DNA of 50,335 bases from an uncultured Verrucomicrobiota bacterium (GTDB lineage: Bacteria; Verrucomicrobiota; Verrucomicrobiia; Limisphaerales; UBA9464), in contig CAIWVP010000054.1 in NCBI GenBank assembly GCA_903916195.1, positions 1 through 50,335 on the forward strand, read 5' to 3'. Made by a program: the position numbers and the translations under genes. Position 1 is the first letter of the stretch, and the number at the start of each line of letters is the position of its first letter. Shown here piece by piece: positions 1-50,335 of the stretch. The notes under the pieces were generated by a model that did no database searches, was not told the origin of the DNA, and saw nothing but the letters and a program-made list of their open reading frames with translations.

Positions 1-2
1 CC

Positions 3-749
3 AACGATTTCGGCCGGATGGGCGGCACGCCCTCGCATCCGGAGCTGCTGGACTGGCTGGCTGTCTGGTTCCGCGACGACGCGAAAGGTTCCTTCAAGGC
101 GCTCCACCGTCTGCTCGTCACCAGCGCGACCTACCGGCAGACCCGTCTTCGACCGGCCGACGGCACCTCGCTGATGGCCAGCGTGAAGGATCCCGACAAC
201 CGCCTGCTGTCCCGGATGACGCGCCTCCGTCTCGATGCCGAATGCGTGCGCGACGCCGTGCTCCAGGCCAGCGGCCGGCTCGACCTGCGCATGGGCGGAC
301 CCGGCGACCGGCAGTTCGACCTGCAACCCGGCATCCACGTGACGCCGAAGGTCGACTACACGAAGTTCGATCCCGACAGCGATGCGGGCCGCCGCCGGAG
401 CATCTACCGGTTCCTGTTCCGGACCTTGCCCGATCCGTTCATGGACGCGCTCGACTGCCCGGCCGGTGACAAGCTCACCGCCGTGCGCGACAACACGGTC
501 ACCGTCCAACAGGCGCTCGCCATGTGGAACAACGTCTTCATCGCCCGCCACGCCGGGCACTTCGCCGCCCGGCTCGCCGCGACGCCGGGCGACGATGCCG
601 GACGCATCGCCCTCGCCTGCGAGATCGTATGGGGCCGCGCGCCGAACGCCGACGAGGCACGCGAATTCGCCGACTACTCCGGCACCCACGGCATGGCCAA
701 TCTTTGCCGCCTGCTGTTCAACAGCAACGAAGCGATGTTCGTCGAATGA
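3..749 (+). CDS. DUF1553 (PSD1-type) protein, C-terminal part
   Basis: This frame is open from the window edge, so the true start lies upstream and only the last 249 codons are seen. The visible sequence (NDFGRMGGTPSHPELLDWLA, then LLVTSATYRQ, DPDNRLLSRM, RLDAECVRDA) is the C-terminal DUF1553 domain common in Planctomycetes and Verrucomicrobia, where it usually follows DUF1549 and often a cytochrome-like haem domain in large secreted proteins. The function is unknown; it is presumed periplasmic. It ends 10 nt before a DUF1501 gene. This pairing is typical of the family and suggests the two products work together. The haem domain, if present, is outside the window. Confidence 0.88.
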   Translation, partial: NDFGRMGGTPSHPELLDWLAVWFRDDAKGSFKALHRLLVTSATYRQTRLRPADGTSLMASVKDPDNRLLSRMTRLRLDAECVRDAVLQASGRLDLRMGGPGDRQFDLQPGIHVTPKVDYTKFDPDSDAGRRRSIYRFLFRTLPDPFMDALDCPAGDKLTAVRDNTVTVQQALAMWNNVFIARHAGHFAARLAATPGDDAGRIALACEIVWGRAPNADEAREFADYSGTHGMANLCRLLFNSNEAMFVE

Positions 750-759
750 ACCCGGGCCG

Positions 760-2220
760 ATGAATCCTTACTCCGCGTTTCCTCCGGCCGCGTCCCGCCG
801 CGAGTTCCTCTGGCGGCTCGGCGGCGGGCTCGGCGGCGCGGCCTTGGCGCAGATGCTCGGCATGGACCGCCTGATCGGCGCGGACACCGCCGTGCACGCC
901 CGCCCCGGCATGTTGAGCGGCGGGCTCCATCATCCGGCGCGGGCCAAACGCGTCATCCAGCTCTTCATGAACGGGGGCGCGAGCCAGATGGACCTGTTCG
1001 ACCACAAGCCCGCGCTCTTCAGACGCGCCGGCGAGAAGTTCGATCCCGGCCACGACGAGCACGTCGAGGCGCCGACCAGCGAACCGGGCAAGATCCTCAA
1101 GCCGCCGTTCGAGTTCCGCCGGTACGGGCAATCGGGACGCTGGGTCAGCAGCCTGATGCCGCATCTCGCGGGCCACGTGGACGATATCGCGTTCCTGATG
1201 GCGATGCAGTCGCGGACCAACGTCCACGGCCCGGGCAGCTACCTGATGAACACGGGGTTCCTGTTGCCGGGATTCCCCTGCCTCGGCGCCTGGGTGGGCT
1301 ACGCGCTCGGCAGCGAGTGCGACAACCTGCCCACCTTCGTCGTGCTGCCGGATGTGAAGGGCCTTCCCTACAACCAGAAGGGCAACTTCAGCGCGGGCTT
1401 CCTGCCGGTCTCCCACCAAGGAACGGTGATCCAGACCGCGTCGCCGACGCCGATCGCCGACCTCCGTCCGCCGGTCTCCGCGAAGTACATCACACCGGAC
1501 GCCGACCGCGCGGGGCTCGATCTGCTCGGGCGGTTGAACCGCCGGCATCTCGCGGCGAACGATGCCGACACGCGGCTCGAAGGCCGGATCCAGGCCTACG
1601 AACTGGCCGCCAAGATGCAGCTGAGCGCACCCGAAGCGTTCGCGCTCGACGGTGAAAGCGAGGCGACGCGCAAGCTCTACGGCCTCGACGAGAAGGTCAC
1701 CGAGGACTTCGGCCGGCGCTGCCTGCTCGCGCGGCGCATGGTCGAGCGGGGCGTGCGCTTCGTCCAGGTCTGGAGCGGCGCCGGCGGACCGACCGGGAAC
1801 TGGGACAACCACGCCGACATCGCCAAAGAGCTCCCGCCGATATGCGCGGCGACGGACCGTCCCATAGCGGCCCTGCTGCGCGACCTGAAGGCCCGCGGGA
1901 TGCTCGACGACACGCTGGTGCTGTGGACGACCGAGTTCGGCCGGATGCCCTTCTCCCAAGGCAGCGAGGGCCGCGACCATAACGGCGGCACGTTTGTCGG
2001 CTGGATGGCGGGCGGCGGCGTGAAGCCCGGCGTGGCCCACGGCGAGAGCGACGAATGGGCATGGAAGACCGCCCGCGACGCCGTGACCAACTACGATCTC
2101 CACGCCACCGTGCTGCATCTGCTCGGCCTCGACCACACCCGGCTCACCTTCCGCCACAACGGATCCGACCGGCGTCTGACGGACGTCCACGGCGAGGTCG
2201 TCCGCCAGGTCCTGGCCTGA
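760..2220 (+). CDS. DUF1501 domain protein, Tat-exported
   Basis: A 486-residue protein of the DUF1501 family, a sulfatase/alkaline-phosphatase-fold group of unknown substrate. The N-terminus has a twin-arginine motif (SRREFLW) followed by a Gly/Ala-rich hydrophobic stretch, so export by Tat is likely. Further family signatures are FMNGGASQMDLFDHKP near residue 70 and LWTTEFGRMPFSQG followed by GRDHN in the last quarter. The frame is open far upstream, but the ATG at 760 is chosen because it places the Tat signal at the N-terminus and follows the DUF1553 stop by 10 nt. The two genes form an apparent operon. The family assignment is firm; the enzymatic activity is unknown. Confidence 0.9.
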   Translation: MNPYSAFPPAASRREFLWRLGGGLGGAALAQMLGMDRLIGADTAVHARPGMLSGGLHHPARAKRVIQLFMNGGASQMDLFDHKPALFRRAGEKFDPGHDEHVEAPTSEPGKILKPPFEFRRYGQSGRWVSSLMPHLAGHVDDIAFLMAMQSRTNVHGPGSYLMNTGFLLPGFPCLGAWVGYALGSECDNLPTFVVLPDVKGLPYNQKGNFSAGFLPVSHQGTVIQTASPTPIADLRPPVSAKYITPDADRAGLDLLGRLNRRHLAANDADTRLEGRIQAYELAAKMQLSAPEAFALDGESEATRKLYGLDEKVTEDFGRRCLLARRMVERGVRFVQVWSGAGGPTGNWDNHADIAKELPPICAATDRPIAALLRDLKARGMLDDTLVLWTTEFGRMPFSQGSEGRDHNGGTFVGWMAGGGVKPGVAHGESDEWAWKTARDAVTNYDLHATVLHLLGLDHTRLTFRHNGSDRRLTDVHGEVVRQVLA

Positions 2221-2315
2221 GCACGGACACGACCGTCCGGCGACGGATGCCACCCTCCGACCCCAGGAATCCGCTTCCCTCCGGCACCGATTTTTCCGAA
2301 TCTCACCACCTCCCG

Positions 2316-3251
2316 ATGCGCTCCACCGCCCCCCTCTCCCGGCTCGCCGCCGCCGTCTTGCTCGTCTCCACCACCACGACCGCGTGGTGCGCCGATGCCG
2401 CGGCGCCGTCCCCGATCCGCCATTCCTATCTCGTGCTCGGCGGCAAGACCGCGATCATCGGCGAGGACGGCAAGGCGACCTGGGAATACCAGGGCGGGAC
2501 GCGGGACGGGTTCGTCCTGCCCGGCGGCAACGTGCTGGTCGCCTTCGCCGATCGCGTCGAGGAGGTGGCCCCGGACAAACACGTCGTGTTCTCCTACCGC
2601 CGCGCCAAGGAGAACGGGGAGATCGGCACCACGCAGCGCCTCTACAACGGCAACACGCTCGTCACCGAGCTCGGGTCGCGTCCTCGCCTGCTGGAGGTCG
2701 ATCCGCAGGGCAAGATCGTGCGCGACGTGCCGCTGCAGCCGGAGACGGACAACGCGCACATGCAGACCCGCATGGCGCGCCAGCTCCGCGGCGGCAACTA
2801 CCTCGTGCCGCACCTGCTCGCCTTCGCGGTGAAGGAGTACACACCGGAAGGAAAGGTCGTGCGGACGATCCGCACCGACCTCGAAGCCATCGGCGGGCGC
2901 AAGGCCGAGAACTGGCCGTTCACCGCCATCCGCCTCGACAACGGCAACACGCTCTCCTCGCTCACCCACGGCAACAAGGTCGTGGAGTTCGACACCACCG
3001 GAGCGATCGTCTGGGCGGTGCGGAACGAGGACGTCGGCGGGCTCTTCAAAGATCCGTGCGGTTCACAGCGCCTCGCCAACGGCAACACCGTCATCGGCAG
3101 CCACGCCGCGAACCAAGGCATCTCGATGGTCGAGGTCACGCGCGACCTCAAGACGGTCTGGACCAGCGACCATCCGCTCGCCGCGGGTGTCCATCACTTC
3201 CAGATCCTCACCACCGACGGCAAGCCCGAGCCCGGCATGCCCTTGAAGTAG
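2316..3251 (+). CDS. secreted beta-propeller protein with NGNTL repeats
   Basis: A 311-residue protein starting with a Sec signal peptide (MRSTAPLSRLAAAVLLVS to about AWCA). The mature part repeats a blade-like pattern containing NGNTL or NGNTV (near 2647, 2938 and 3075) and paired 'LLEVDPQGKIV' / 'VVEFDTTGAIVW' strands, as in NHL/PQQ-like and arylsulfotransferase-like propellers. No catalytic residues can be assigned. The ATG at 2316 is preferred over the longer open frame because it begins with the signal peptide. It lies 95 nt after the DUF1501 gene and 37 nt before the esterase gene on the same strand, so co-transcription is plausible. It may bind a ligand or a partner in the periplasm. 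Confidence 0.72.
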   Translation: MRSTAPLSRLAAAVLLVSTTTTAWCADAAAPSPIRHSYLVLGGKTAIIGEDGKATWEYQGGTRDGFVLPGGNVLVAFADRVEEVAPDKHVVFSYRRAKENGEIGTTQRLYNGNTLVTELGSRPRLLEVDPQGKIVRDVPLQPETDNAHMQTRMARQLRGGNYLVPHLLAFAVKEYTPEGKVVRTIRTDLEAIGGRKAENWPFTAIRLDNGNTLSSLTHGNKVVEFDTTGAIVWAVRNEDVGGLFKDPCGSQRLANGNTVIGSHAANQGISMVEVTRDLKTVWTSDHPLAAGVHHFQILTTDGKPEPGMPLK

Positions 3252-3288
3252 GCTGGCGCCCCGCCCCTCCCGGAGACCATCGTCGGGG

Positions 3289-4890
3289 ATGGAAAGGCTC
3301 CTCCTCGGATTGCTCTCGGCCTTCGTGCTGGCGTCGACCGCGACCGCGGCCGCCACCCGGCCCGTGAAGGTCTTCATCCTCGCCGGCCAATCGAACATGG
3401 AGGGCCAGGCGGTCGTGGACCTCGGAGGTCCCGACCACAACAACGGCCGCGGCACCCTCGTCTCGTTGCTCGCGGATCCCGCCAAGGCGCCCCGCTTCCG
3501 CCACCTCCGTTCCGCGGACGGGAGATGGACCGTGCGCGACGACGTGTGGGTCCGGTACCGGCGCGAAGACGGACCGCTGCTGCGCGGACCGCTCGGCAAC
3601 GGCTTCTCGGTCTACGGCGACCCGCACCATTTCGGACCGGAACTCCAGTTCGGCCACGTCGTCGGCGACCTTCTCGCCGCGCCGGTCCTCCTGGTGAAGA
3701 CCGCGTGGGGCGGCAAGAGCCTCCACCAAGATTTCCGACCGCCGAGCTCCGGCGGGACGGTCGGGCCGTATTACAAAAAGATGGTCACCGAGATCCACGA
3801 GGCGCTGGCGGCGTTGCCGACCGAGTTCCCCGGGATCGCTGGCGCCGGGCACGAGCTGGCGGGATTCGTCTGGTACCAGGGCTGGAACGACGGCGTGGAC
3901 CCGGTGCACGCGGTCCCTGCCTACGAGACCCATCTCGTCAACCTGGTCCGCGACCTCCGGCGCGACCTCGGCGAGCCGGCGCTGCCCTTCGTCATCGGCG
4001 AACTGACCGGACCGTGGGTCGACGCGCCGCCGGAGTGGACGGCGCTGCGCCGCGCCCAGGCCGCGGCCGCGGCACGACCGGAGTTCGCGGGCAACGTGAT
4101 GTTCGTGCCGACGCACGATTTCGTGCGGCGCGCCGAAGATTCACCGGATCCCGGCCATGGCCACCACGAGTTCGGCAATGCGGAGACCTGCCTGCTCGTC
4201 GGCGACACCCTGGGCAAAGGGATGGCGAAGCTGCTCGACGCCGGCCCTTGGCGTTACCAGACCCGCGACGTCGAAGGCTGGACCATCCATCTGAGCGAAC
4301 GGCTCCTCTCCGACCAACCCGCCGACGTGGAGGCGATGATGCCGCTGCTCCGCCAGCAGCTCGCGGAGATCATCCACGTCGTCCCCGCGCCGGCCGTGGC
4401 CCGGTTGCGGGAGATCCCGTTGTGGTTCTCCCCCGTGCATCCCGGCGACGGCGGCCGGGCCGAATACCATCCCGGCGCGGATTGGCTGCGCGAGCACGGC
4501 CGCGATCCGGCGATGGCCAAAGGCGTCGAGGTCAGCGACGTCCGCGACTTCGCCAAGGAGATGGACCGCATGCCCAACTTCATGCTGCACGAGCTGGCGC
4601 ACGGATATCACGACCGGGTGCTCGGCTTCGGTCATCCGGGGATCCTCGCGGCCTACGCCGAGGCCAAGGCTTCCAAGCGCTACGACCGCGTCCGGCGCCG
4701 GCTCGGAAACGGCCGGCCCGACACCCAGGAGCGGGCCTACGCGATGACCGACGAGAAGGAGCACTTCGCCGAGCAGACCGAGGCTTTCTTTTCACGAAAC
4801 GATTTCTTCCCGTTCGATCGCGCCCAGCTGAAGCGCCACGATCCGGCGATGGTACGCCTGCTCGCGGACCTCTGGGGCGCGGCGGAGTGA
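3289..4890 (+). CDS. SASA-type carbohydrate esterase fused to HExxH metallopeptidase domain
   Basis: 533 residues. A signal peptide (about 1-22) is followed by a sialate-O-acetylesterase/CE6-like domain: VKVFILAGQSNMEGQ contains the GQSNM nucleophile block (Ser36), with WGGKSL near 140 and a late PGHGHHEFGN block. From about residue 320 a second domain begins. It carries HELAH at 434-438 and a downstream EKEHFAEQTEAFF block (about 489-501), the zinc-ligand pattern of gluzincin-like, anthrax-lethal-factor-like peptidases. The family knowledge predicts deacetylation of a polysaccharide by the first domain and proteolysis or metal binding by the second; the coupling is inference. It ends 33 nt before the convergent apt gene. 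Confidence 0.82.
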   Translation: MERLLLGLLSAFVLASTATAAATRPVKVFILAGQSNMEGQAVVDLGGPDHNNGRGTLVSLLADPAKAPRFRHLRSADGRWTVRDDVWVRYRREDGPLLRGPLGNGFSVYGDPHHFGPELQFGHVVGDLLAAPVLLVKTAWGGKSLHQDFRPPSSGGTVGPYYKKMVTEIHEALAALPTEFPGIAGAGHELAGFVWYQGWNDGVDPVHAVPAYETHLVNLVRDLRRDLGEPALPFVIGELTGPWVDAPPEWTALRRAQAAAAARPEFAGNVMFVPTHDFVRRAEDSPDPGHGHHEFGNAETCLLVGDTLGKGMAKLLDAGPWRYQTRDVEGWTIHLSERLLSDQPADVEAMMPLLRQQLAEIIHVVPAPAVARLREIPLWFSPVHPGDGGRAEYHPGADWLREHGRDPAMAKGVEVSDVRDFAKEMDRMPNFMLHELAHGYHDRVLGFGHPGILAAYAEAKASKRYDRVRRRLGNGRPDTQERAYAMTDEKEHFAEQTEAFFSRNDFFPFDRAQLKRHDPAMVRLLADLWGAAE

Positions 4891-4923
4891 CGCGGACCGC
4901 AAGATGCGGCCGGCCCGGGGCCG

Positions 4924-5454
4924 TCAGTACGAGATCAGCGAGCGCACCGGATGCCCTTCGAGCCGGGCGCGGCCCTGGAGGAACTTGAGCTCGATGAGAA
5001 AAGTGACGCCGATGACCTGCGCGCCGAGGCGTTCCAGCAGGTTCATCGCCGCCGCCGCGGTGCCGCCCGTGGCCAGCAGATCATCGAGCAGCAGCACTCG
5101 TTCGCCGGGGCTCACGGCGTCCACGTGGATGGCGACGGTGTTCGAGCCGTATTCGAGGTCGTAGCTCTGCTCGTGGGTGGCCCAAGGCAACTTGCCCTTC
5201 TTGCGGACAGGCACGAAGCCGACGCCCAGCTGGACCGCGGCCGCCGCGCCGAAGATGAATCCGCGCGCGTCGATGCCGATGATCTTGTCGACACTGCCCG
5301 GCGTCACGCCGTCCAGCATCTGGTCGATCACGCCACGGAACAACCGGGCGTCGGCGAGGACGGGCGTGATGTCCTTGAACTGGATCCCCGGCTTCGGGAA
5401 ATCAGGGACGTTCCGGATGGCGGCTTCGATCTCGGCGACCGTGACGGGTGTCAT
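4924..5454 (-). CDS. apt: adenine phosphoribosyltransferase
   Basis: 176 residues, normal length for Apt, which converts adenine and PRPP to AMP in purine salvage. The N-terminus VPDFPKPGIQFKDITP is the classic type I PRTase/Apt opening. GIDARGFIFGA (about 60-70) and the PRPP-binding loop VLLLDDLLATGGTA (about 120-133) are intact. The frame extends upstream without stop, but the ATG at 5454 gives the conserved Apt start and the longer N-terminus has no family match. It is the last gene of a minus-strand group with gluQ (117 nt upstream) and the RmlD-like reductase, and convergent with the esterase gene. Confidence 0.95.
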   Translation of the reverse strand: MTPVTVAEIEAAIRNVPDFPKPGIQFKDITPVLADARLFRGVIDQMLDGVTPGSVDKIIGIDARGFIFGAAAAVQLGVGFVPVRKKGKLPWATHEQSYDLEYGSNTVAIHVDAVSPGERVLLLDDLLATGGTAAAAMNLLERLGAQVIGVTFLIELKFLQGRARLEGHPVRSLISY

Positions 5455-5571
5455 ACGGCGCGCGTTGTGCGGAACACGGAGCGGGCCGTCAAGCGCACGG
5501 TCCGATCGCCCGGTCGGATACCGGCCGGCCGGGTCGCGGCAGCCGGGCGACACAAGGACCCCGGGGATCTC

Positions 5572-6465
5572 CTACGCGATGCCTGTCATCGTGGCCGCAG
5601 CGGCACCGAAAGCCGTCCCCCGGCGCAACTCCCCGGGCTCCGCTCCGCTCTCGCGCAACGCCCGGAGCCCCAGCGCGTCGTGCCGCTTGGCGAGACGCAC
5701 GCCGCGCCCGTCGGTCACGAGCGGACAATGGAAGAACGTCGGAGCGACGCATCCGAGAGCGCGGTACAAAAGGATCTGCCGCGCGGTCGAGAGCAACAGG
5801 TCCGCGCCGCGAACGACCTCGGTGATGCCCATCGCCGCGTCGTCCACGACGCACGCGAGCTGGTAGCTCGGCAGGTCGTCATGGCGCCACACCACGAAAT
5901 CGCCGAGATCCCGGCCCGCGACCGCCGCCTGCGGACCGTGGTGCCCGTCGACGAACGCGACCGTCTCGCCGTCCGGCACGCGGAAGCGCCAGGAGACCTT
6001 GGCGCCCGGCAGGTCATCGGCGGACTTCCGGCCGCGGCACGTCCCGGGATACAGCGGTTCTTCCTCGCCCGGATGCGGCGCACCGAGCGACGCGAGGATC
6101 TCCTTGCGCGAGCAGATGCACGGGAAGACCGCCCCTTGCGCCCGCAGTCTCTCGAACGCCGCGCGGTAGAGATCCATGCGCTCGCTCTGGGAATACGGGC
6201 CGCACGGGCCGCCCACGTCCGGGCCTTCCTGCCAACGGCATCCGAACCAGCGGAGATCTTCTAGGAACGCGGCGACGAACTCCGGCCGGGCCCGGTCGCG
6301 ATCCATGTCCTCGTTGCGCAGGATGAGCGTCCCACCCGCCGCGACCGCCCGCTCGTGGGCCGTCCAGAACGTCCGCGCATGGCCCAGGTGCATCAGCCCG
6401 GTCGGCGAGGGCGCGAGACGTCCGCGGTACGGACGTCCGGTCGGTGGCAGCGTGTCGTCGGGCAT
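5572..6465 (-). CDS. gluQ: glutamyl-Q tRNA(Asp) synthetase
   Basis: 297 residues; a truncated glutamyl-tRNA synthetase lacking the anticodon-binding domain. GluQ attaches glutamate to the queuosine base of tRNA-Asp. RGRLAPSPTGLMHLGHAR holds the HLGH (HIGH) motif (about 26-29). A zinc-site-like CICS cluster with Tyr and Cys about 25 residues later (LYPGTCRG) is typical of the YadB/GluQ family. The KMSKS equivalent is the reduced RLAKRHDALGL. The open frame runs on upstream through the next gene, but the ATG at 6465 fits the family. It lies 26 nt after the RmlD-like gene, so the pair is probably one transcript. Confidence 0.93.
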   Translation of the reverse strand: MPDDTLPPTGRPYRGRLAPSPTGLMHLGHARTFWTAHERAVAAGGTLILRNEDMDRDRARPEFVAAFLEDLRWFGCRWQEGPDVGGPCGPYSQSERMDLYRAAFERLRAQGAVFPCICSRKEILASLGAPHPGEEEPLYPGTCRGRKSADDLPGAKVSWRFRVPDGETVAFVDGHHGPQAAVAGRDLGDFVVWRHDDLPSYQLACVVDDAAMGITEVVRGADLLLSTARQILLYRALGCVAPTFFHCPLVTDGRGVRLAKRHDALGLRALRESGAEPGELRRGTAFGAAAATMTGIA

Positions 6466-6491
6466 CGGTACGGTTTCTTGTGTGCGGCGCG

Positions 6492-7349
6492 TCAAAGCGC
6501 CACCGGACGGTCGACGTTGAACTTCGGCATCGGTCGCCCGAGGAATCGTTCCGCCTTTCCGCAATCGAGCGAGACATCGGCCGGACGCGGCGCGCCGACG
6601 TAGGATCTCAGCGAAGCCGCGACCACCCGCGGCGCCAGCTCCGGACGCGCCTCGGCGACCCGGCGGCCGATCTCCCAACGCGACAAGCGTTCGCCGCCGG
6701 CGACGTGGAAGGTCCCGCGCGCGCCGCCCAGCAACAGTTCCCAGACGATGCGCGCCGTGTCCGCGGCGGCGATCGGGCAGCGGAACTCGTCGTCGAACAA
6801 CGTCGTCTCCCGCCCGGCCCGCCACGCGGCGGCGAGCTCTTCGTCGAAGCCGCGCTCCCCGCTCGGCGAGGCGCCGTGGTTGAGCGAGGTCCGGACGATC
6901 AGATGCCGCGGATGCTCCCGCACGCAGCGTTCCGCCTCCACCTTCGTCTCGGCGTACACGCTCAAGGGACCGACCGGATCGTCTTCCACGTAGCCGCCCT
7001 TGCGGCCGTCGAACACGAGGTCGGTGGAGAAAAAGACGAACGGGATCCCCGCCGCCAGTCCGGCAAGATGCCGCGTCGCCTCGACGTTGCTCCGGTGCGC
7101 GCCGACCGGATCCGCCTGGCAGAACGGCGAACGGCTCGACGCCGCGCAATGGATCACCGCGTCGGGCGCATCGCGCCGGAACCGCGCCGTCACCGCCGCG
7201 GCATCCTCCAGGTCCAGCTCCGCCCGGAGCAACGGCACCGCCTCGCGGCCCGGGGCCCAGGCCGGCGCGCCGGCGACCAACTGGTTCCCGATGAGGCCGC
7301 CGGCCCCGGTGACCCAGATCCTGCGGACTTCCGATGCTTCGGTTTGCAC
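6492..7349 (-). CDS. RmlD-like NAD(P)-dependent sugar-nucleotide reductase
   Basis: 285 residues of the extended short-chain dehydrogenase/reductase superfamily, closest in pattern to dTDP-4-dehydrorhamnose reductases. The Rossmann motif is VTGAGGLIG (about 13-21). DLEDAAAVTARFRRDAPDAVIHCAA is the RmlD-type second strand. STDLVFDG and the YAETKVEAE catalytic YxxxK (about 131-135) follow. No other dTDP-rhamnose genes are nearby, so the substrate is uncertain. The gene is divergent from the metallohydrolase gene at 7481, with a 131-nt intergenic gap carrying hairpins and a heptad array. Confidence 0.82.
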   Translation of the reverse strand: MQTEASEVRRIWVTGAGGLIGNQLVAGAPAWAPGREAVPLLRAELDLEDAAAVTARFRRDAPDAVIHCAASSRSPFCQADPVGAHRSNVEATRHLAGLAAGIPFVFFSTDLVFDGRKGGYVEDDPVGPLSVYAETKVEAERCVREHPRHLIVRTSLNHGASPSGERGFDEELAAAWRAGRETTLFDDEFRCPIAAADTARIVWELLLGGARGTFHVAGGERLSRWEIGRRVAEARPELAPRVVAASLRSYVGAPRPADVSLDCGKAERFLGRPMPKFNVDRPVAL

Positions 7350-7370
7350 GCGGACCTAGTACCGACGACC

Positions 7371-7387
7371 GCCTTTCTGGGAAAGGC
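7371..7387. repeat. perfect 7-bp hairpin in divergent intergenic region
   Basis: GCCTTTC-TGG-GAAAGGC is a perfect 7-bp stem with a 3-nt loop. It sits between the divergent genes at 7349 and 7481, just upstream of the heptad array, so it may be a regulatory hairpin or part of the repeat. No function can be assigned. Confidence 0.5.
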
Positions 7388-7392
7388 GCATC

Positions 7393-7420
7393 GGACCTTG
7401 GACCTTGGACCTGGAACCTC
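7393..7420. repeat. solo heptad tandem array (GGACCTT units)
   Basis: Four consecutive 7-bp units read GGACCTT, GGACCTT, GGACCTG, GAACCTC. The unit length and count match the arms of the two S23 elements in the liv operon (37604 and 40163), but no four-helix-bundle gene is adjacent. It may be a footprint of a lost element or an independent microsatellite. It lies about 60 nt upstream of the metallohydrolase start codon. Confidence 0.6.
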
Positions 7421-7480
7421 CGCCCCGACGCGAAAGCTTTCCCTGCCTGCGCCGATGCTGGCAAGCTTGCTGCCGATCCC

Positions 7481-9739
7481 ATGAGAACTTCTCCGACCTT
7501 CCTGTGCCTGATCGCGAGCATCGCCACCGCCGGAGGCGCGTGGTGCGAGGTGCCGGTCATCACCGTGAAGGAGCTCCAGCCGTTTGCTGCGCAGGTGCGA
7601 CGCGTGGCCCAGGCGCTCGAGCACGCCGGTTCGCCCCTGAGCGCCGGCCAGATGCAATCCCTCGACCGCGCGCTGGCCGAGACCGACCCCGGGCTCGCCA
7701 GCGCGCGGATCCAGTCGGTGCTGGACCCCCAGGTGCTCTTCGCGGTCCACATCAATCCCGAGATGCGCGTGAAGGTCGCCCGCGGCGACGCGGAGCCCGC
7801 CTTGCTCGAGGCCGGCTGGAAGACCTTCCTCGTGAAGGTCCACAACCAATCCGGCACCACCGCGGAGCTCCGCGCCGCCAGCCCGCAGGCGGAGCGCCTG
7901 TACAATTCTCCCGCCGACAAGGTGCAGGACCGCTGGCTGCAACTGGAGATGGTGAAGGCCCAGCCGTTGCTCCCGGCCCTCGGCGGCCTGGAGGTGGAGT
8001 ACCGGTTGATCCAGCTCTACTCGCGCGACTCCGGGAAGCGCGAGGCCAAGGTGTCGTTCGATGTCGGGCAAGGCACCCAGGACCTCGGGTTCCGTAGCGA
8101 GGCCGACGTGCTGTTCGACGCCGCCCCGGCGCGCCCGGTCACGTTGAAGGTGCGCGACGAGAACGGCGAGCCGACCACCGCCGCGTTCACCATCACCGAC
8201 GCCCAGGGCCACGTCTTCCCGGCGCCGGCCAAGCGGCTCGCGCCGGACTTCTTCTTCCAGCGCCAGGTCTATCGCGCCGATGGCGAGACGCTCCGGCTCC
8301 CGGAAGGCCGCTACACCGTCGTCTTCGAGCGCGGACCGGAATCGGTCCCCCGGACCCGCGAGCTCGTCGTCGGCGCGGGGCCGGCCGATTGGAGCTTCCA
8401 GGTCGTGCGCTGGATCGATCCGGCGAAGCTCGGCTGGATCTCGGGCGACCACCACATCCACGCCGCCGGTTGCGCCCACTACACCAAGCCGACCGAAGGG
8501 GTCCATGCCGGCGACATGATGCGCCACGTGCTCGGGGAGGACCTCAAGGTGGGCGCGAACCTCACGTGGGGGCCGTGCTTCGACTACCAGAAGCAGTTCT
8601 TCACCGGAAAGGACGACCTCGTCTCGCGGTGGCCGTGGATCCTCCGCTACGACGTCGAGGTGAGCGGGTTCGGTTCGCACGATTCCGGCCACCTCTGCCT
8701 GCTGCGGTTGAAGGAGGAGATCTATCCGGGCGGCACCTCGAAGGACCATTGGCCGAAGCTCGGTCTCAACACGCTCCGCTGGGCCAAGCGCCAGGGCGCG
8801 CTCGTCGGCCCGGCGCACAGCGGCTGGGGGCTGGACATGGATTCGACAGCGCTGCCGAACTACACGGTCCCGCCGTTCAACGGCATCGGCGCCAACGAGT
8901 ACATCGTCGACGTCACCCACGAGTTGCCCGGTCCCGACGGCACGCCGACGCCCGCGGTCGATTTCATCTCCACCGTCGACACACCCTATCCGTGGGAGCT
9001 GAACATCTGGTACCAGACGCTCAACGCCGGCTTCCGCACCCGCATCAGCGGCGAGACCGATTTCCCCTGCATCTACAGCGAGCGCGTCGGCCTCGGCCGC
9101 AGCTACGTCAAGCTGCCCGCCCGCTGGACCTACGAGGACTGGTGCGAAGGCATCCGCGCCGGCCGCAACTACGTCGGCGACGGGCGCAGCCACCTGATGG
9201 ACTTCAAGGCCGACCAGGCCGCGATGGGCGAGAAGGACAGCGAGCTGAAGCTGACGTCGGGCAAGACCGTCGCGTTCCGCGTCCGAGCCGCCGCGCGCCT
9301 CGACGAACGGCCGGAAGGCGACATCAAGAAGCGCAAGTTCACCGAGCATCCCTACTGGCACATCGAGCGCGCGCGGATCGACGGCACCCGCGAGGTCCCG
9401 GTCGAGCTGATCGAGAACGGCGTCGCCGTGGCCAGGACCACGCTGCGCGCCGACGGCGCGTTCCGCGACATCGCGTTCGACCACGAGGTGAAGCGCTCGG
9501 GCTGGTACGCCTTCCGCATCCTCCCGAGCTCGCACACGAATCCCGTCTTCATCGAGGTCGGCGGCAAGCCGGTCCGCGCCTCGCGCCGCAGCTTGGAATG
9601 GTGCCTCAAGAGCGTGGACCAGTGCTGGTCGCAGAAGGAGCGCTTCATGAAGGGCGAAGAGATCGGCCAGGCCAAGGCCGCCTACGAGCACGCGCGGAGG
9701 GTCTATCGCCAGCGCCTCGCCGAATGCGACGTGGATTGA
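7481..9739 (+). CDS. secreted CehA/McbA-family (PHP-like) metallohydrolase
   Basis: 752 residues with a Sec signal peptide (about 1-22, MRTSPTFLCLIASIATAGGA). An N-terminal region to about 310 has beta-sandwich character (VTLKVRDENGEPTTAAFTI). It is followed by the metal-binding motif GDHHIHAAG (about 322-330), typical of the CehA/McbA branch of PHP-fold hydrolases. GPAHSGWG and ISGETDFPCIYSER supply likely further ligands. CehA and McbA hydrolyse carbaryl; most homologues have unknown substrates, so no substrate is proposed. The ATG at 7481 is chosen over an earlier open frame because it opens the signal peptide. A strong hairpin follows the stop. Confidence 0.78.
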   Translation: MRTSPTFLCLIASIATAGGAWCEVPVITVKELQPFAAQVRRVAQALEHAGSPLSAGQMQSLDRALAETDPGLASARIQSVLDPQVLFAVHINPEMRVKVARGDAEPALLEAGWKTFLVKVHNQSGTTAELRAASPQAERLYNSPADKVQDRWLQLEMVKAQPLLPALGGLEVEYRLIQLYSRDSGKREAKVSFDVGQGTQDLGFRSEADVLFDAAPARPVTLKVRDENGEPTTAAFTITDAQGHVFPAPAKRLAPDFFFQRQVYRADGETLRLPEGRYTVVFERGPESVPRTRELVVGAGPADWSFQVVRWIDPAKLGWISGDHHIHAAGCAHYTKPTEGVHAGDMMRHVLGEDLKVGANLTWGPCFDYQKQFFTGKDDLVSRWPWILRYDVEVSGFGSHDSGHLCLLRLKEEIYPGGTSKDHWPKLGLNTLRWAKRQGALVGPAHSGWGLDMDSTALPNYTVPPFNGIGANEYIVDVTHELPGPDGTPTPAVDFISTVDTPYPWELNIWYQTLNAGFRTRISGETDFPCIYSERVGLGRSYVKLPARWTYEDWCEGIRAGRNYVGDGRSHLMDFKADQAAMGEKDSELKLTSGKTVAFRVRAAARLDERPEGDIKKRKFTEHPYWHIERARIDGTREVPVELIENGVAVARTTLRADGAFRDIAFDHEVKRSGWYAFRILPSSHTNPVFIEVGGKPVRASRRSLEWCLKSVDQCWSQKERFMKGEEIGQAKAAYEHARRVYRQRLAECDVD

Positions 9740-9740
9740 T

Positions 9741-9767
9741 CGCGGCCGGCGCGGTGCGCTGGCCGCG
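9741..9767. terminator. bidirectional terminator-like hairpin
   Basis: CGCGGCC pairs with GGCCGCG around an inner GCGC-GGT-GCGC stem. It lies exactly between the stop of the + strand metallohydrolase (9739) and the stop of the - strand egtD-like gene (9773). There is no clear U tract, so termination strength is uncertain. Confidence 0.55.
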
Positions 9768-9772
9768 CCCCT

Positions 9773-10771
9773 TCACATCCGGCGGGCGAGGAACACGCCT
9801 TCGTCGCCGGCCGGGTCGGTCCACGACCCGTCGACCGCGATGCCGTGCGATGCCAACTGAGCGGCCACGCGGTCGACCGTGTGCCGGTAGGAGTAGAACA
9901 AGCGGAAACACTCGCCCGCCTCGAACCGGACCGGCTCACCTTCGACGGTCACCTGTCGCTCGCGCGCGAAGCGGAAAATCGCCTCGACCCGTAGCAGACC
10001 CGAACCCTCGGGACACGACGCGACACGGACCTCCAGGACGCCGTCGTCGCGTTCGACGCCGATGTCCAGCAGCACACCGAGCAGCCACTCGCGCGTCGGC
10101 TCGTTGTCGTAGAGCGGCAGGATGCGCTCGACGCCGGCCTCGTAGACTTCGCCCGGGGCGAGGTTCGCGCTCACGAGCAACCGGTCGCCCGGCGCGAGCA
10201 GGCCCCTCAGGCGGGAGAGGACTTCTCCCGGCAGGAAGTTCGGCAACATGCCGAAGAAGGTCACCAGACGGCGGCGCCGTCCGGGCAACACCTCGGCGAC
10301 CGCCGCGTCCCAGTCCTCCGCCGTCGCCAGGTCCAGCACGAGCGGCGCGCACGCCTCGGATGCCACACCCGCGACAAGCGCCGCATCCCGCGACACCAAA
10401 GCCAGCCCCACGCCGGTATCCGCCGGCACGTACCGGACCGGGAGCCTCGGATCCGCGGTGAGCAAGGCCCGGAGCAAGCCCGCTTCCTTCTGCCCCCCGC
10501 CGCAGCCCAGGCCGATGACATCCACCGCCCCGGCCCCGGCCATCGCCTCGACCGCGGCGTCCGCAGCGGAACTGTAGGCGGCCTGGCAGCCCGGATCCCG
10601 GCGAGCCGGCGAGAAGGCCTCATGCACCCGGAGCCAGCGCAGCGTCTGTTTGGGCGTTCCGTAATGGAAGGCATGGTGCATCTGCCGCGACCGCAGCGAC
10701 CGGGCGAAACACTCCGCCACCGCATGAGGGAACTGGCTCGGATGGATGTGGACGGCGACGGACATGCTCAT
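9773..10771 (-). CDS. histidine-specific SAM methyltransferase (EgtD family)
   Basis: 332 residues matching the EgtD-type (DUF2260) methyltransferase fold. VDVIGLGCGGGQKE is the SAM-binding glycine loop, LVTFFGMLPNFLPGEVLSRLRGLL is a characteristic mid block, and the C-terminus carries FRLFYSYRHTVDRVAAQL. EgtD trimethylates histidine to hercynine, the first step of ergothioneine synthesis. No egtB-type gene is in the window, so the pathway is unproven and the acceptor may differ. The start is the ATG at 10771 (10765 is an alternative); a GTG at 10852 would add 27 residues without family support. The gene is convergent with the metallohydrolase. Confidence 0.75.
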   Translation of the reverse strand: MSMSVAVHIHPSQFPHAVAECFARSLRSRQMHHAFHYGTPKQTLRWLRVHEAFSPARRDPGCQAAYSSAADAAVEAMAGAGAVDVIGLGCGGGQKEAGLLRALLTADPRLPVRYVPADTGVGLALVSRDAALVAGVASEACAPLVLDLATAEDWDAAVAEVLPGRRRRLVTFFGMLPNFLPGEVLSRLRGLLAPGDRLLVSANLAPGEVYEAGVERILPLYDNEPTREWLLGVLLDIGVERDDGVLEVRVASCPEGSGLLRVEAIFRFARERQVTVEGEPVRFEAGECFRLFYSYRHTVDRVAAQLASHGIAVDGSWTDPAGDEGVFLARRM

Positions 10772-10882
10772 GCCGCGCCAGCTTCGGACCGGCGGCTCGC
10801 ACGACACAACCGCCATTTCAGCGGCAAAAAGATGTCCGCCAGACACCGTCACGAACGGCGGCCCACGAGGAGCCCGGCAGGA

Positions 10883-11557
10883 TCAACGCGTAGGTCCTGC
10901 CGGTCGCGGATCGAGATAGGAACGGAGCTTCGCCAAGGCCTTCGCCCGGTGGCTGAGCTGGTTCTTCACCGCCTCGCCGAGCTCCGCGAACGAAGCCGGA
11001 TATCCATCCGGCACGAACAACGGATCGTAGCCGAAGCCGCCCTGCCCCACCGCGCCCGTCGCGATCCGCCCTTCGCAGGCGCCGTCGAAGCACCGAGTCG
11101 CGTCGGCCAGGGCGTCCGGGGTGAGCCCCGGGGTGACCGGTGTGAGCGCGAGCACGCAGCGGAAGCGCGCGGTCCGGCCACCCTCGGGGACGGCCGACAG
11201 CAAGCGCATCAGCTTCGCGTTGTTCTCGGCGTCGGGCGAGTTGCCCTTGCGACCGTCGTCCAGCGCCGCGAACCGGGCCGAATGCACGCCGGGGGCGCCC
11301 CCGAGGGCATCCACTTCCAATCCGGAGTCGTCGGCCAGCACGAAGTCGGCGCCGAGACCGCACTCGTCCATCGCCAAGTAGGACGCCCAGGTCACCGACT
11401 TGATCCCGGCGTTCTCGGCAAAGGTCGAGCCGGTCTCCTCGGGCTCCAAGCGGACCTCGGTGTCCCGTTGGGAAAGCACGACATAGTCGCTGCCCAGCAG
11501 GGCGCGGATCTCTTGGACCTTGTGCCCGTTGGCCGTGGCGATGAACAGCGTCGTCAT
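10883..11557 (-). CDS. rdgB: RdgB/HAM1 non-canonical purine NTP pyrophosphatase
   Basis: 224 residues. It removes ITP, dITP and XTP from the nucleotide pool. Family signatures are visible in order: FIATANGHKVQEI at the N-terminus, STFAENAGIKS, VLADDSGLEVDALGGAPGVHSAR, a GGFGYDPLF block, and the C-terminal NQLSHRAKAL. The ATG at 11557 gives the canonical N-terminus; the longer frame upstream is proline/arginine-rich and unlike the family. It lies 111 nt upstream of the egtD-like gene on the same strand. Confidence 0.95.
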   Translation of the reverse strand: MTTLFIATANGHKVQEIRALLGSDYVVLSQRDTEVRLEPEETGSTFAENAGIKSVTWASYLAMDECGLGADFVLADDSGLEVDALGGAPGVHSARFAALDDGRKGNSPDAENNAKLMRLLSAVPEGGRTARFRCVLALTPVTPGLTPDALADATRCFDGACEGRIATGAVGQGGFGYDPLFVPDGYPASFAELGEAVKNQLSHRAKALAKLRSYLDPRPAGPTR

Positions 11558-11572
11558 GCGCGGGACATTCCC

Positions 11573-11593
11573 GGGTCCGGGGGCCCGGGTCCA
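11573..11593. repeat. degenerate heptad repeat (GGGTCCN units)
   Basis: Three 7-bp units GGGTCCG, GGGGCCC, GGGTCCA lie just upstream of rdgB. In reverse complement the outer units resemble the GGACCTT units at 7393-7420. It is short and GC-rich, so chance similarity is possible. Confidence 0.35.
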
Positions 11594-11727
11594 ACGTTCT
11601 TGAAGGATCGGTCGCACCCGGTGTCCTTGCGGGGGCGACGGGCCAGGACAGCCCTTCAAGCTTCAACGAATCGACGCGATGCCCGAGGGAACGGAAAATC
11701 CATCACGCCGGCTTCTCCGAGGATCGG

Positions 11728-11754
11728 TCCTCCGGTGCGGCGACCACCGGAGGA
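11728..11754 (-). terminator. hairpin downstream of the sigma factor gene
   Basis: TCCTCCGGT pairs perfectly with ACCGGAGGA (9 bp) around a 9-nt loop. It lies about 26 nt past the stop of the minus-strand sigma factor gene. It lacks a T-rich tail, so it is called from position and stem strength only. The rest of 11594-11779 shows no gene. Confidence 0.45.
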
Positions 11755-11779
11755 GGACCCGGCTCCGTCCGGACCCGGT

Positions 11780-12940
11780 TCAAGCGGCTTGGAGGAAAGG
11801 CACCAGGTCGAGGTCGACCTCGGCTTCGCGGCGTTCCACGAGTTTACGCAGCTTGAGCAGGGCGGCCGCCTCCAACTGCCGGATGCGCTCGCGGGTCACG
11901 CCGAACTTCTGTCCGATCTCCTCGAGCGTCTTCTCCGTCCGGCCGCCGATACCGAAGCGTTCCCGGATGATGGTCACCTCGCGGGCATCGAGCCGGCCGA
12001 CCATCTCCAGGACCATGTCGTGGCGGGTGTGCTGCTCGAGCTGCTCGTAGGCGGTGGCGACGTTGTCATCCTTCACGATGTCGGAGAACCGGGTGTCCTC
12101 GTCGTCGCCGATCGGCGCGTCGAGCGAGGCGGGGCGATAGCTGGCGGTGATGAGCTCCGTGACCCGCTCGCGCGTCATGCCCATCTCGTCGGCGATCTCG
12201 CCATCGGTCGCCTCGCGTCCCAGATCCTCATGGAGGCGCATCCCGACCCGGCGGATCTTGGCGACGCGGTCCACGAGATGCACCGGCAGCCGGATGGTCT
12301 TTCCCTGGTTCGCCAACGCCCGCTTGATGGATTGCTTGATCCACCAGGCGGCATAGGTGGAGAGCTTGGCACCCTTGGCCGGATCGAAGCGGTCGACCGC
12401 GCGCATCAGGCCCATGTTGCCCTCGTTGATCATGTCGAGGAGCGGCAATCCCATGCCGTCGTAGTCCTTGGCGATCTTCACGACCAACCGGAGGTTGGCC
12501 TTGATCATATGTTCCCGGGCGGCGGCATCGCCCTTGTGGATGCGCTTCGCCAACGCGGTCTCCTCGGACAGCGTGAGCAGCGGGGTCTCGCTGATCTCAC
12601 GGAGATACAGCCGCAGGTTCATGTCGCCGTCGCGGGACAGACCTTGCCCTCCTTCCCGCGCCACGGCGACGGGCGGGGCCGGATCGGCCGCCACGAGCTC
12701 CAGTCCAGGAGGTGCCACCGGCCCGGCATCGGCGACGGGCACCACCGGTGCGGCTGCCCGCCGGCGGGACGGGACCGGAAGGACGGTCCGGCGATGGCCG
12801 GGGAGGGCGGAGGAGGACTTCGCCCTGCGGAAAGACTTCACAAGTGTCATCATGACGTGAGGTGTCGAGGATTCTTGCCCCTTGCTCAGCAAGTGCGCGG
12901 CCAACTTTTCCACGCTGCTTGCTTCTGGGGGGTGAGACAT
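11780..12940 (-). CDS. RNA polymerase sigma-70 family factor (RpoD/SigA type)
   Basis: 386 residues with all regions of a primary-type sigma factor. Region 1.2 is DMNLRLYLREISETPLLT. Region 2 contains NLRLVVKIAKDY and STYAAWWIKQSIKRAL (core binding and -10 recognition). Region 3 follows, and region 4.2 is TLEEIGQKFGVTRERIRQLE (the -35-binding helix-turn-helix). The N-terminal ~100 residues are basic and low-complexity, much shorter than region 1.1 plus the non-conserved domain of E. coli RpoD. It could be the housekeeping factor or a SigA-like paralogue. Start: the ATG at 12940 is listed; ATGs at 12853 and 12850 (MTLVKSFRRAK) are realistic alternatives. Confidence 0.9.
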   Translation of the reverse strand: MSHPPEASSVEKLAAHLLSKGQESSTPHVMMTLVKSFRRAKSSSALPGHRRTVLPVPSRRRAAAPVVPVADAGPVAPPGLELVAADPAPPVAVAREGGQGLSRDGDMNLRLYLREISETPLLTLSEETALAKRIHKGDAAAREHMIKANLRLVVKIAKDYDGMGLPLLDMINEGNMGLMRAVDRFDPAKGAKLSTYAAWWIKQSIKRALANQGKTIRLPVHLVDRVAKIRRVGMRLHEDLGREATDGEIADEMGMTRERVTELITASYRPASLDAPIGDDEDTRFSDIVKDDNVATAYEQLEQHTRHDMVLEMVGRLDAREVTIIRERFGIGGRTEKTLEEIGQKFGVTRERIRQLEAAALLKLRKLVERREAEVDLDLVPFLQAA

Positions 12941-13051
12941 CCCGGGCCGGGATCAGCTCAAAGAAATTTCCAGAAATCCGCTGGAACGGGCCCGGGCGGA
13001 ACGGAACCGCACCCTGAGGCCGGCGGGGGGCGGGCGTCGGGAGACATCGTG

Positions 13052-13081
13052 GTTCTCAGACGTGAACTTACAGTCGAGAAC
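13052..13081. promoter_or_regulatory. inverted repeat upstream of the sigma factor gene
   Basis: GTTCTCAGAC and AGTCGAGAAC flank a 10-nt spacer. The outer GTTCTC/GAGAAC arms are perfect complements and the inner GAC/GTC pair is offset by one. It lies 110-140 nt upstream of the sigma gene start, in a locally AT-richer patch, so it may be an operator. No regulator can be named. Confidence 0.35.
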
Positions 13082-13132
13082 ATCACGCCTCCCCGACCGC
13101 GGGGACCCGGCCCTTGGACGACCGGGCGGGGA

Positions 13133-14185
<1,053 letters not shown>

Positions 14186-14276
14186 GGAGATCCGGGACGA
14201 CCTCGTCGCTGCAGGACCGGGACCGGCTTCCACCCTGGCACAGGGTGGATGACGGGCATCCCCGGGACGTGGCGGG

Positions 14277-15593
14277 TCAGAGGCGCAGGAAGATCTTCTG
14301 CTTATAGAGCGTCCGGGCGAACCACAGCATCACCCCGAGCGCGACGAAGGCGAACAGCACCTCGCCGAAGCCCCCGAGATGCCCGCGGACCGGTCCGCCG
14401 ACGAAGCGTTCCGCGACCTTCCGGTAGTTCAGGATCTGGGCCGCCAGATAGATCGCGAGGGCGTTGGAACCGACCCAGACGAACGGCCGGCACCACGCGG
14501 TCTTCTCCCAGACATCCACCACCTGATGGAACACGCCGAGCAGGATCATGCTGTAGCCGCCGGCCACCAGCACGAACGACGACGTCCAGAGCTTCTTCAC
14601 GACCGGGAACTGGAACCCCCAGAGATAACCCACCGCCATCAGCAGGAACCCGAAGGTCAGCAGCACGATGGTCTTCCCGGTCGGCGGCATGTCCTCCCTC
14701 AGGAGCAACGTGCCGGCGAAAAGCCCCAAGAGACAGGTCGCGACCGCAGGGATCGTGCTCAGGACGCCTTCAGGGTCGTAGTACTTGTCGTAGAGTTTGC
14801 CGGGCAGGTACAGGAAATCGAAATGGTTCGCGACGTTGAGGCCGGGTTCGTACTGGCCGATGACGGTCTCCTTCGTCGAGAGATACAGCTTCATCGCGTT
14901 GGTCTCACCCGAACGTTCTGAGGCTTTTGCGAGGCCTTCTGTGCTGAGTTGGATGTCGCGGATCGGCACCCGGGCCATCATGCCCCAATATCCCAGCAGG
15001 ATCGCCGCGCAGACACCCCAGAGGGCACGGACCGGAAGCAGGAGGAAGAGCAGCCCGGTCGCCGTGTACGCCAAGGCGATGCGGTTGAGCACCCCAAGCA
15101 TCCGGGTGTTGTCGAGCAGGTGCCGGAAGAGCTCGGACGCGGTGGCCTCGCCTCCGCCGGGCGGCACGAACGGAGTGCCATGGAACCCGCCGGAATAGAA
15201 CAATCCGACGACATAGAGCAGCGCGCCGCGCGTGAGCACGCGCTTCGCCGCGGTCATCTTCCCGTGCTTGGCGACCGTCTTGCGGATCGAGAACGCCGCC
15301 GACACGCCGACGATGAACACGAACAGCGGGAAGATCAGGTCGTAGAACGCGAACCCTTCCCAGGCCACGTGGGAAAGCTGCCCGCGGATCGATGCCAGCA
15401 GCGGATTGCTCGCCCACCGGTCGAGCGCGGTGACCAAGAAGCTCGCGCCGACGATCCAAGACATGTCGAAGCCGCGCAGCGCGTCCACCGACAGGAAGCG
15501 ATCGGGCAGAACGGATCCGTCTTGTCCGGCTTTTCCGCCTTCGCGGCGGTCGCGCGGCCGCCGATAGCCGCCGGTCTCGAACTTGTAGGGCAT
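14277..15593 (-). CDS. HGSNAT-like (DUF5009) membrane acyltransferase, paralogue 1
   Basis: 438 residues, polytopic. RFLSVDALRGFDMSWI is the family's LDxLRGFD-type signature, followed by DLIFPLFVFIVGVSAAFSI, several hydrophobic helices, PEGVLSTIPAVATCLLG and WVGSNALAIYLAAQIL. The family includes eukaryotic heparan-alpha-glucosaminide N-acetyltransferase; the bacterial members are thought to acetylate cell-surface or periplasmic sugars across the inner membrane. The start lies 19 nt after the stop of the upstream paralogue, so the two are an operon and a tandem duplication. An insertion around residues 200-270 is longer than in paralogue 2. The substrate is unknown. Confidence 0.87.
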   Translation of the reverse strand: MPYKFETGGYRRPRDRREGGKAGQDGSVLPDRFLSVDALRGFDMSWIVGASFLVTALDRWASNPLLASIRGQLSHVAWEGFAFYDLIFPLFVFIVGVSAAFSIRKTVAKHGKMTAAKRVLTRGALLYVVGLFYSGGFHGTPFVPPGGGEATASELFRHLLDNTRMLGVLNRIALAYTATGLLFLLLPVRALWGVCAAILLGYWGMMARVPIRDIQLSTEGLAKASERSGETNAMKLYLSTKETVIGQYEPGLNVANHFDFLYLPGKLYDKYYDPEGVLSTIPAVATCLLGLFAGTLLLREDMPPTGKTIVLLTFGFLLMAVGYLWGFQFPVVKKLWTSSFVLVAGGYSMILLGVFHQVVDVWEKTAWCRPFVWVGSNALAIYLAAQILNYRKVAERFVGGPVRGHLGGFGEVLFAFVALGVMLWFARTLYKQKIFLRL

Positions 15594-15612
15594 GGTCTGT
15601 GGGAAAGGAGGT

Positions 15613-16773
15613 TCAGAGCCGCAGATAGATCTTGCGGTGATGGAGGAAACGGGCGAGTCCGAACATGGCCCCGATGCTCAGCAACGAGACCAACAGGGTA
15701 CCGAGGCCCTTCGCCACCGCGGTATCGAGCAGGGCGCCCAGGTTCCCGCCGACCAAACGCGAGGCAAGCTGCTCGAAATCGATGAGATTGCCCGCGAGGT
15801 AGACCGTGATGGAATTGAGCCCCACCCACACGAACGGTCGGCACCATCGCTGCCAGCCCTTCACGTCGATGAGGTAGTAGAACGTGGCCAGCAACAGCGC
15901 GCTCCAACCGCCCGCCACCAGCACGAACGGCGAGGTCCACAGCTTCTTGATGATCGGGAAGAAAGCGCCCCAAGAATACCCGAGGACCAGCAGGGCGACG
16001 CCGGCCCCGGCCAGATGGAAGGCCTTCTCGGACGGGGTCCGCTTCGGATCACGCAAGAAGATCCCTGCGAAGACGCCCAAGAGGCACGACACCACCGCCG
16101 GCAACGTGCTCAGGACGCCCTCGGGGTCGTGGTCGCCGTCCCATTTCCGCAAGGGCAGGAACCGGGAGTCGAACCAGTTCACGATGTTCTTCCCCTCCTC
16201 GAAGCTCGCGACTCCTAGGCCCGGTACCGGCACCAACGCCAACAACGCCCAATATCCCAGCAACACCGACACCGCGATCCCGACCAGCGTCCGCGGCCGG
16301 AAGTAGATGAACAGGAACCCGGTCACCCCGTAGCAGATGGCGATCCGCTGCAGCACGCCCAGGAGCCGGATCTGCGAGAACGGCGTGGAGAACCCGCCGT
16401 AATAGAAGAGACCGAGCACATAGAGCAGCACCGCCCGCTGCAGCATCCGGGTGAACGCGGCGTCCTTGCCGTGCCTCGGGATGATCTTGCCGAGCGAGAA
16501 GACGAGCGAGACCCCGGCGATGAACACGAACATCGGGAAGATCAGGTCCTCGAAGTGGAACCCTCTCCAAGCGACGTGGTCCAGTTGCTCCGCGACGGCA
16601 TGCAGCACCGGCCCGCCCTTGATGGCCGCGAGCGCCGGCCCGAGGGAATCGGCGCCCATGATCCAGAACATGTCGAACCCGCGCAGGGCATCGAGCGAGA
16701 GCAACCGCCCCGAGATGGAGGCCGCAGGCGGCTCCGGAGCGGCCGGGTGCGGGGTCTGGTCGGATGGTTCCAT
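15613..16773 (-). CDS. HGSNAT-like (DUF5009) membrane acyltransferase, paralogue 2
   Basis: 386 residues with the same architecture as the gene that follows it: LLSLDALRGFDMFWIMG near residue 24, DLIFPMFVFIAGVSLVFSL, PEGVLSTLPAVVSCLLG, KKLWTSPFVLVAGGW and WVGLNSITVYLAGNLI, ending in HHRKIYLRL (paralogue 1 ends KQKIFLRL). About ten membrane helices are likely. Both copies keep the conserved motifs, so both are probably active and may use different acceptors. The ATG at 16773 is the first start in frame near the conserved domain. A 110-nt gap separates it from the HAD hydrolase gene upstream. Confidence 0.87.
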   Translation of the reverse strand: MEPSDQTPHPAAPEPPAASISGRLLSLDALRGFDMFWIMGADSLGPALAAIKGGPVLHAVAEQLDHVAWRGFHFEDLIFPMFVFIAGVSLVFSLGKIIPRHGKDAAFTRMLQRAVLLYVLGLFYYGGFSTPFSQIRLLGVLQRIAICYGVTGFLFIYFRPRTLVGIAVSVLLGYWALLALVPVPGLGVASFEEGKNIVNWFDSRFLPLRKWDGDHDPEGVLSTLPAVVSCLLGVFAGIFLRDPKRTPSEKAFHLAGAGVALLVLGYSWGAFFPIIKKLWTSPFVLVAGGWSALLLATFYYLIDVKGWQRWCRPFVWVGLNSITVYLAGNLIDFEQLASRLVGGNLGALLDTAVAKGLGTLLVSLLSIGAMFGLARFLHHRKIYLRL

Positions 16774-16883
16774 ATGACCCCGCTAAAGAACCACGCGCCA
16801 AAAGGCCGGTACAACGGCAAAACGATCCCGATCGCAGGACGCCTCGCCCGCCGAGGACCGGAGGCGCCCGTCGTCCGGACGGG

Positions 16884-17693
16884 TCATGCCACGCCCAACG
16901 CTTCCAGGAGCGGACCGAGGTCGCGGAAGTCCGGGATGCACAGATCGGCACCGGCTCCCATCAGGCGGTCCCGCTTGGCGGCATCGGTGCGGCCGGAATG
17001 GAAGACCGATTCGTCCGTCGCCACGGCGACCGCCAGGGCGCCGACCGCCTTGCTCTGCTCGATCTCCACATGGCCGTCGCCGAAAGCCACCATCTCGTCG
17101 CCGGTGATGCCATGCTCGTGCAGGATGGCATCGATCACACCGCGTTTCGAGTAGGCCGTGTCCGTCGCGTCCACCGGGCCGTGGATGCGCCCTCCGAGAT
17201 ATCCCGACATCCCGAGCACCTCCGCCTCGTCGGCGACGAAGCGCCGTTGCGTCCCGCTCACGACATGCAGCACCAGGCCGCGGTCCACCAGCGCCTCCAC
17301 CACCGCCCGCGCGCCGGTGACCAGCCAGGCTTCGCGCGAAGACGCCCCGGAGCGGATGGCCGCGATCCGGCCGCCGACCACTTCGCCGAGTTTCCGCTGA
17401 TATCCGTGCTCCAGTCCCTGGGCATCCTGCACGGCCCCTCCCCGTTCGCGGATGCGCTCGGACAACCGCGCCGCCTGATGGATGGAGGGTTTTCCGTTCA
17501 GTCCCCAGATGTCGTCGTGCGCCTTGAGCCGTCGCGCCTCGGCGGTCTCGCCGGGCAACGCGGGCAAGAGGGCCATCCATTGGTCCAGCATCACCTCGGC
17601 CCAACCGGCGCGGATGAAGGACAACGTGCCGTCCCAATCGAACACGGCGTGGGTGAGCCGGGGACGCGGCCGGTGACCAGAGCGAAGTTCCAT
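16884..17693 (-). CDS. HAD-superfamily hydrolase
   Basis: 269 residues. Motif I is VFDWDGTLS (nucleophile Asp near residue 19), motif II is the LHVVSGT strand, and motif IV is EMVAFGDGHVEIEQSK. A helical cap of about 100 residues lies between motifs I and II, so it is a class I HAD, probably a sugar-phosphate or related phosphatase. The start is the ATG at 17693, 6 nt after the stop of the upstream Gfo/Idh/MocA gene, which implies co-transcription and a shared sugar-related pathway. The substrate is not predictable. Confidence 0.82.
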   Translation of the reverse strand: MELRSGHRPRPRLTHAVFDWDGTLSFIRAGWAEVMLDQWMALLPALPGETAEARRLKAHDDIWGLNGKPSIHQAARLSERIRERGGAVQDAQGLEHGYQRKLGEVVGGRIAAIRSGASSREAWLVTGARAVVEALVDRGLVLHVVSGTQRRFVADEAEVLGMSGYLGGRIHGPVDATDTAYSKRGVIDAILHEHGITGDEMVAFGDGHVEIEQSKAVGALAVAVATDESVFHSGRTDAAKRDRLMGAGADLCIPDFRDLGPLLEALGVA

Positions 17694-17699
17694 GGCGGG

Positions 17700-18737
17700 T
17701 CAGGCGAGGACGACGATCTTCCCTGAACGGATCGAGGCCGCCTCGGCCTCGCAGAGCGCGACCGCTTCGGCGCCGTCCGCGGCCGTCACCACGCTCGGGG
17801 CGCGGCCGGTGCGGATGCATTCCGCCATGTGCGCCAGTTCGCCGACATAGCCGTCGCCGCCCGGCGGTCGGAGCACCTCCGCCGGTTGTCCGGGCACGAA
17901 CAACTTCAGCGCATCGGCGCCGCGGGCGATGTCGTAGTCGGCCGTGGCCCGCTCGAAGTTCACCGTGTAGGCCATGTTGAAGCCGAACCCGTCGCTCATC
18001 GCCCAGCTGCCCTCGGCACTGACCGTCGCGCCGCCTTCGACCTGGTAGACCGCCAGCACGTGGTCGATCGCCCCGCTGACCTTGGTGTGGCCCGAGGCGA
18101 ACACGGACCGGGGCGCACCGAAACAATACCGCACGAAATCCACGTCGTGGATATGCAGGTCGAGCAGCGCGCCACCCGAGGTCGCGCCGTCGAGGAAATG
18201 GCCATGGCCCCAGGCCGGCGGCTGCGCGACGCGGCGGAACCGCGCGCTGAGCACCTTCCCGTGGCGGCCATCGGCGATCGCCTGCTTCACCCAGGCCCAC
18301 TCGGGCCAGAAGCGGAGGCACATCGCCGGCATCAGGAAGATCCCGCGCTTCGCCGCCTCCGCCGCAGCAGCAGCGACCCGGCGCGCCTCGGCGCTGGTGC
18401 CGGCGACCGGCTTCTCGACCAGCACGTGCTTGCCCGCCGCCAATGCCGCGACGGCGAGCGCCTCGTGCGTCTTGGTCGGCGTGGTGATGTCCACCAGATG
18501 GATCTCCGGATCGGCGAAGAGGGCGGCCGGATCGCGGTACGCCTTGACGCCGGTCATGTCCAAACGGAACGCCGCGCCGTCGCCGACGTTGCCGGCGACG
18601 TTGGAGAAATCGCCGTCGAGGTTGCGGCCGCTGGGGTTGCAGAGCGCCGCGACACGGACGCCCGGGACCTGCGCATAGGCCTTCAGATGCGCCACCGCCA
18701 TGAATCCCGTGCCGACGATGCCGACGTTGATGGTCAT
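17700..18737 (-). CDS. Gfo/Idh/MocA-family oxidoreductase
   Basis: 345 residues. The N-terminal Rossmann domain has VGIVGTGFMAVAHLKAY and the catalytic EKPVAG lysine block after AAGKHVLVEKP. The C-terminal domain carries GGALLDLHIHDVDFVRYCFG, with the HxxD-type catalytic histidine motif. The family are NAD(P)-dependent sugar or inositol dehydrogenases. It is first in a likely two-gene unit with the HAD hydrolase (6-nt gap), which fits carbohydrate metabolism. No Tat signal is present, unlike many secreted verrucomicrobial members, so this one is cytoplasmic. Confidence 0.9.
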   Translation of the reverse strand: MTINVGIVGTGFMAVAHLKAYAQVPGVRVAALCNPSGRNLDGDFSNVAGNVGDGAAFRLDMTGVKAYRDPAALFADPEIHLVDITTPTKTHEALAVAALAAGKHVLVEKPVAGTSAEARRVAAAAAEAAKRGIFLMPAMCLRFWPEWAWVKQAIADGRHGKVLSARFRRVAQPPAWGHGHFLDGATSGGALLDLHIHDVDFVRYCFGAPRSVFASGHTKVSGAIDHVLAVYQVEGGATVSAEGSWAMSDGFGFNMAYTVNFERATADYDIARGADALKLFVPGQPAEVLRPPGGDGYVGELAHMAECIRTGRAPSVVTAADGAEAVALCEAEAASIRSGKIVVLA

Positions 18738-18816
18738 GCGCCGAGTGTGCGGAAGGCCGGCACCGCGAGGAAACCGAAAACCGGCCGAGGATGAAGGGGG
18801 CCAACGGCGGTCTCGC

Positions 18817-18981
18817 GACCGTCCCGGGGTCGATCGGGTGTGATCGGAAGTGGCGGACCTATGTAGCGCAGACTGGCAGTCTGCGCTACCTCACCCGCCG
18901 GGCACGCCACTTCCCATCGCACCCGCCGGAAACCAAGCCCCGCGGGTTGTCCGCCACTTCCGACCGTCCCGGGGTTGATCG
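18817..18981. repeat. intergenic repeat cluster (24-bp motif, forward and inverted copies)
   Basis: The 286-nt gap between the MocA-type gene and thiS holds a composite repeat. A 20-bp direct repeat (GACCGTCCCGGGGTYGATCG) is at 18817-18836 and 18962-18981. Between them, a 24-bp motif beginning CGGGTG is at 18835-18858. A diverged inverted copy is at 18904-18925, and a partial inverted copy at 18949-18963 pairs perfectly over 15 bp with 18844-18858. The same 24-bp motif recurs with two mismatches at 43705-43728. No ORF is supported here. Confidence 0.7.
18863..18889. repeat. 11-bp perfect hairpin with CTGGCAG core
   Basis: GTAGCGCAGAC-TGGCA-GTCTGCGCTAC is a perfect 11-bp inverted repeat with a 5-nt loop, inside the repeat cluster. 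The CTGGCAG centre is shared with the hairpins at 45816-45857. It probably belongs to a dispersed palindromic (REP-like) family; it could also end transcription of the divergent neighbours. Confidence 0.7.
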
Positions 18982-19023
18982 TCCGGCTTGGACGCGAGGA
19001 CCGGCCGGCGCAGACTGCCGCCG

Positions 19024-19224
19024 ATGACCATCGTCGCCAACGGACGTGAACTGCCGGTCGAGTCGCCATGCTCGATCGAGGAGTTCCTCGTGCAGCAAGG
19101 CCTCCTGCCCCGCAGCGTCGTCGTCGAGCACAACGGCGACGCCATCGCGCCGTCGGAGTTCGCCTCGCGAGGACTCGCCGCCGGCGACCGTCTGGAGATC
19201 GTCAAGATCGTCGCGGGAGGCTGA
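19024..19224 (+). CDS. thiS: sulfur carrier protein ThiS
   Basis: 66 residues, the usual length of ThiS, a ubiquitin-fold sulfur carrier for the thiazole moiety of thiamine. MTIVANGRELPVE opens the beta-grasp fold, EHNGDAIAPSEF is the conserved middle, and the protein ends in the essential Gly-Gly (KIVAGG). The ATG at 19024 fits the family; an earlier in-frame ATG at 18988 would add 12 unconserved residues. No other thi gene is in the window. It is convergent with trpF, 28 nt away. Confidence 0.93.
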   Translation: MTIVANGRELPVESPCSIEEFLVQQGLLPRSVVVEHNGDAIAPSEFASRGLAAGDRLEIVKIVAGG

Positions 19225-19252
19225 CCGGGACCGGCGCGGAGGGGACGCGCGG

Positions 19253-19882
19253 TCAGGCCGATCTCGCCGCGCGGACGAATTCCGCGAGCTTCTCCGGGTC
19301 CTTCCGGCCCGGTGCGGATTCGACGCCGCTCGAGACGTCGACACCGTAGGGGCGGACGGTCCGCACCGCCTCGGCGACGTTCGTCGGCGTCAGCCCGCCG
19401 GCAAGGACGAGCGGCCTGCCCAGGTCCCTGGCCTGGACCGCCAGCTTCCAGTCGAACTGCGCGCCGGTCCCGCCATGGGCTCCGGCGACGTAGGCATCGA
19501 GCAGGACGGCGTCCGCGGCGTCCGCGTAGGCCGGCAACCGCATGAGCGTCTCCTCGCCGCGCACGCGGAACGCCTTCATCACCTTCACCGCGCGCCGGAA
19601 CTGCCGGACGAAATCCGGCGTCTCCTCGCCGTGGAACTGCAGCGTGTCCATCCCCGACCGCACGAGCGCCTCGGCCACGGTGCGCGTCTCGGCGTCCACG
19701 AAGAGCCCGACGCGCGCGATGAACGGCGGGAGTTCCCGCACGATCTCGCCGGCCAGGTCGGGAGAGATATAGCGGGGCGTGCCCGGCACGAAGACGAAGC
19801 CGAGGGCGTCGGCGCCGGCGGCGATGGCGGCGCGGGCGTCGGCGAGGTTGGTGATCCCGCAGATCTTGACACGGACGGACAT
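19253..19882 (-). CDS. trpF: phosphoribosylanthranilate isomerase
   Basis: 209 residues, normal for TrpF, the third step of tryptophan synthesis from anthranilate. The N-terminal VKICGITNLADARAA carries the catalytic cysteine, GADALGFVF is the second strand, LQFHGEE the central block, and VLAGGLTPTNVAEAV plus GVDVSSGVES the phosphate-binding end with the catalytic aspartate. The ATG at 19882 matches the usual start. No other trp gene is adjacent, so trpF is separated from its pathway here. Confidence 0.95.
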   Translation of the reverse strand: MSVRVKICGITNLADARAAIAAGADALGFVFVPGTPRYISPDLAGEIVRELPPFIARVGLFVDAETRTVAEALVRSGMDTLQFHGEETPDFVRQFRRAVKVMKAFRVRGEETLMRLPAYADAADAVLLDAYVAGAHGGTGAQFDWKLAVQARDLGRPLVLAGGLTPTNVAEAVRTVRPYGVDVSSGVESAPGRKDPEKLAEFVRAARSA

Positions 19883-19948
19883 GATGCGGGCGATGCTAGG
19901 CGAGAGGTTGCGCCCGGCAACAGACCATAACATCTTCACGGTTCTTCC

Positions 19949-20902
19949 ATGAAGCCGATCACCCGCCGCCGTTTCGCCATCGCGACCTCCGCCGCCCTGG
20001 TCTCCGTCCCCTCGCTGCTCGCCGCCGACCGGCCGAAGACGGTGATCGGCATCTCCGTGCTGACGCTCACGAACCCGTTCTTCAAGGACATGGCCGATGC
20101 GATGACCGCCGAGGCCAAGATCCACGGGATGACCACCCTCGTGACCAGCGGTGAGTTCGACCCCGCGAAGCAGCGCAACCAGGTCATCGATCTCATCGTG
20201 CGCAAGGTCGACGCCATCATCCTCTGCCCGTGCGATTCCAAGGCGATCGGCACGTCCATCGTCGACGCGAACAAGGCCGGCATCCCCGTCTTCACGGCCG
20301 ACATCGCGTCGCTGGCCAAGGAGGGCAAGGTCGCCGGGCATGTCGCCACCGACAATTTCGGCGGCGGCAAGCTCGCCGCGGTGGCCCTCATCGAGGCTCT
20401 GGGCGGCAAGGGCAAGGTGGCCATCCTCGACCATCCGGAGGTCGAGTCGGTGATCCTCCGCACCCAGGGGTTCAACGACGAGCTCGCCCGCCAGAAGCGC
20501 GAGAAGGGCGTGTCGATGACCGTGGTGGCCACCTTGCCCGGCGGTGCCGCCAAGGACCGCTCGATGAAGGCGACCGAGGACCTGCTCCAATCGCATCCCG
20601 ACCTCGACGGCATCTTCGCCATCAACGACCCGAGCGCTCTCGGCGCCGTCGCCGCGCTGGAGAAGGCGGGGAAGCTCGCGAAGGTCAAGGTCGTGGGCTT
20701 CGACGGGATGCCCGAGGGGCGGTCCGCGATCAAGGCCGGGAAGATCCACGCCGACCCGGTCCAGTTCCCGGACGTCATCGGCAAGACCGCGGTGCGGAAC
20801 ATCGTCCGATACCTCGCCGGCGACGACGTGCCCAAGGAGACGCTCATCCCGACGAAACTCTACCGCCAAGCCGACGGAGCGAAGGACGCGACGTTGAAGT
20901 GA
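19949..20902 (+). CDS. sugar-type ABC transporter substrate-binding protein (RbsB-like)
   Basis: 317 residues. The N-terminus MKPITRRRFAIATSAALVS has a twin-arginine-like motif and a signal region ending near LLAADR. The mature part matches the periplasmic binding protein fold of ribose/autoinducer-2 type: IGISVLTLTNPFFKDMADAM, DAIILCPCDSKAI, GHVATDNFGGGKLAA, GIFAINDPSALGAVAAL and VVGFDGMPEG. The ligand is probably a monosaccharide. No permease or ATPase gene accompanies it, so it may serve a transporter encoded elsewhere or act as a chemosensory or storage binder. Confidence 0.88.
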   Translation: MKPITRRRFAIATSAALVSVPSLLAADRPKTVIGISVLTLTNPFFKDMADAMTAEAKIHGMTTLVTSGEFDPAKQRNQVIDLIVRKVDAIILCPCDSKAIGTSIVDANKAGIPVFTADIASLAKEGKVAGHVATDNFGGGKLAAVALIEALGGKGKVAILDHPEVESVILRTQGFNDELARQKREKGVSMTVVATLPGGAAKDRSMKATEDLLQSHPDLDGIFAINDPSALGAVAALEKAGKLAKVKVVGFDGMPEGRSAIKAGKIHADPVQFPDVIGKTAVRNIVRYLAGDDVPKETLIPTKLYRQADGAKDATLK

Positions 20903-20922
20903 CGGCGGGGGGCGGCCCGCCG
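20903..20922. terminator. bidirectional terminator-like hairpin
   Basis: CGGCGGG pairs with CCCGCCG (7 bp, 6-nt loop) immediately after the stop of the + strand binding protein and 8 nt before the stop of the convergent aldo/keto reductase gene. There is no T tract, so this is a position-based call. Confidence 0.5.
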
Positions 20923-20929
20923 CGCCCGG

Positions 20930-22111
20930 TCAGGACTGGCTCAGCCGCTTGACCGGCGCATCGTGGTAGAGCTCATGGGCCTCGTCGAGGATCGCCGGGA
21001 TGCGGTCGGCGAACGGGCTCTTCGCCACGGCGGCACGGACGCGCTCCCGGTCGAGCTTGCCGACGTGCTCGCCGGGGAACCAGTGGTCGGCGTTGCCCAG
21101 CATGTTGTAGCGGAACTTCGCCCATTCGGTCAGCTCCAAGGGCTTCGCGTAGGTGTGCAGGCGGAGGATCTCCAGCACGTTCACCTCGCCCGGCACGTCG
21201 AAGTATTCCGGCAGGTTCGTGAACCAGCGGCGCATCCAGTCCGCGCCATGGGCCTGCTCGAGCACCTCGCGGAGCCGTCGCTCGATCGGCGCGACCACCT
21301 CGGCGGCACGCTCGTAGTGCTCCAGCCCTGCGATGTGCTCGTCGAAATCGGACGGCTTGGCGGCGCCGAGCGAGAGCGTGTGGATCTCCGGTCGCGCGAG
21401 GCAGTAGAGGTCGTTGAACTGCATCGGCGTCAACGGCGCGGTCAGGGCGCGGAGCTTCGGCAGGCCGAGGTAGAGCTTACCGCCCTTGTCGTTCGGGCTG
21501 ATGATGAACATGCCCATGTCGCGCTGCGCGGCCTCGGCGATGCACGCGCGGTTGAGGTCGTTCACGAAGTACCAGTGCAGGTTCACGTAATCGAACTCAT
21601 CGCTGCGGACCGCCTCGGAGATCACGTCCGGCGTCGCGTGCGTGCTGAACCCGATGAACCGCGCCCGCCCCTCCCGCTGGATCTTCCGGGCCTCGTCGAG
21701 ACAACCTCCCGGCCGGAGCGTCTGCCCGATGTGCTCGCGGTTGTTGATGCCGTGGATGGAGAGCAGCTCGACGTGGTCGAGCTTCAGGTACGCCATCGAC
21801 GTCTCGAAGGTCTCGCGGAACTCCTTCGCGGTCGGCTTCGGCATCACCTTGGTCTGCACGATCAGCTTCTCGCGCGGGAACTGCGCCAGCACAGGGCCGA
21901 GCTGCATCTCCGACGAGCCGTAGCCGCGTGCGGTCTCGATGTGGTTGATGCCGAGCTCGACGCTCCGGTGGAGGGTCGCCTCCAGGTTCGCCTGGCCGGC
22001 TTTGTCCACCTGGTCCCAGGGGACGTCGGACCACGATTGCTGGTACCGCATGCCCCCGCAGGAGAACACGGGCATCTGGAGACCGGTCCGGCCGAATCGA
22101 CGATAACGCAT
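20930..22111 (-). CDS. aldo/keto reductase
   Basis: 393 residues. MRYRRFGRTGLQMPVFSCGG is the standard AKR N-terminus, GINHIETARGYGSSEMQLG carries the catalytic Asp/Tyr region (with Glu in place of the usual Asp of 'DTA'), and LLSIHGINN supplies the His strand. The C-terminal ~100 residues extend past the barrel and lack the four-cysteine 4Fe-4S pattern seen in some long AKR proteins, as far as can be seen. The substrate is unknown. The ATG at 22111 is chosen for the canonical N-terminus; the longer frame upstream has no match. It is divergent from the lpxR-like gene. Confidence 0.87.
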   Translation of the reverse strand: MRYRRFGRTGLQMPVFSCGGMRYQQSWSDVPWDQVDKAGQANLEATLHRSVELGINHIETARGYGSSEMQLGPVLAQFPREKLIVQTKVMPKPTAKEFRETFETSMAYLKLDHVELLSIHGINNREHIGQTLRPGGCLDEARKIQREGRARFIGFSTHATPDVISEAVRSDEFDYVNLHWYFVNDLNRACIAEAAQRDMGMFIISPNDKGGKLYLGLPKLRALTAPLTPMQFNDLYCLARPEIHTLSLGAAKPSDFDEHIAGLEHYERAAEVVAPIERRLREVLEQAHGADWMRRWFTNLPEYFDVPGEVNVLEILRLHTYAKPLELTEWAKFRYNMLGNADHWFPGEHVGKLDRERVRAAVAKSPFADRIPAILDEAHELYHDAPVKRLSQS

Positions 22112-22248
22112 GGCCCCTGAGGAATCGCACGGACCGCTGCCGAGGGCAAACATCGGGAACGGACTTCGTCGGCGGCAGGCCAGGATACGGACAACACCCC
22201 ATTGGGCACTGCCCGCGAGGGGATCACTTTCCGGCCGGTCCACTTCCC

Positions 22249-23298
22249 ATGGCTTTCATTCCTCCCACCCCGTTGTCGTTGTTGTCCTGCTGCCTTTTGT
22301 CCCCGCTGCTCGCCGCACCGGACCCGGCCGAGGACCGCCCGAGGAGCGGCGGGACGCTGAGCTTGTACGTCGAGAACGATTCGGTCGGGGGCACGGACCA
22401 CAACTACACCAGCGGCCTGAAGATCGGCTGGAGCTCCCCCGATCTCAGCAAGTTCAGCGACACGGCCGTCGCCCGGCCCTTCCTGCCGGCTTTGGAAACG
22501 CTTCCCGCCATCAATGGACCGGCCTACCAAAAGAACCTGGTGCTCGCGCTGGGACAGAACATCTACACGCCGGACGACACGCAGGCCATCCAGCCCATCC
22601 CCACCGACCGACCGTACGCGGGATGGTTGTACATGGGCGTCGGCCTCGTCTGGAAGACCGCCACGGTCCGCAACTCGGTCGTCTTCGACATCGGCGTCGT
22701 CGGCCCTTGGTCGTTGGCCAAAGAGACGCAACGCCTCGCGCACGACGTGCTGCAGCAGGACCACCCGCTGGGTTGGGACAACCAGCTGCACAACGAACTG
22801 GGCGTCGTCGGGACCTACGAGCGCACCTGGCGCTGGCCCAAGCACGAGCGGCGGAGCGGCCTGGACTGGGAACTCCTGCCGCATGCGGGCTTCGCGCTCG
22901 GGAACGTGGCGACCTATGCCAACCTCGGCGCCGAGCTGCGGTTCGGACTGAACCTTCCCGACGACTTCGGCAGCTCGGCCATCAACACCTCGGCGGTGAC
23001 CTCGACGCCCGTCGACGGCGCGATGGCCGCGGGCCGGCCGCGGGCCGATCTCGGCATCCACGTGTTCGGAAGGGTGGACGGTCGAGCGGTGGGCCACGAC
23101 ATCTTCATCGACGGGAACACCTTCGGCGACAGCCCATCGGTGGGGCACCATGTGTTCGTGGCCGACCTGAGCACCGGCGTCGCGATCAACTACAAGGACA
23201 CGTCGCTCGCCTATGCGTTCGTCCATCGCACCCGGGAATTCCCGGGCCAAATATCGGCGCAGATCTTCGGGACGATCTCGCTGAACGTGACCTACTGA
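22249..23298 (+). CDS. LpxR-family (DUF2219) outer-membrane lipid A deacylase
   Basis: 349 residues. A signal peptide (about 1-22) is followed by the LpxR hallmark YVENDSVGGTDHNYTSGLKIGW, of which the END and NYTSG parts hold conserved catalytic/calcium residues. PTDRPYAGWLYMG and GWDNQLHNELGVV (with the conserved histidine) are further family blocks. The C-terminus ends in an aromatic residue (LNVTY), as expected for a beta-barrel inserted by BAM. In Salmonella LpxR removes the 3'-acyloxyacyl group of lipid A. It supports a diderm, LPS-bearing cell. Confidence 0.88.
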   Translation: MAFIPPTPLSLLSCCLLSPLLAAPDPAEDRPRSGGTLSLYVENDSVGGTDHNYTSGLKIGWSSPDLSKFSDTAVARPFLPALETLPAINGPAYQKNLVLALGQNIYTPDDTQAIQPIPTDRPYAGWLYMGVGLVWKTATVRNSVVFDIGVVGPWSLAKETQRLAHDVLQQDHPLGWDNQLHNELGVVGTYERTWRWPKHERRSGLDWELLPHAGFALGNVATYANLGAELRFGLNLPDDFGSSAINTSAVTSTPVDGAMAAGRPRADLGIHVFGRVDGRAVGHDIFIDGNTFGDSPSVGHHVFVADLSTGVAINYKDTSLAYAFVHRTREFPGQISAQIFGTISLNVTY

Positions 23299-23340
23299 CC
23301 GGAGCATCCCGCACCCGGGGGACACCACGGGGCCCCGCCA

Positions 23341-23369
23341 CGTGCCCGGGGCATGCGCATGCGGGCACG
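23341..23369 (+). terminator. hairpin after the lpxR-like gene
   Basis: CGTGCCCG pairs with CGGGCACG (8 bp) around a palindromic GCATGC-rich loop, 43 nt after the lpxR-like stop and about 50 nt before the OmpA-like start. It may terminate or attenuate transcription. Confidence 0.4.
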
Positions 23370-23419
23370 CGGCCGCTTTCACCATTGCGCCGGACCCGCG
23401 GGACGGCTGCATTCGTGTC

Positions 23420-24193
23420 ATGCCGAAGAGCACCTGGATTTTCGCGTCGATCTTGTCGGCGCTGCTGCTGCTGGGGATCGGGTTCCTCCAGGTCCGCGAG
23501 GCCGGACGCGCCCGCGCCGCCGCGGAGGATGCGTCCGCGGATTCGCGCCGATTCGCCGAGCAGGCCGCCGCGACCAACGCCGCCCTCGCCACCGAGGTGC
23601 TCGCGCTCCGGGAACAGGCCACCGAGCTGGAGCAGCAGGTCGCCCAGGCCGCCAAGGCGCAACAGGGCCTCGAACAGCAGATGCGCGCCGAGCTGGATTC
23701 CCGCGACGTCACCATCTCCGAGCTCCAGGGCAAGTTGACCGTGGACATCCTCGATCGCGTGCTCTTCCCGTCCGGCCAGACCGCGCTGATGCCGGAGGGC
23801 CAGGCCGTGTTGCTCAAGGTGGCGAAGGTCCTGTCGCAGTTCCCGAAGCGGCCGGTCCAGGTCATCGGCCACACCGACAACGTGCCCATCCGCGCGCGCA
23901 CGCCCGACGGCTTCACCGACAACTGGGCGCTGTCCGCCGGACGCGCCGTCGCGGCGGTGCGCTTCCTCGTCGAGCGGGCCTCCGTCGACCCGCGACGCCT
24001 GAGCGCGGCGGGCAGCGGCGAGTTCCGTCCGCTCACCGACAACACCACGCCGGAAGGCCGCTCCAAGAACCGCCGCATCGCCGTGGTCGTGCTCCCCGAG
24101 GAGCTCGGCACCGCCGACCTCCCGAAGCCCGGGCCGTTGCTGCCGGCGGGCGGTGAACCGGAACCGAAGCCGGCCGGGCCCGCGGTGCCCTGA
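23420..24193 (+). CDS. OmpA/MotB-type peptidoglycan-binding protein
   Basis: 257 residues. One N-terminal transmembrane helix (about 6-25, WIFASILSALLLLGIGFLQ) is followed by an Ala/Glu/Gln-rich coiled coil (about 30-105) and an OmpA C-terminal domain: LDRVLFPSGQTALMPEGQAVL, QVIGHTDNVPI, LSAGRAVAAVRFL and NRRIAVVVLP. The tail is Pro-rich. The layout is that of a membrane-anchored, periplasm-spanning peptidoglycan binder like MotB or chemotaxis/gliding OmpA proteins, but no MotA partner is adjacent. The ATG at 23420 is favoured because it opens the membrane anchor. Confidence 0.85.
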   Translation: MPKSTWIFASILSALLLLGIGFLQVREAGRARAAAEDASADSRRFAEQAAATNAALATEVLALREQATELEQQVAQAAKAQQGLEQQMRAELDSRDVTISELQGKLTVDILDRVLFPSGQTALMPEGQAVLLKVAKVLSQFPKRPVQVIGHTDNVPIRARTPDGFTDNWALSAGRAVAAVRFLVERASVDPRRLSAAGSGEFRPLTDNTTPEGRSKNRRIAVVVLPEELGTADLPKPGPLLPAGGEPEPKPAGPAVP

Positions 24194-24259
24194 ACGGCGA
24201 TCCACCCCGGGGCGCCGCGACGCTTGTCATCACCGGATCGGCCGGTACGGTGCCGACGC

Positions 24260-25390
24260 ATGCTGGCCCACCGTCCGATCCGCGCCCTGTGCCTCGCCTC
24301 GGCCTTGACGCTGACGTCCGCCTCGGCGGCGACACCCTCCCCGCTCGCCGGAGCGCTCCGCGAGCTCCGTGAGGTCGCCGCGGAGGGCAAAGGGAACGTG
24401 CCCGCCTCCGCCGCCTGGAAACGTGTGGCCGCGGCCGATGCCAAAGCCGTCCCTGTGATCCTCGCCGCGATGGACGGCGCGAACGACTACGCGCTGAACT
24501 GGCTGCGCGCGGCCGCCGAGACCATCGCCCAGCGCGAGGCCGCCGCGGGACGCGCCCTGCCCGTCGCCGAGCTCCGGAAGTTCCTGGCCGACGTGAAGCA
24601 CCATCCCAAGGCGCGCCGCTTCGCGTACGAGCTGATCGGCCGCGCCGAGCCCGCGACCGCGCGCGCGCTGCTGCCCGGCTTCATCAACGACCCGGGCAAC
24701 GAGCTCCGCCGCGAAGCCGTCCAAGAGCGGGTCGATGCCGCCGCCAAGGACGTCGCGACCGACAAAGCCGCCGCCATCGCCGGATTGCGTTCCGCGCTGG
24801 GATATTCCCGCGAAGCCGACCAGGTCGACGACATCGCCAAACGGCTGACCGATCTGGGCGAGAAGGTGGACCTCCAGGCGGCCTTCGGCTGGGTGACGCG
24901 ATGGAAGCTCATCGGGCCTTTCGACAACACCGGCGGCGCCGGCTTCGAGAAGGCGTTCGCGCCCGAACGATCCATCGACCTCGCCGCGGAAGCCGACGGC
25001 AAGAACGCCAAGGTCCGATGGGTCGACCTCGTCACCAAGAGCGACTACGGCTTGATCGATTTCAACCAGCCGTTCACGGGGCTCAAGGAGGTCACCGGCT
25101 ACGCCTACGCGGAGTTCTGGTCCGACAAGGCCCGCGCCGCGCAGGTCCGCATCGGCACCGACAACGGCTGGAAGCTCTGGGTGAACGGCAAGTTCCTGTT
25201 CGGCCGCGAGGAGTACCACCGCAACACCGAGGTCGACCAATACCGCGTGCCCGTGGAGCTCAAGGCCGGCTCCAACACCTTCCTCGTGAAATGCACCCAG
25301 AACGAGCAGGTCGAGGACTGGACCAAGACCTGGCAGTTCCAGCTCCGCGTCACCGACGACCTGGGCACGCCGATCGTCCCTACCAAGTGA
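24260..25390 (+). CDS. secreted protein with HEAT-like N-half and C-terminal beta-sandwich
   Basis: 376 residues of unknown function. A signal peptide (about 1-22, ending in SASA) precedes an alpha-helical, Ala-rich region to about 210 that resembles HEAT-like repeats (ALRELREVAAEGKG, FLADVKHHPKARRFAYELIG). The C-terminal ~160 residues start with VTRWKLIGPFDNTGGAGFEKAF and include RIGTDNGWKLWVNGKFLFG, a pattern of PA14-like or glycosidase sugar-binding sandwich domains found in PVC secreted proteins. It is followed after 31 nt by the PQQ-type propeller gene, so the two probably act together outside the inner membrane. Confidence 0.7.
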   Translation: MLAHRPIRALCLASALTLTSASAATPSPLAGALRELREVAAEGKGNVPASAAWKRVAAADAKAVPVILAAMDGANDYALNWLRAAAETIAQREAAAGRALPVAELRKFLADVKHHPKARRFAYELIGRAEPATARALLPGFINDPGNELRREAVQERVDAAAKDVATDKAAAIAGLRSALGYSREADQVDDIAKRLTDLGEKVDLQAAFGWVTRWKLIGPFDNTGGAGFEKAFAPERSIDLAAEADGKNAKVRWVDLVTKSDYGLIDFNQPFTGLKEVTGYAYAEFWSDKARAAQVRIGTDNGWKLWVNGKFLFGREEYHRNTEVDQYRVPVELKAGSNTFLVKCTQNEQVEDWTKTWQFQLRVTDDLGTPIVPTK

Positions 25391-25421
25391 AGCGCGCCGG
25401 CAACCCGTCTCCAAGGACACC

Positions 25422-26630
25422 ATGAAACTCCCTTCCCTCGGCCTCGCCTGCCTGCTCGCGCTCTCCGCCCGCGCCGACGACTGGACCCAGTTCCGCGGCC
25501 CCGCCGGCAACGGCATCGCCACCGGCCCCAAGCTGCCCACGAAGCTCGACACCGGGTCCGTCACCTGGGCGGTCGACCTTCCCGGGCGCGGGCTGTCGTC
25601 GCCGGTCATCATCGGCGACCGCGTGTTCGTGACCGCCAGCAGCGGCGCCCGGCAAGACCGGTTGCACGTGCTGTGCTTCAACCTCGCGGACGGTTCGCTC
25701 CGTTGGGAACGGCAGTTCTGGGCGACCGGCCGGACCATGACCCACGAGAAGATCAGCGCCGCCACGCCGAGCCCCGCGAGCGACGGACGCCGGATCTTCG
25801 CCATCTTCTCCTCCAACGACTGCGCCGCCCTGGACCTCGACGGCGACCTGCTCTGGTACCGCGGCCTCGGACGCGATTATCCCAACGCCAGCAATTCGCT
25901 CGGCATGTCGTCGTCGCTGGTCGTGGCCGAAGGCGTGCTCGTGGCGCAGGTCGAGAACGACAGCGAATCGTTCACCGCCGGCCTCGACGCCGCGACCGGC
26001 CTCAACCGCTGGAAGATCGATCGCCCGAAGAAAGCGAACTGGACCTCGCCCTCCCTGCTCAAGGGCGCCGACGGCAGGACGCTCGTGGCGCTCCAGTCCT
26101 CGAAGGGCGTCGCCGTGGTCGAACCCGCGACCGGAAAGACGGTGTGGAGCTACGACGACGGGGCCTCGACCGTGCCGTCCACGACCGTGAGCGACGGCAA
26201 GCTCTACGTGCCTTCGCAAGGATTGACCGTGCTCGAGCCCGCCGCGACCGGACAACCGCCCAAGCAGCTCTGGCGCTCGTCGCAGATGCGCCCGGGCACA
26301 TCGAGCCCGCTGGTGCTCGGCGACCGGGTCTTCACGATGAACGATGGCGGCATCCTCAGCTGCGCCGACGCGACCGACGGCAAGCGGCTCTGGCAGCTCC
26401 GGCTGAAAGGGCCGTTCAGCGCGACGCCGGTCTCGGCCGGAGGGTTCCTCTATTGCGTGAACGAGAAGGGCCTCGTGCAGGTCGTCGACCCTTCCAAACC
26501 GGACGGCGTGGTCGTCAGCGAGCTGGACCTCGCCCAAGCGGTGATCGGGACGCCGTCCATCGCCGCCGGATCGTTGTTCGTGCGCAGCGACGGCAAGCTC
26601 TGGCGCATCGGTCGCGACAGCGCGCTGTGA
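25422..26630 (+). CDS. secreted PQQ-like beta-propeller (BamB-like) protein
   Basis: 402 residues with a short signal peptide (MKLPSLGLACLLALSARA). DDWTQFRGPAGNGIATG is the standard opening of the PVC 'outer membrane protein assembly factor BamB'-like propellers, followed by repeated blades such as LDAATGLNRWKI, VVEPATGKTVWSY and CADATDGKRLWQL. These proteins are abundant in Planctomycetes and Verrucomicrobia and usually lack proven cofactor binding. It is the second gene of a unit with the preceding secreted protein. A GC-rich hairpin follows. Confidence 0.85.
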   Translation: MKLPSLGLACLLALSARADDWTQFRGPAGNGIATGPKLPTKLDTGSVTWAVDLPGRGLSSPVIIGDRVFVTASSGARQDRLHVLCFNLADGSLRWERQFWATGRTMTHEKISAATPSPASDGRRIFAIFSSNDCAALDLDGDLLWYRGLGRDYPNASNSLGMSSSLVVAEGVLVAQVENDSESFTAGLDAATGLNRWKIDRPKKANWTSPSLLKGADGRTLVALQSSKGVAVVEPATGKTVWSYDDGASTVPSTTVSDGKLYVPSQGLTVLEPAATGQPPKQLWRSSQMRPGTSSPLVLGDRVFTMNDGGILSCADATDGKRLWQLRLKGPFSATPVSAGGFLYCVNEKGLVQVVDPSKPDGVVVSELDLAQAVIGTPSIAAGSLFVRSDGKLWRIGRDSAL

Positions 26631-26678
26631 AACGGGGTTGCCAGCCTGTCCAAGCCGGATCCGTGCGGTGAGGACCAC

Positions 26679-26695
26679 GGGGGCCAGCCGCCCCC
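26679..26695 (+). terminator. GC-rich hairpin after the propeller gene
   Basis: GGGGGC pairs with GCCCCC around a CAGCC loop, about 48 nt after the stop, and is followed by CCTTCCCTTC, which gives no U tract. Termination is plausible from position. Nothing else is recognised in 26631-26833. Confidence 0.35.
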
Positions 26696-26833
26696 CCTTC
26701 CCTTCGTCGCATCGCCAGAAAGACGTGGATGGAAAGGGTCCTCATCATCCCGTGAAGAGACCGGCCGGGCGCGACGTCTGCCCGGAGTGCTCGGTGTCCT
26801 GCCTCTTGTGGCCGGCGCCGGCCCTCGCTAACC

Positions 26834-29506
26834 ATGGCCGCCGATGCGTTCCTCCCACGCTGCGCCGCACCGGGACCTTTCCCGGGGCCGCTCCCACCGG
26901 CTGCCCGCCACTCTGCCGGACGACGACTGCCCACCGCCGGCGGCCCGTGCATCCGTCCGCAACCCGTCCCTCCCCGCCGCTTGACCGGTCCTGCCGATAG
27001 CTCGCGCCAGCGCGTGACGGTGGACGGGAAATTCTTCCGCCTCGGCGCGGAGAAATTCTTCCCGAAGGGCGTCACCTACGGCCCGTTCGCGCCCGACGCG
27101 TCGGGCGACCACTTCGCGTCGCCGGAGCGGACGGAACGCGACCTCGCCCTCGTGGAAGAACTCGGGGCGAACCTGCTCCGCGTCTACCACGTGCCGCCCC
27201 GATGGTTCCTCGCGCTCGCCCAGGCGCACGGGCTGAAGCTCCTGGTCGACGTGCCCTGGAACAAGCACCTGTGCTTCCTCGACGACGACCGCTCGCGACA
27301 AGAGGCCCGCGGCGCCGTCCGCGCGGCGGCCGAGGCCTGCGCGCGGCATCCGGCGGTGTTCGCGCTGTCGCTGGTGAACGAGATCCCCGCCGACATCGTG
27401 CGCTGGAGCGGCGACGCGGCGGTGTGCGAGTTCATCGACGAACTCGTGGCGGTCGCGAAACAGGAGGACCCCGACCTGCTCTGCACCTTCGGCAACTTCC
27501 CGCCGACCGAGTTCCTGCGGCCGCAGAACGTCGATTTCTTCTGCTGGAACGTCTACCTGCACCAACCGCGCCCGTTCGAGAACTATCTCGCCCGGCTGCA
27601 GATGCTGGCCGACACGAAGCCGATGCTGCTCGGCGAGTTCGGCATCGACACGCTGCGCGAGGGCGACGAACGGCAGGCCGAGATCCTCGGCTGGAAGATC
27701 GAGTCCGCCTTCCGCGCAGGCTGCGCCGGGACGGTCGTCTACGCCTTCACCGACGACTGGTTCAAGGACGGCAGGCAGGTCGAGGACTGGAGGTTCGGCC
27801 TCACCGACGCCGACCGCGTGCCGAAGCCGGCGTTCGCCATGGTGAAGCGCCGGTTCGAGGCGGCGCCCTATTTCCCGCTGCCGCAGACGCCCCGTGTCTC
27901 GGTGGTGGTCGCGAGCTACAACGGCGCCGCCACGCTCAAGGCCTGCCTCCAGTCGCTCGGACGGCTGAACTACCCGAACTACGAGGTCATCCTCGTCGAC
28001 GACGGCTCGACCGACACGACGCCCGCGATCGCGGTCCAGTTCCCCGAGATGCGGTCGCTGCGACACGAGCGCAACCTGGGGTTGTCGGTCGCCCGCAACA
28101 CCGGCATCGAGGCCGCCACCGGCGATATCATCGCCTTCACCGACAGCGATTGCCGTGCGGACGAGGACTGGCTGCATTTCCTCATCGGCGACCTGCTGAA
28201 CTCCCGTTTCGCCGGCATCGGCGGGCACAATTTTTTGCCGCCGGAGGATTCGCCCGTCGCCTCGACCGTGATGGTCTCACCGGGCGGCCCCGCCCACGTG
28301 ATGCTCACCGACCGCCTCGCGGAGCACATCCCGGGCTGCAACATGGCGTTCTACCGATGGGCGCTGCAGGAGATCGGCGGCTTCGACCCGATCTTCTGGA
28401 AGGCCGGCGACGACGTGGACGTCTGCTGGCGGCTCCAGCAGCGCGGCTACCGGATCGGCTTCAGCCCGGGAGGCTTCGTCTGGCACTACCGGCGCAACAC
28501 GGTCCGCGCCTACCTCAAGCAGCAGGCGGGCTACGGCGAGGCCGAGGCCGTCCTGGAACGGCGGCATCCGGAGAACTTCAACCGCTTCGGCGCGTCCCGC
28601 TGGGCCGGCCGCATCTACACCCCGGCCAAGATCGGCGTGGAGACGCGCGCGCCGATCATCTATCACGGCCTGTTCGGCAGCGGCTTCTTCCAGAGCATCT
28701 ACGCGCCGACGCCCAACCTCCTGCTCGTCGTCGCCACCAGCCTCGAATACCACACGCTCGTCTCCCTGCCGCTGCTCGTGCTCGGCACCGTCGTGCCACA
28801 ACTGGAGCCGATCGGCATCGCCAGCGTGCTGACCAGCGTCGCGCTCTGCTGCGTCGCCGGCGCGCAGGCCGAACTGGAGAAGGACAAGCTCCGCTGGTGG
28901 TCGCGACCGCTCGTGGCGCTGCTCTTCTTCCTCCAGCCGATCGTGCGCGGATGGGCCCGCCAACGCGCGAACCTGCAGGGCCAGCAGACGCCTCTCAGCG
29001 CGCGGGAGAACCTCGAGTCGCTCAGCCTCGAATCGGACGACAACCGCCTCGACCAGGTGCTCTACTGGGCCGAGCAAGGCGGCGCGGACCGCCTCGGCTT
29101 CATCGCCCGCATCATCCAGCGCCTCGACGAGCGCGGTTGGCAGAACAAACCCGACACCGGCTGGAGCAACCACGACATCGAGGTCTACGGATCGCGCTGG
29201 GCGCAGTTGCGGTTCACCACCGCCGCGGAGTTCCACCGGGGCGGACGCGAACTCATCCGCTGCCGGCTGGAGAGCTCCTGGACGTTCGTTTCGCGGGTCA
29301 CCTTCTGGTCGGTCGTCGGTGCCGGGATCCTCGTCATCTCCGCCGTCGGACATTGGTGGGCGTGGCTCAACCTGCTGTCCCTCATCCCGCTGGCGCACCT
29401 GCTCAATTCTTCCAAGCGCGACCTCCAGCGCGTCTTCGCCGCCTTCCTCGACGAACGCGCCAAGGAGTCCGGCCTCGTCAAGATCCGCGCGGACAAGCGT
29501 GCCTGA
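26834..29506 (+). CDS. glycoside hydrolase / family 2 glycosyltransferase fusion, membrane-bound
   Basis: About 890 residues. Residues ~60-345 form a clan GH-A-like (beta/alpha)8 glycosidase: VTVDGKFFRLGAEKFFPKGVTYG, candidate acid/base Glu183 in LSLVNEIPAD and candidate nucleophile Glu268 in LLGEFGID. From ~352 a GT2 domain begins with RVSVVVASYNGAATL, then VDDGSTD (~391), TDSDCR (~437) and GDDVDVCWRLQQRGY (~524). Hydrophobic helices lie at ~626-680, ~690-710 and ~821-858. It may polymerise a polysaccharide while trimming or transglycosylating it; this is inference. The first ~55 residues are low-complexity, so the real start may be later (GTG at 27014 is possible). Confidence 0.85.
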   Translation: MAADAFLPRCAAPGPFPGPLPPAARHSAGRRLPTAGGPCIRPQPVPPRRLTGPADSSRQRVTVDGKFFRLGAEKFFPKGVTYGPFAPDASGDHFASPERTERDLALVEELGANLLRVYHVPPRWFLALAQAHGLKLLVDVPWNKHLCFLDDDRSRQEARGAVRAAAEACARHPAVFALSLVNEIPADIVRWSGDAAVCEFIDELVAVAKQEDPDLLCTFGNFPPTEFLRPQNVDFFCWNVYLHQPRPFENYLARLQMLADTKPMLLGEFGIDTLREGDERQAEILGWKIESAFRAGCAGTVVYAFTDDWFKDGRQVEDWRFGLTDADRVPKPAFAMVKRRFEAAPYFPLPQTPRVSVVVASYNGAATLKACLQSLGRLNYPNYEVILVDDGSTDTTPAIAVQFPEMRSLRHERNLGLSVARNTGIEAATGDIIAFTDSDCRADEDWLHFLIGDLLNSRFAGIGGHNFLPPEDSPVASTVMVSPGGPAHVMLTDRLAEHIPGCNMAFYRWALQEIGGFDPIFWKAGDDVDVCWRLQQRGYRIGFSPGGFVWHYRRNTVRAYLKQQAGYGEAEAVLERRHPENFNRFGASRWAGRIYTPAKIGVETRAPIIYHGLFGSGFFQSIYAPTPNLLLVVATSLEYHTLVSLPLLVLGTVVPQLEPIGIASVLTSVALCCVAGAQAELEKDKLRWWSRPLVALLFFLQPIVRGWARQRANLQGQQTPLSARENLESLSLESDDNRLDQVLYWAEQGGADRLGFIARIIQRLDERGWQNKPDTGWSNHDIEVYGSRWAQLRFTTAAEFHRGGRELIRCRLESSWTFVSRVTFWSVVGAGILVISAVGHWWAWLNLLSLIPLAHLLNSSKRDLQRVFAAFLDERAKESGLVKIRADKRA

Positions 29507-29578
29507 GCCGCCCGGCGCGATCCGTCCGCATCCGCTCCCCGCGCTTGCCCGCGCGCGATCACCGGCCAAACTCACGCC

Positions 29579-29998
29579 ATGCCGAAGCTGCTCTGGCTGG
29601 TGAAACAGGAACCCGAGGCCTATGCGTGGAAAGCCTTCGTCGCCGACGGGAAGACCGCATGGACGGGCGTCCGCAATTTCCAGGCGAGGAACAACCTCCG
29701 CGCGATGAAGAAGGACGACCTCGTGCTCTACTACCACAGCGTCACCGGCAAAGAGATCGTCGGCATCGCCAAGGTCATGCGCGAGGCCTATCCGGATCCG
29801 ACGGCCGAGGACGGCGATTGGTCCTGCGTGGACCTCGCACCGGTGGAGCCGCTTCGGACCCCCGTGCCGTTGGATCTGCTCAAGACCGACGCCCTCACGA
29901 AGGACATGGCGCTCATCCGTCAATCGCGCCTCAGCGTCACGCCGCTCACCGGAGCCCAGTCCGCGCGCATCCTCGAACTCGGCGCCACCCGGCTCTGA
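29579..29998 (+). CDS. EVE-domain protein
   Basis: 139 residues, a single EVE domain of the PUA-like fold (thymocyte nuclear protein 1 type). WLVKQEPEAYAW is the signature start, VRNFQARNNLRAMKKDDLVLYYHS the conserved core and VGIAKVMREAYPDPT the following strand. EVE domains bind modified bases in DNA or RNA and occur both in defence-linked and in tRNA/housekeeping contexts. Here the neighbours are a SpoU RNA methyltransferase (convergent) and cysS, which favours a housekeeping RNA role, but this is inference. Confidence 0.92.
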   Translation: MPKLLWLVKQEPEAYAWKAFVADGKTAWTGVRNFQARNNLRAMKKDDLVLYYHSVTGKEIVGIAKVMREAYPDPTAEDGDWSCVDLAPVEPLRTPVPLDLLKTDALTKDMALIRQSRLSVTPLTGAQSARILELGATRL

Positions 29999-30011
29999 CG
30001 CGCGCGCCGTC

Positions 30012-30833
30012 TCACCATCCGCGGCGCGCCGCCCGCTGCCGCTGCACCTCGGCGAAGCAGACCGCCGCGGCCGACGCCACGTTGAGCGAATCCATGTCGG
30101 CCTCCATCGGGATGGTCACCGCCTCGTCGCATGCGTCGACGATCTCCGGACGGAGCCCCGGTCCCTCCGCGCCGAGCACCACGCACACATCGCCGACAAG
30201 GTCGGTCTCCCAGAGCGTCCGGGCACCGGCCCGCGGATGCGCCGCGACACAGCGGATCCCGGCCCCGCGCATGGCCGCCAAGGTCCCGGCCAGGTCCGCC
30301 GAGAGCACGTACGGCAGCTTGAACATCGCGCCCATCGAGCTCCGCACCGCGCGCCGCAGGTACGGATGGGATGCGGTCTCCCCCACGACCAAGGCCCGGG
30401 CGCCGAGCGCCACCGCGCTGCGCACGATCGTGCCGGTGTTGTCGGCGTTTCCCAATCCGTCCAGCGCGACGAAGAACCGCGGGCGCGGCAAGGCGAGCAG
30501 ACTTTCCAGCGTCGCCGCGCGAGGCACGCGCGCCAACGCGAGCACGCCTTGGTAGTGCACGAACCCGGTGAGCTGCTCCAGCACGAGCAGATCGGCCACG
30601 AACAGGTCGATCGTCCCGGGCCGGGCCGCGAGCAAGGGCTCGAACTCCGCCCGCCATTCCGGCGGCAACAACACGGACAGCACCTCCAGCCCGGACTCCA
30701 GCAACTGGTGGACGACCTTCGGGCCCTCTGCCACGAAGACGCCGTCGTTGAGGTGCCCGACCTGCGCCCGCATCGTCCGGAACGGCACCAACCGCGGGTC
30801 GGCGAGGTCGGTGATGGAGTGGATCGTGGACAT
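30012..30833 (-). CDS. SpoU/TrmH-family RNA 2'-O-methyltransferase
   Basis: 273 residues. The SPOUT knot motifs are present: FVALDGLGNADNTGTIVRSA (motif 1), VVLGAEGPGLRPEIVDACD (motif 2) and VTIPMEADMDSLNVASAAAVCFAE (motif 3). An N-terminal substrate-binding domain (~1-105) resembles the L30e-like domain of RlmB and TrmH relatives. It methylates a ribose in 23S rRNA or tRNA; the exact site cannot be told. It lies 67 nt downstream of cysS on the same strand, and 13 nt separate it from the EVE gene stop. Confidence 0.9.
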   Translation of the reverse strand: MSTIHSITDLADPRLVPFRTMRAQVGHLNDGVFVAEGPKVVHQLLESGLEVLSVLLPPEWRAEFEPLLAARPGTIDLFVADLLVLEQLTGFVHYQGVLALARVPRAATLESLLALPRPRFFVALDGLGNADNTGTIVRSAVALGARALVVGETASHPYLRRAVRSSMGAMFKLPYVLSADLAGTLAAMRGAGIRCVAAHPRAGARTLWETDLVGDVCVVLGAEGPGLRPEIVDACDEAVTIPMEADMDSLNVASAAAVCFAEVQRQRAARRGW

Positions 30834-30900
30834 CGGAGTGGATCGACAACCGAGGCGCGTAAACGCGGGGACGAGCTCTGCTCCTCGGCGGCGCCGCGGT

Positions 30901-32331
30901 TCAGAGTTTCTTCAGCTTCGGTCCCTTGGACGTGTCCTCCACGACCCAGCCCCTCGCCTTGAGCTCGGCGCGGATGGCGTCGGCACGCGCGAAATCCTTC
31001 GCCTTCTTCGCGGCGACGCGTTCGTCCGCGAGGGCGACGATCTCGACGGGCGCTTCGCCGACCGGCTTCGAACCGAGACCGAGCACGGTGTCCAGGTGTC
31101 CCCAGGCAGCGAGCTGTGCGGAGGCCCCGGCGCCGGTCATCTGTCCCGCGGCGAGGGCCCGGTTCGTGTCGCGGACCCAGTCGAACACCACGGCCCACGC
31201 GGCGGAGACGTTCAGGTCGCCGTCCATCGCGACGGTGAAGGCGGTCACCAGCGGGTCATCTGCCGGCGGCCGGGCGACATCGACCTGACCGGCGACCTCG
31301 CGCAGCTTCCCGACGCACTCATCGATCCGCGCGAGCTGGGCACGGGCGCCTTCCAGGCCGGCGATGGTGAAGTTGAAGGTCTCGCGGAAATGCGCGCTGA
31401 GCAGCAGGCAGCGGATCTCGCGGCCGGTGTATCCCTTCGCCAGGAGATCCCGGACGGTGAAGAAGTTGCCCAGCGACTTGCTCATCTTCTTCCCCTCGAC
31501 GAGCAGGTGCGCACCGTGGAGCCAATGCTTCACGAACGGCCGCCCCGGCGGCTGCACGGCGGCGCCCTCGCTCTGGGCGATCTCGTCCTCGTGGTGCGGG
31601 AACGCGAGGTCCTCGCCGCCGAGATGCAGGTCGAAGCTCGGCCCGAGCAACGCCATGCTCATCGCGGAACATTCGATGTGCCAGCCCGGACGCCCCTCGC
31701 CCCACGGGCTGGGCCAGAAGACCGCTCCGTCGTCCGGCACCCGCGCCTTCCACAGCGCGAAATCGGCGACGGATTCCTTTTCGTACTCATCGCTCGCCAC
31801 GCGCTCGCCGACCCGCATCGCCTCGAAGTCGAGCTTCACCAGCTGGCCGTAGCGGCAGCCGCAGCCGCGGTACTTCTCGATGCTGAAATAGACCGAGCCG
31901 TCCGCCGCGCGATAGGCGAGGCCGCGCCGCTCCAGCGTGCCGATGAGATCGATGATCTGCGGGATGTACCCGGTCGCGCGAGGAAGGTCCTCCGCCACGG
32001 GCACCACGCAGTCCAGCTCCTTGAGGTCCTGCAGGAAGGCGTCGGTGTAGACCCCGGTGAACTCTTCCAACGTCTTCCCCGTCTCGCGCACGCGGCGGAT
32101 GATCTTGTCCTCCACGTCCGTGATGTTCATCACGTGCCGGACCTTGAAGCCCCGGAACCCCAGATAGCGCCGCACCAGGTCGGCGAAGACGAAGGTCCGG
32201 AAGTTCCCGATGTGCCCGTAGTCGTAGACGGTCGGCCCGCAGCAGTACATGCCGACGGTACGGCCGGCCTCGTCGAAAGGGCGGAATTCTTCCACCCGGC
32301 GGGTGAGCGTGTTGAAGAGCTGCAGAGCCAT
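30901..32331 (-). CDS. cysS: cysteine--tRNA ligase
   Basis: 476 residues, full length. MYCCGPTVYDYGHIGNFRTF contains the first zinc cysteine and the HIGN (HIGH) motif; GWHIECSAMS and FPHHEDEIAQSE supply the other zinc ligands; KMSKS is intact near residue 282. The C-terminal DALR-type helical domain ends in a basic tail (KGPKLKKL). It charges tRNA-Cys in the cytoplasm. The start at 32331 is the standard M-x-L-FNT opening. It is followed by the SpoU gene on the same strand. Confidence 0.97.
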   Translation of the reverse strand: MALQLFNTLTRRVEEFRPFDEAGRTVGMYCCGPTVYDYGHIGNFRTFVFADLVRRYLGFRGFKVRHVMNITDVEDKIIRRVRETGKTLEEFTGVYTDAFLQDLKELDCVVPVAEDLPRATGYIPQIIDLIGTLERRGLAYRAADGSVYFSIEKYRGCGCRYGQLVKLDFEAMRVGERVASDEYEKESVADFALWKARVPDDGAVFWPSPWGEGRPGWHIECSAMSMALLGPSFDLHLGGEDLAFPHHEDEIAQSEGAAVQPPGRPFVKHWLHGAHLLVEGKKMSKSLGNFFTVRDLLAKGYTGREIRCLLLSAHFRETFNFTIAGLEGARAQLARIDECVGKLREVAGQVDVARPPADDPLVTAFTVAMDGDLNVSAAWAVVFDWVRDTNRALAAGQMTGAGASAQLAAWGHLDTVLGLGSKPVGEAPVEIVALADERVAAKKAKDFARADAIRAELKARGWVVEDTSKGPKLKKL

Positions 32332-32441
32332 GCGTTGGGCGCAGGACGCTAAGGCCGGACCGCGGGGAAGGAAGGCGAAACTCGGCCGGCACCGCAGCGG
32401 GCGGTCGCCGACCGGGCGCCTTCACCCTCATCGAGCGGCTC

Positions 32442-32657
32442 GTGGTCATCGGACGACCGGTCCCGCGCCTGACCTTGGGGATCCCGGGCACACGGAGGCA
32501 GATCCGACGGCTCGCGGCGGTGGCGATCGGGACGGTCCTGGTCTGCTTCGTCGTGCACCGGCCCGTCGATTTCGGTTCGCAGCCGATCCCGTTCGTGAAG
32601 CCCGCGTCGCCCTTCCAAGCGGACCCCGCGACGATCGACGCGCCCGCCCGGCGTTGA
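32442..32657 (+). CDS. possible small membrane protein, unrecognised
   Basis: A 71-codon frame with a GTG start fills most of the 327-nt gap between cysS and clpX, opposite to both. It has a basic N-terminus, one hydrophobic helix (LAAVAIGTVLVCFVV, about 25-39) and a Pro-rich tail. Codons are strongly G/C-ending as in real genes here, but random frames in this GC-rich DNA also look that way. The frame is open further upstream, to at least 32343. No homologue is recognised. The alternative is that the gap is simply non-coding and carries the cysS and clpX flanking signals. Confidence 0.25.
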   Translation: MVIGRPVPRLTLGIPGTRRQIRRLAAVAIGTVLVCFVVHRPVDFGSQPIPFVKPASPFQADPATIDAPARR

Positions 32658-32658
32658 C

Positions 32659-33873
32659 TCACTTCCCCTTCTTCAACAACGCAGCGAGCGCCGCCTTCGG
32701 GTCGTCGACCAGTTCGCGGGTCACCGCGAAGCCGTCGATCCGGGTCGAGGGCAGCTCGAACTTGAAACCGCGCAGCACGCGTTCGCAGACCGTCATCAGG
32801 CCGCGCGCGCCCGTGCCCTCGGTGGCGGCGAGCTTGGCGATGCGACGGAGCCCGTCCGCCCGCCATTTCACTGCGATGCCGTATGCGGCGAAGGCCCGCT
32901 CGTACTGCCGCAGCAGGCTGCTCTCGCTCCGGCGCATCACGTCGTAGAGGTCGTCCGCGCCGAGCGGCTGGCAGGCCACGCGCACCGGCAGGCGGCCGAT
33001 GAACTCCGGCTCGAACCCGTAGCTGATGAAATCGGAGGTCATCGCCGATTCCAGCAGGTCCTCCTCGCGGCCTGCGGGGACGTCCTTGCCGGTCAGGGCG
33101 AGGCGCATGCGGATGTGCGCGGTGAGTCCGGCGAAGGCGCCGCTGACGATGAAAAGGATGTGCCGGGTGTTGATGGTCGCGCCGCCTTCGCGCGGCGGCT
33201 GGCCGGGACGCGGCATGACCGCCTGCATCTGGCCCATGATGTCGTTGGGAGAGACGACCGGCACGTCGGCGTCCTCCATGAGCTTGAGCAGGTTGATCTG
33301 GACGCCCTTGCCGCTCACGTCGCGACCGCCGGAACCGCTGCCGGCGAGCTTGTCGACCTCGTCGAGATAGATGATGCCGTGCTCGGCCTTCGACACGTCG
33401 CCGCCCACACGGCGGATCAGGTCCCGCACGAGGTCCTCGACGTCGCCGCCCACGTAGCCGGTCTCGCTGAACTTCGTCGCATCGGCCTTCACGAAGGGCA
33501 CGCCGATCAGTTCGGCCGCAGAGCGGATCAGGTGCGTCTTGCCCACGCCGGTCGGGCCGAGCAGCAGCACGTTCTGCTTGGTGTAGAACGGCGCCTTCTT
33601 CCCCGCGAGGGTCATGCGCACATGCTGGAAGTGGTCGCACAGCGCGACGCTCAGGACCTTCTTCGCCTCGTCCTGCTGGATCACGAAGCGGTCGAGATGC
33701 TCCTTCACGTCGCGCGGCTTGAGGTCGAAGTGGAAACCCTCGGGCGCCGCGGTCTTCGGCCCGACCTCGGCGGCCATCGCATGCCGGCGCCCGGCCCTGG
33801 CCATCTTCACAGGATCGATTCCGCGGGTCACAGGGCCGAGGTCGGAATCAGCCACAAGGTTGGAGGACGACAT
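32659..33873 (-). CDS. clpX: ClpX-type AAA+ unfoldase ATPase lacking the zinc domain
   Basis: 404 residues. Walker A is GPTGVGKT (106-113), Walker B IIYLDEVDKLA (~167-177), the pore loop region SETGYVGGDVEDLV follows the ClpX pattern, and the sensor block is FEPEFIGRLPVRV. ClpX pairs with ClpP in ATP-dependent proteolysis. The first ~45 residues carry no four-cysteine zinc-binding domain, which canonical ClpX has for adaptor and substrate binding, and clpP is not adjacent, so it may be a second ClpX-like protein. The ATG at 33873 is chosen because the longer frame runs through the tRNA-His gene. Confidence 0.85.
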   Translation of the reverse strand: MSSSNLVADSDLGPVTRGIDPVKMARAGRRHAMAAEVGPKTAAPEGFHFDLKPRDVKEHLDRFVIQQDEAKKVLSVALCDHFQHVRMTLAGKKAPFYTKQNVLLLGPTGVGKTHLIRSAAELIGVPFVKADATKFSETGYVGGDVEDLVRDLIRRVGGDVSKAEHGIIYLDEVDKLAGSGSGGRDVSGKGVQINLLKLMEDADVPVVSPNDIMGQMQAVMPRPGQPPREGGATINTRHILFIVSGAFAGLTAHIRMRLALTGKDVPAGREEDLLESAMTSDFISYGFEPEFIGRLPVRVACQPLGADDLYDVMRRSESSLLRQYERAFAAYGIAVKWRADGLRRIAKLAATEGTGARGLMTVCERVLRGFKFELPSTRIDGFAVTRELVDDPKAALAALLKKGK

Positions 33874-34007
33874 GTCGGCGGACGTTAGGCCAAGTGCCCC
33901 GCAGGGCAAGTGACGCGATGATCGGGGCAGGCCCCATGGCCTAGGAACCTTCGGTGGCGCTCTGGGGACTTGGCCCGGAGAAACCGCGGGAGACGGAGAA
34001 GAGGAGG

Positions 34008-34083
34008 TGGGGTGACCGACGGGACTCGAACCCGCAACAACCAGAATCACAATCTGGGGATCTACCATTGATCTACGGCCACC
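34008..34083 (-). tRNA. tRNA-His (GTG), CCA encoded
   Basis: Read on the minus strand the sequence folds as a complete cloverleaf: a GTGGCCG acceptor arm with an extra G at -1 and discriminator C73, the hallmark of tRNA-His; anticodon stem CCAGA/TCTGG with anticodon GTG; and a TTCGAGT T-loop. CCA is encoded at 34010-34008. It lies between clpX and the DapA-family gene, on the same strand as clpX. Confidence 0.96.
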
Positions 34084-34184
34084 GACCGGGACGGAAACTA
34101 GGAACGACCCGGCGGAGCGTCAAGCACGCTGCCGAGCGAGATTTCTCCCTCCCGTCCCGCGGTCGTCTCGGCTTTGCTCGGTCC

Positions 34185-35126
34185 GTGACCATCCTTCCGC
34201 TCCGTCCGCGCCGCCCGATCGAAGGCATCTCCGCCGTGCTCCTGCCGTTCACCGACGACGGCCGTGCCGACCGCGACGCTTGGGCCGCGCTCGTCGAGCG
34301 CACCTGGGTCTCGGGCCTGACGCCGGCGGTCAACATGGACACCGGCTATGCGAACCTGCTCACCCGGGCCGAACGCGCCGAGATGCTCGCGCTCACGAAG
34401 GAGCTCGCCCGGGGACGCCCGTTCGTCGCCGGCGCGTTCGTCGAAGGCGAGGCGGGCGACCCGGCGTCGCTCTACTGCCGCGAGGCCGCCGCGATCACCG
34501 CCGCCGGTGGCACGCCGATCCTGTTCCCCTGCTCCGCGGTCCGGCCCTTGGATCGCGCGGCTCTCGTCGGCGTCTTCAGGGAGGTCGGCCGCGCCGTGCC
34601 GCGGTTCCTCGGATTCGAGCTGGGCGAGATGTTCGTGCCGTTCGGCCGCATCTGGGACCTCGACACCTTCCGCGCGCTGATGGAGGTGCCCCAGCACGTC
34701 GGCGCGAAGCACAGCTCGCTCTCGCGCTCCTTGGAATGGCAGCGGATCGCGGCGCGCGATGCCGTCCGGCCGGACTTCCGCGTCTACACCGGCAACGACC
34801 TCGCCATCGATCTCGTGATGTGGGGCAGCGATTATCTGCTCGGGCTCTCGGCCTTCCATGTCGAGGCCTTCGCCGCGCGCGACCGGCTCTGGGCGGAGGG
34901 CGATGAGCGCTTCCACGAGCTGGACGACTGGCTCCAGTACCTCGGCATGTTCGCCTTCCGCTCGCCGGTGCCCGCTTATAAGCACACCTGCGCCCAGTTC
35001 CTCCGGCTCCGCGGGATCATCGGCTCCGACGCGCCGCATCCGCTCGCGCCGCGACGGCCGGACACCGATCTCGAGGTGCTCGCGCCGATCGCGCGCAAGC
35101 TGGATGCCTTGGTCGCCGCGCTCTGA
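34185..35126 (+). CDS. dihydrodipicolinate synthase-family aldolase/lyase
   Basis: 313 residues, GTG start. The family (DapA, N-acetylneuraminate lyase, KDG aldolase) uses a Schiff-base lysine on a TIM barrel; here it is probably in VGAKHSSLSR (about residue 177). IEGISAVLLPFTDDGRADRDAW is a typical N-terminus and VNMDTGYANLLTRAER replaces the usual GTTGE-type motif, so it is unlikely to be the true DapA. GNDLAIDLVMWGSDYLLG matches the late family block. The substrate is unknown. The GTG at 34185 is chosen because the open frame upstream runs through tRNA-His and has no match. Confidence 0.82.
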   Translation: MTILPLRPRRPIEGISAVLLPFTDDGRADRDAWAALVERTWVSGLTPAVNMDTGYANLLTRAERAEMLALTKELARGRPFVAGAFVEGEAGDPASLYCREAAAITAAGGTPILFPCSAVRPLDRAALVGVFREVGRAVPRFLGFELGEMFVPFGRIWDLDTFRALMEVPQHVGAKHSSLSRSLEWQRIAARDAVRPDFRVYTGNDLAIDLVMWGSDYLLGLSAFHVEAFAARDRLWAEGDERFHELDDWLQYLGMFAFRSPVPAYKHTCAQFLRLRGIIGSDAPHPLAPRRPDTDLEVLAPIARKLDALVAAL

Positions 35127-35242
35127 CGCGGACAAGCGCCCGAAAAGCGCAGAAGGGCGACAGCGGCGGCGGAACGATATGCTGCAACGACATGCTTGCG
35201 TTCCATCCGTGCCTCTGCCATTCAACCGCCCGCTTTTGGGAC

Positions 35243-35318
35243 GGGGTCTTAGCTCAGTTGGTAGAGCGTCTCGTTCGCAACGAGAAGGTCAGGGGTTCGA
35301 ACCCCCTAGACTCCACCA
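35243..35318 (+). tRNA. tRNA-Ala (CGC), CCA encoded
   Basis: A 76-nt cloverleaf: acceptor GGGGTCT pairs with AGACTCC and contains the G3-U70 pair that identifies tRNA-Ala; the D-arm is AGCTCAGTTGGTAGAGC; anticodon stem TCTCG/CGAGA holds a TTCGCAA loop with anticodon CGC (reads GCG); the T-arm is AGGGGTTCGAACCCCCT; CCA is encoded. The flanks (35127-35242 and 35319-35449) hold no recognised gene. Confidence 0.97.
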
Positions 35319-35449
35319 GATCCCAAAGCGCCCGCGCCCGGCGGAACTTCCAGAACCGGCTTTCCCTCGGCCCGTCCGCTTCCTAGCCTCGGTCCGTTGC
35401 TGCCGCCCCGGGGCGCAGCCTGAGACCGGAACCCATCCTGAGACCCACC

Positions 35450-36625
35450 ATGAAGCCGACCTTCCAGTTGCCGCGCCGCGGATTCCTCGCCGTCCTCGCC
35501 ACCGCCATCGCGTTGGCCACCGGCTGCAAACCGTCCGGTGAGAGCGGAGGCGGTGCGGCGGGCACCGGCACGATCAAGATCGGCGAGTTCGCGTCGCTGA
35601 CCGGCACCGAGGCCGCGTTCGGCCAGTCGTCGCACAAGGGCACCCAGCTCGCCATCGAGGAGATCAACCAGTCCGGCGGCCTGCTCGGCCGGAAGCTGGA
35701 GCATCTCACCGAGGACAACCGCTCCACCGCCGGCGAATCGGCGACCATCGTGAAGAAGTTCATCTCCCGCGAAAAAGTGGTCGCCGTGCTCGGCGAGGTC
35801 GCCTCCGGGCGCTCGCTCGAGGCCGGACCGATCTGCCAGGCCGCCGGGATCCCGATGGTCTCGCCTTCCTCGACCAACCCCAAGGTCACCGAGATCGGTG
35901 ACCACGTGTTCCGCGTCTGCTTCATCGATCCGTTCCAGGGCAAGCTGCTGGCTGATTTCGCCAAACGCACGCTCAAGGCCCGCAAGGTCGCGATCCTCTC
36001 GGACGTCTCCGCCCCCTACTCCGTCGGGCTCGCCGATTTCTTCCGGCAGCGCTTCATCGCGGAAGGCGGCGAGGTCGTCGTCGAGCAGAAGTACGCGTCG
36101 AAGGACAAAGATTTCCGCGCCCAGCTCACCGCCATCAAGGCCGCGGCACCCGATGCGATCTTCGTGCCGGGCTACTACACCGAGGCCGGACTCATCGTCG
36201 CCCAGGCGCGGCAGCTCGGCCTCGCGGTCCCGCTCTTCGGCGGCGACGGATGGGAGGCGCCCGAGCTGATCCAGATCGCCGGCGAAGCTCTCCAGGGCAC
36301 GTACTACTCCACGCACTATTCCCCGGAGGCCAAGAGCACGGAGGTCCGGTCCTTCGTGAAGGCGTTCCAGGCCCGCTTCAACGGCGAGACGCCGGACGCG
36401 ATGGCCGCGCTGGGATACGATTCGGCGATGGTGCTCGCCGACGCCATCAAACGCGCCGGATCGACGGACGGATCGAAGGTCCGCGACGCGCTCGCCGCCA
36501 CGAAGGATTTCCCGTGCGTGACCGGAAAGACCACGCTCGACGCCTCGCGCAACGCCACCAAGGCCGCCGTCATCATCACGGTGAAGGACGGCAAGTTCAG
36601 CTACCTCGAGACGGTCGAGCCATGA
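35450..36625 (+). CDS. livK: branched-chain amino acid ABC transporter substrate-binding lipoprotein
   Basis: 391 residues. The signal peptide ends in a lipobox (LATGC, Cys near residue 25), so it is a lipoprotein anchored in the periplasm. The mature domain matches the Leu/Ile/Val-binding family: IKIGEFASLTGTEAAFGQSSHKGTQLA, SGGLLGRKLE, VSPSSTNPKVTEIGDHVFRVCF and AVPLFGGDGWEAPEL. It starts the livKHMGF operon, 73 nt before livH. Ligands in this family also include amides and urea, so the exact substrate is inferred from the operon. Confidence 0.92.
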   Translation: MKPTFQLPRRGFLAVLATAIALATGCKPSGESGGGAAGTGTIKIGEFASLTGTEAAFGQSSHKGTQLAIEEINQSGGLLGRKLEHLTEDNRSTAGESATIVKKFISREKVVAVLGEVASGRSLEAGPICQAAGIPMVSPSSTNPKVTEIGDHVFRVCFIDPFQGKLLADFAKRTLKARKVAILSDVSAPYSVGLADFFRQRFIAEGGEVVVEQKYASKDKDFRAQLTAIKAAAPDAIFVPGYYTEAGLIVAQARQLGLAVPLFGGDGWEAPELIQIAGEALQGTYYSTHYSPEAKSTEVRSFVKAFQARFNGETPDAMAALGYDSAMVLADAIKRAGSTDGSKVRDALAATKDFPCVTGKTTLDASRNATKAAVIITVKDGKFSYLETVEP

Positions 36626-36698
36626 ACACGTCGATGCGGACCGGACCGCACGCCACCTTGACCTCCGCGAGGCCGGCCCGTCAGGGTCGCCCCGCCCG

Positions 36699-37598
36699 AT
36701 GACGGAATTCCTGCAACAGCTCATCAACGGCCTCTCGCTCGGCGCGATCTACGCGCTCATCGCGCTGGGCTACACGATGGTCTACGGCGTGTTGCGGTTC
36801 ATCAACTTCGCCCACAGCGACGTCTTCATGATCGGCGCCTACGCCGGCTACTACCTCGCGCCGAAGCTCGGGGCCGGCTCGTTGGTCGGCGGACTGGCGG
36901 TGCTCTTCGCGGCGATGGCCGTGTGCGCCGTGCTCGGCGTCATCATCGAGAAGCTCGCCTACCGGCCGCTGCGGAACCGCTCGACGCTCACCGTGCTCAT
37001 CACCGCCATCGGCGTGTCGCTGCTCATCCAGAACGTCGCGCAGAACCAGAAGCTCGGCTTCGGCCCGAACCCCAAGGCATTCCCCCGGCTCTTCCCGGAG
37101 ACGAACCTCCACTTCGGCCCGCTCGTCGTCTCCAGCAACCAGCTCATCGTGCTCGGCGTCACCGTCGTGCTGCTCGGCGCGCTCTGGTGGATCGTCCACC
37201 GCACCCGCATCGGCACCGCCATGCGCGCGCTGTCGTTCAACGCCACCGCGGCCTCGCTCGTGGGCATCGACAACGACGCGGTCATCTCCTTCACCTTCGC
37301 GCTCGGCTCCGCGCTGGCGGGCGCGGGTGGCATCCTCTACGCGATGAACTATCCGAGCATCGACCCGCTCATGGGCACGCTGCCGGGCCTGAAGGCCTTC
37401 GTCGCGGCGGTGCTCGGCGGCATCGGCAACCTGCCCGGCGCGGCGCTGGGAGGCCTGTTGATCGGCATGGTGGAGACCTTCGTGTCCGGCACCCGCGCCT
37501 CGACGTTCCGCGACGCCATCGCTTTCGCCATCCTGATCCTGATCCTGTTGTTCCGGCCGGCCGGATTGCTCGGGAAGGTGCGGGTGGAGAAGGTTTAG
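36699..37598 (+). CDS. livH: branched-chain amino acid ABC transporter permease LivH
   Basis: 299 residues, eight or so membrane helices. LQQLINGLSLGAIYALIALGYTMVYG is the conserved LivH start, and VGIDNDAVISFTFALGSALAGAGGIL contains the coupling-helix region that contacts the ATPases. It forms the channel with LivM. The stop (TAG 37596-37598) is followed after 5 nt by the left heptad array of the first S23 element rather than by livM, so the usual livH-livM adjacency is interrupted by about 850 nt. Confidence 0.95.
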   Translation: MTEFLQQLINGLSLGAIYALIALGYTMVYGVLRFINFAHSDVFMIGAYAGYYLAPKLGAGSLVGGLAVLFAAMAVCAVLGVIIEKLAYRPLRNRSTLTVLITAIGVSLLIQNVAQNQKLGFGPNPKAFPRLFPETNLHFGPLVVSSNQLIVLGVTVVLLGALWWIVHRTRIGTAMRALSFNATAASLVGIDNDAVISFTFALGSALAGAGGILYAMNYPSIDPLMGTLPGLKAFVAAVLGGIGNLPGAALGGLLIGMVETFVSGTRASTFRDAIAFAILILILLFRPAGLLGKVRVEKV

Positions 37599-37603
37599 AA
37601 GGC

Positions 37604-37635
37604 GATGCTGGATGCTGGATGCTGGATGCTGGATG
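37604..37635. repeat. left heptad arm of S23 element 1 (GATGCTG x4 + GATG)
   Basis: Four perfect GATGCTG units plus four more bases begin 5 nt after the livH stop. The 32-nt segment is the perfect reverse complement of 38402-38433 (and of the copy shifted by one unit). Together they form terminal inverted repeats of an ~840-nt segment that contains the four-helix-bundle gene. Confidence 0.93.
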
Positions 37636-37660
37636 AAGCGCAACGAACCGTAAGCGAACC

Positions 37661-38038
37661 ATGAGTTACCGGACGCTTGAAGTAGGGCAACTGGCCAGGC
37701 AGGTCGCGGTGGACATCCACAAGATGACCCTCACGAAGCTGCCGAAGTTCGAGATGTTTGAGAGTGGCAGCCAGATCCGGAGAGCGGCCAAATCGGTCCG
37801 CGCGAACATCGTCGAAGGCTACGGCCGGCGGATCTACAAGGCGGAATTCGTGAAACACCTGGTTTACGCCCTCGCTTCTTGCGACGAGACCGTTGACCAC
37901 TTGGAGGAGATTTCGGCCACAGGCTCGTTGTCCGATGAAGCCCTGTTCAAAGACCTGCACGCCCGGCTGCAAACCCTCGGCAAGAAGCTCAACCTCTTCC
38001 TCCAAAGCGTCCAAGCGCAGCACCGTTCCGAGAAATAG
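37661..38038 (+). CDS. four-helix-bundle protein, S23/23S rRNA intervening-sequence family (copy 1)
   Basis: 125 residues of the TIGR02436/S23 family: [20 protein letters not shown] followed by NIVEGYGR is the typical second/third helix block (about 33-60), and the rest is predicted alpha-helical. The family was first seen in intervening sequences of 23S rRNA genes and is related to the Avd accessory protein of diversity-generating retroelements; its own function is unknown but the Avd-like members bind nucleic acid. It uses more A/T-ending codons than the liv genes around it, which suggests it is an insert. It lies between inverted heptad arrays at the livH/livM junction. Confidence 0.9.
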
Positions 38039-38058
38039 CCATGCCCTCCAGCATCCAG
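38029..38058. repeat. direct repeat copy 1 at the S23 gene end
   Basis: These 30 nt cover the last codons and stop of the S23 gene (GAG AAA TAG) and a short piece of the heptad array. They recur at 38386-38415 with two mismatches, where GAG AAG TAG is kept although no S23 ORF precedes it. The copies bracket 38059-38385. Confidence 0.85.
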
Positions 38059-38147
38059 AAAGGTCCCCGAAATCCCGGACATGGCTCCTCGCCGCCGTCA
38101 TCGCCGCAGCGTTGCGGGAAGCGTTTCCACGACCTCAGCTTCACCCC

Positions 38148-38372
38148 ATGAAAGCGGCCACGTTCGACTCCCACCGGTTCTTCACCGACGCCACGGACAA
38201 ACAGGTGGGCGTGCTACCCGATCTCAAGGCACAACGGCGGATGGGCGAGGCCGTGGAGGAACTTGCCGACATCCGCGCCTATGACGCAGCCCGGCCCAAG
38301 GTGACGGCCGAGGTAGCGGCCGGAGATTTCGTGACGCTGGACCAATTCGTTGCCCAACGCCGCCGCCAGTGA
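38148..38372 (+). CDS. small antitoxin-like protein without a partner toxin
   Basis: 74 residues. The C-terminal half (EAVEELADIRAYDAARPK, then GDFVTLDQFVAQR) follows the toxin-neutralising end of RelB/Phd-like antitoxins, where an acidic 'DI-AYD-A' helix is followed by a short strand and a final helix. The N-terminus (ATFDSHRFFTDA) is not a standard antitoxin DNA-binding domain and faintly recalls the 'TFDTxKF' start of DUF1640 coiled-coil proteins, so it may be a chimera or remnant. No RelE/ParE gene follows. It lies between 30-bp direct repeats inside S23 element 1. Function is not established. Confidence 0.5.
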   Translation: MKAATFDSHRFFTDATDKQVGVLPDLKAQRRMGEAVEELADIRAYDAARPKVTAEVAAGDFVTLDQFVAQRRRQ

Positions 38373-38385
38373 GCTCCACCCTCAT

Positions 38386-38415
38386 CGAGAAGTAGCCATG
38401 CCATCCAGCATCCAG
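38386..38415. repeat. direct repeat copy 2, start of right heptad array
   Basis: Second copy of the 30-nt repeat at 38029-38058 (28 of 30 identical). It keeps the S23 tail-and-stop pattern and runs into the complete right heptad array. This suggests duplication of the S23 gene end during a nested insertion. Confidence 0.85.
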
Positions 38416-38440
38416 CATCCAGCATCCAGCATCCAGCATC
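38402..38440. repeat. right heptad arm of S23 element 1 (CAGCATC x5)
   Basis: CATC plus five perfect CAGCATC units, followed by a diverged TAGG. It is the inverted counterpart of 37604-37635. The array ends 5 nt before the livM ATG at 38446. In one frame it encodes a Ser-Ser-Ile-Gln-His-Pro-Ala repeat that reads in frame from an ATG at 38398 into livM. Confidence 0.93.
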
Positions 38441-38445
38441 TAGGC

Positions 38446-39384
38446 ATGCCCCCCCGCTCCCAACTCTGGCTTCTCGCTGCCCTCGCCCTCGCCGGCGTCG
38501 TCTCCGCGTTCTCGGGACGCCTCGATTCTTACGTGCTCGACGTGGCGATGGGTGTGGGGATCAACATCGTCCTCGCGGTCAGCCTCAACCTGATCAACGG
38601 CTTCACCGGCCAGTTCTCGCTCGGGCACGCCGGCTTCATGGCGGTCGGCGCCTACACCTCGGCGATGCTCACCACGACGCTCGGCACGAAGCTGGGCGGG
38701 TCGCCGGCCCTGCTGCAATGGGTGCTCTTCCCGGCGAGCCTGCTCCTCGGCGGTCTGCTCGCCGCGCTGGCCGGGCTCGCGGTCGGCGCGCCGTCGCTGC
38801 GCCTCAAAGGCGATTACCTCGCGATCGTGACGCTCGGCTTCGGCGAGATCATCAAGGTCGTGCTCCAGAACGTCGACGCCGTCGGCGGTGCCCGCGGGCT
38901 GATCGGCGTGCCCGCCTACACCGACCTTTTCTGGACCTTCGGCGCCGCGGCCGTGACGGTCTACGCCGTCTGGGGCCTGCTCAACTCCGCGTACGGCCGG
39001 GGTTTCCTCGCGGTCGCGGATGACGAGGTCGCCGCCGAGGCGATGGGCCTGGACACCACGCGCTACAAGATCACCGCGTTCGTCGTCGGCTCGTTCTTCG
39101 CCGGCGTGGCGGGCGGGCTCTACGCACACCTGAAAGGCTACCTCAACCCCGGCGGCTTCGATTTCAACAAGAGCATCGAGATCGTCGTGATGGTCATCCT
39201 CGGCGGCATGGGCCGGCACGTCGGCGTCATCATCGCCGCGGTCCTCCTCGGGGTCCTCTCCGAGACGCTGCGGAGCTTCGGCGACTACCGGATGATCATC
39301 TACTCGCTGCTGCTCATCGTGCTGATGCTGACCCGGCCGCAAGGGCTGTTCATCTGGCCGCTGTGGAAGAAGAAGTCCACCTGA
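38446..39384 (+). CDS. livM: branched-chain amino acid ABC transporter permease LivM
   Basis: 312 residues, polytopic. Family blocks are NLINGFTGQFSLGHAGFMAVGAY, LRLKGDYLAIVTLGFGEII and NPGGFDFNKSIEIVVMVILGGMG, the last near the ATPase-coupling region. It pairs with LivH. The ATG at 38446 lies directly after the heptad array; an in-frame ATG at 38398 would add 16 residues encoded by the repeat. No Shine-Dalgarno site is visible because the array occupies that position. livG follows after 6 nt. Confidence 0.94.
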   Translation: MPPRSQLWLLAALALAGVVSAFSGRLDSYVLDVAMGVGINIVLAVSLNLINGFTGQFSLGHAGFMAVGAYTSAMLTTTLGTKLGGSPALLQWVLFPASLLLGGLLAALAGLAVGAPSLRLKGDYLAIVTLGFGEIIKVVLQNVDAVGGARGLIGVPAYTDLFWTFGAAAVTVYAVWGLLNSAYGRGFLAVADDEVAAEAMGLDTTRYKITAFVVGSFFAGVAGGLYAHLKGYLNPGGFDFNKSIEIVVMVILGGMGRHVGVIIAAVLLGVLSETLRSFGDYRMIIYSLLLIVLMLTRPQGLFIWPLWKKKST

Positions 39385-39390
39385 CCACCC

Positions 39391-40161
39391 ATGCCGCCGC
39401 TCCTCCAACTCGACCGCGTGACCATCCGTTTCGGCGGCCTGACGGCGGTCTCGGAGGTGTCGGCCACCGTCGATGAGCGCGAGTTGGTCGGGCTCATCGG
39501 CCCGAACGGCGCGGGCAAGACGACCTTGTTCAACATGGTCACCGGCGTCTACCAGCCGACCGCGGGAAGCATCGCGTTCGACGGCCTGCCGACCGAGGGG
39601 CTGAGGCCCTTCGACCTGACCGCCCGCGGGATCGCCCGGACGTTCCAGAACATCCGCCTGTTCCCCAGCCTCACCGTCTTCGACAACGTCCGCGTCGCCT
39701 TCCATCTGCACCTCCGGCACGACGCCACGCACTCGCTGACGCGCGGCCGGAAGTTCCAGACCGAGGAGACCGAGCTGCGGGAGCGCACCCGCGACCTGCT
39801 CGGCATCTTCGGCCTGGAGCGCGTGCAGGACGAGCCGGCGAAGAGCCTCCCCTACGGCGACCAGCGCCGGCTCGAGATCGTCCGCGCCCTGGCCACGCGG
39901 CCGAAGCTGCTGCTCCTCGACGAACCCGCCGCCGGCATGAACCCGGCCGAGAAGGTCGAGCTGATGAAGCTCATCCAGTTCATCCAGGAGAAGTTCAAGC
40001 TGGCGATCCTCCTCGTGGAGCACGACATGAAGGTCGTCATGGGGATCTGCCAGCGGATCCACGTGCTCGAATACGGCCGCAAGATCGCCGAAGGCACGCC
40101 GGCCGAAATCCGCGCGGACCCGGCGGTCATCGCGGCCTATCTCGGCCAAGAACACGGGTGA
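39391..40161 (+). CDS. livG: branched-chain amino acid ABC transporter ATP-binding protein LivG
   Basis: 256 residues. Walker A GPNGAGKTT (~36-44), the LivG-type FQNIRLFPSLTVFDNV Q-loop block, a SLPYGDQRRLEIVRAL signature (YGDQ in place of SGGQ, normal for LivG), Walker B LLLLDEPAAGMNP and the H-loop LVEHDMKVVM. It energises import with LivF. The ATG lies 6 nt after the livM stop. The stop TGA at 40159-40161 abuts TAA (frame-shifted by none, giving a double stop) and the left heptad array of S23 element 2. Confidence 0.96.
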   Translation: MPPLLQLDRVTIRFGGLTAVSEVSATVDERELVGLIGPNGAGKTTLFNMVTGVYQPTAGSIAFDGLPTEGLRPFDLTARGIARTFQNIRLFPSLTVFDNVRVAFHLHLRHDATHSLTRGRKFQTEETELRERTRDLLGIFGLERVQDEPAKSLPYGDQRRLEIVRALATRPKLLLLDEPAAGMNPAEKVELMKLIQFIQEKFKLAILLVEHDMKVVMGICQRIHVLEYGRKIAEGTPAEIRADPAVIAAYLGQEHG

Positions 40162-40162
40162 T

Positions 40163-40193
40163 AAGGCAAAAGGCAAAAGGCAAAAGGCAAAAG
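40163..40193. repeat. left heptad arm of S23 element 2 (AAGGCAA x4 + AAG)
   Basis: Four perfect AAGGCAA units plus three bases start one nucleotide after the livG stop codon. The 31-nt arm is complementary to 40581-40611 at 28 of 31 positions. The S23 gene's GTG start codon overlaps the last base of the arm. Confidence 0.93.
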
Positions 40194-40576
40194 TGAAGGA
40201 CGTCGCACAACCTTCGCCGCCGCCGCATGACATCCGGCAGCGGACTTTTCTCTTCGCGGTCCGAGTGGTGAAAGCCTGTCGGCGGCTCGAGAAAGCGGGC
40301 GCGAGCCGCGACCTGGTCCGGCAGCTGATGAGGTCGGCCACCAGTGTCGGTGCGAATGCTGAAGAAGCACAGGCAGGGCAAAGCCGGGCTGACTTCATCA
40401 GCAAGAACGCGATCTGCCTCAAGGAGGCCCGCGAAAGCCATTATTGGCTTCGGCTCCTGCAAGCCGCCGAAGTCAGCGACGACCGCGAGTTGCCTGCCTT
40501 AGAACAGGAGTCGTTGGAGTTGGCGCATATCTTCGGCTCGATCATCATCTCGGCCAAAAGGAACTCCGTTCGCTGA
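40193..40576 (+). CDS. four-helix-bundle protein, S23 family (copy 2)
   Basis: 127 residues with a GTG start. RTFLFAVRVVKACRRLEKAG, LVRQLMRSATSVGANAEEAQ and FISKNAICLKEARESHYWLR are the canonical blocks of the common chromosomal branch of this family (RQLLRSGTSVGANYEEA type). It differs in sequence from copy 1, which has the [13 protein letters not shown] type, so the two are not recent duplicates. All four helices are expected. It sits exactly between livG and livF, within inverted heptad arrays. Function unknown; nucleic-acid binding is inferred from relatives. Confidence 0.9.
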   Translation: MKDVAQPSPPPHDIRQRTFLFAVRVVKACRRLEKAGASRDLVRQLMRSATSVGANAEEAQAGQSRADFISKNAICLKEARESHYWLRLLQAAEVSDDRELPALEQESLELAHIFGSIIISAKRNSVR

Positions 40577-40580
40577 AATC

Positions 40581-40615
40581 CTTTTGCCTTTAGCCTTTTT
40601 CCTTTTCCCTTCCCC
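40581..40615. repeat. right heptad arm of S23 element 2 (degenerate CTTTTGC units)
   Basis: Five units in strict 7-bp phase: CTTTTGC, CTTTAGC, CTTTTTC, CTTTTCC, CTTCCCC. They begin 4 nt after the S23 stop and end 5 nt before the livF start. The first four are the inverted counterpart of the left arm and grow more degenerate toward livF. Confidence 0.88.
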
Positions 40616-40620
40616 CACCT

Positions 40621-41328
40621 GTGCTGGAGATCCGCAACCTGACGGTGAACTACGGCGCCATCACCGCGCTGCACGACGTGTCGTTGCGCGTGGAGGCGGG
40701 TTCCATCGTCACGCTCATCGGCGGCAACGGCGCCGGCAAGACGACCACGCTCCGCGCCATCTCCGGCATGGTGAAGCCGAAGTCCGGGCAGATCCTCTTC
40801 GAAGGACGCGACATCACCGGCGTGCCGGCCCACAAACTCGTCGGACAGGGCCTCGCCCATTCGCCCGAGGGCCGGATGGTCTTCGCCAACCTGACGGTGC
40901 TGGAGAACCTGCAGATGGGCGCCTACCTCCAGCGCGACAAGGCCGTGGTCGCGCGTGAACTGGAGTTCGTCTTCGGTACCTTCCCGCGGCTGCAGGAACG
41001 CACCGCCCAACTCGCCGGCACGCTCAGCGGCGGCGAACAACAGATGCTCGCCATCGGCCGCGCCCTGATGAGCCGTCCGAAGTGCCTGCTGCTCGACGAA
41101 CCGTCGCTCGGCATCGCTCCGCTGCTGGTGAGATCCATCTTCGCGCAGATCGTGGAGCTCAACCGTGCCCGCGGCCTCACGATCCTCCTCGTCGAACAGA
41201 ACGCGAACCTCGCGCTGGAGATCTCCCGCCTCGGCTACGTGCTCGAGACCGGCCGGGTGATCCTGGCCGATGATGCCGCCAAGCTCCGCGCCGACCCGCA
41301 GGTCCGCGACGCCTACCTCGGCGGCTGA
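40621..41328 (+). CDS. livF: branched-chain amino acid ABC transporter ATP-binding protein LivF
   Basis: 235 residues, GTG start. Walker A is GGNGAGKTT (~38-46), the LivF-specific HSPEGRMVFANLTVLENL follows, then LSGGEQQMLAIGRALM, Walker B LLLDEPSLGIAPLL and the H-loop LVEQNANLAL. It completes the livKHMGF transporter. Its start codon follows the right heptad array by 5 nt, and a normal Shine-Dalgarno site is absent. Confidence 0.96.
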   Translation: MLEIRNLTVNYGAITALHDVSLRVEAGSIVTLIGGNGAGKTTTLRAISGMVKPKSGQILFEGRDITGVPAHKLVGQGLAHSPEGRMVFANLTVLENLQMGAYLQRDKAVVARELEFVFGTFPRLQERTAQLAGTLSGGEQQMLAIGRALMSRPKCLLLDEPSLGIAPLLVRSIFAQIVELNRARGLTILLVEQNANLALEISRLGYVLETGRVILADDAAKLRADPQVRDAYLGG

Positions 41329-41570
41329 ACGGCCCGGCCACCCAGATCGCCCGGCATCGGGACAACCCGGCGGCATCTGGCCCAGCGGACCGGATCATTC
41401 CGTCACATCGCGGCACCGCACATCGCCCGTTCCCGTCTGGAACCTAGGGTTTTCCGTGTTTTTGAGGGCAAAAAGGGCCGCACGAGACCGCGGCATCCCT
41501 TGTGCATGGACCTACGCAGAGCGACGCCAAGACGGCGACGCACAGAAAACCGGAAGACATCCACATCCCT

Positions 41571-42038
41571 ATGAAACTCCTCGTCCCCGCACGCCAGAAC
41601 AGCACCGATCCCGCCGGTCCGTTCTTCGACCTCAGCCAAGAACTCGAACGCTTGTTCGGCCCCCGGCTCGCCGACACCGATCGATCCGGACGCGGAGGAG
41701 GCCCGACGGCCTTCACGCCCGCGCTGGAGCTCCGCGAGGACGCCGACCGCTACCAGATCGGTGTCGAACTGCCCGGCGTCGACAAGAAAGACATCGAGGT
41801 GACCCTCCACGACGGCGTGCTCTCGATCTCCGGTGAGCGCAAACAGGAGACCGAAGCGAAGGAAGGCACCTACGTCCGCACGGAACGCAGCTACGGCCGC
41901 TACCAGCGCCAGGTCTCCTTGCCGCAGGCGGTCGACGCCGGCGCCGTCAAAGCCGCCCACAAAGACGGCGTGCTCACCATCACGCTGCCCAAGACCGCCG
42001 AGGCCAAGCCCAAGCCGATCAGCATCACGGCGGAATGA
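41571..42038 (+). CDS. Hsp20/alpha-crystallin small heat shock protein
   Basis: 155 residues. The N-terminal arm (FFDLSQELERLFGPRLAD) precedes an alpha-crystallin domain from about 45: PALELREDADRYQIGVELPGV, the KKDIEVTLHDGVLSISGER strands and the C-terminal AHKDGVLTITLPK box, ending in a short KPISITAE tail with an I-x-I motif. It is an ATP-independent holdase for unfolded proteins. The ATG at 41571 gives a normal Hsp20 N-terminus. No CIRCE element is visible upstream (41329-41570), so its heat control is unclear. Confidence 0.93.
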   Translation: MKLLVPARQNSTDPAGPFFDLSQELERLFGPRLADTDRSGRGGGPTAFTPALELREDADRYQIGVELPGVDKKDIEVTLHDGVLSISGERKQETEAKEGTYVRTERSYGRYQRQVSLPQAVDAGAVKAAHKDGVLTITLPKTAEAKPKPISITAE

Positions 42039-42122
42039 TGCCGGCAACGATCCCGAGGACACCACGCCACGTGGACCACGATCCAAGACAAGCACGTGTG
42101 GGTCCCTGACACATGCGACACC

Positions 42123-42150
42123 ACGGCGACCCCGGCAACGGGGTCGCCGT
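42123..42150. terminator. 11-bp perfect hairpin between convergent genes
   Basis: ACGGCGACCCC pairs perfectly with GGGGTCGCCGT around a GGCAAC loop. It lies between the stop of hsp20 (42038) and that of the convergent phosphatase-fold gene (42211), so a bidirectional terminator is likely. A second small hairpin (CCTGC-TTG-GCAGG) follows at 42152-42164. Confidence 0.6.
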
Positions 42151-42210
42151 CCCTGCTTGGCAGGAAGCCGGCAGAGATCCCCCTGCTCAGGCTCACCGCT
42201 GCGCGGGTCA

Positions 42211-43644
42211 CTATTTCTTTTCACCCAGCACCGTGTCGCGGATGACGGAGTAGATATCCGTCGACGCCAGTTCGCCGGCGGGCAAGGCCGACGGCGAGAT
42301 GACCAGCGGCCAGTCGTCCCGGCTCGCCGGACGGCAGCCGTGCGAGCCCTTGACCAGCGTCGCGTCGAGCGGGACCACATCCATCAACATGCGGAAGCCG
42401 AGCTTCTTCTGGAGCAGCCGCCACCCGATCTTCGCCTTGGCCGCCAGAGGCGACAGCGCGGGATCGAGGAACAGTTCGACCGGGTCGTAGCCCGGCTTGC
42501 GATGGATGTCCACGCAGCGCGCGAAATCCGGCGCCTTCGCGTCGTCCAGCCAGTAGTAGTAGGTGAACCACGCATCCTCCTTGGCCACGGCGACCAGGTC
42601 GCCCGCCCGCGGATGCGCGATGCCGTAGCGGACCTTGCCATCGAGGTCCCAGACGTCCGCGACACCAGGTGTGCTCACCAACAGGTCCAGCACCTCGCGG
42701 AGCAACGTGCGGTCGTTGACGTGGACATGGGCCACCTGGTGGTCCGCGACGGCGAAGACCCTTGAGTTGCCTGCATCGAGGAGCTCCAGGCCGAGCTCCT
42801 CCTTCACCGTCAGCCATCCGCGTCTCCGGAACTCGCGGTTGAGATGGACCGGCTTGTCCACCGGCGTGATGCCGTATTCGCTCAGCACGATGGGCGTCAC
42901 GCCGCGTTCCGCGTAGAAATCCAGCAGGTCGCCGACGATGGCATCGATGGCCCGCAGGTCGGGCACCACCTCGGGTCTCGGAGGATGTCCAGCGGACCTC
43001 GGGTCGTACGGACCGTGACGTTGCAGGTTGTAATCGAGATGCGGCAGGTAGACCAGGCTGAGCGTCGGCGAATGCTTCTCCTCGATCCATCTCGCCGAGG
43101 CCGCGATCCAGCGTGTCACGCAATCCGGCCCGCCTTGCGGCGACCGCAGGCCCGCCGCCGGCCCCCAGAAACCAGCGAACGGGAACTCGCCGAGATCGCG
43201 CTTGATCGCCGGCCGGATGTCGTAGGGCCACGAGTAGATGTCGAAGAACTTCCGGCCGTCCGCGGGATACATCGGCCGCGGCGTGATCGACCAATCGGCC
43301 GTGGAATACATGTTGTACCACCAGAAAAGCTTCGCGCAGGTGAAGCCCGGGCGCAGCGCCCGCAGCTCGTCCCACAGCTTCGGACCGGCGACGACCCGGT
43401 TGGACTGCTTCCAGAACTGCACCTCCGACAGCTCGCGGTCGTACCAGCCGTTGGCGACGATGCCGTGGTCGGTCGGTCGCCGGCCGGTGACGTAATCGGA
43501 TTGCGCGGTGCAGGTCACCGCGGGGAACGCCGGGTCGATCACCGCGTGGTGACCGGTCCGGAGGAAGTCGCGGATCCGAGGCGTGTGCTCGCCGATCAGC
43601 CCGCGGGTGAGGCCGACGACATCGAGGACGGCGGTGCGTGTCAT
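42211..43644 (-). CDS. alkaline-phosphatase-superfamily nucleotide pyrophosphatase/phosphodiesterase-like protein
   Basis: 477 residues. The family block is HHAVIDPAFPAVTCTAQSDYVTGRRPTDHGIVANGWYDRE, in which a Thr (VTCTAQ) takes the nucleophile position and later YLPHLDYNLQRHG and VLSEYGITPVDKP supply metal ligands. This is the type I phosphodiesterase/nucleotide pyrophosphatase fold. There is no signal peptide, so it is probably cytoplasmic. Related proteins occur in the ebo gene cluster of bacteria and algae, but no other ebo gene is seen here. The substrate is unknown. It is followed by a strong hairpin. Confidence 0.82.
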   Translation of the reverse strand: MTRTAVLDVVGLTRGLIGEHTPRIRDFLRTGHHAVIDPAFPAVTCTAQSDYVTGRRPTDHGIVANGWYDRELSEVQFWKQSNRVVAGPKLWDELRALRPGFTCAKLFWWYNMYSTADWSITPRPMYPADGRKFFDIYSWPYDIRPAIKRDLGEFPFAGFWGPAAGLRSPQGGPDCVTRWIAASARWIEEKHSPTLSLVYLPHLDYNLQRHGPYDPRSAGHPPRPEVVPDLRAIDAIVGDLLDFYAERGVTPIVLSEYGITPVDKPVHLNREFRRRGWLTVKEELGLELLDAGNSRVFAVADHQVAHVHVNDRTLLREVLDLLVSTPGVADVWDLDGKVRYGIAHPRAGDLVAVAKEDAWFTYYYWLDDAKAPDFARCVDIHRKPGYDPVELFLDPALSPLAAKAKIGWRLLQKKLGFRMLMDVVPLDATLVKGSHGCRPASRDDWPLVISPSALPAGELASTDIYSVIRDTVLGEKK

Positions 43645-43704
43645 GGACCCATTGTCGGCGAGCGCGCGGCCGGCGACAACCTCCGCCTCACCGCCCGGTC
43701 GCGC

Positions 43705-43728
43705 CGGGTGCGATCAGAAGTGGCGGAC
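43705..43728. repeat. 24-bp dispersed motif, third location
   Basis: This segment matches 18835-18858 at 22 of 24 positions (both contain GAAGTGGCGGAC). It lies just upstream of the 195-bp repeat in the 380-nt gap between the phosphatase-fold gene and lysA. Confidence 0.7.
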
Positions 43729-43792
43729 AGGTTGGCGGATGAAGCGCAGCCCGGCGGGGTGTGCGCTCCGCGATGCCTGAAGGCGGATCACC

Positions 43793-43990
43793 CGACGACG
43801 CGGGAAGAATCCACGGACGGGCGGCAGCCCGTCCCTACCCTCGTGGGTAGGGTCCGCGCTGCCGCGCGACCCCATCTGTCCGGCCAGGGACCTCCATGGG
43901 TAGGAAGTAGCCGCCGACCTCTTCAGGCACGCCTGCCGGGATCTTCCCTCACACCACTTCGACTGACCGCCCCTTCGGATCGCCGCCCGG
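43793..43990. repeat. 195-bp multi-hairpin repeat, copy A
   Basis: About 94% identical (roughly 11 mismatches and one short gap by eye) to the reverse complement of 50141-50335. It contains an 8-bp stem with GGCA loop at 43815-43834 (GGACGGGC/GCCCGTCC) and a 6-bp stem at 43835-43850 (CTACCC/GGGTAG). It is non-coding by appearance: stops in the frames and a hairpin layout. It fills most of the gap before lysA. Confidence 0.92.
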
Positions 43991-44024
43991 TCGCGCCTGA
44001 GCGCTTGCGGCACCTTCGGCCGAT

Positions 44025-45338
44025 ATGGCAGAAACTGCGTCGGTGCATTCATTCCACTATTCCGGCCGCGACCTGTTCTGCGAAGACGTCTCCTTGGCGG
44101 CGCTCGCCAAGAAACACGGGACGCCGCTGTACGTCTATTCGCAGGCCACGTTGACCGGCCATTTCACCAAGCTCGACAAGGCACTCGCCCCGCTTCCCCA
44201 CCTGGTCTGCTTCGCGATGAAGTCGAACTCGAACCTCGCGGTGATCCGCACGCTCGCCGACCTCGGCAGCGGTTTCGACACGGTGAGCGCCGGCGAGATC
44301 CAGCGCGTCATCGCCGCCGGCGGCGACCCGCGGAAGTGCGTCTTCGCCGGCGTGGGCAAGACCGAGGAGGAGATCACCTTCGCGCTCCGGCAGGACATCT
44401 ACAGCTTCAACGTCGAATCCGAGGCCGAGCTCAAGCGCATCAGCAAGGTCGCGGTGAAGCTCAAGAAGATCGCCCCGGTGGCCGTCCGCGTGAACCCGAA
44501 CGTCGACGCCGGCACCCACGCGAAGATCACCACCGGCACCTACGACAACAAGTTCGGCATCGCCTTCGAGCAGATCGGCGACGTCTACGCCCGCGCCGCC
44601 AAGCTGCCCAACCTGCGCCTCCGGGGCCTGCAGATGCACATCGGCTCGCAGCTCACCGACGTCACCCCGTTCCGCAAGGCGGTCGAAAAGGTGGTCCCCC
44701 TGGTGACCGAGCTGAACGCCCGCCACGGGTTCGATTTCTTCAGCATCGGCGGCGGCATCGGCATCGTGTACGACCCCGCGCTCGCCAGCGGCGAAGCCAA
44801 GTGGTGGAAGACGCCGGAAGGCAAGAAGGTGCTCACCCCGCAGATCTACGCCGACGCGCTCGTGCCGCTGCTCAAGCCGCTCGGACTGCGCATCCTGCTG
44901 GAGCCCGGCCGCTTCATCACGGGCAACGCCGGCGTGCTCGTCACCCGCGTCGAGTTCATCAAGAAGACCGGCAAGAAGAACTTCGTGATCGTGGACGCGG
45001 CGATGAACGACCTCATCCGCCCGGCCTTCTACGACAGCTACCACGAGATCGTCCCGCTCACCAAGAAGGGCGGCGCGCTCGTTTCGTCCGACGTCGTCGG
45101 CCCCATCTGCGAGTCCGGCGATTTCTTCGCCAAGGACCGTCCGCTCGCCAAGGTGGGTGAAGGCGACCACCTGGCACTGCTCAGCGCCGGCGCCTACGGC
45201 TCGGTGATGGGCAGCACGTACAACAGCCGACCGCTCGCCGCCGAGGTGCTGGTGCACGGCAAGAAATCCGCCGTCGTGCGCCGTCGCCAACCTGTCGCCG
45301 ATATCTGGCGTGACGAGGCGCTGACGCCTTGGCAATGA
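44025..45338 (+). CDS. lysA: diaminopimelate decarboxylase
   Basis: 437 residues. PLP is bound by Lys66 in LVCFAMKSNSN, with FFSIGGGIGI (~238-247) for the phosphate and EPGRFI, then GPICESGDFFAKD for the catalytic Cys and substrate carboxylate. It makes lysine from meso-DAP. The sequence LGSGFDTVSAGEIQRVIAAG matches LysA rather than ornithine/arginine decarboxylases. The ATG at 44025 lies 35 nt after the end of the 195-bp repeat. The FtsB-like gene follows after 117 nt. Confidence 0.94.
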   Translation: MAETASVHSFHYSGRDLFCEDVSLAALAKKHGTPLYVYSQATLTGHFTKLDKALAPLPHLVCFAMKSNSNLAVIRTLADLGSGFDTVSAGEIQRVIAAGGDPRKCVFAGVGKTEEEITFALRQDIYSFNVESEAELKRISKVAVKLKKIAPVAVRVNPNVDAGTHAKITTGTYDNKFGIAFEQIGDVYARAAKLPNLRLRGLQMHIGSQLTDVTPFRKAVEKVVPLVTELNARHGFDFFSIGGGIGIVYDPALASGEAKWWKTPEGKKVLTPQIYADALVPLLKPLGLRILLEPGRFITGNAGVLVTRVEFIKKTGKKNFVIVDAAMNDLIRPAFYDSYHEIVPLTKKGGALVSSDVVGPICESGDFFAKDRPLAKVGEGDHLALLSAGAYGSVMGSTYNSRPLAAEVLVHGKKSAVVRRRQPVADIWRDEALTPWQ

Positions 45339-45455
45339 ACGGAGTCCGCAAAGGCGCTTTGACCTGCCTGCTCTGACGGCACCCGTCTCCGGATGTGTGC
45401 TTGACCTGCGGCCCCGTCTCCAAGCTCACTGACCCGGCAAAAGCAACGTCGAACC

Positions 45456-45791
45456 ATGAGCACCTCTGCCAGCGTTGGATCCCGGCTGACCGTCTTCGAT
45501 TGGCTCAACCGTGTGCTCGTCGTCCTCATCGTGCTCGCGGTCCTCGGCGCCATCGGGGTCAACTACCTGCCGCTCATCCGGCAGGACCAGAACCTCCGGG
45601 AGAAGCTGGAGCGCAGCAAAGAAGAGGTCGCCAAGCTGGATGCCGACCTGAAGAAGGTCCAGACCGAGATCCAGTCGTTGACGTCCGATCCGCGCCATGT
45701 CGAACGCAAGGTCCGCGAGATCGGCTATGCCAAGCCGGACGAACTCGTCGTCACCTTCCGCGACGCCAAAGGCGAGCCTTCAAGACGCTGA
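45456..45791 (+). CDS. FtsB/DivIC-family septum formation initiator
   Basis: 111 residues. A single transmembrane helix (about 18-37, NRVLVVLIVLAVLGAIGVNY) is followed by a periplasmic coiled coil (REKLERSKEEVAKLDADLKKVQ) and the family's C-terminal motif DPRHVERKVREIGYAKPDELVV. FtsB/DivIC scaffolds FtsL and FtsQ at the division septum. The size and layout fit well; sequence identity within the family is low, so the call rests on architecture and the 'ERxAREIGYxxPGE'-like motif. Confidence 0.8.
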   Translation: MSTSASVGSRLTVFDWLNRVLVVLIVLAVLGAIGVNYLPLIRQDQNLREKLERSKEEVAKLDADLKKVQTEIQSLTSDPRHVERKVREIGYAKPDELVVTFRDAKGEPSRR

Positions 45792-45815
45792 CGACCGGTC
45801 CGCGCCGCGCCTTCT

Positions 45816-45857
45816 GCCCGCGGGCTGGAAGCCCACGGGCCAGGCAGGCTGGCAGCC
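45816..45857. repeat. two adjacent hairpins with CTGG[A/C]AG cores
   Basis: First hairpin 45816-45840: GCCCGCGGGCT against AGCCCACGGGC, 10 of 11 paired, loop GGA. Second 45847-45857: GGCT-GGC-AGCC. They lie between the FtsB-like stop and the convergent large gene, so may terminate both, and share a core with the hairpin at 18863-18889. Confidence 0.6.
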
Positions 45858-45962
45858 CTCCATCCAGCCAACGGTCCACGGAAACTTCGACGTTCTCCGG
45901 ATGCATCACCGTTCCGCCGTCGCCGTCGCTCCGACATCCATGACCCTGACCGCCCCCGAGGT

Positions 45963-48900
45963 TCAATCGGGATAGTACCGCGGCTCTTCACCGGGAGACG
46001 GCTGGGAACCCTGCTCGAACCGCGTCACCCGGCGGAACCGTTCGCCCGGCGTCGGATCCCAGTTGCGCCATGAGGCGGGATCGGTGTCCGCGACCCGGGA
46101 GCGCGGGCTTTCGCCGTTTCCGTTCAACGCTGTGACCCAATATTCCACCAACGGCGGCTCGCCGACGACAGGCGTCGAAGACGGAACGCTGGCAGGCCCG
46201 CGGATCCCGGCACGTCGGTCGAGATAGGATCGCTCCGTCCCTTGGTACAAGAGCGTGGCTCCCTTCTCCGACCGATGCCGGACGTAGAGGCGATATCCGG
46301 ACGCTCCCAAGATCTCGCCCCAACTGAGGGCGGCCGCGCCTTCGGACAATGCCACGCGCAACCCGTCGGGTGCCGCCGGCGCCTCCTTGCTGACGTACAA
46401 CGGATACCCGGGTCCCGGCTCGCTGGCATGCTCGTCGTTCAGCGCGGTCACGCGCACGTGGACCTTCTCGCCGTCCTGAAGATCCGTCACCGAGAGCTGG
46501 TCGATCGTCCCCGTCAGCACCTCCGTCCAAGAGGCGCCCCCGTCGCGGCTCAACCCGAGCCGGTAGCGGGTCGCCGAAGCGACCGGGCCGATGACCACGC
46601 GGCCGCCGCCGGCGACATCCTCCGTCCGCACGATGACCGGCGCGCACGGGACCGGCAGCGAACCGGTCAGTTCCCAATGATGCCGGCCGGCAGGCAGGTC
46701 GACCATCAACACACCGGAAGCGCGCCGTGCCGTCCGGGCCTCGCCGTCCACATAGAAGACCCCCTTCTCTGGGAGCCCGGGCGCGAGGATGCGGACGCTC
46801 GAAGCCTTCGGTGCGAAGTATTCGCCGGACGGGGCGTCGCCCGGGACGATGATGCCGCTGAAACCGAGATCGGTGTCCTCGGTGGTGACGATGAATCCCG
46901 GCACACCGATCCTCGTGCCGTGGAAGAGCGCGAACCGGACCGCGCCCGCGGTCTTCCGGACCAGACCGGCGGTACCGTCGAAGACGCAGCCTTCCGCGTC
47001 GAAGTGGACCGGCTCGGAGTCGCGGAACACCAGGTCTTCGGCTCCCGGCAGATGCACGCGGCATCCGAACGGCGCGACCTCGGCCCGGACGTCCTTACGA
47101 TGGCTGACCACCGCGAGCGAATCGCCGAGCCCGTCGAACCACATCCCGGTGCTTGAAGCGGTGGACAGCTCGGTCCGCTGCGTCTCGCGGTTGCCCACCG
47201 CGCCGCGTAGCAGTTGGAGTTCCGGGAGTTTGTCGCCTTTGCGCACGAACCAGGTGAGCCGATGCGTGAGGGCCTGGTGCGCGACGCTGTCGTAGAGCAC
47301 GAAGTATTCGTGGCCCGCGAGCAACACGCTGCGACCGAGGAATTCCGGCGCCGAGTAGGATCCCGGGCCGGTGCGCGGCACGATCTCGGCGAACTGCGCG
47401 GTCCCGAGATCGTAGAGCGGACGGGACAGCACGTTCATCCCGATGGAATGGAAGCGGCCACTTTTGTAGACGCCAAAGTTCGTGCAGAACTCCGTGTCCT
47501 CGTCGTCGCGGTCGCCGACGTCCTCGGGCGCCGTGTAGCTGTAGGATCTGCCACCGGCGTAGAAATACAGGATGCCGCAGCCGCCTTCGCCGGCCCGGCC
47601 CCAGCGGTAGTTCGGCCCGGAATCGATCTGCTGGAGATGGACCGACAACTCGTCCCGGGTCCCGACCGCCGCGCGGAGGACGACGCCGTGGCCGGTGTGC
47701 TTCGCGCTGCGCAGGTGCGGATCGGTGCCGCGGTTCTCCGGCAAGCGGTAGATCACATCCCAGGGACCGCGACGATCGGGCGCCCCCTCCATATCGTTGG
47801 AGGTCGGGCGCGCCGCCCACATCGCGTGCTCGGCGGCGAGCGGCGCGTAGCGACGGAGGCATTGGCCGAGATGCCAGAGCTCGCGCGGCGGGATCCGCTG
47901 CTCCGAATGGGCTCCTTGCGGCGGATGCACCCGTGCCGGTCCTCCACCCGGCGGCACGACACCCCATTCGCGCCCCTGGTCCACGGCTTTGAGGTTGCCA
48001 TACCCCTCCGGCGATTCGCCGTCGAACGGCGCCGAGAGCACGGAGACGAGCCAATCCGCCAACCGCGCGACCTGCGGCGAGGCGAGGCGTTCATGTCCGT
48101 CCCGCTGCTTGAGCAGGAACGAGGTCCGCAGCGTCGGCCCGAGGAAGGCCCACACGTACGTGCCGAGGTTCTCCGTCCACCGGCCCCCGAGCGCGTCCCA
48201 CGCCTTGACCGGCGGCCGCGTGTGGAAGCGCGTGTTGAGCTCCATGCACTTCTCCCAGTGGTCGGCCCAGGTCGCCGCCATCGGATGCGCGGGGAACAGG
48301 CACGCCATCGAAGGAGGCACCGACTTGACGTCGGCGAGGAAGTTCGGATGGCCGGCGAGCATCCCGACGACGGGCATGAACTCGTCGCCCGCATGGACGT
48401 GCGCGAGCAGCAGGAACATCGCCGTCAACCGCCGACGCTGGCGATCCGTCAGGTCGCCGACCGCGAGGTTGAAGCCGTCCACCCAGCCCGGGATCTGCCG
48501 GCTGGGGACCGGGCTGAAGTTCACGATGCTCCGGCCCGGGATCGGCCCGTGCCCCGCCATCTGCCGCGTGCCGGACACGGCCAAGGTGCAGGCGTACGCC
48601 GACGTCATCACCCGCCGCTCCAGTTCGGCCGGATCCTGCGAGCGTCCGACCTCCAGCATCGGTCCCGCCTGCGGAGCCTCCTTCGGATACGTGAGCACCC
48701 AGTCCTTCACCCGGTCCAGGTCGAGCGATCCGTGTCGGTTCTGCAGGAACAGCGCATGCGACGTGAACGTGAGCGGCACCGCGTAGGTCGCGCCTTCGTG
48801 CGGCACCTTCTGGAAATCCCGTTCCAGCCGGGCCATGGCCTGCTTATCGAGGTCGTGGTCGTAGAACGCCAGGCAGGTCGAACGGCGGCCCCGGGCCAGC

Positions 48901-50024
48901 GGCCACTTCCAGACGAACCGGCCCGCGAGCCGGTGGTAGCGGACCAGCAGCGTGGGCGACACGACCTCGCAGGCGTACTCGTGGTCGCACCAGCCGGAGA
49001 CGTCATCGATGAAGACGCCGAGCGCGTCGCCGGACTTCTCGTTCCAAAAATTCGCCCACGTCCCGGTCCGGAAGTTCCCCGGCGCGCGCTCGTAGATGCC
49101 GAGCGAGAACGGCAACTGCCCCGCAGGGAGCGGCACCTTCTCGAGTTTCCATCGCTCGTCGATGCCTTCCCACGGGTACTCCTCGTAGGGGCGGACCTCG
49201 TCGGAGAGCGGGAACGGATGGTTCGGCGCCTGCCGGTGCGTCACGCCGAGATCCGTCCAATCCATCAGGACTTCGCCGCGGACGCCGATGGGCAGGCCCT
49301 CCATGTCCTCCTGGAAACGGATGAACTCCGACCCGGCCTCGCACCGGACGCAGGCGACATAGCGGGCCCCTTTCGCGGACTCGTAGGCCAGTTCATACGC
49401 GATCGACAGCGGACCCGACTCCACCCGACGGGCCACGATGCGGAGGATCCGGTCCCCGTCGATCCGGAGCGTGGACGTACCCCGCCAAGGCCCGCCGCGC
49501 GACATCTGCAGGACGGGCCCCGGAGCGTCGCCGCGGACCTTGCGGCTGGCCGGGATCCGCACCCGCACCGCGCCGGAATCGAGGACGATGGTATCGCCAT
49601 CGCGATGCTCCTTCACCTGCGGCGCATGGCGGACCGGCGTGGCGGCCGCCGAAAGGATGAATTCCCTGCGACCTCCGCTCGGCAGGTCGGAAAAGAACTT
49701 CAGCGTCGCCCGATGGCTGCCATCCGCCGCCCGCGTGTCGCCGGAGAACTGGAACGGCACCGCTTCACCGGTCTCCGCGCTCCGCAGGTCCCATCGGCTT
49801 GGATCGATCGCCTCGTCGGACTCGATGGGATATCGGAGCAACGTGCGCGGCCACCAGTAGAAGGGATGCTCCAGCACGTCCTCCAACCCGAAGCGCGACG
49901 GCTTGGATCGATCGAGCCTGACAGCGCAGGGCTTCGCAGGAAGAGACCCGGACGCCCTCAGCGCCGGCGTCGACAACGTGCCCGCGAGGGCGGCGAGACT
50001 GATGCAGAATTCCCGGCGGTCCAT
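45963..50024 (-). CDS. large secreted protein, heparinase-like beta-sandwich with C-terminal fibronectin III domains
   Basis: 1353 residues. MDRREFCISLAALAGTLSTPAL is a Tat-type signal. Residues ~60-430 are beta-rich (FQFSGDTRAADGSHRATLKFF), ~430-760 alpha-helical, and a sandwich follows at ~770-1000 with VLRAAVGTRDELSVHLQQID, a pattern close to heparinase II/III-type lyase C-domains. Two fibronectin III-like domains lie at ~1128-1210 and ~1213-1308 (PAAPDGLRVALSEGAAALSW, YWVTALNGNG). It is probably a polysaccharide lyase or related glycan-active protein, but no lyase family is certain. The ATG at 50024 is preferred because it opens the Tat signal. Confidence 0.72.
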   Translation of the reverse strand: MDRREFCISLAALAGTLSTPALRASGSLPAKPCAVRLDRSKPSRFGLEDVLEHPFYWWPRTLLRYPIESDEAIDPSRWDLRSAETGEAVPFQFSGDTRAADGSHRATLKFFSDLPSGGRREFILSAAATPVRHAPQVKEHRDGDTIVLDSGAVRVRIPASRKVRGDAPGPVLQMSRGGPWRGTSTLRIDGDRILRIVARRVESGPLSIAYELAYESAKGARYVACVRCEAGSEFIRFQEDMEGLPIGVRGEVLMDWTDLGVTHRQAPNHPFPLSDEVRPYEEYPWEGIDERWKLEKVPLPAGQLPFSLGIYERAPGNFRTGTWANFWNEKSGDALGVFIDDVSGWCDHEYACEVVSPTLLVRYHRLAGRFVWKWPLARGRRSTCLAFYDHDLDKQAMARLERDFQKVPHEGATYAVPLTFTSHALFLQNRHGSLDLDRVKDWVLTYPKEAPQAGPMLEVGRSQDPAELERRVMTSAYACTLAVSGTRQMAGHGPIPGRSIVNFSPVPSRQIPGWVDGFNLAVGDLTDRQRRRLTAMFLLLAHVHAGDEFMPVVGMLAGHPNFLADVKSVPPSMACLFPAHPMAATWADHWEKCMELNTRFHTRPPVKAWDALGGRWTENLGTYVWAFLGPTLRTSFLLKQRDGHERLASPQVARLADWLVSVLSAPFDGESPEGYGNLKAVDQGREWGVVPPGGGPARVHPPQGAHSEQRIPPRELWHLGQCLRRYAPLAAEHAMWAARPTSNDMEGAPDRRGPWDVIYRLPENRGTDPHLRSAKHTGHGVVLRAAVGTRDELSVHLQQIDSGPNYRWGRAGEGGCGILYFYAGGRSYSYTAPEDVGDRDDEDTEFCTNFGVYKSGRFHSIGMNVLSRPLYDLGTAQFAEIVPRTGPGSYSAPEFLGRSVLLAGHEYFVLYDSVAHQALTHRLTWFVRKGDKLPELQLLRGAVGNRETQRTELSTASSTGMWFDGLGDSLAVVSHRKDVRAEVAPFGCRVHLPGAEDLVFRDSEPVHFDAEGCVFDGTAGLVRKTAGAVRFALFHGTRIGVPGFIVTTEDTDLGFSGIIVPGDAPSGEYFAPKASSVRILAPGLPEKGVFYVDGEARTARRASGVLMVDLPAGRHHWELTGSLPVPCAPVIVRTEDVAGGGRVVIGPVASATRYRLGLSRDGGASWTEVLTGTIDQLSVTDLQDGEKVHVRVTALNDEHASEPGPGYPLYVSKEAPAAPDGLRVALSEGAAALSWGEILGASGYRLYVRHRSEKGATLLYQGTERSYLDRRAGIRGPASVPSSTPVVGEPPLVEYWVTALNGNGESPRSRVADTDPASWRNWDPTPGERFRRVTRFEQGSQPSPGEEPRYYPD

Positions 50025-50140
50025 GCGGTTTCTTTGGGGTGTGGAACGAGACTTGGAAGCACCGCACGGAGACGGTTCTTCGGTGCGGCCCCGGCTGAGT
50101 GCTTGAGGAAACAAGTCCGGTCAATCCCGCCGTGAGCCCC

Positions 50141-50335
50141 GGGCGCGATCCGAAGGGGCGGTCCGTCGAGGTGGTATGAGGGAAGATCCCGGTAGGCGTG
50201 CCTGAGGAGGTCGGCGGCTACTTCCTACCCATGGAAGTCGCTGGCAGGACAGATGGGGCCGCGCGGCAGCGCGGACCCTACCCACGATGGTAGGGACGGG
50301 CTGCTGCCCGTCCGTGGATTCTTCCCGCGTCGTCG
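50141..50335. repeat. 195-bp multi-hairpin repeat, copy B (inverted, cut by the window end)
   Basis: Reverse-complement copy of 43793-43990, about 94% identical by eye, running to the last base of the window so its full length is unknown. The two copies flank lysA, the FtsB-like gene and the large secreted protein. The remaining gap (50025-50140) shows no other feature. Confidence 0.92.

Follow-up and report, generated by a model that had tools for sequence, protein, structure and literature searches.

The window (the whole stretch of DNA analysed here, 50,335 nt) encodes a single polypeptide in which a clan GH-A glycosidase barrel, GH157-like by a close margin, is joined to a GT2 glycosyltransferase. 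Both domains have complete catalytic residues, no membrane segment lies before or between them, and the fusion is conserved; in relatives it shows linkage to, and co-occurrence with, genes for an ABC exporter, acetyltransferases and an unnamed family that we call GT390. We put at about even the chance that the protein is a cytosolic synthase of a glycan for export, with a retaining glycosidase or transglycosidase built into it.

One Frame Encodes Both Domains

The preliminary description had claimed a clan GH-A glycosidase and a GT2 glycosyltransferase in one polypeptide, and this is borne out: the frame at 26834-29506 (+) is open across 890 codons, its homologues are mostly full-length, and 73 aligned sequences have the same architecture. 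A scan of genome contigs gave 126 relatives, the best 80 of which are 44-97% identical to it, most across the full length. The alignment of 73 (window included) started from 81 sequences, found with the full-length query and retained by length; five lacked the anchor motif, three were truncated at a contig end, and these were removed. For wider comparisons we used a diverse set of 51, made up of 27 of the 73 (<72% mutual identity) and 24 distant sequences. The source genome is a draft of 211 contigs, which might raise the suspicion of an assembly or frame artefact. The 73 aligned sequences repeat this architecture, as do all 24 strong matches read out of 37 found outside the window's own genome with the GH domain alone as query. 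An artefact is thereby refuted, and we assign it a negligible probability.

Residues are numbered in the 890-aa frame that begins with ATG 26834. The probable start, however, is TTG 26981, which gives a coding sequence of 841 aa (26981-29506, +). It is preferred because the start codons of relatives cluster 28-29 codons ahead of a GVTYGP motif (54 of 76 loci), a position that corresponds to TTG 26981 in the window; the runner-up offset is -26 (15 of 75). Judged by this pattern, translation probably does not include the first 49 residues, and the in-frame stretch at 26834-26980 (+) is probably a leader. These residues contain no hydrophobic segment (maximum KD19 0.42), and the topology described below is therefore independent of the choice of start.

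AlphaFold2 predicts both domains. With the 51 sequences as input, the whole protein reached a pLDDT of 88.7 and a pTM of 0.81; for the GH domain by itself the values were 95.6 and 0.93.

The Barrel Has a Complete GH-A Active Site and Is Nearest to GH157

Members of clan GH-A share a (beta/alpha)8 barrel with the acid/base Glu after strand 4, in an N-E pair, and the nucleophile Glu at strand 7. Alignment, AlphaFold2 and structure matching gave this fold and both Glu residues, as expected of a clan GH-A retaining glycosidase, for the barrel at residues 60-348 (27011-27877, +), which was delimited by Pfam, structure match and profile comparison. The predicted acid/base, N182-E183 (27377-27382, +), and the predicted nucleophile, E268 (27635-27637, +), are invariant in the 73 aligned sequences, as are the further GH-A positions R116, Y241 and W309. 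In the 51 more diverse sequences all of these are again invariant except Y241, which is kept in at least 90%. E183 aligns with E132 of LaGH157 and E268 with E224; the row of the mutant 9g4n, a laminaritriose complex of LaGH157, has A at E224. The N-terminal domain thus has a proper glycosidase active site, the lack of which had been raised as grounds for doubt, and the residue numbers given earlier for both domains (N182-E183, E268, DDGSTD 389-394, DSD 437-439 and DDVDVCW 526-532) are correct.

As to the family of residues 60-345, GH157 is the nearest, with GH2 close behind on fold. Pfam matched Glyco_hydro_2_C just above its cut-off (22.3 against 21 bits, residues 98-342) and Glyco_hydro_72 (PF03198) at 27.2 against 25.9 bits, the latter over residues 61-122 only; GH17 (PF00332) gave no match up to E 0.1 in the Pfam scan of the window protein. 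The top structure match was LaGH157 (9g4n; Z 32.2, 291 residues, rmsd 2.5, 19% identity), and a GH2 galacturonidase came next at Z 30.8. Two other GH157 entries, at Z 30.1-30.2, were level with GH2 entries, so that fold alone hardly separates the two families. By phmmer the barrel matched GH157 at E 5e-7 and the GH2 galacturonidase at E 9.5e-7; the libraries used showed no GH157 model.

Sequence comparison favours GH157, because at the profile level the barrel matches standalone GH157-like proteins of the phylum (L128-L131) with probability 100 and E 4e-40, both Glu residues aligned, and one of these (L128) matches LaGH157 at E 3.3e-59. The standalone proteins are 24-28% identical to the GH domain, and the motifs D-x-W and E(D/E)W-x-(F)G are common to both. 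We therefore describe the barrel as GH157-like, by a close margin over GH2. In GH2 beta-glucuronidases NxK is the uronate-binding motif. A GH2 glucuronidase was rejected, since the window protein has D-R-F-G (with W319 inserted) opposite N-N-K-G of the galacturonidase 6ncw, and NxK is missing from the matching position in this low-identity alignment.

The GT2 Domain Carries the Full Acidic Motif Set

The GT2 domain occupies residues 353-584 (27890-28585, +), as judged by Pfam, curated families and AlphaFold2. Its match to PF00535 covers residues 356-470 (E 3.6e-31; 108.8 bits against a cut-off of 23.3). The full motif set claimed for it, together with membrane helices, is present: the DD motif, D389-D390 (27998-28003, +), the DxD motif, D437-S438-D439 (28142-28150, +), and the (E/D)D catalytic-base motif within AGDDVDVCW (28403-28429, +), all placed by alignment. 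The acidic residues of these motifs are invariant in the 73 aligned sequences; T393, S438 and V530 vary. Processive GT2 synthases have a Q(Q/R)xRW motif (PMC10237404, excerpt). The window protein has QQAGYG at the aligned site (28520-28537, +), retaining QQ but missing RW, and in this it departs from BcsA-like processive synthases.

The closest curated family is MftF, the mycofactocin glycosyltransferase (TIGR03965), and two plasmid genes annotated as MftF are 35.6 and 36.7% identical to the window protein. It differs from MftF, however, in that the score of 186.8 bits is under the family cut-off of 280, the match spans residues 348-593 only, and no MftC was found above cut-off in the window's genome. 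The mycofactocin pathway was rejected on the lack of MftC above cut-off.

Both Active Sites Probably Face the Cytosol

No hydrophobic segment was found before residue 637 of the window protein (maximum KD19 1.02 over residues 50-635), and ahead of the AGDDVD motif the maximum KD19 was 1.49 across the 51 sequences. Hydropathy and AlphaFold2 predict two membrane helices at residues 637-678 (28742-28867, +) and two more at residues 818-878 (29285-29467, +). Between these pairs lie a helix with an invariant QP..RG..R pattern, probably interfacial by alignment and AlphaFold2 (residues 690-715; 28901-28978, +), and a small soluble C-terminal domain predicted by AlphaFold2 (residues 739-816; 29048-29281, +). 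GT2 domains take cytosolic donors and no membrane segment separates the two domains, so the barrel should be cytosolic as well. Incompatible membrane sides for the two domains had been foreseen as a possible objection; both active sites are instead probably on one side, which we take from the GT2 donors to be the cytosolic one.

Seven of the 51 sequences, all of family f4, are a short form of 688-714 aa that has no hydrophobic segment after the GT2 motif either. As read from its sequence this form is soluble, and synthesis at the membrane is consequently not a need of the whole family. The tail of the short form resembles the small soluble domain.

The Fusion Is Widespread within One Class

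The window's genome holds one copy of the fusion; nine other matches cover the GT2 part only. In a sample of 387 genomes of the phylum, 38 places matched at E <1e-48, the own genome included, and all are in the same class. In the class sample 236 of 384 genomes, from 113 of 171 genera, have a barrel at E 1e-30 or better, nearly always as a single copy. We speak of barrel or fusion genomes of the class on the basis of GH-domain matches at this threshold, and confirmed the fusion itself by reading 24 of the 37 strong places; four weak GH-domain matches proved to be standalone GH proteins. The taxonomic spread of the fusion, a matter raised in the preliminary description, is thus wide within the class and, at the stricter threshold, confined to it among the Verrucomicrobiota sampled. 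The best 80 of the 126 relatives from genome contigs are all titled Verrucomicrobia or groups within it. None of 144 stretches of viral contigs that fitted the pattern of the family alignment was a relative, and among plasmids the GH-domain query gave one archaeal match, at 27%.

In Relatives the Fusion Is Linked to an ABC Exporter

At five of the 92 loci with 1200 nt or more of sequence beyond the fusion, all five of them distant, the next gene downstream encodes an ABC half-transporter of 593-618 aa on the same strand within 83 nt. From these five exporters (L117, L118, L119, L121 and L127, in genomes G265, G078, G295, G042 and G319, respectively) we built a model, A3. At E 1e-190 this MsbA/NdvA-like exporter was found in 139 of the 384 class genomes, 136 with the barrel and three without it (the latter 75-83% complete). 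The barrel occurred without the exporter in 100 of 236 genomes at the threshold used, and neither was found in 145; with three candidates scored per genome, these absences are soft. The co-occurrence gives a Fisher p of 4.5e-34, a value that ignores phylogeny.

The exporter gene lies directly downstream of the fusion on the same strand in 26 of the 114 genomes for which both places were listed. These 26 belong to nine families (11 in f5, five in f121, three in f10, two in f4 and one in each of five others) and include the five seeds of A3, which are adjacent by construction. The remaining exporters of the 114 are on another contig (85) or on the same contig at a distance (3). The count excludes 25 of the 139 exporter genomes, in which no fusion place was listed, three of them without a GH match; one further adjacent exporter, in G432, is additional to the 26. 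In a tree of 31 exporters, a clade with support 1.0 unites 11 that are adjacent to the fusion or in trans; three of the five seeds are among them. The exporters of G295, G319 and G412 stand beside the fusion but outside this main clade, which suggests that fusion and exporter have been paired repeatedly, although the deeper nodes are weak. Three exporters that were scanned did not reach the ChvA/NdvA cut-offs (TIGR01192 and PRK13657; for L121, 327.8 against 585.4 and 378.4 against 733 bits). A lipid A operon with MsbA was rejected as the setting of the linked exporter: inspection by eye of the exporter regions read revealed no neighbour resembling lpxK or kdtA.

GT390 is a family of 390 aa without a Pfam match and with a weakly GT-B-like C-terminus. 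We read 14 exporter regions other than those of the seeds; five have a WbbJ/WcaF-like O-acetyltransferase and six have GT390 nearby. GT390 was found in 144 of the 384 class genomes, 140 of them with the barrel (the Fisher test here, too, ignores phylogeny), and is missing at the threshold used from 96 of the 236 barrel genomes. It lies within about 100 bp of the end of the fusion in G389, G397, G402 and G416, convergently except in G402; these gaps were reckoned from an approximate fusion length and are exact for G389 and G402. In G391 and G406 the order fusion-exporter-GT390-GT390 occurs on one strand. In G610, G487 and G479, all of the window's own order, the surroundings of the fusion include two exporters, which point away from it, as well as one or two each of acetyltransferase and GT390 genes; the cluster of G610 also has a pyruvyltransferase and a GT4 piece, and that of G479 a GT4 and PIG-L. 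The acetyltransferases of the clusters are of the hexapeptide type.

The Window Itself Lacks the Cluster

The claim that no polysaccharide gene cluster surrounds the fusion stands for the window, where none was recognisable among the 26 neighbours scanned, but not for the relatives, in which exporter, acetyltransferase and glycosyltransferase genes adjoin it. The neighbours in the window include a PQQ-type propeller, OmpA-like, LpxR, EVE, SpoU, CysS and AAA/ClpX-like proteins, oxidoreductases, periplasmic binding proteins, a branched-chain amino acid ABC importer, a phosphodiesterase and some proteins without a match. They show no conserved synteny with the relatives, few of whose loci share EVE, SpoU or ClpX-like genes. 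Two tandem proteins at 14277-16773 (-), about 10 kb from the fusion, gave weak matches to OpgC/HGSNAT-type acyltransferases, just under the cut-off. In the window's genome the GT390 query that matched in 144 class genomes gave no match, and no exporter reached E 1e-190; the best candidate (C175, 8.2e-167) is placed next to the main exporter clade with support 0.76. An OpgG/MdoG-type glucan was rejected, since no such genes were found in this genome while the E. coli control matched. Because the window's lineage is without the cluster, the function is less certain there than in the relatives.

A Possible Self-Editing Glycan Synthase

We propose that the protein would be fixed to the inner membrane on its cytosolic side, or be soluble as the short form in some relatives. 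Its GT2 domain would transfer sugar from a nucleotide-sugar donor to a growing chain, either within the cytosol or at the membrane surface that faces it, and the GH157-like barrel, in the same compartment, would cut or transglycosylate that chain, resulting in length control, branching or ring closure. The ABC half-transporter would then export the edited chain, which in many relatives would be further acetylated and glycosylated. The activity of both domains, the cytosolic side, a product of glucan type, perhaps beta-1,3, and the sequence in which the steps follow are what we infer from the observations above. A polysaccharide synthase with a glycosidase, as suggested in the preliminary description, fits the exporter, acetyltransferase and glycosyltransferase neighbourhoods of the relatives, but fits less well with a GT2 domain lacking RW and with a short form lacking helices. 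A broader version seems rather unlikely, though by no means remote: a class-wide cytosolic self-editing synthase whose GT2 domain makes a beta-glucan-like chain that the GH157-like domain cyclises or branches by transglycosylation, followed by ABC export of an often acetylated and pyruvylated glycan new to the phylum, would be a third independent combination of synthase and editor besides GT84-GH94 and GH17-GT2.

The short form without membrane helices weakens the synthase reading and strengthens an alternative in which the GT2 domain, like MftF, attaches just one sugar or a few to an acceptor that is a lipid or small molecule, giving a glycolipid or cofactor. The GH domain would then clear away incorrect or surplus sugars, and the protein would make no polysaccharide. 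This is consistent with MftF as the best curated match, with the identity to the MftF-annotated plasmid genes, with the missing RW and with the four or so membrane helices of the window protein. MsbA-like exporters, moreover, also carry lipid-linked glycans. The alternative nevertheless seems rather unlikely to us, given the score under the MftF cut-off, the genome without MftC, and the polysaccharide-type genes (pyruvyltransferase, O-acetyltransferases) beside the fusion in relatives; MftF itself, furthermore, makes a cellulose-like chain (PMC7491314, excerpt).

Compatible with a glycan synthase, and to be given a substantial chance that falls somewhat short of even, is the view that the GH domain is a plain hydrolase, which trims or releases the chain without transglycosylation and corresponds, in fused form, to the hydrolases that other synthases have as separate proteins. 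The nearest characterised relative of the barrel, GH157, is an endo-beta-1,3-glucanase (PMC10229575, excerpt), and the laminaritriose complex of LaGH157 points the same way. A free hydrolase in the compartment of synthesis would be wasteful unless regulated, and two GH17 domains fused to GT2 in Pseudomonas have been shown to transglycosylate (PMC10237404, excerpt); neither point is decisive. It is improbable that the barrel is no longer catalytic and merely binds the chain: its identity to LaGH157 is about 17-20% and its activity is predicted from sequence, but neither the Glu pair nor its GH-A neighbours vary among the 73 sequences or, with the slight exception of Y241, among the 51.

Comparison with Known Systems

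The fusion of a synthase with a glycosidase is of a known kind, represented by GH17-GT2 and GT84-GH94; on the best reading, the window protein works in the same way and belongs to neither type. In Pseudomonas 'Orphan'/NdvB a GH17 barrel after a signal peptide is periplasmic, with three membrane helices before GT2 (PMC10237404, excerpt). The window protein likewise joins, in a single chain, a TIM-barrel glycosidase to a membrane GT2 that follows it, a combination proposed to be a glucan synthase with an editing or cyclising transglycosylase, but its barrel is GH157-like without a PF00332 match, and no membrane segment precedes GT2. The degradative GH157 protein BcellWH2_01931, predicted at the cell surface, and LaGH157 are endo-beta-1,3-glucanases with the closest fold and sequence to the barrel and have both catalytic Glu residues in common with it; the barrel described here differs from BcellWH2_01931 in being fused to a glycosyltransferase.

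Agrobacterium Cgs pairs with the ABC exporter ChvA/NdvA. The fusion resembles Cgs in its probably cytosolic soluble catalytic domains, in uniting synthesis and length control, as proposed, in one membrane protein and in having, in relatives, an ABC half-transporter partner; in Cgs all soluble domains are cytosolic (PMC10901819, excerpt). Unlike Cgs, it has GH-A and GT2 only, with no GT84, cyclase or GH94 match, and the exporters scanned fall under the ChvA/NdvA cut-offs.

Relative to the literature searched, which covered neither subscription papers nor CAZy and in which no such fusion with its compartment, class-wide spread and exporter linkage was met, what is new here is the pairing of a GH157-like barrel with GT2, together with those three properties. 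If the proposal is right, most of the sampled Verrucomicrobiia genomes would have in common a synthase of an exported glycan, and GH157-like barrels would gain a biosynthetic rather than a degradative role. The linked gene set of ABC exporter, GT390 and O-acetyltransferases would then be named for the glycan of a widespread, hardly cultured group.

Neighboring Genes and Variants of the Fusion

A 390-residue family without a Pfam match, which we call GT390 (for example, positions 8264-9433 of L186, a locus from a relative), weakly resembles GT-B sugar transferases. It was found in 144 of the 384 class genomes sampled, and 140 of these 144 also carry the GH-A barrel of the fusion, a count that ignores kinship. 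The frequent neighbors of GT390, which often occurs as tandem pairs, are ABC exporters and acetyltransferases. In two loci from the taxonomic order to which the window belongs (L194 and L195), secreted-looking proteins of 580-594 residues lie between or beside the fusion and two ABC exporters; the one protein scanned contains a Big_7 domain.

A short fusion of 688-714 residues that lacks membrane helices altogether occurs in family f4, in seven sequences (L122, L123, L125, L126, L133, L134, and L136). Judged by frame length, genomes G319 and G531 each carry one long and one short copy. At L036, 969 more codons are open upstream, in frame with the fusion, and may represent a larger fusion or a frame open by chance in GC-rich DNA. 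In the GC-rich window genome open frames by themselves are weak evidence, as illustrated by two long frames that overlap the fusion region and are probably spurious (26828-28228, minus strand, 466 residues; 27202-30555, plus strand, 1117 residues).

Other Features of the Window

About 10 kb from the fusion, two tandem minus-strand proteins (14277-15593 and 15613-16773) match the OpgC_C, HGSNAT_cat, and DUF5009 models, though below threshold. These are membrane acyltransferase families, and OpgC modifies periplasmic glucans. Upstream of the fusion lies an LpxR-family outer-membrane protein (22249-23298; PF09982, E = 1.7e-98). A 388-residue protein (24224-25390), with only a sub-threshold HEAT match, precedes a PQQ-propeller protein. 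The window also encodes tRNA-His (gtg; 34008-34082, minus strand) and tRNA-Ala (cgc; 35243-35318, plus strand).
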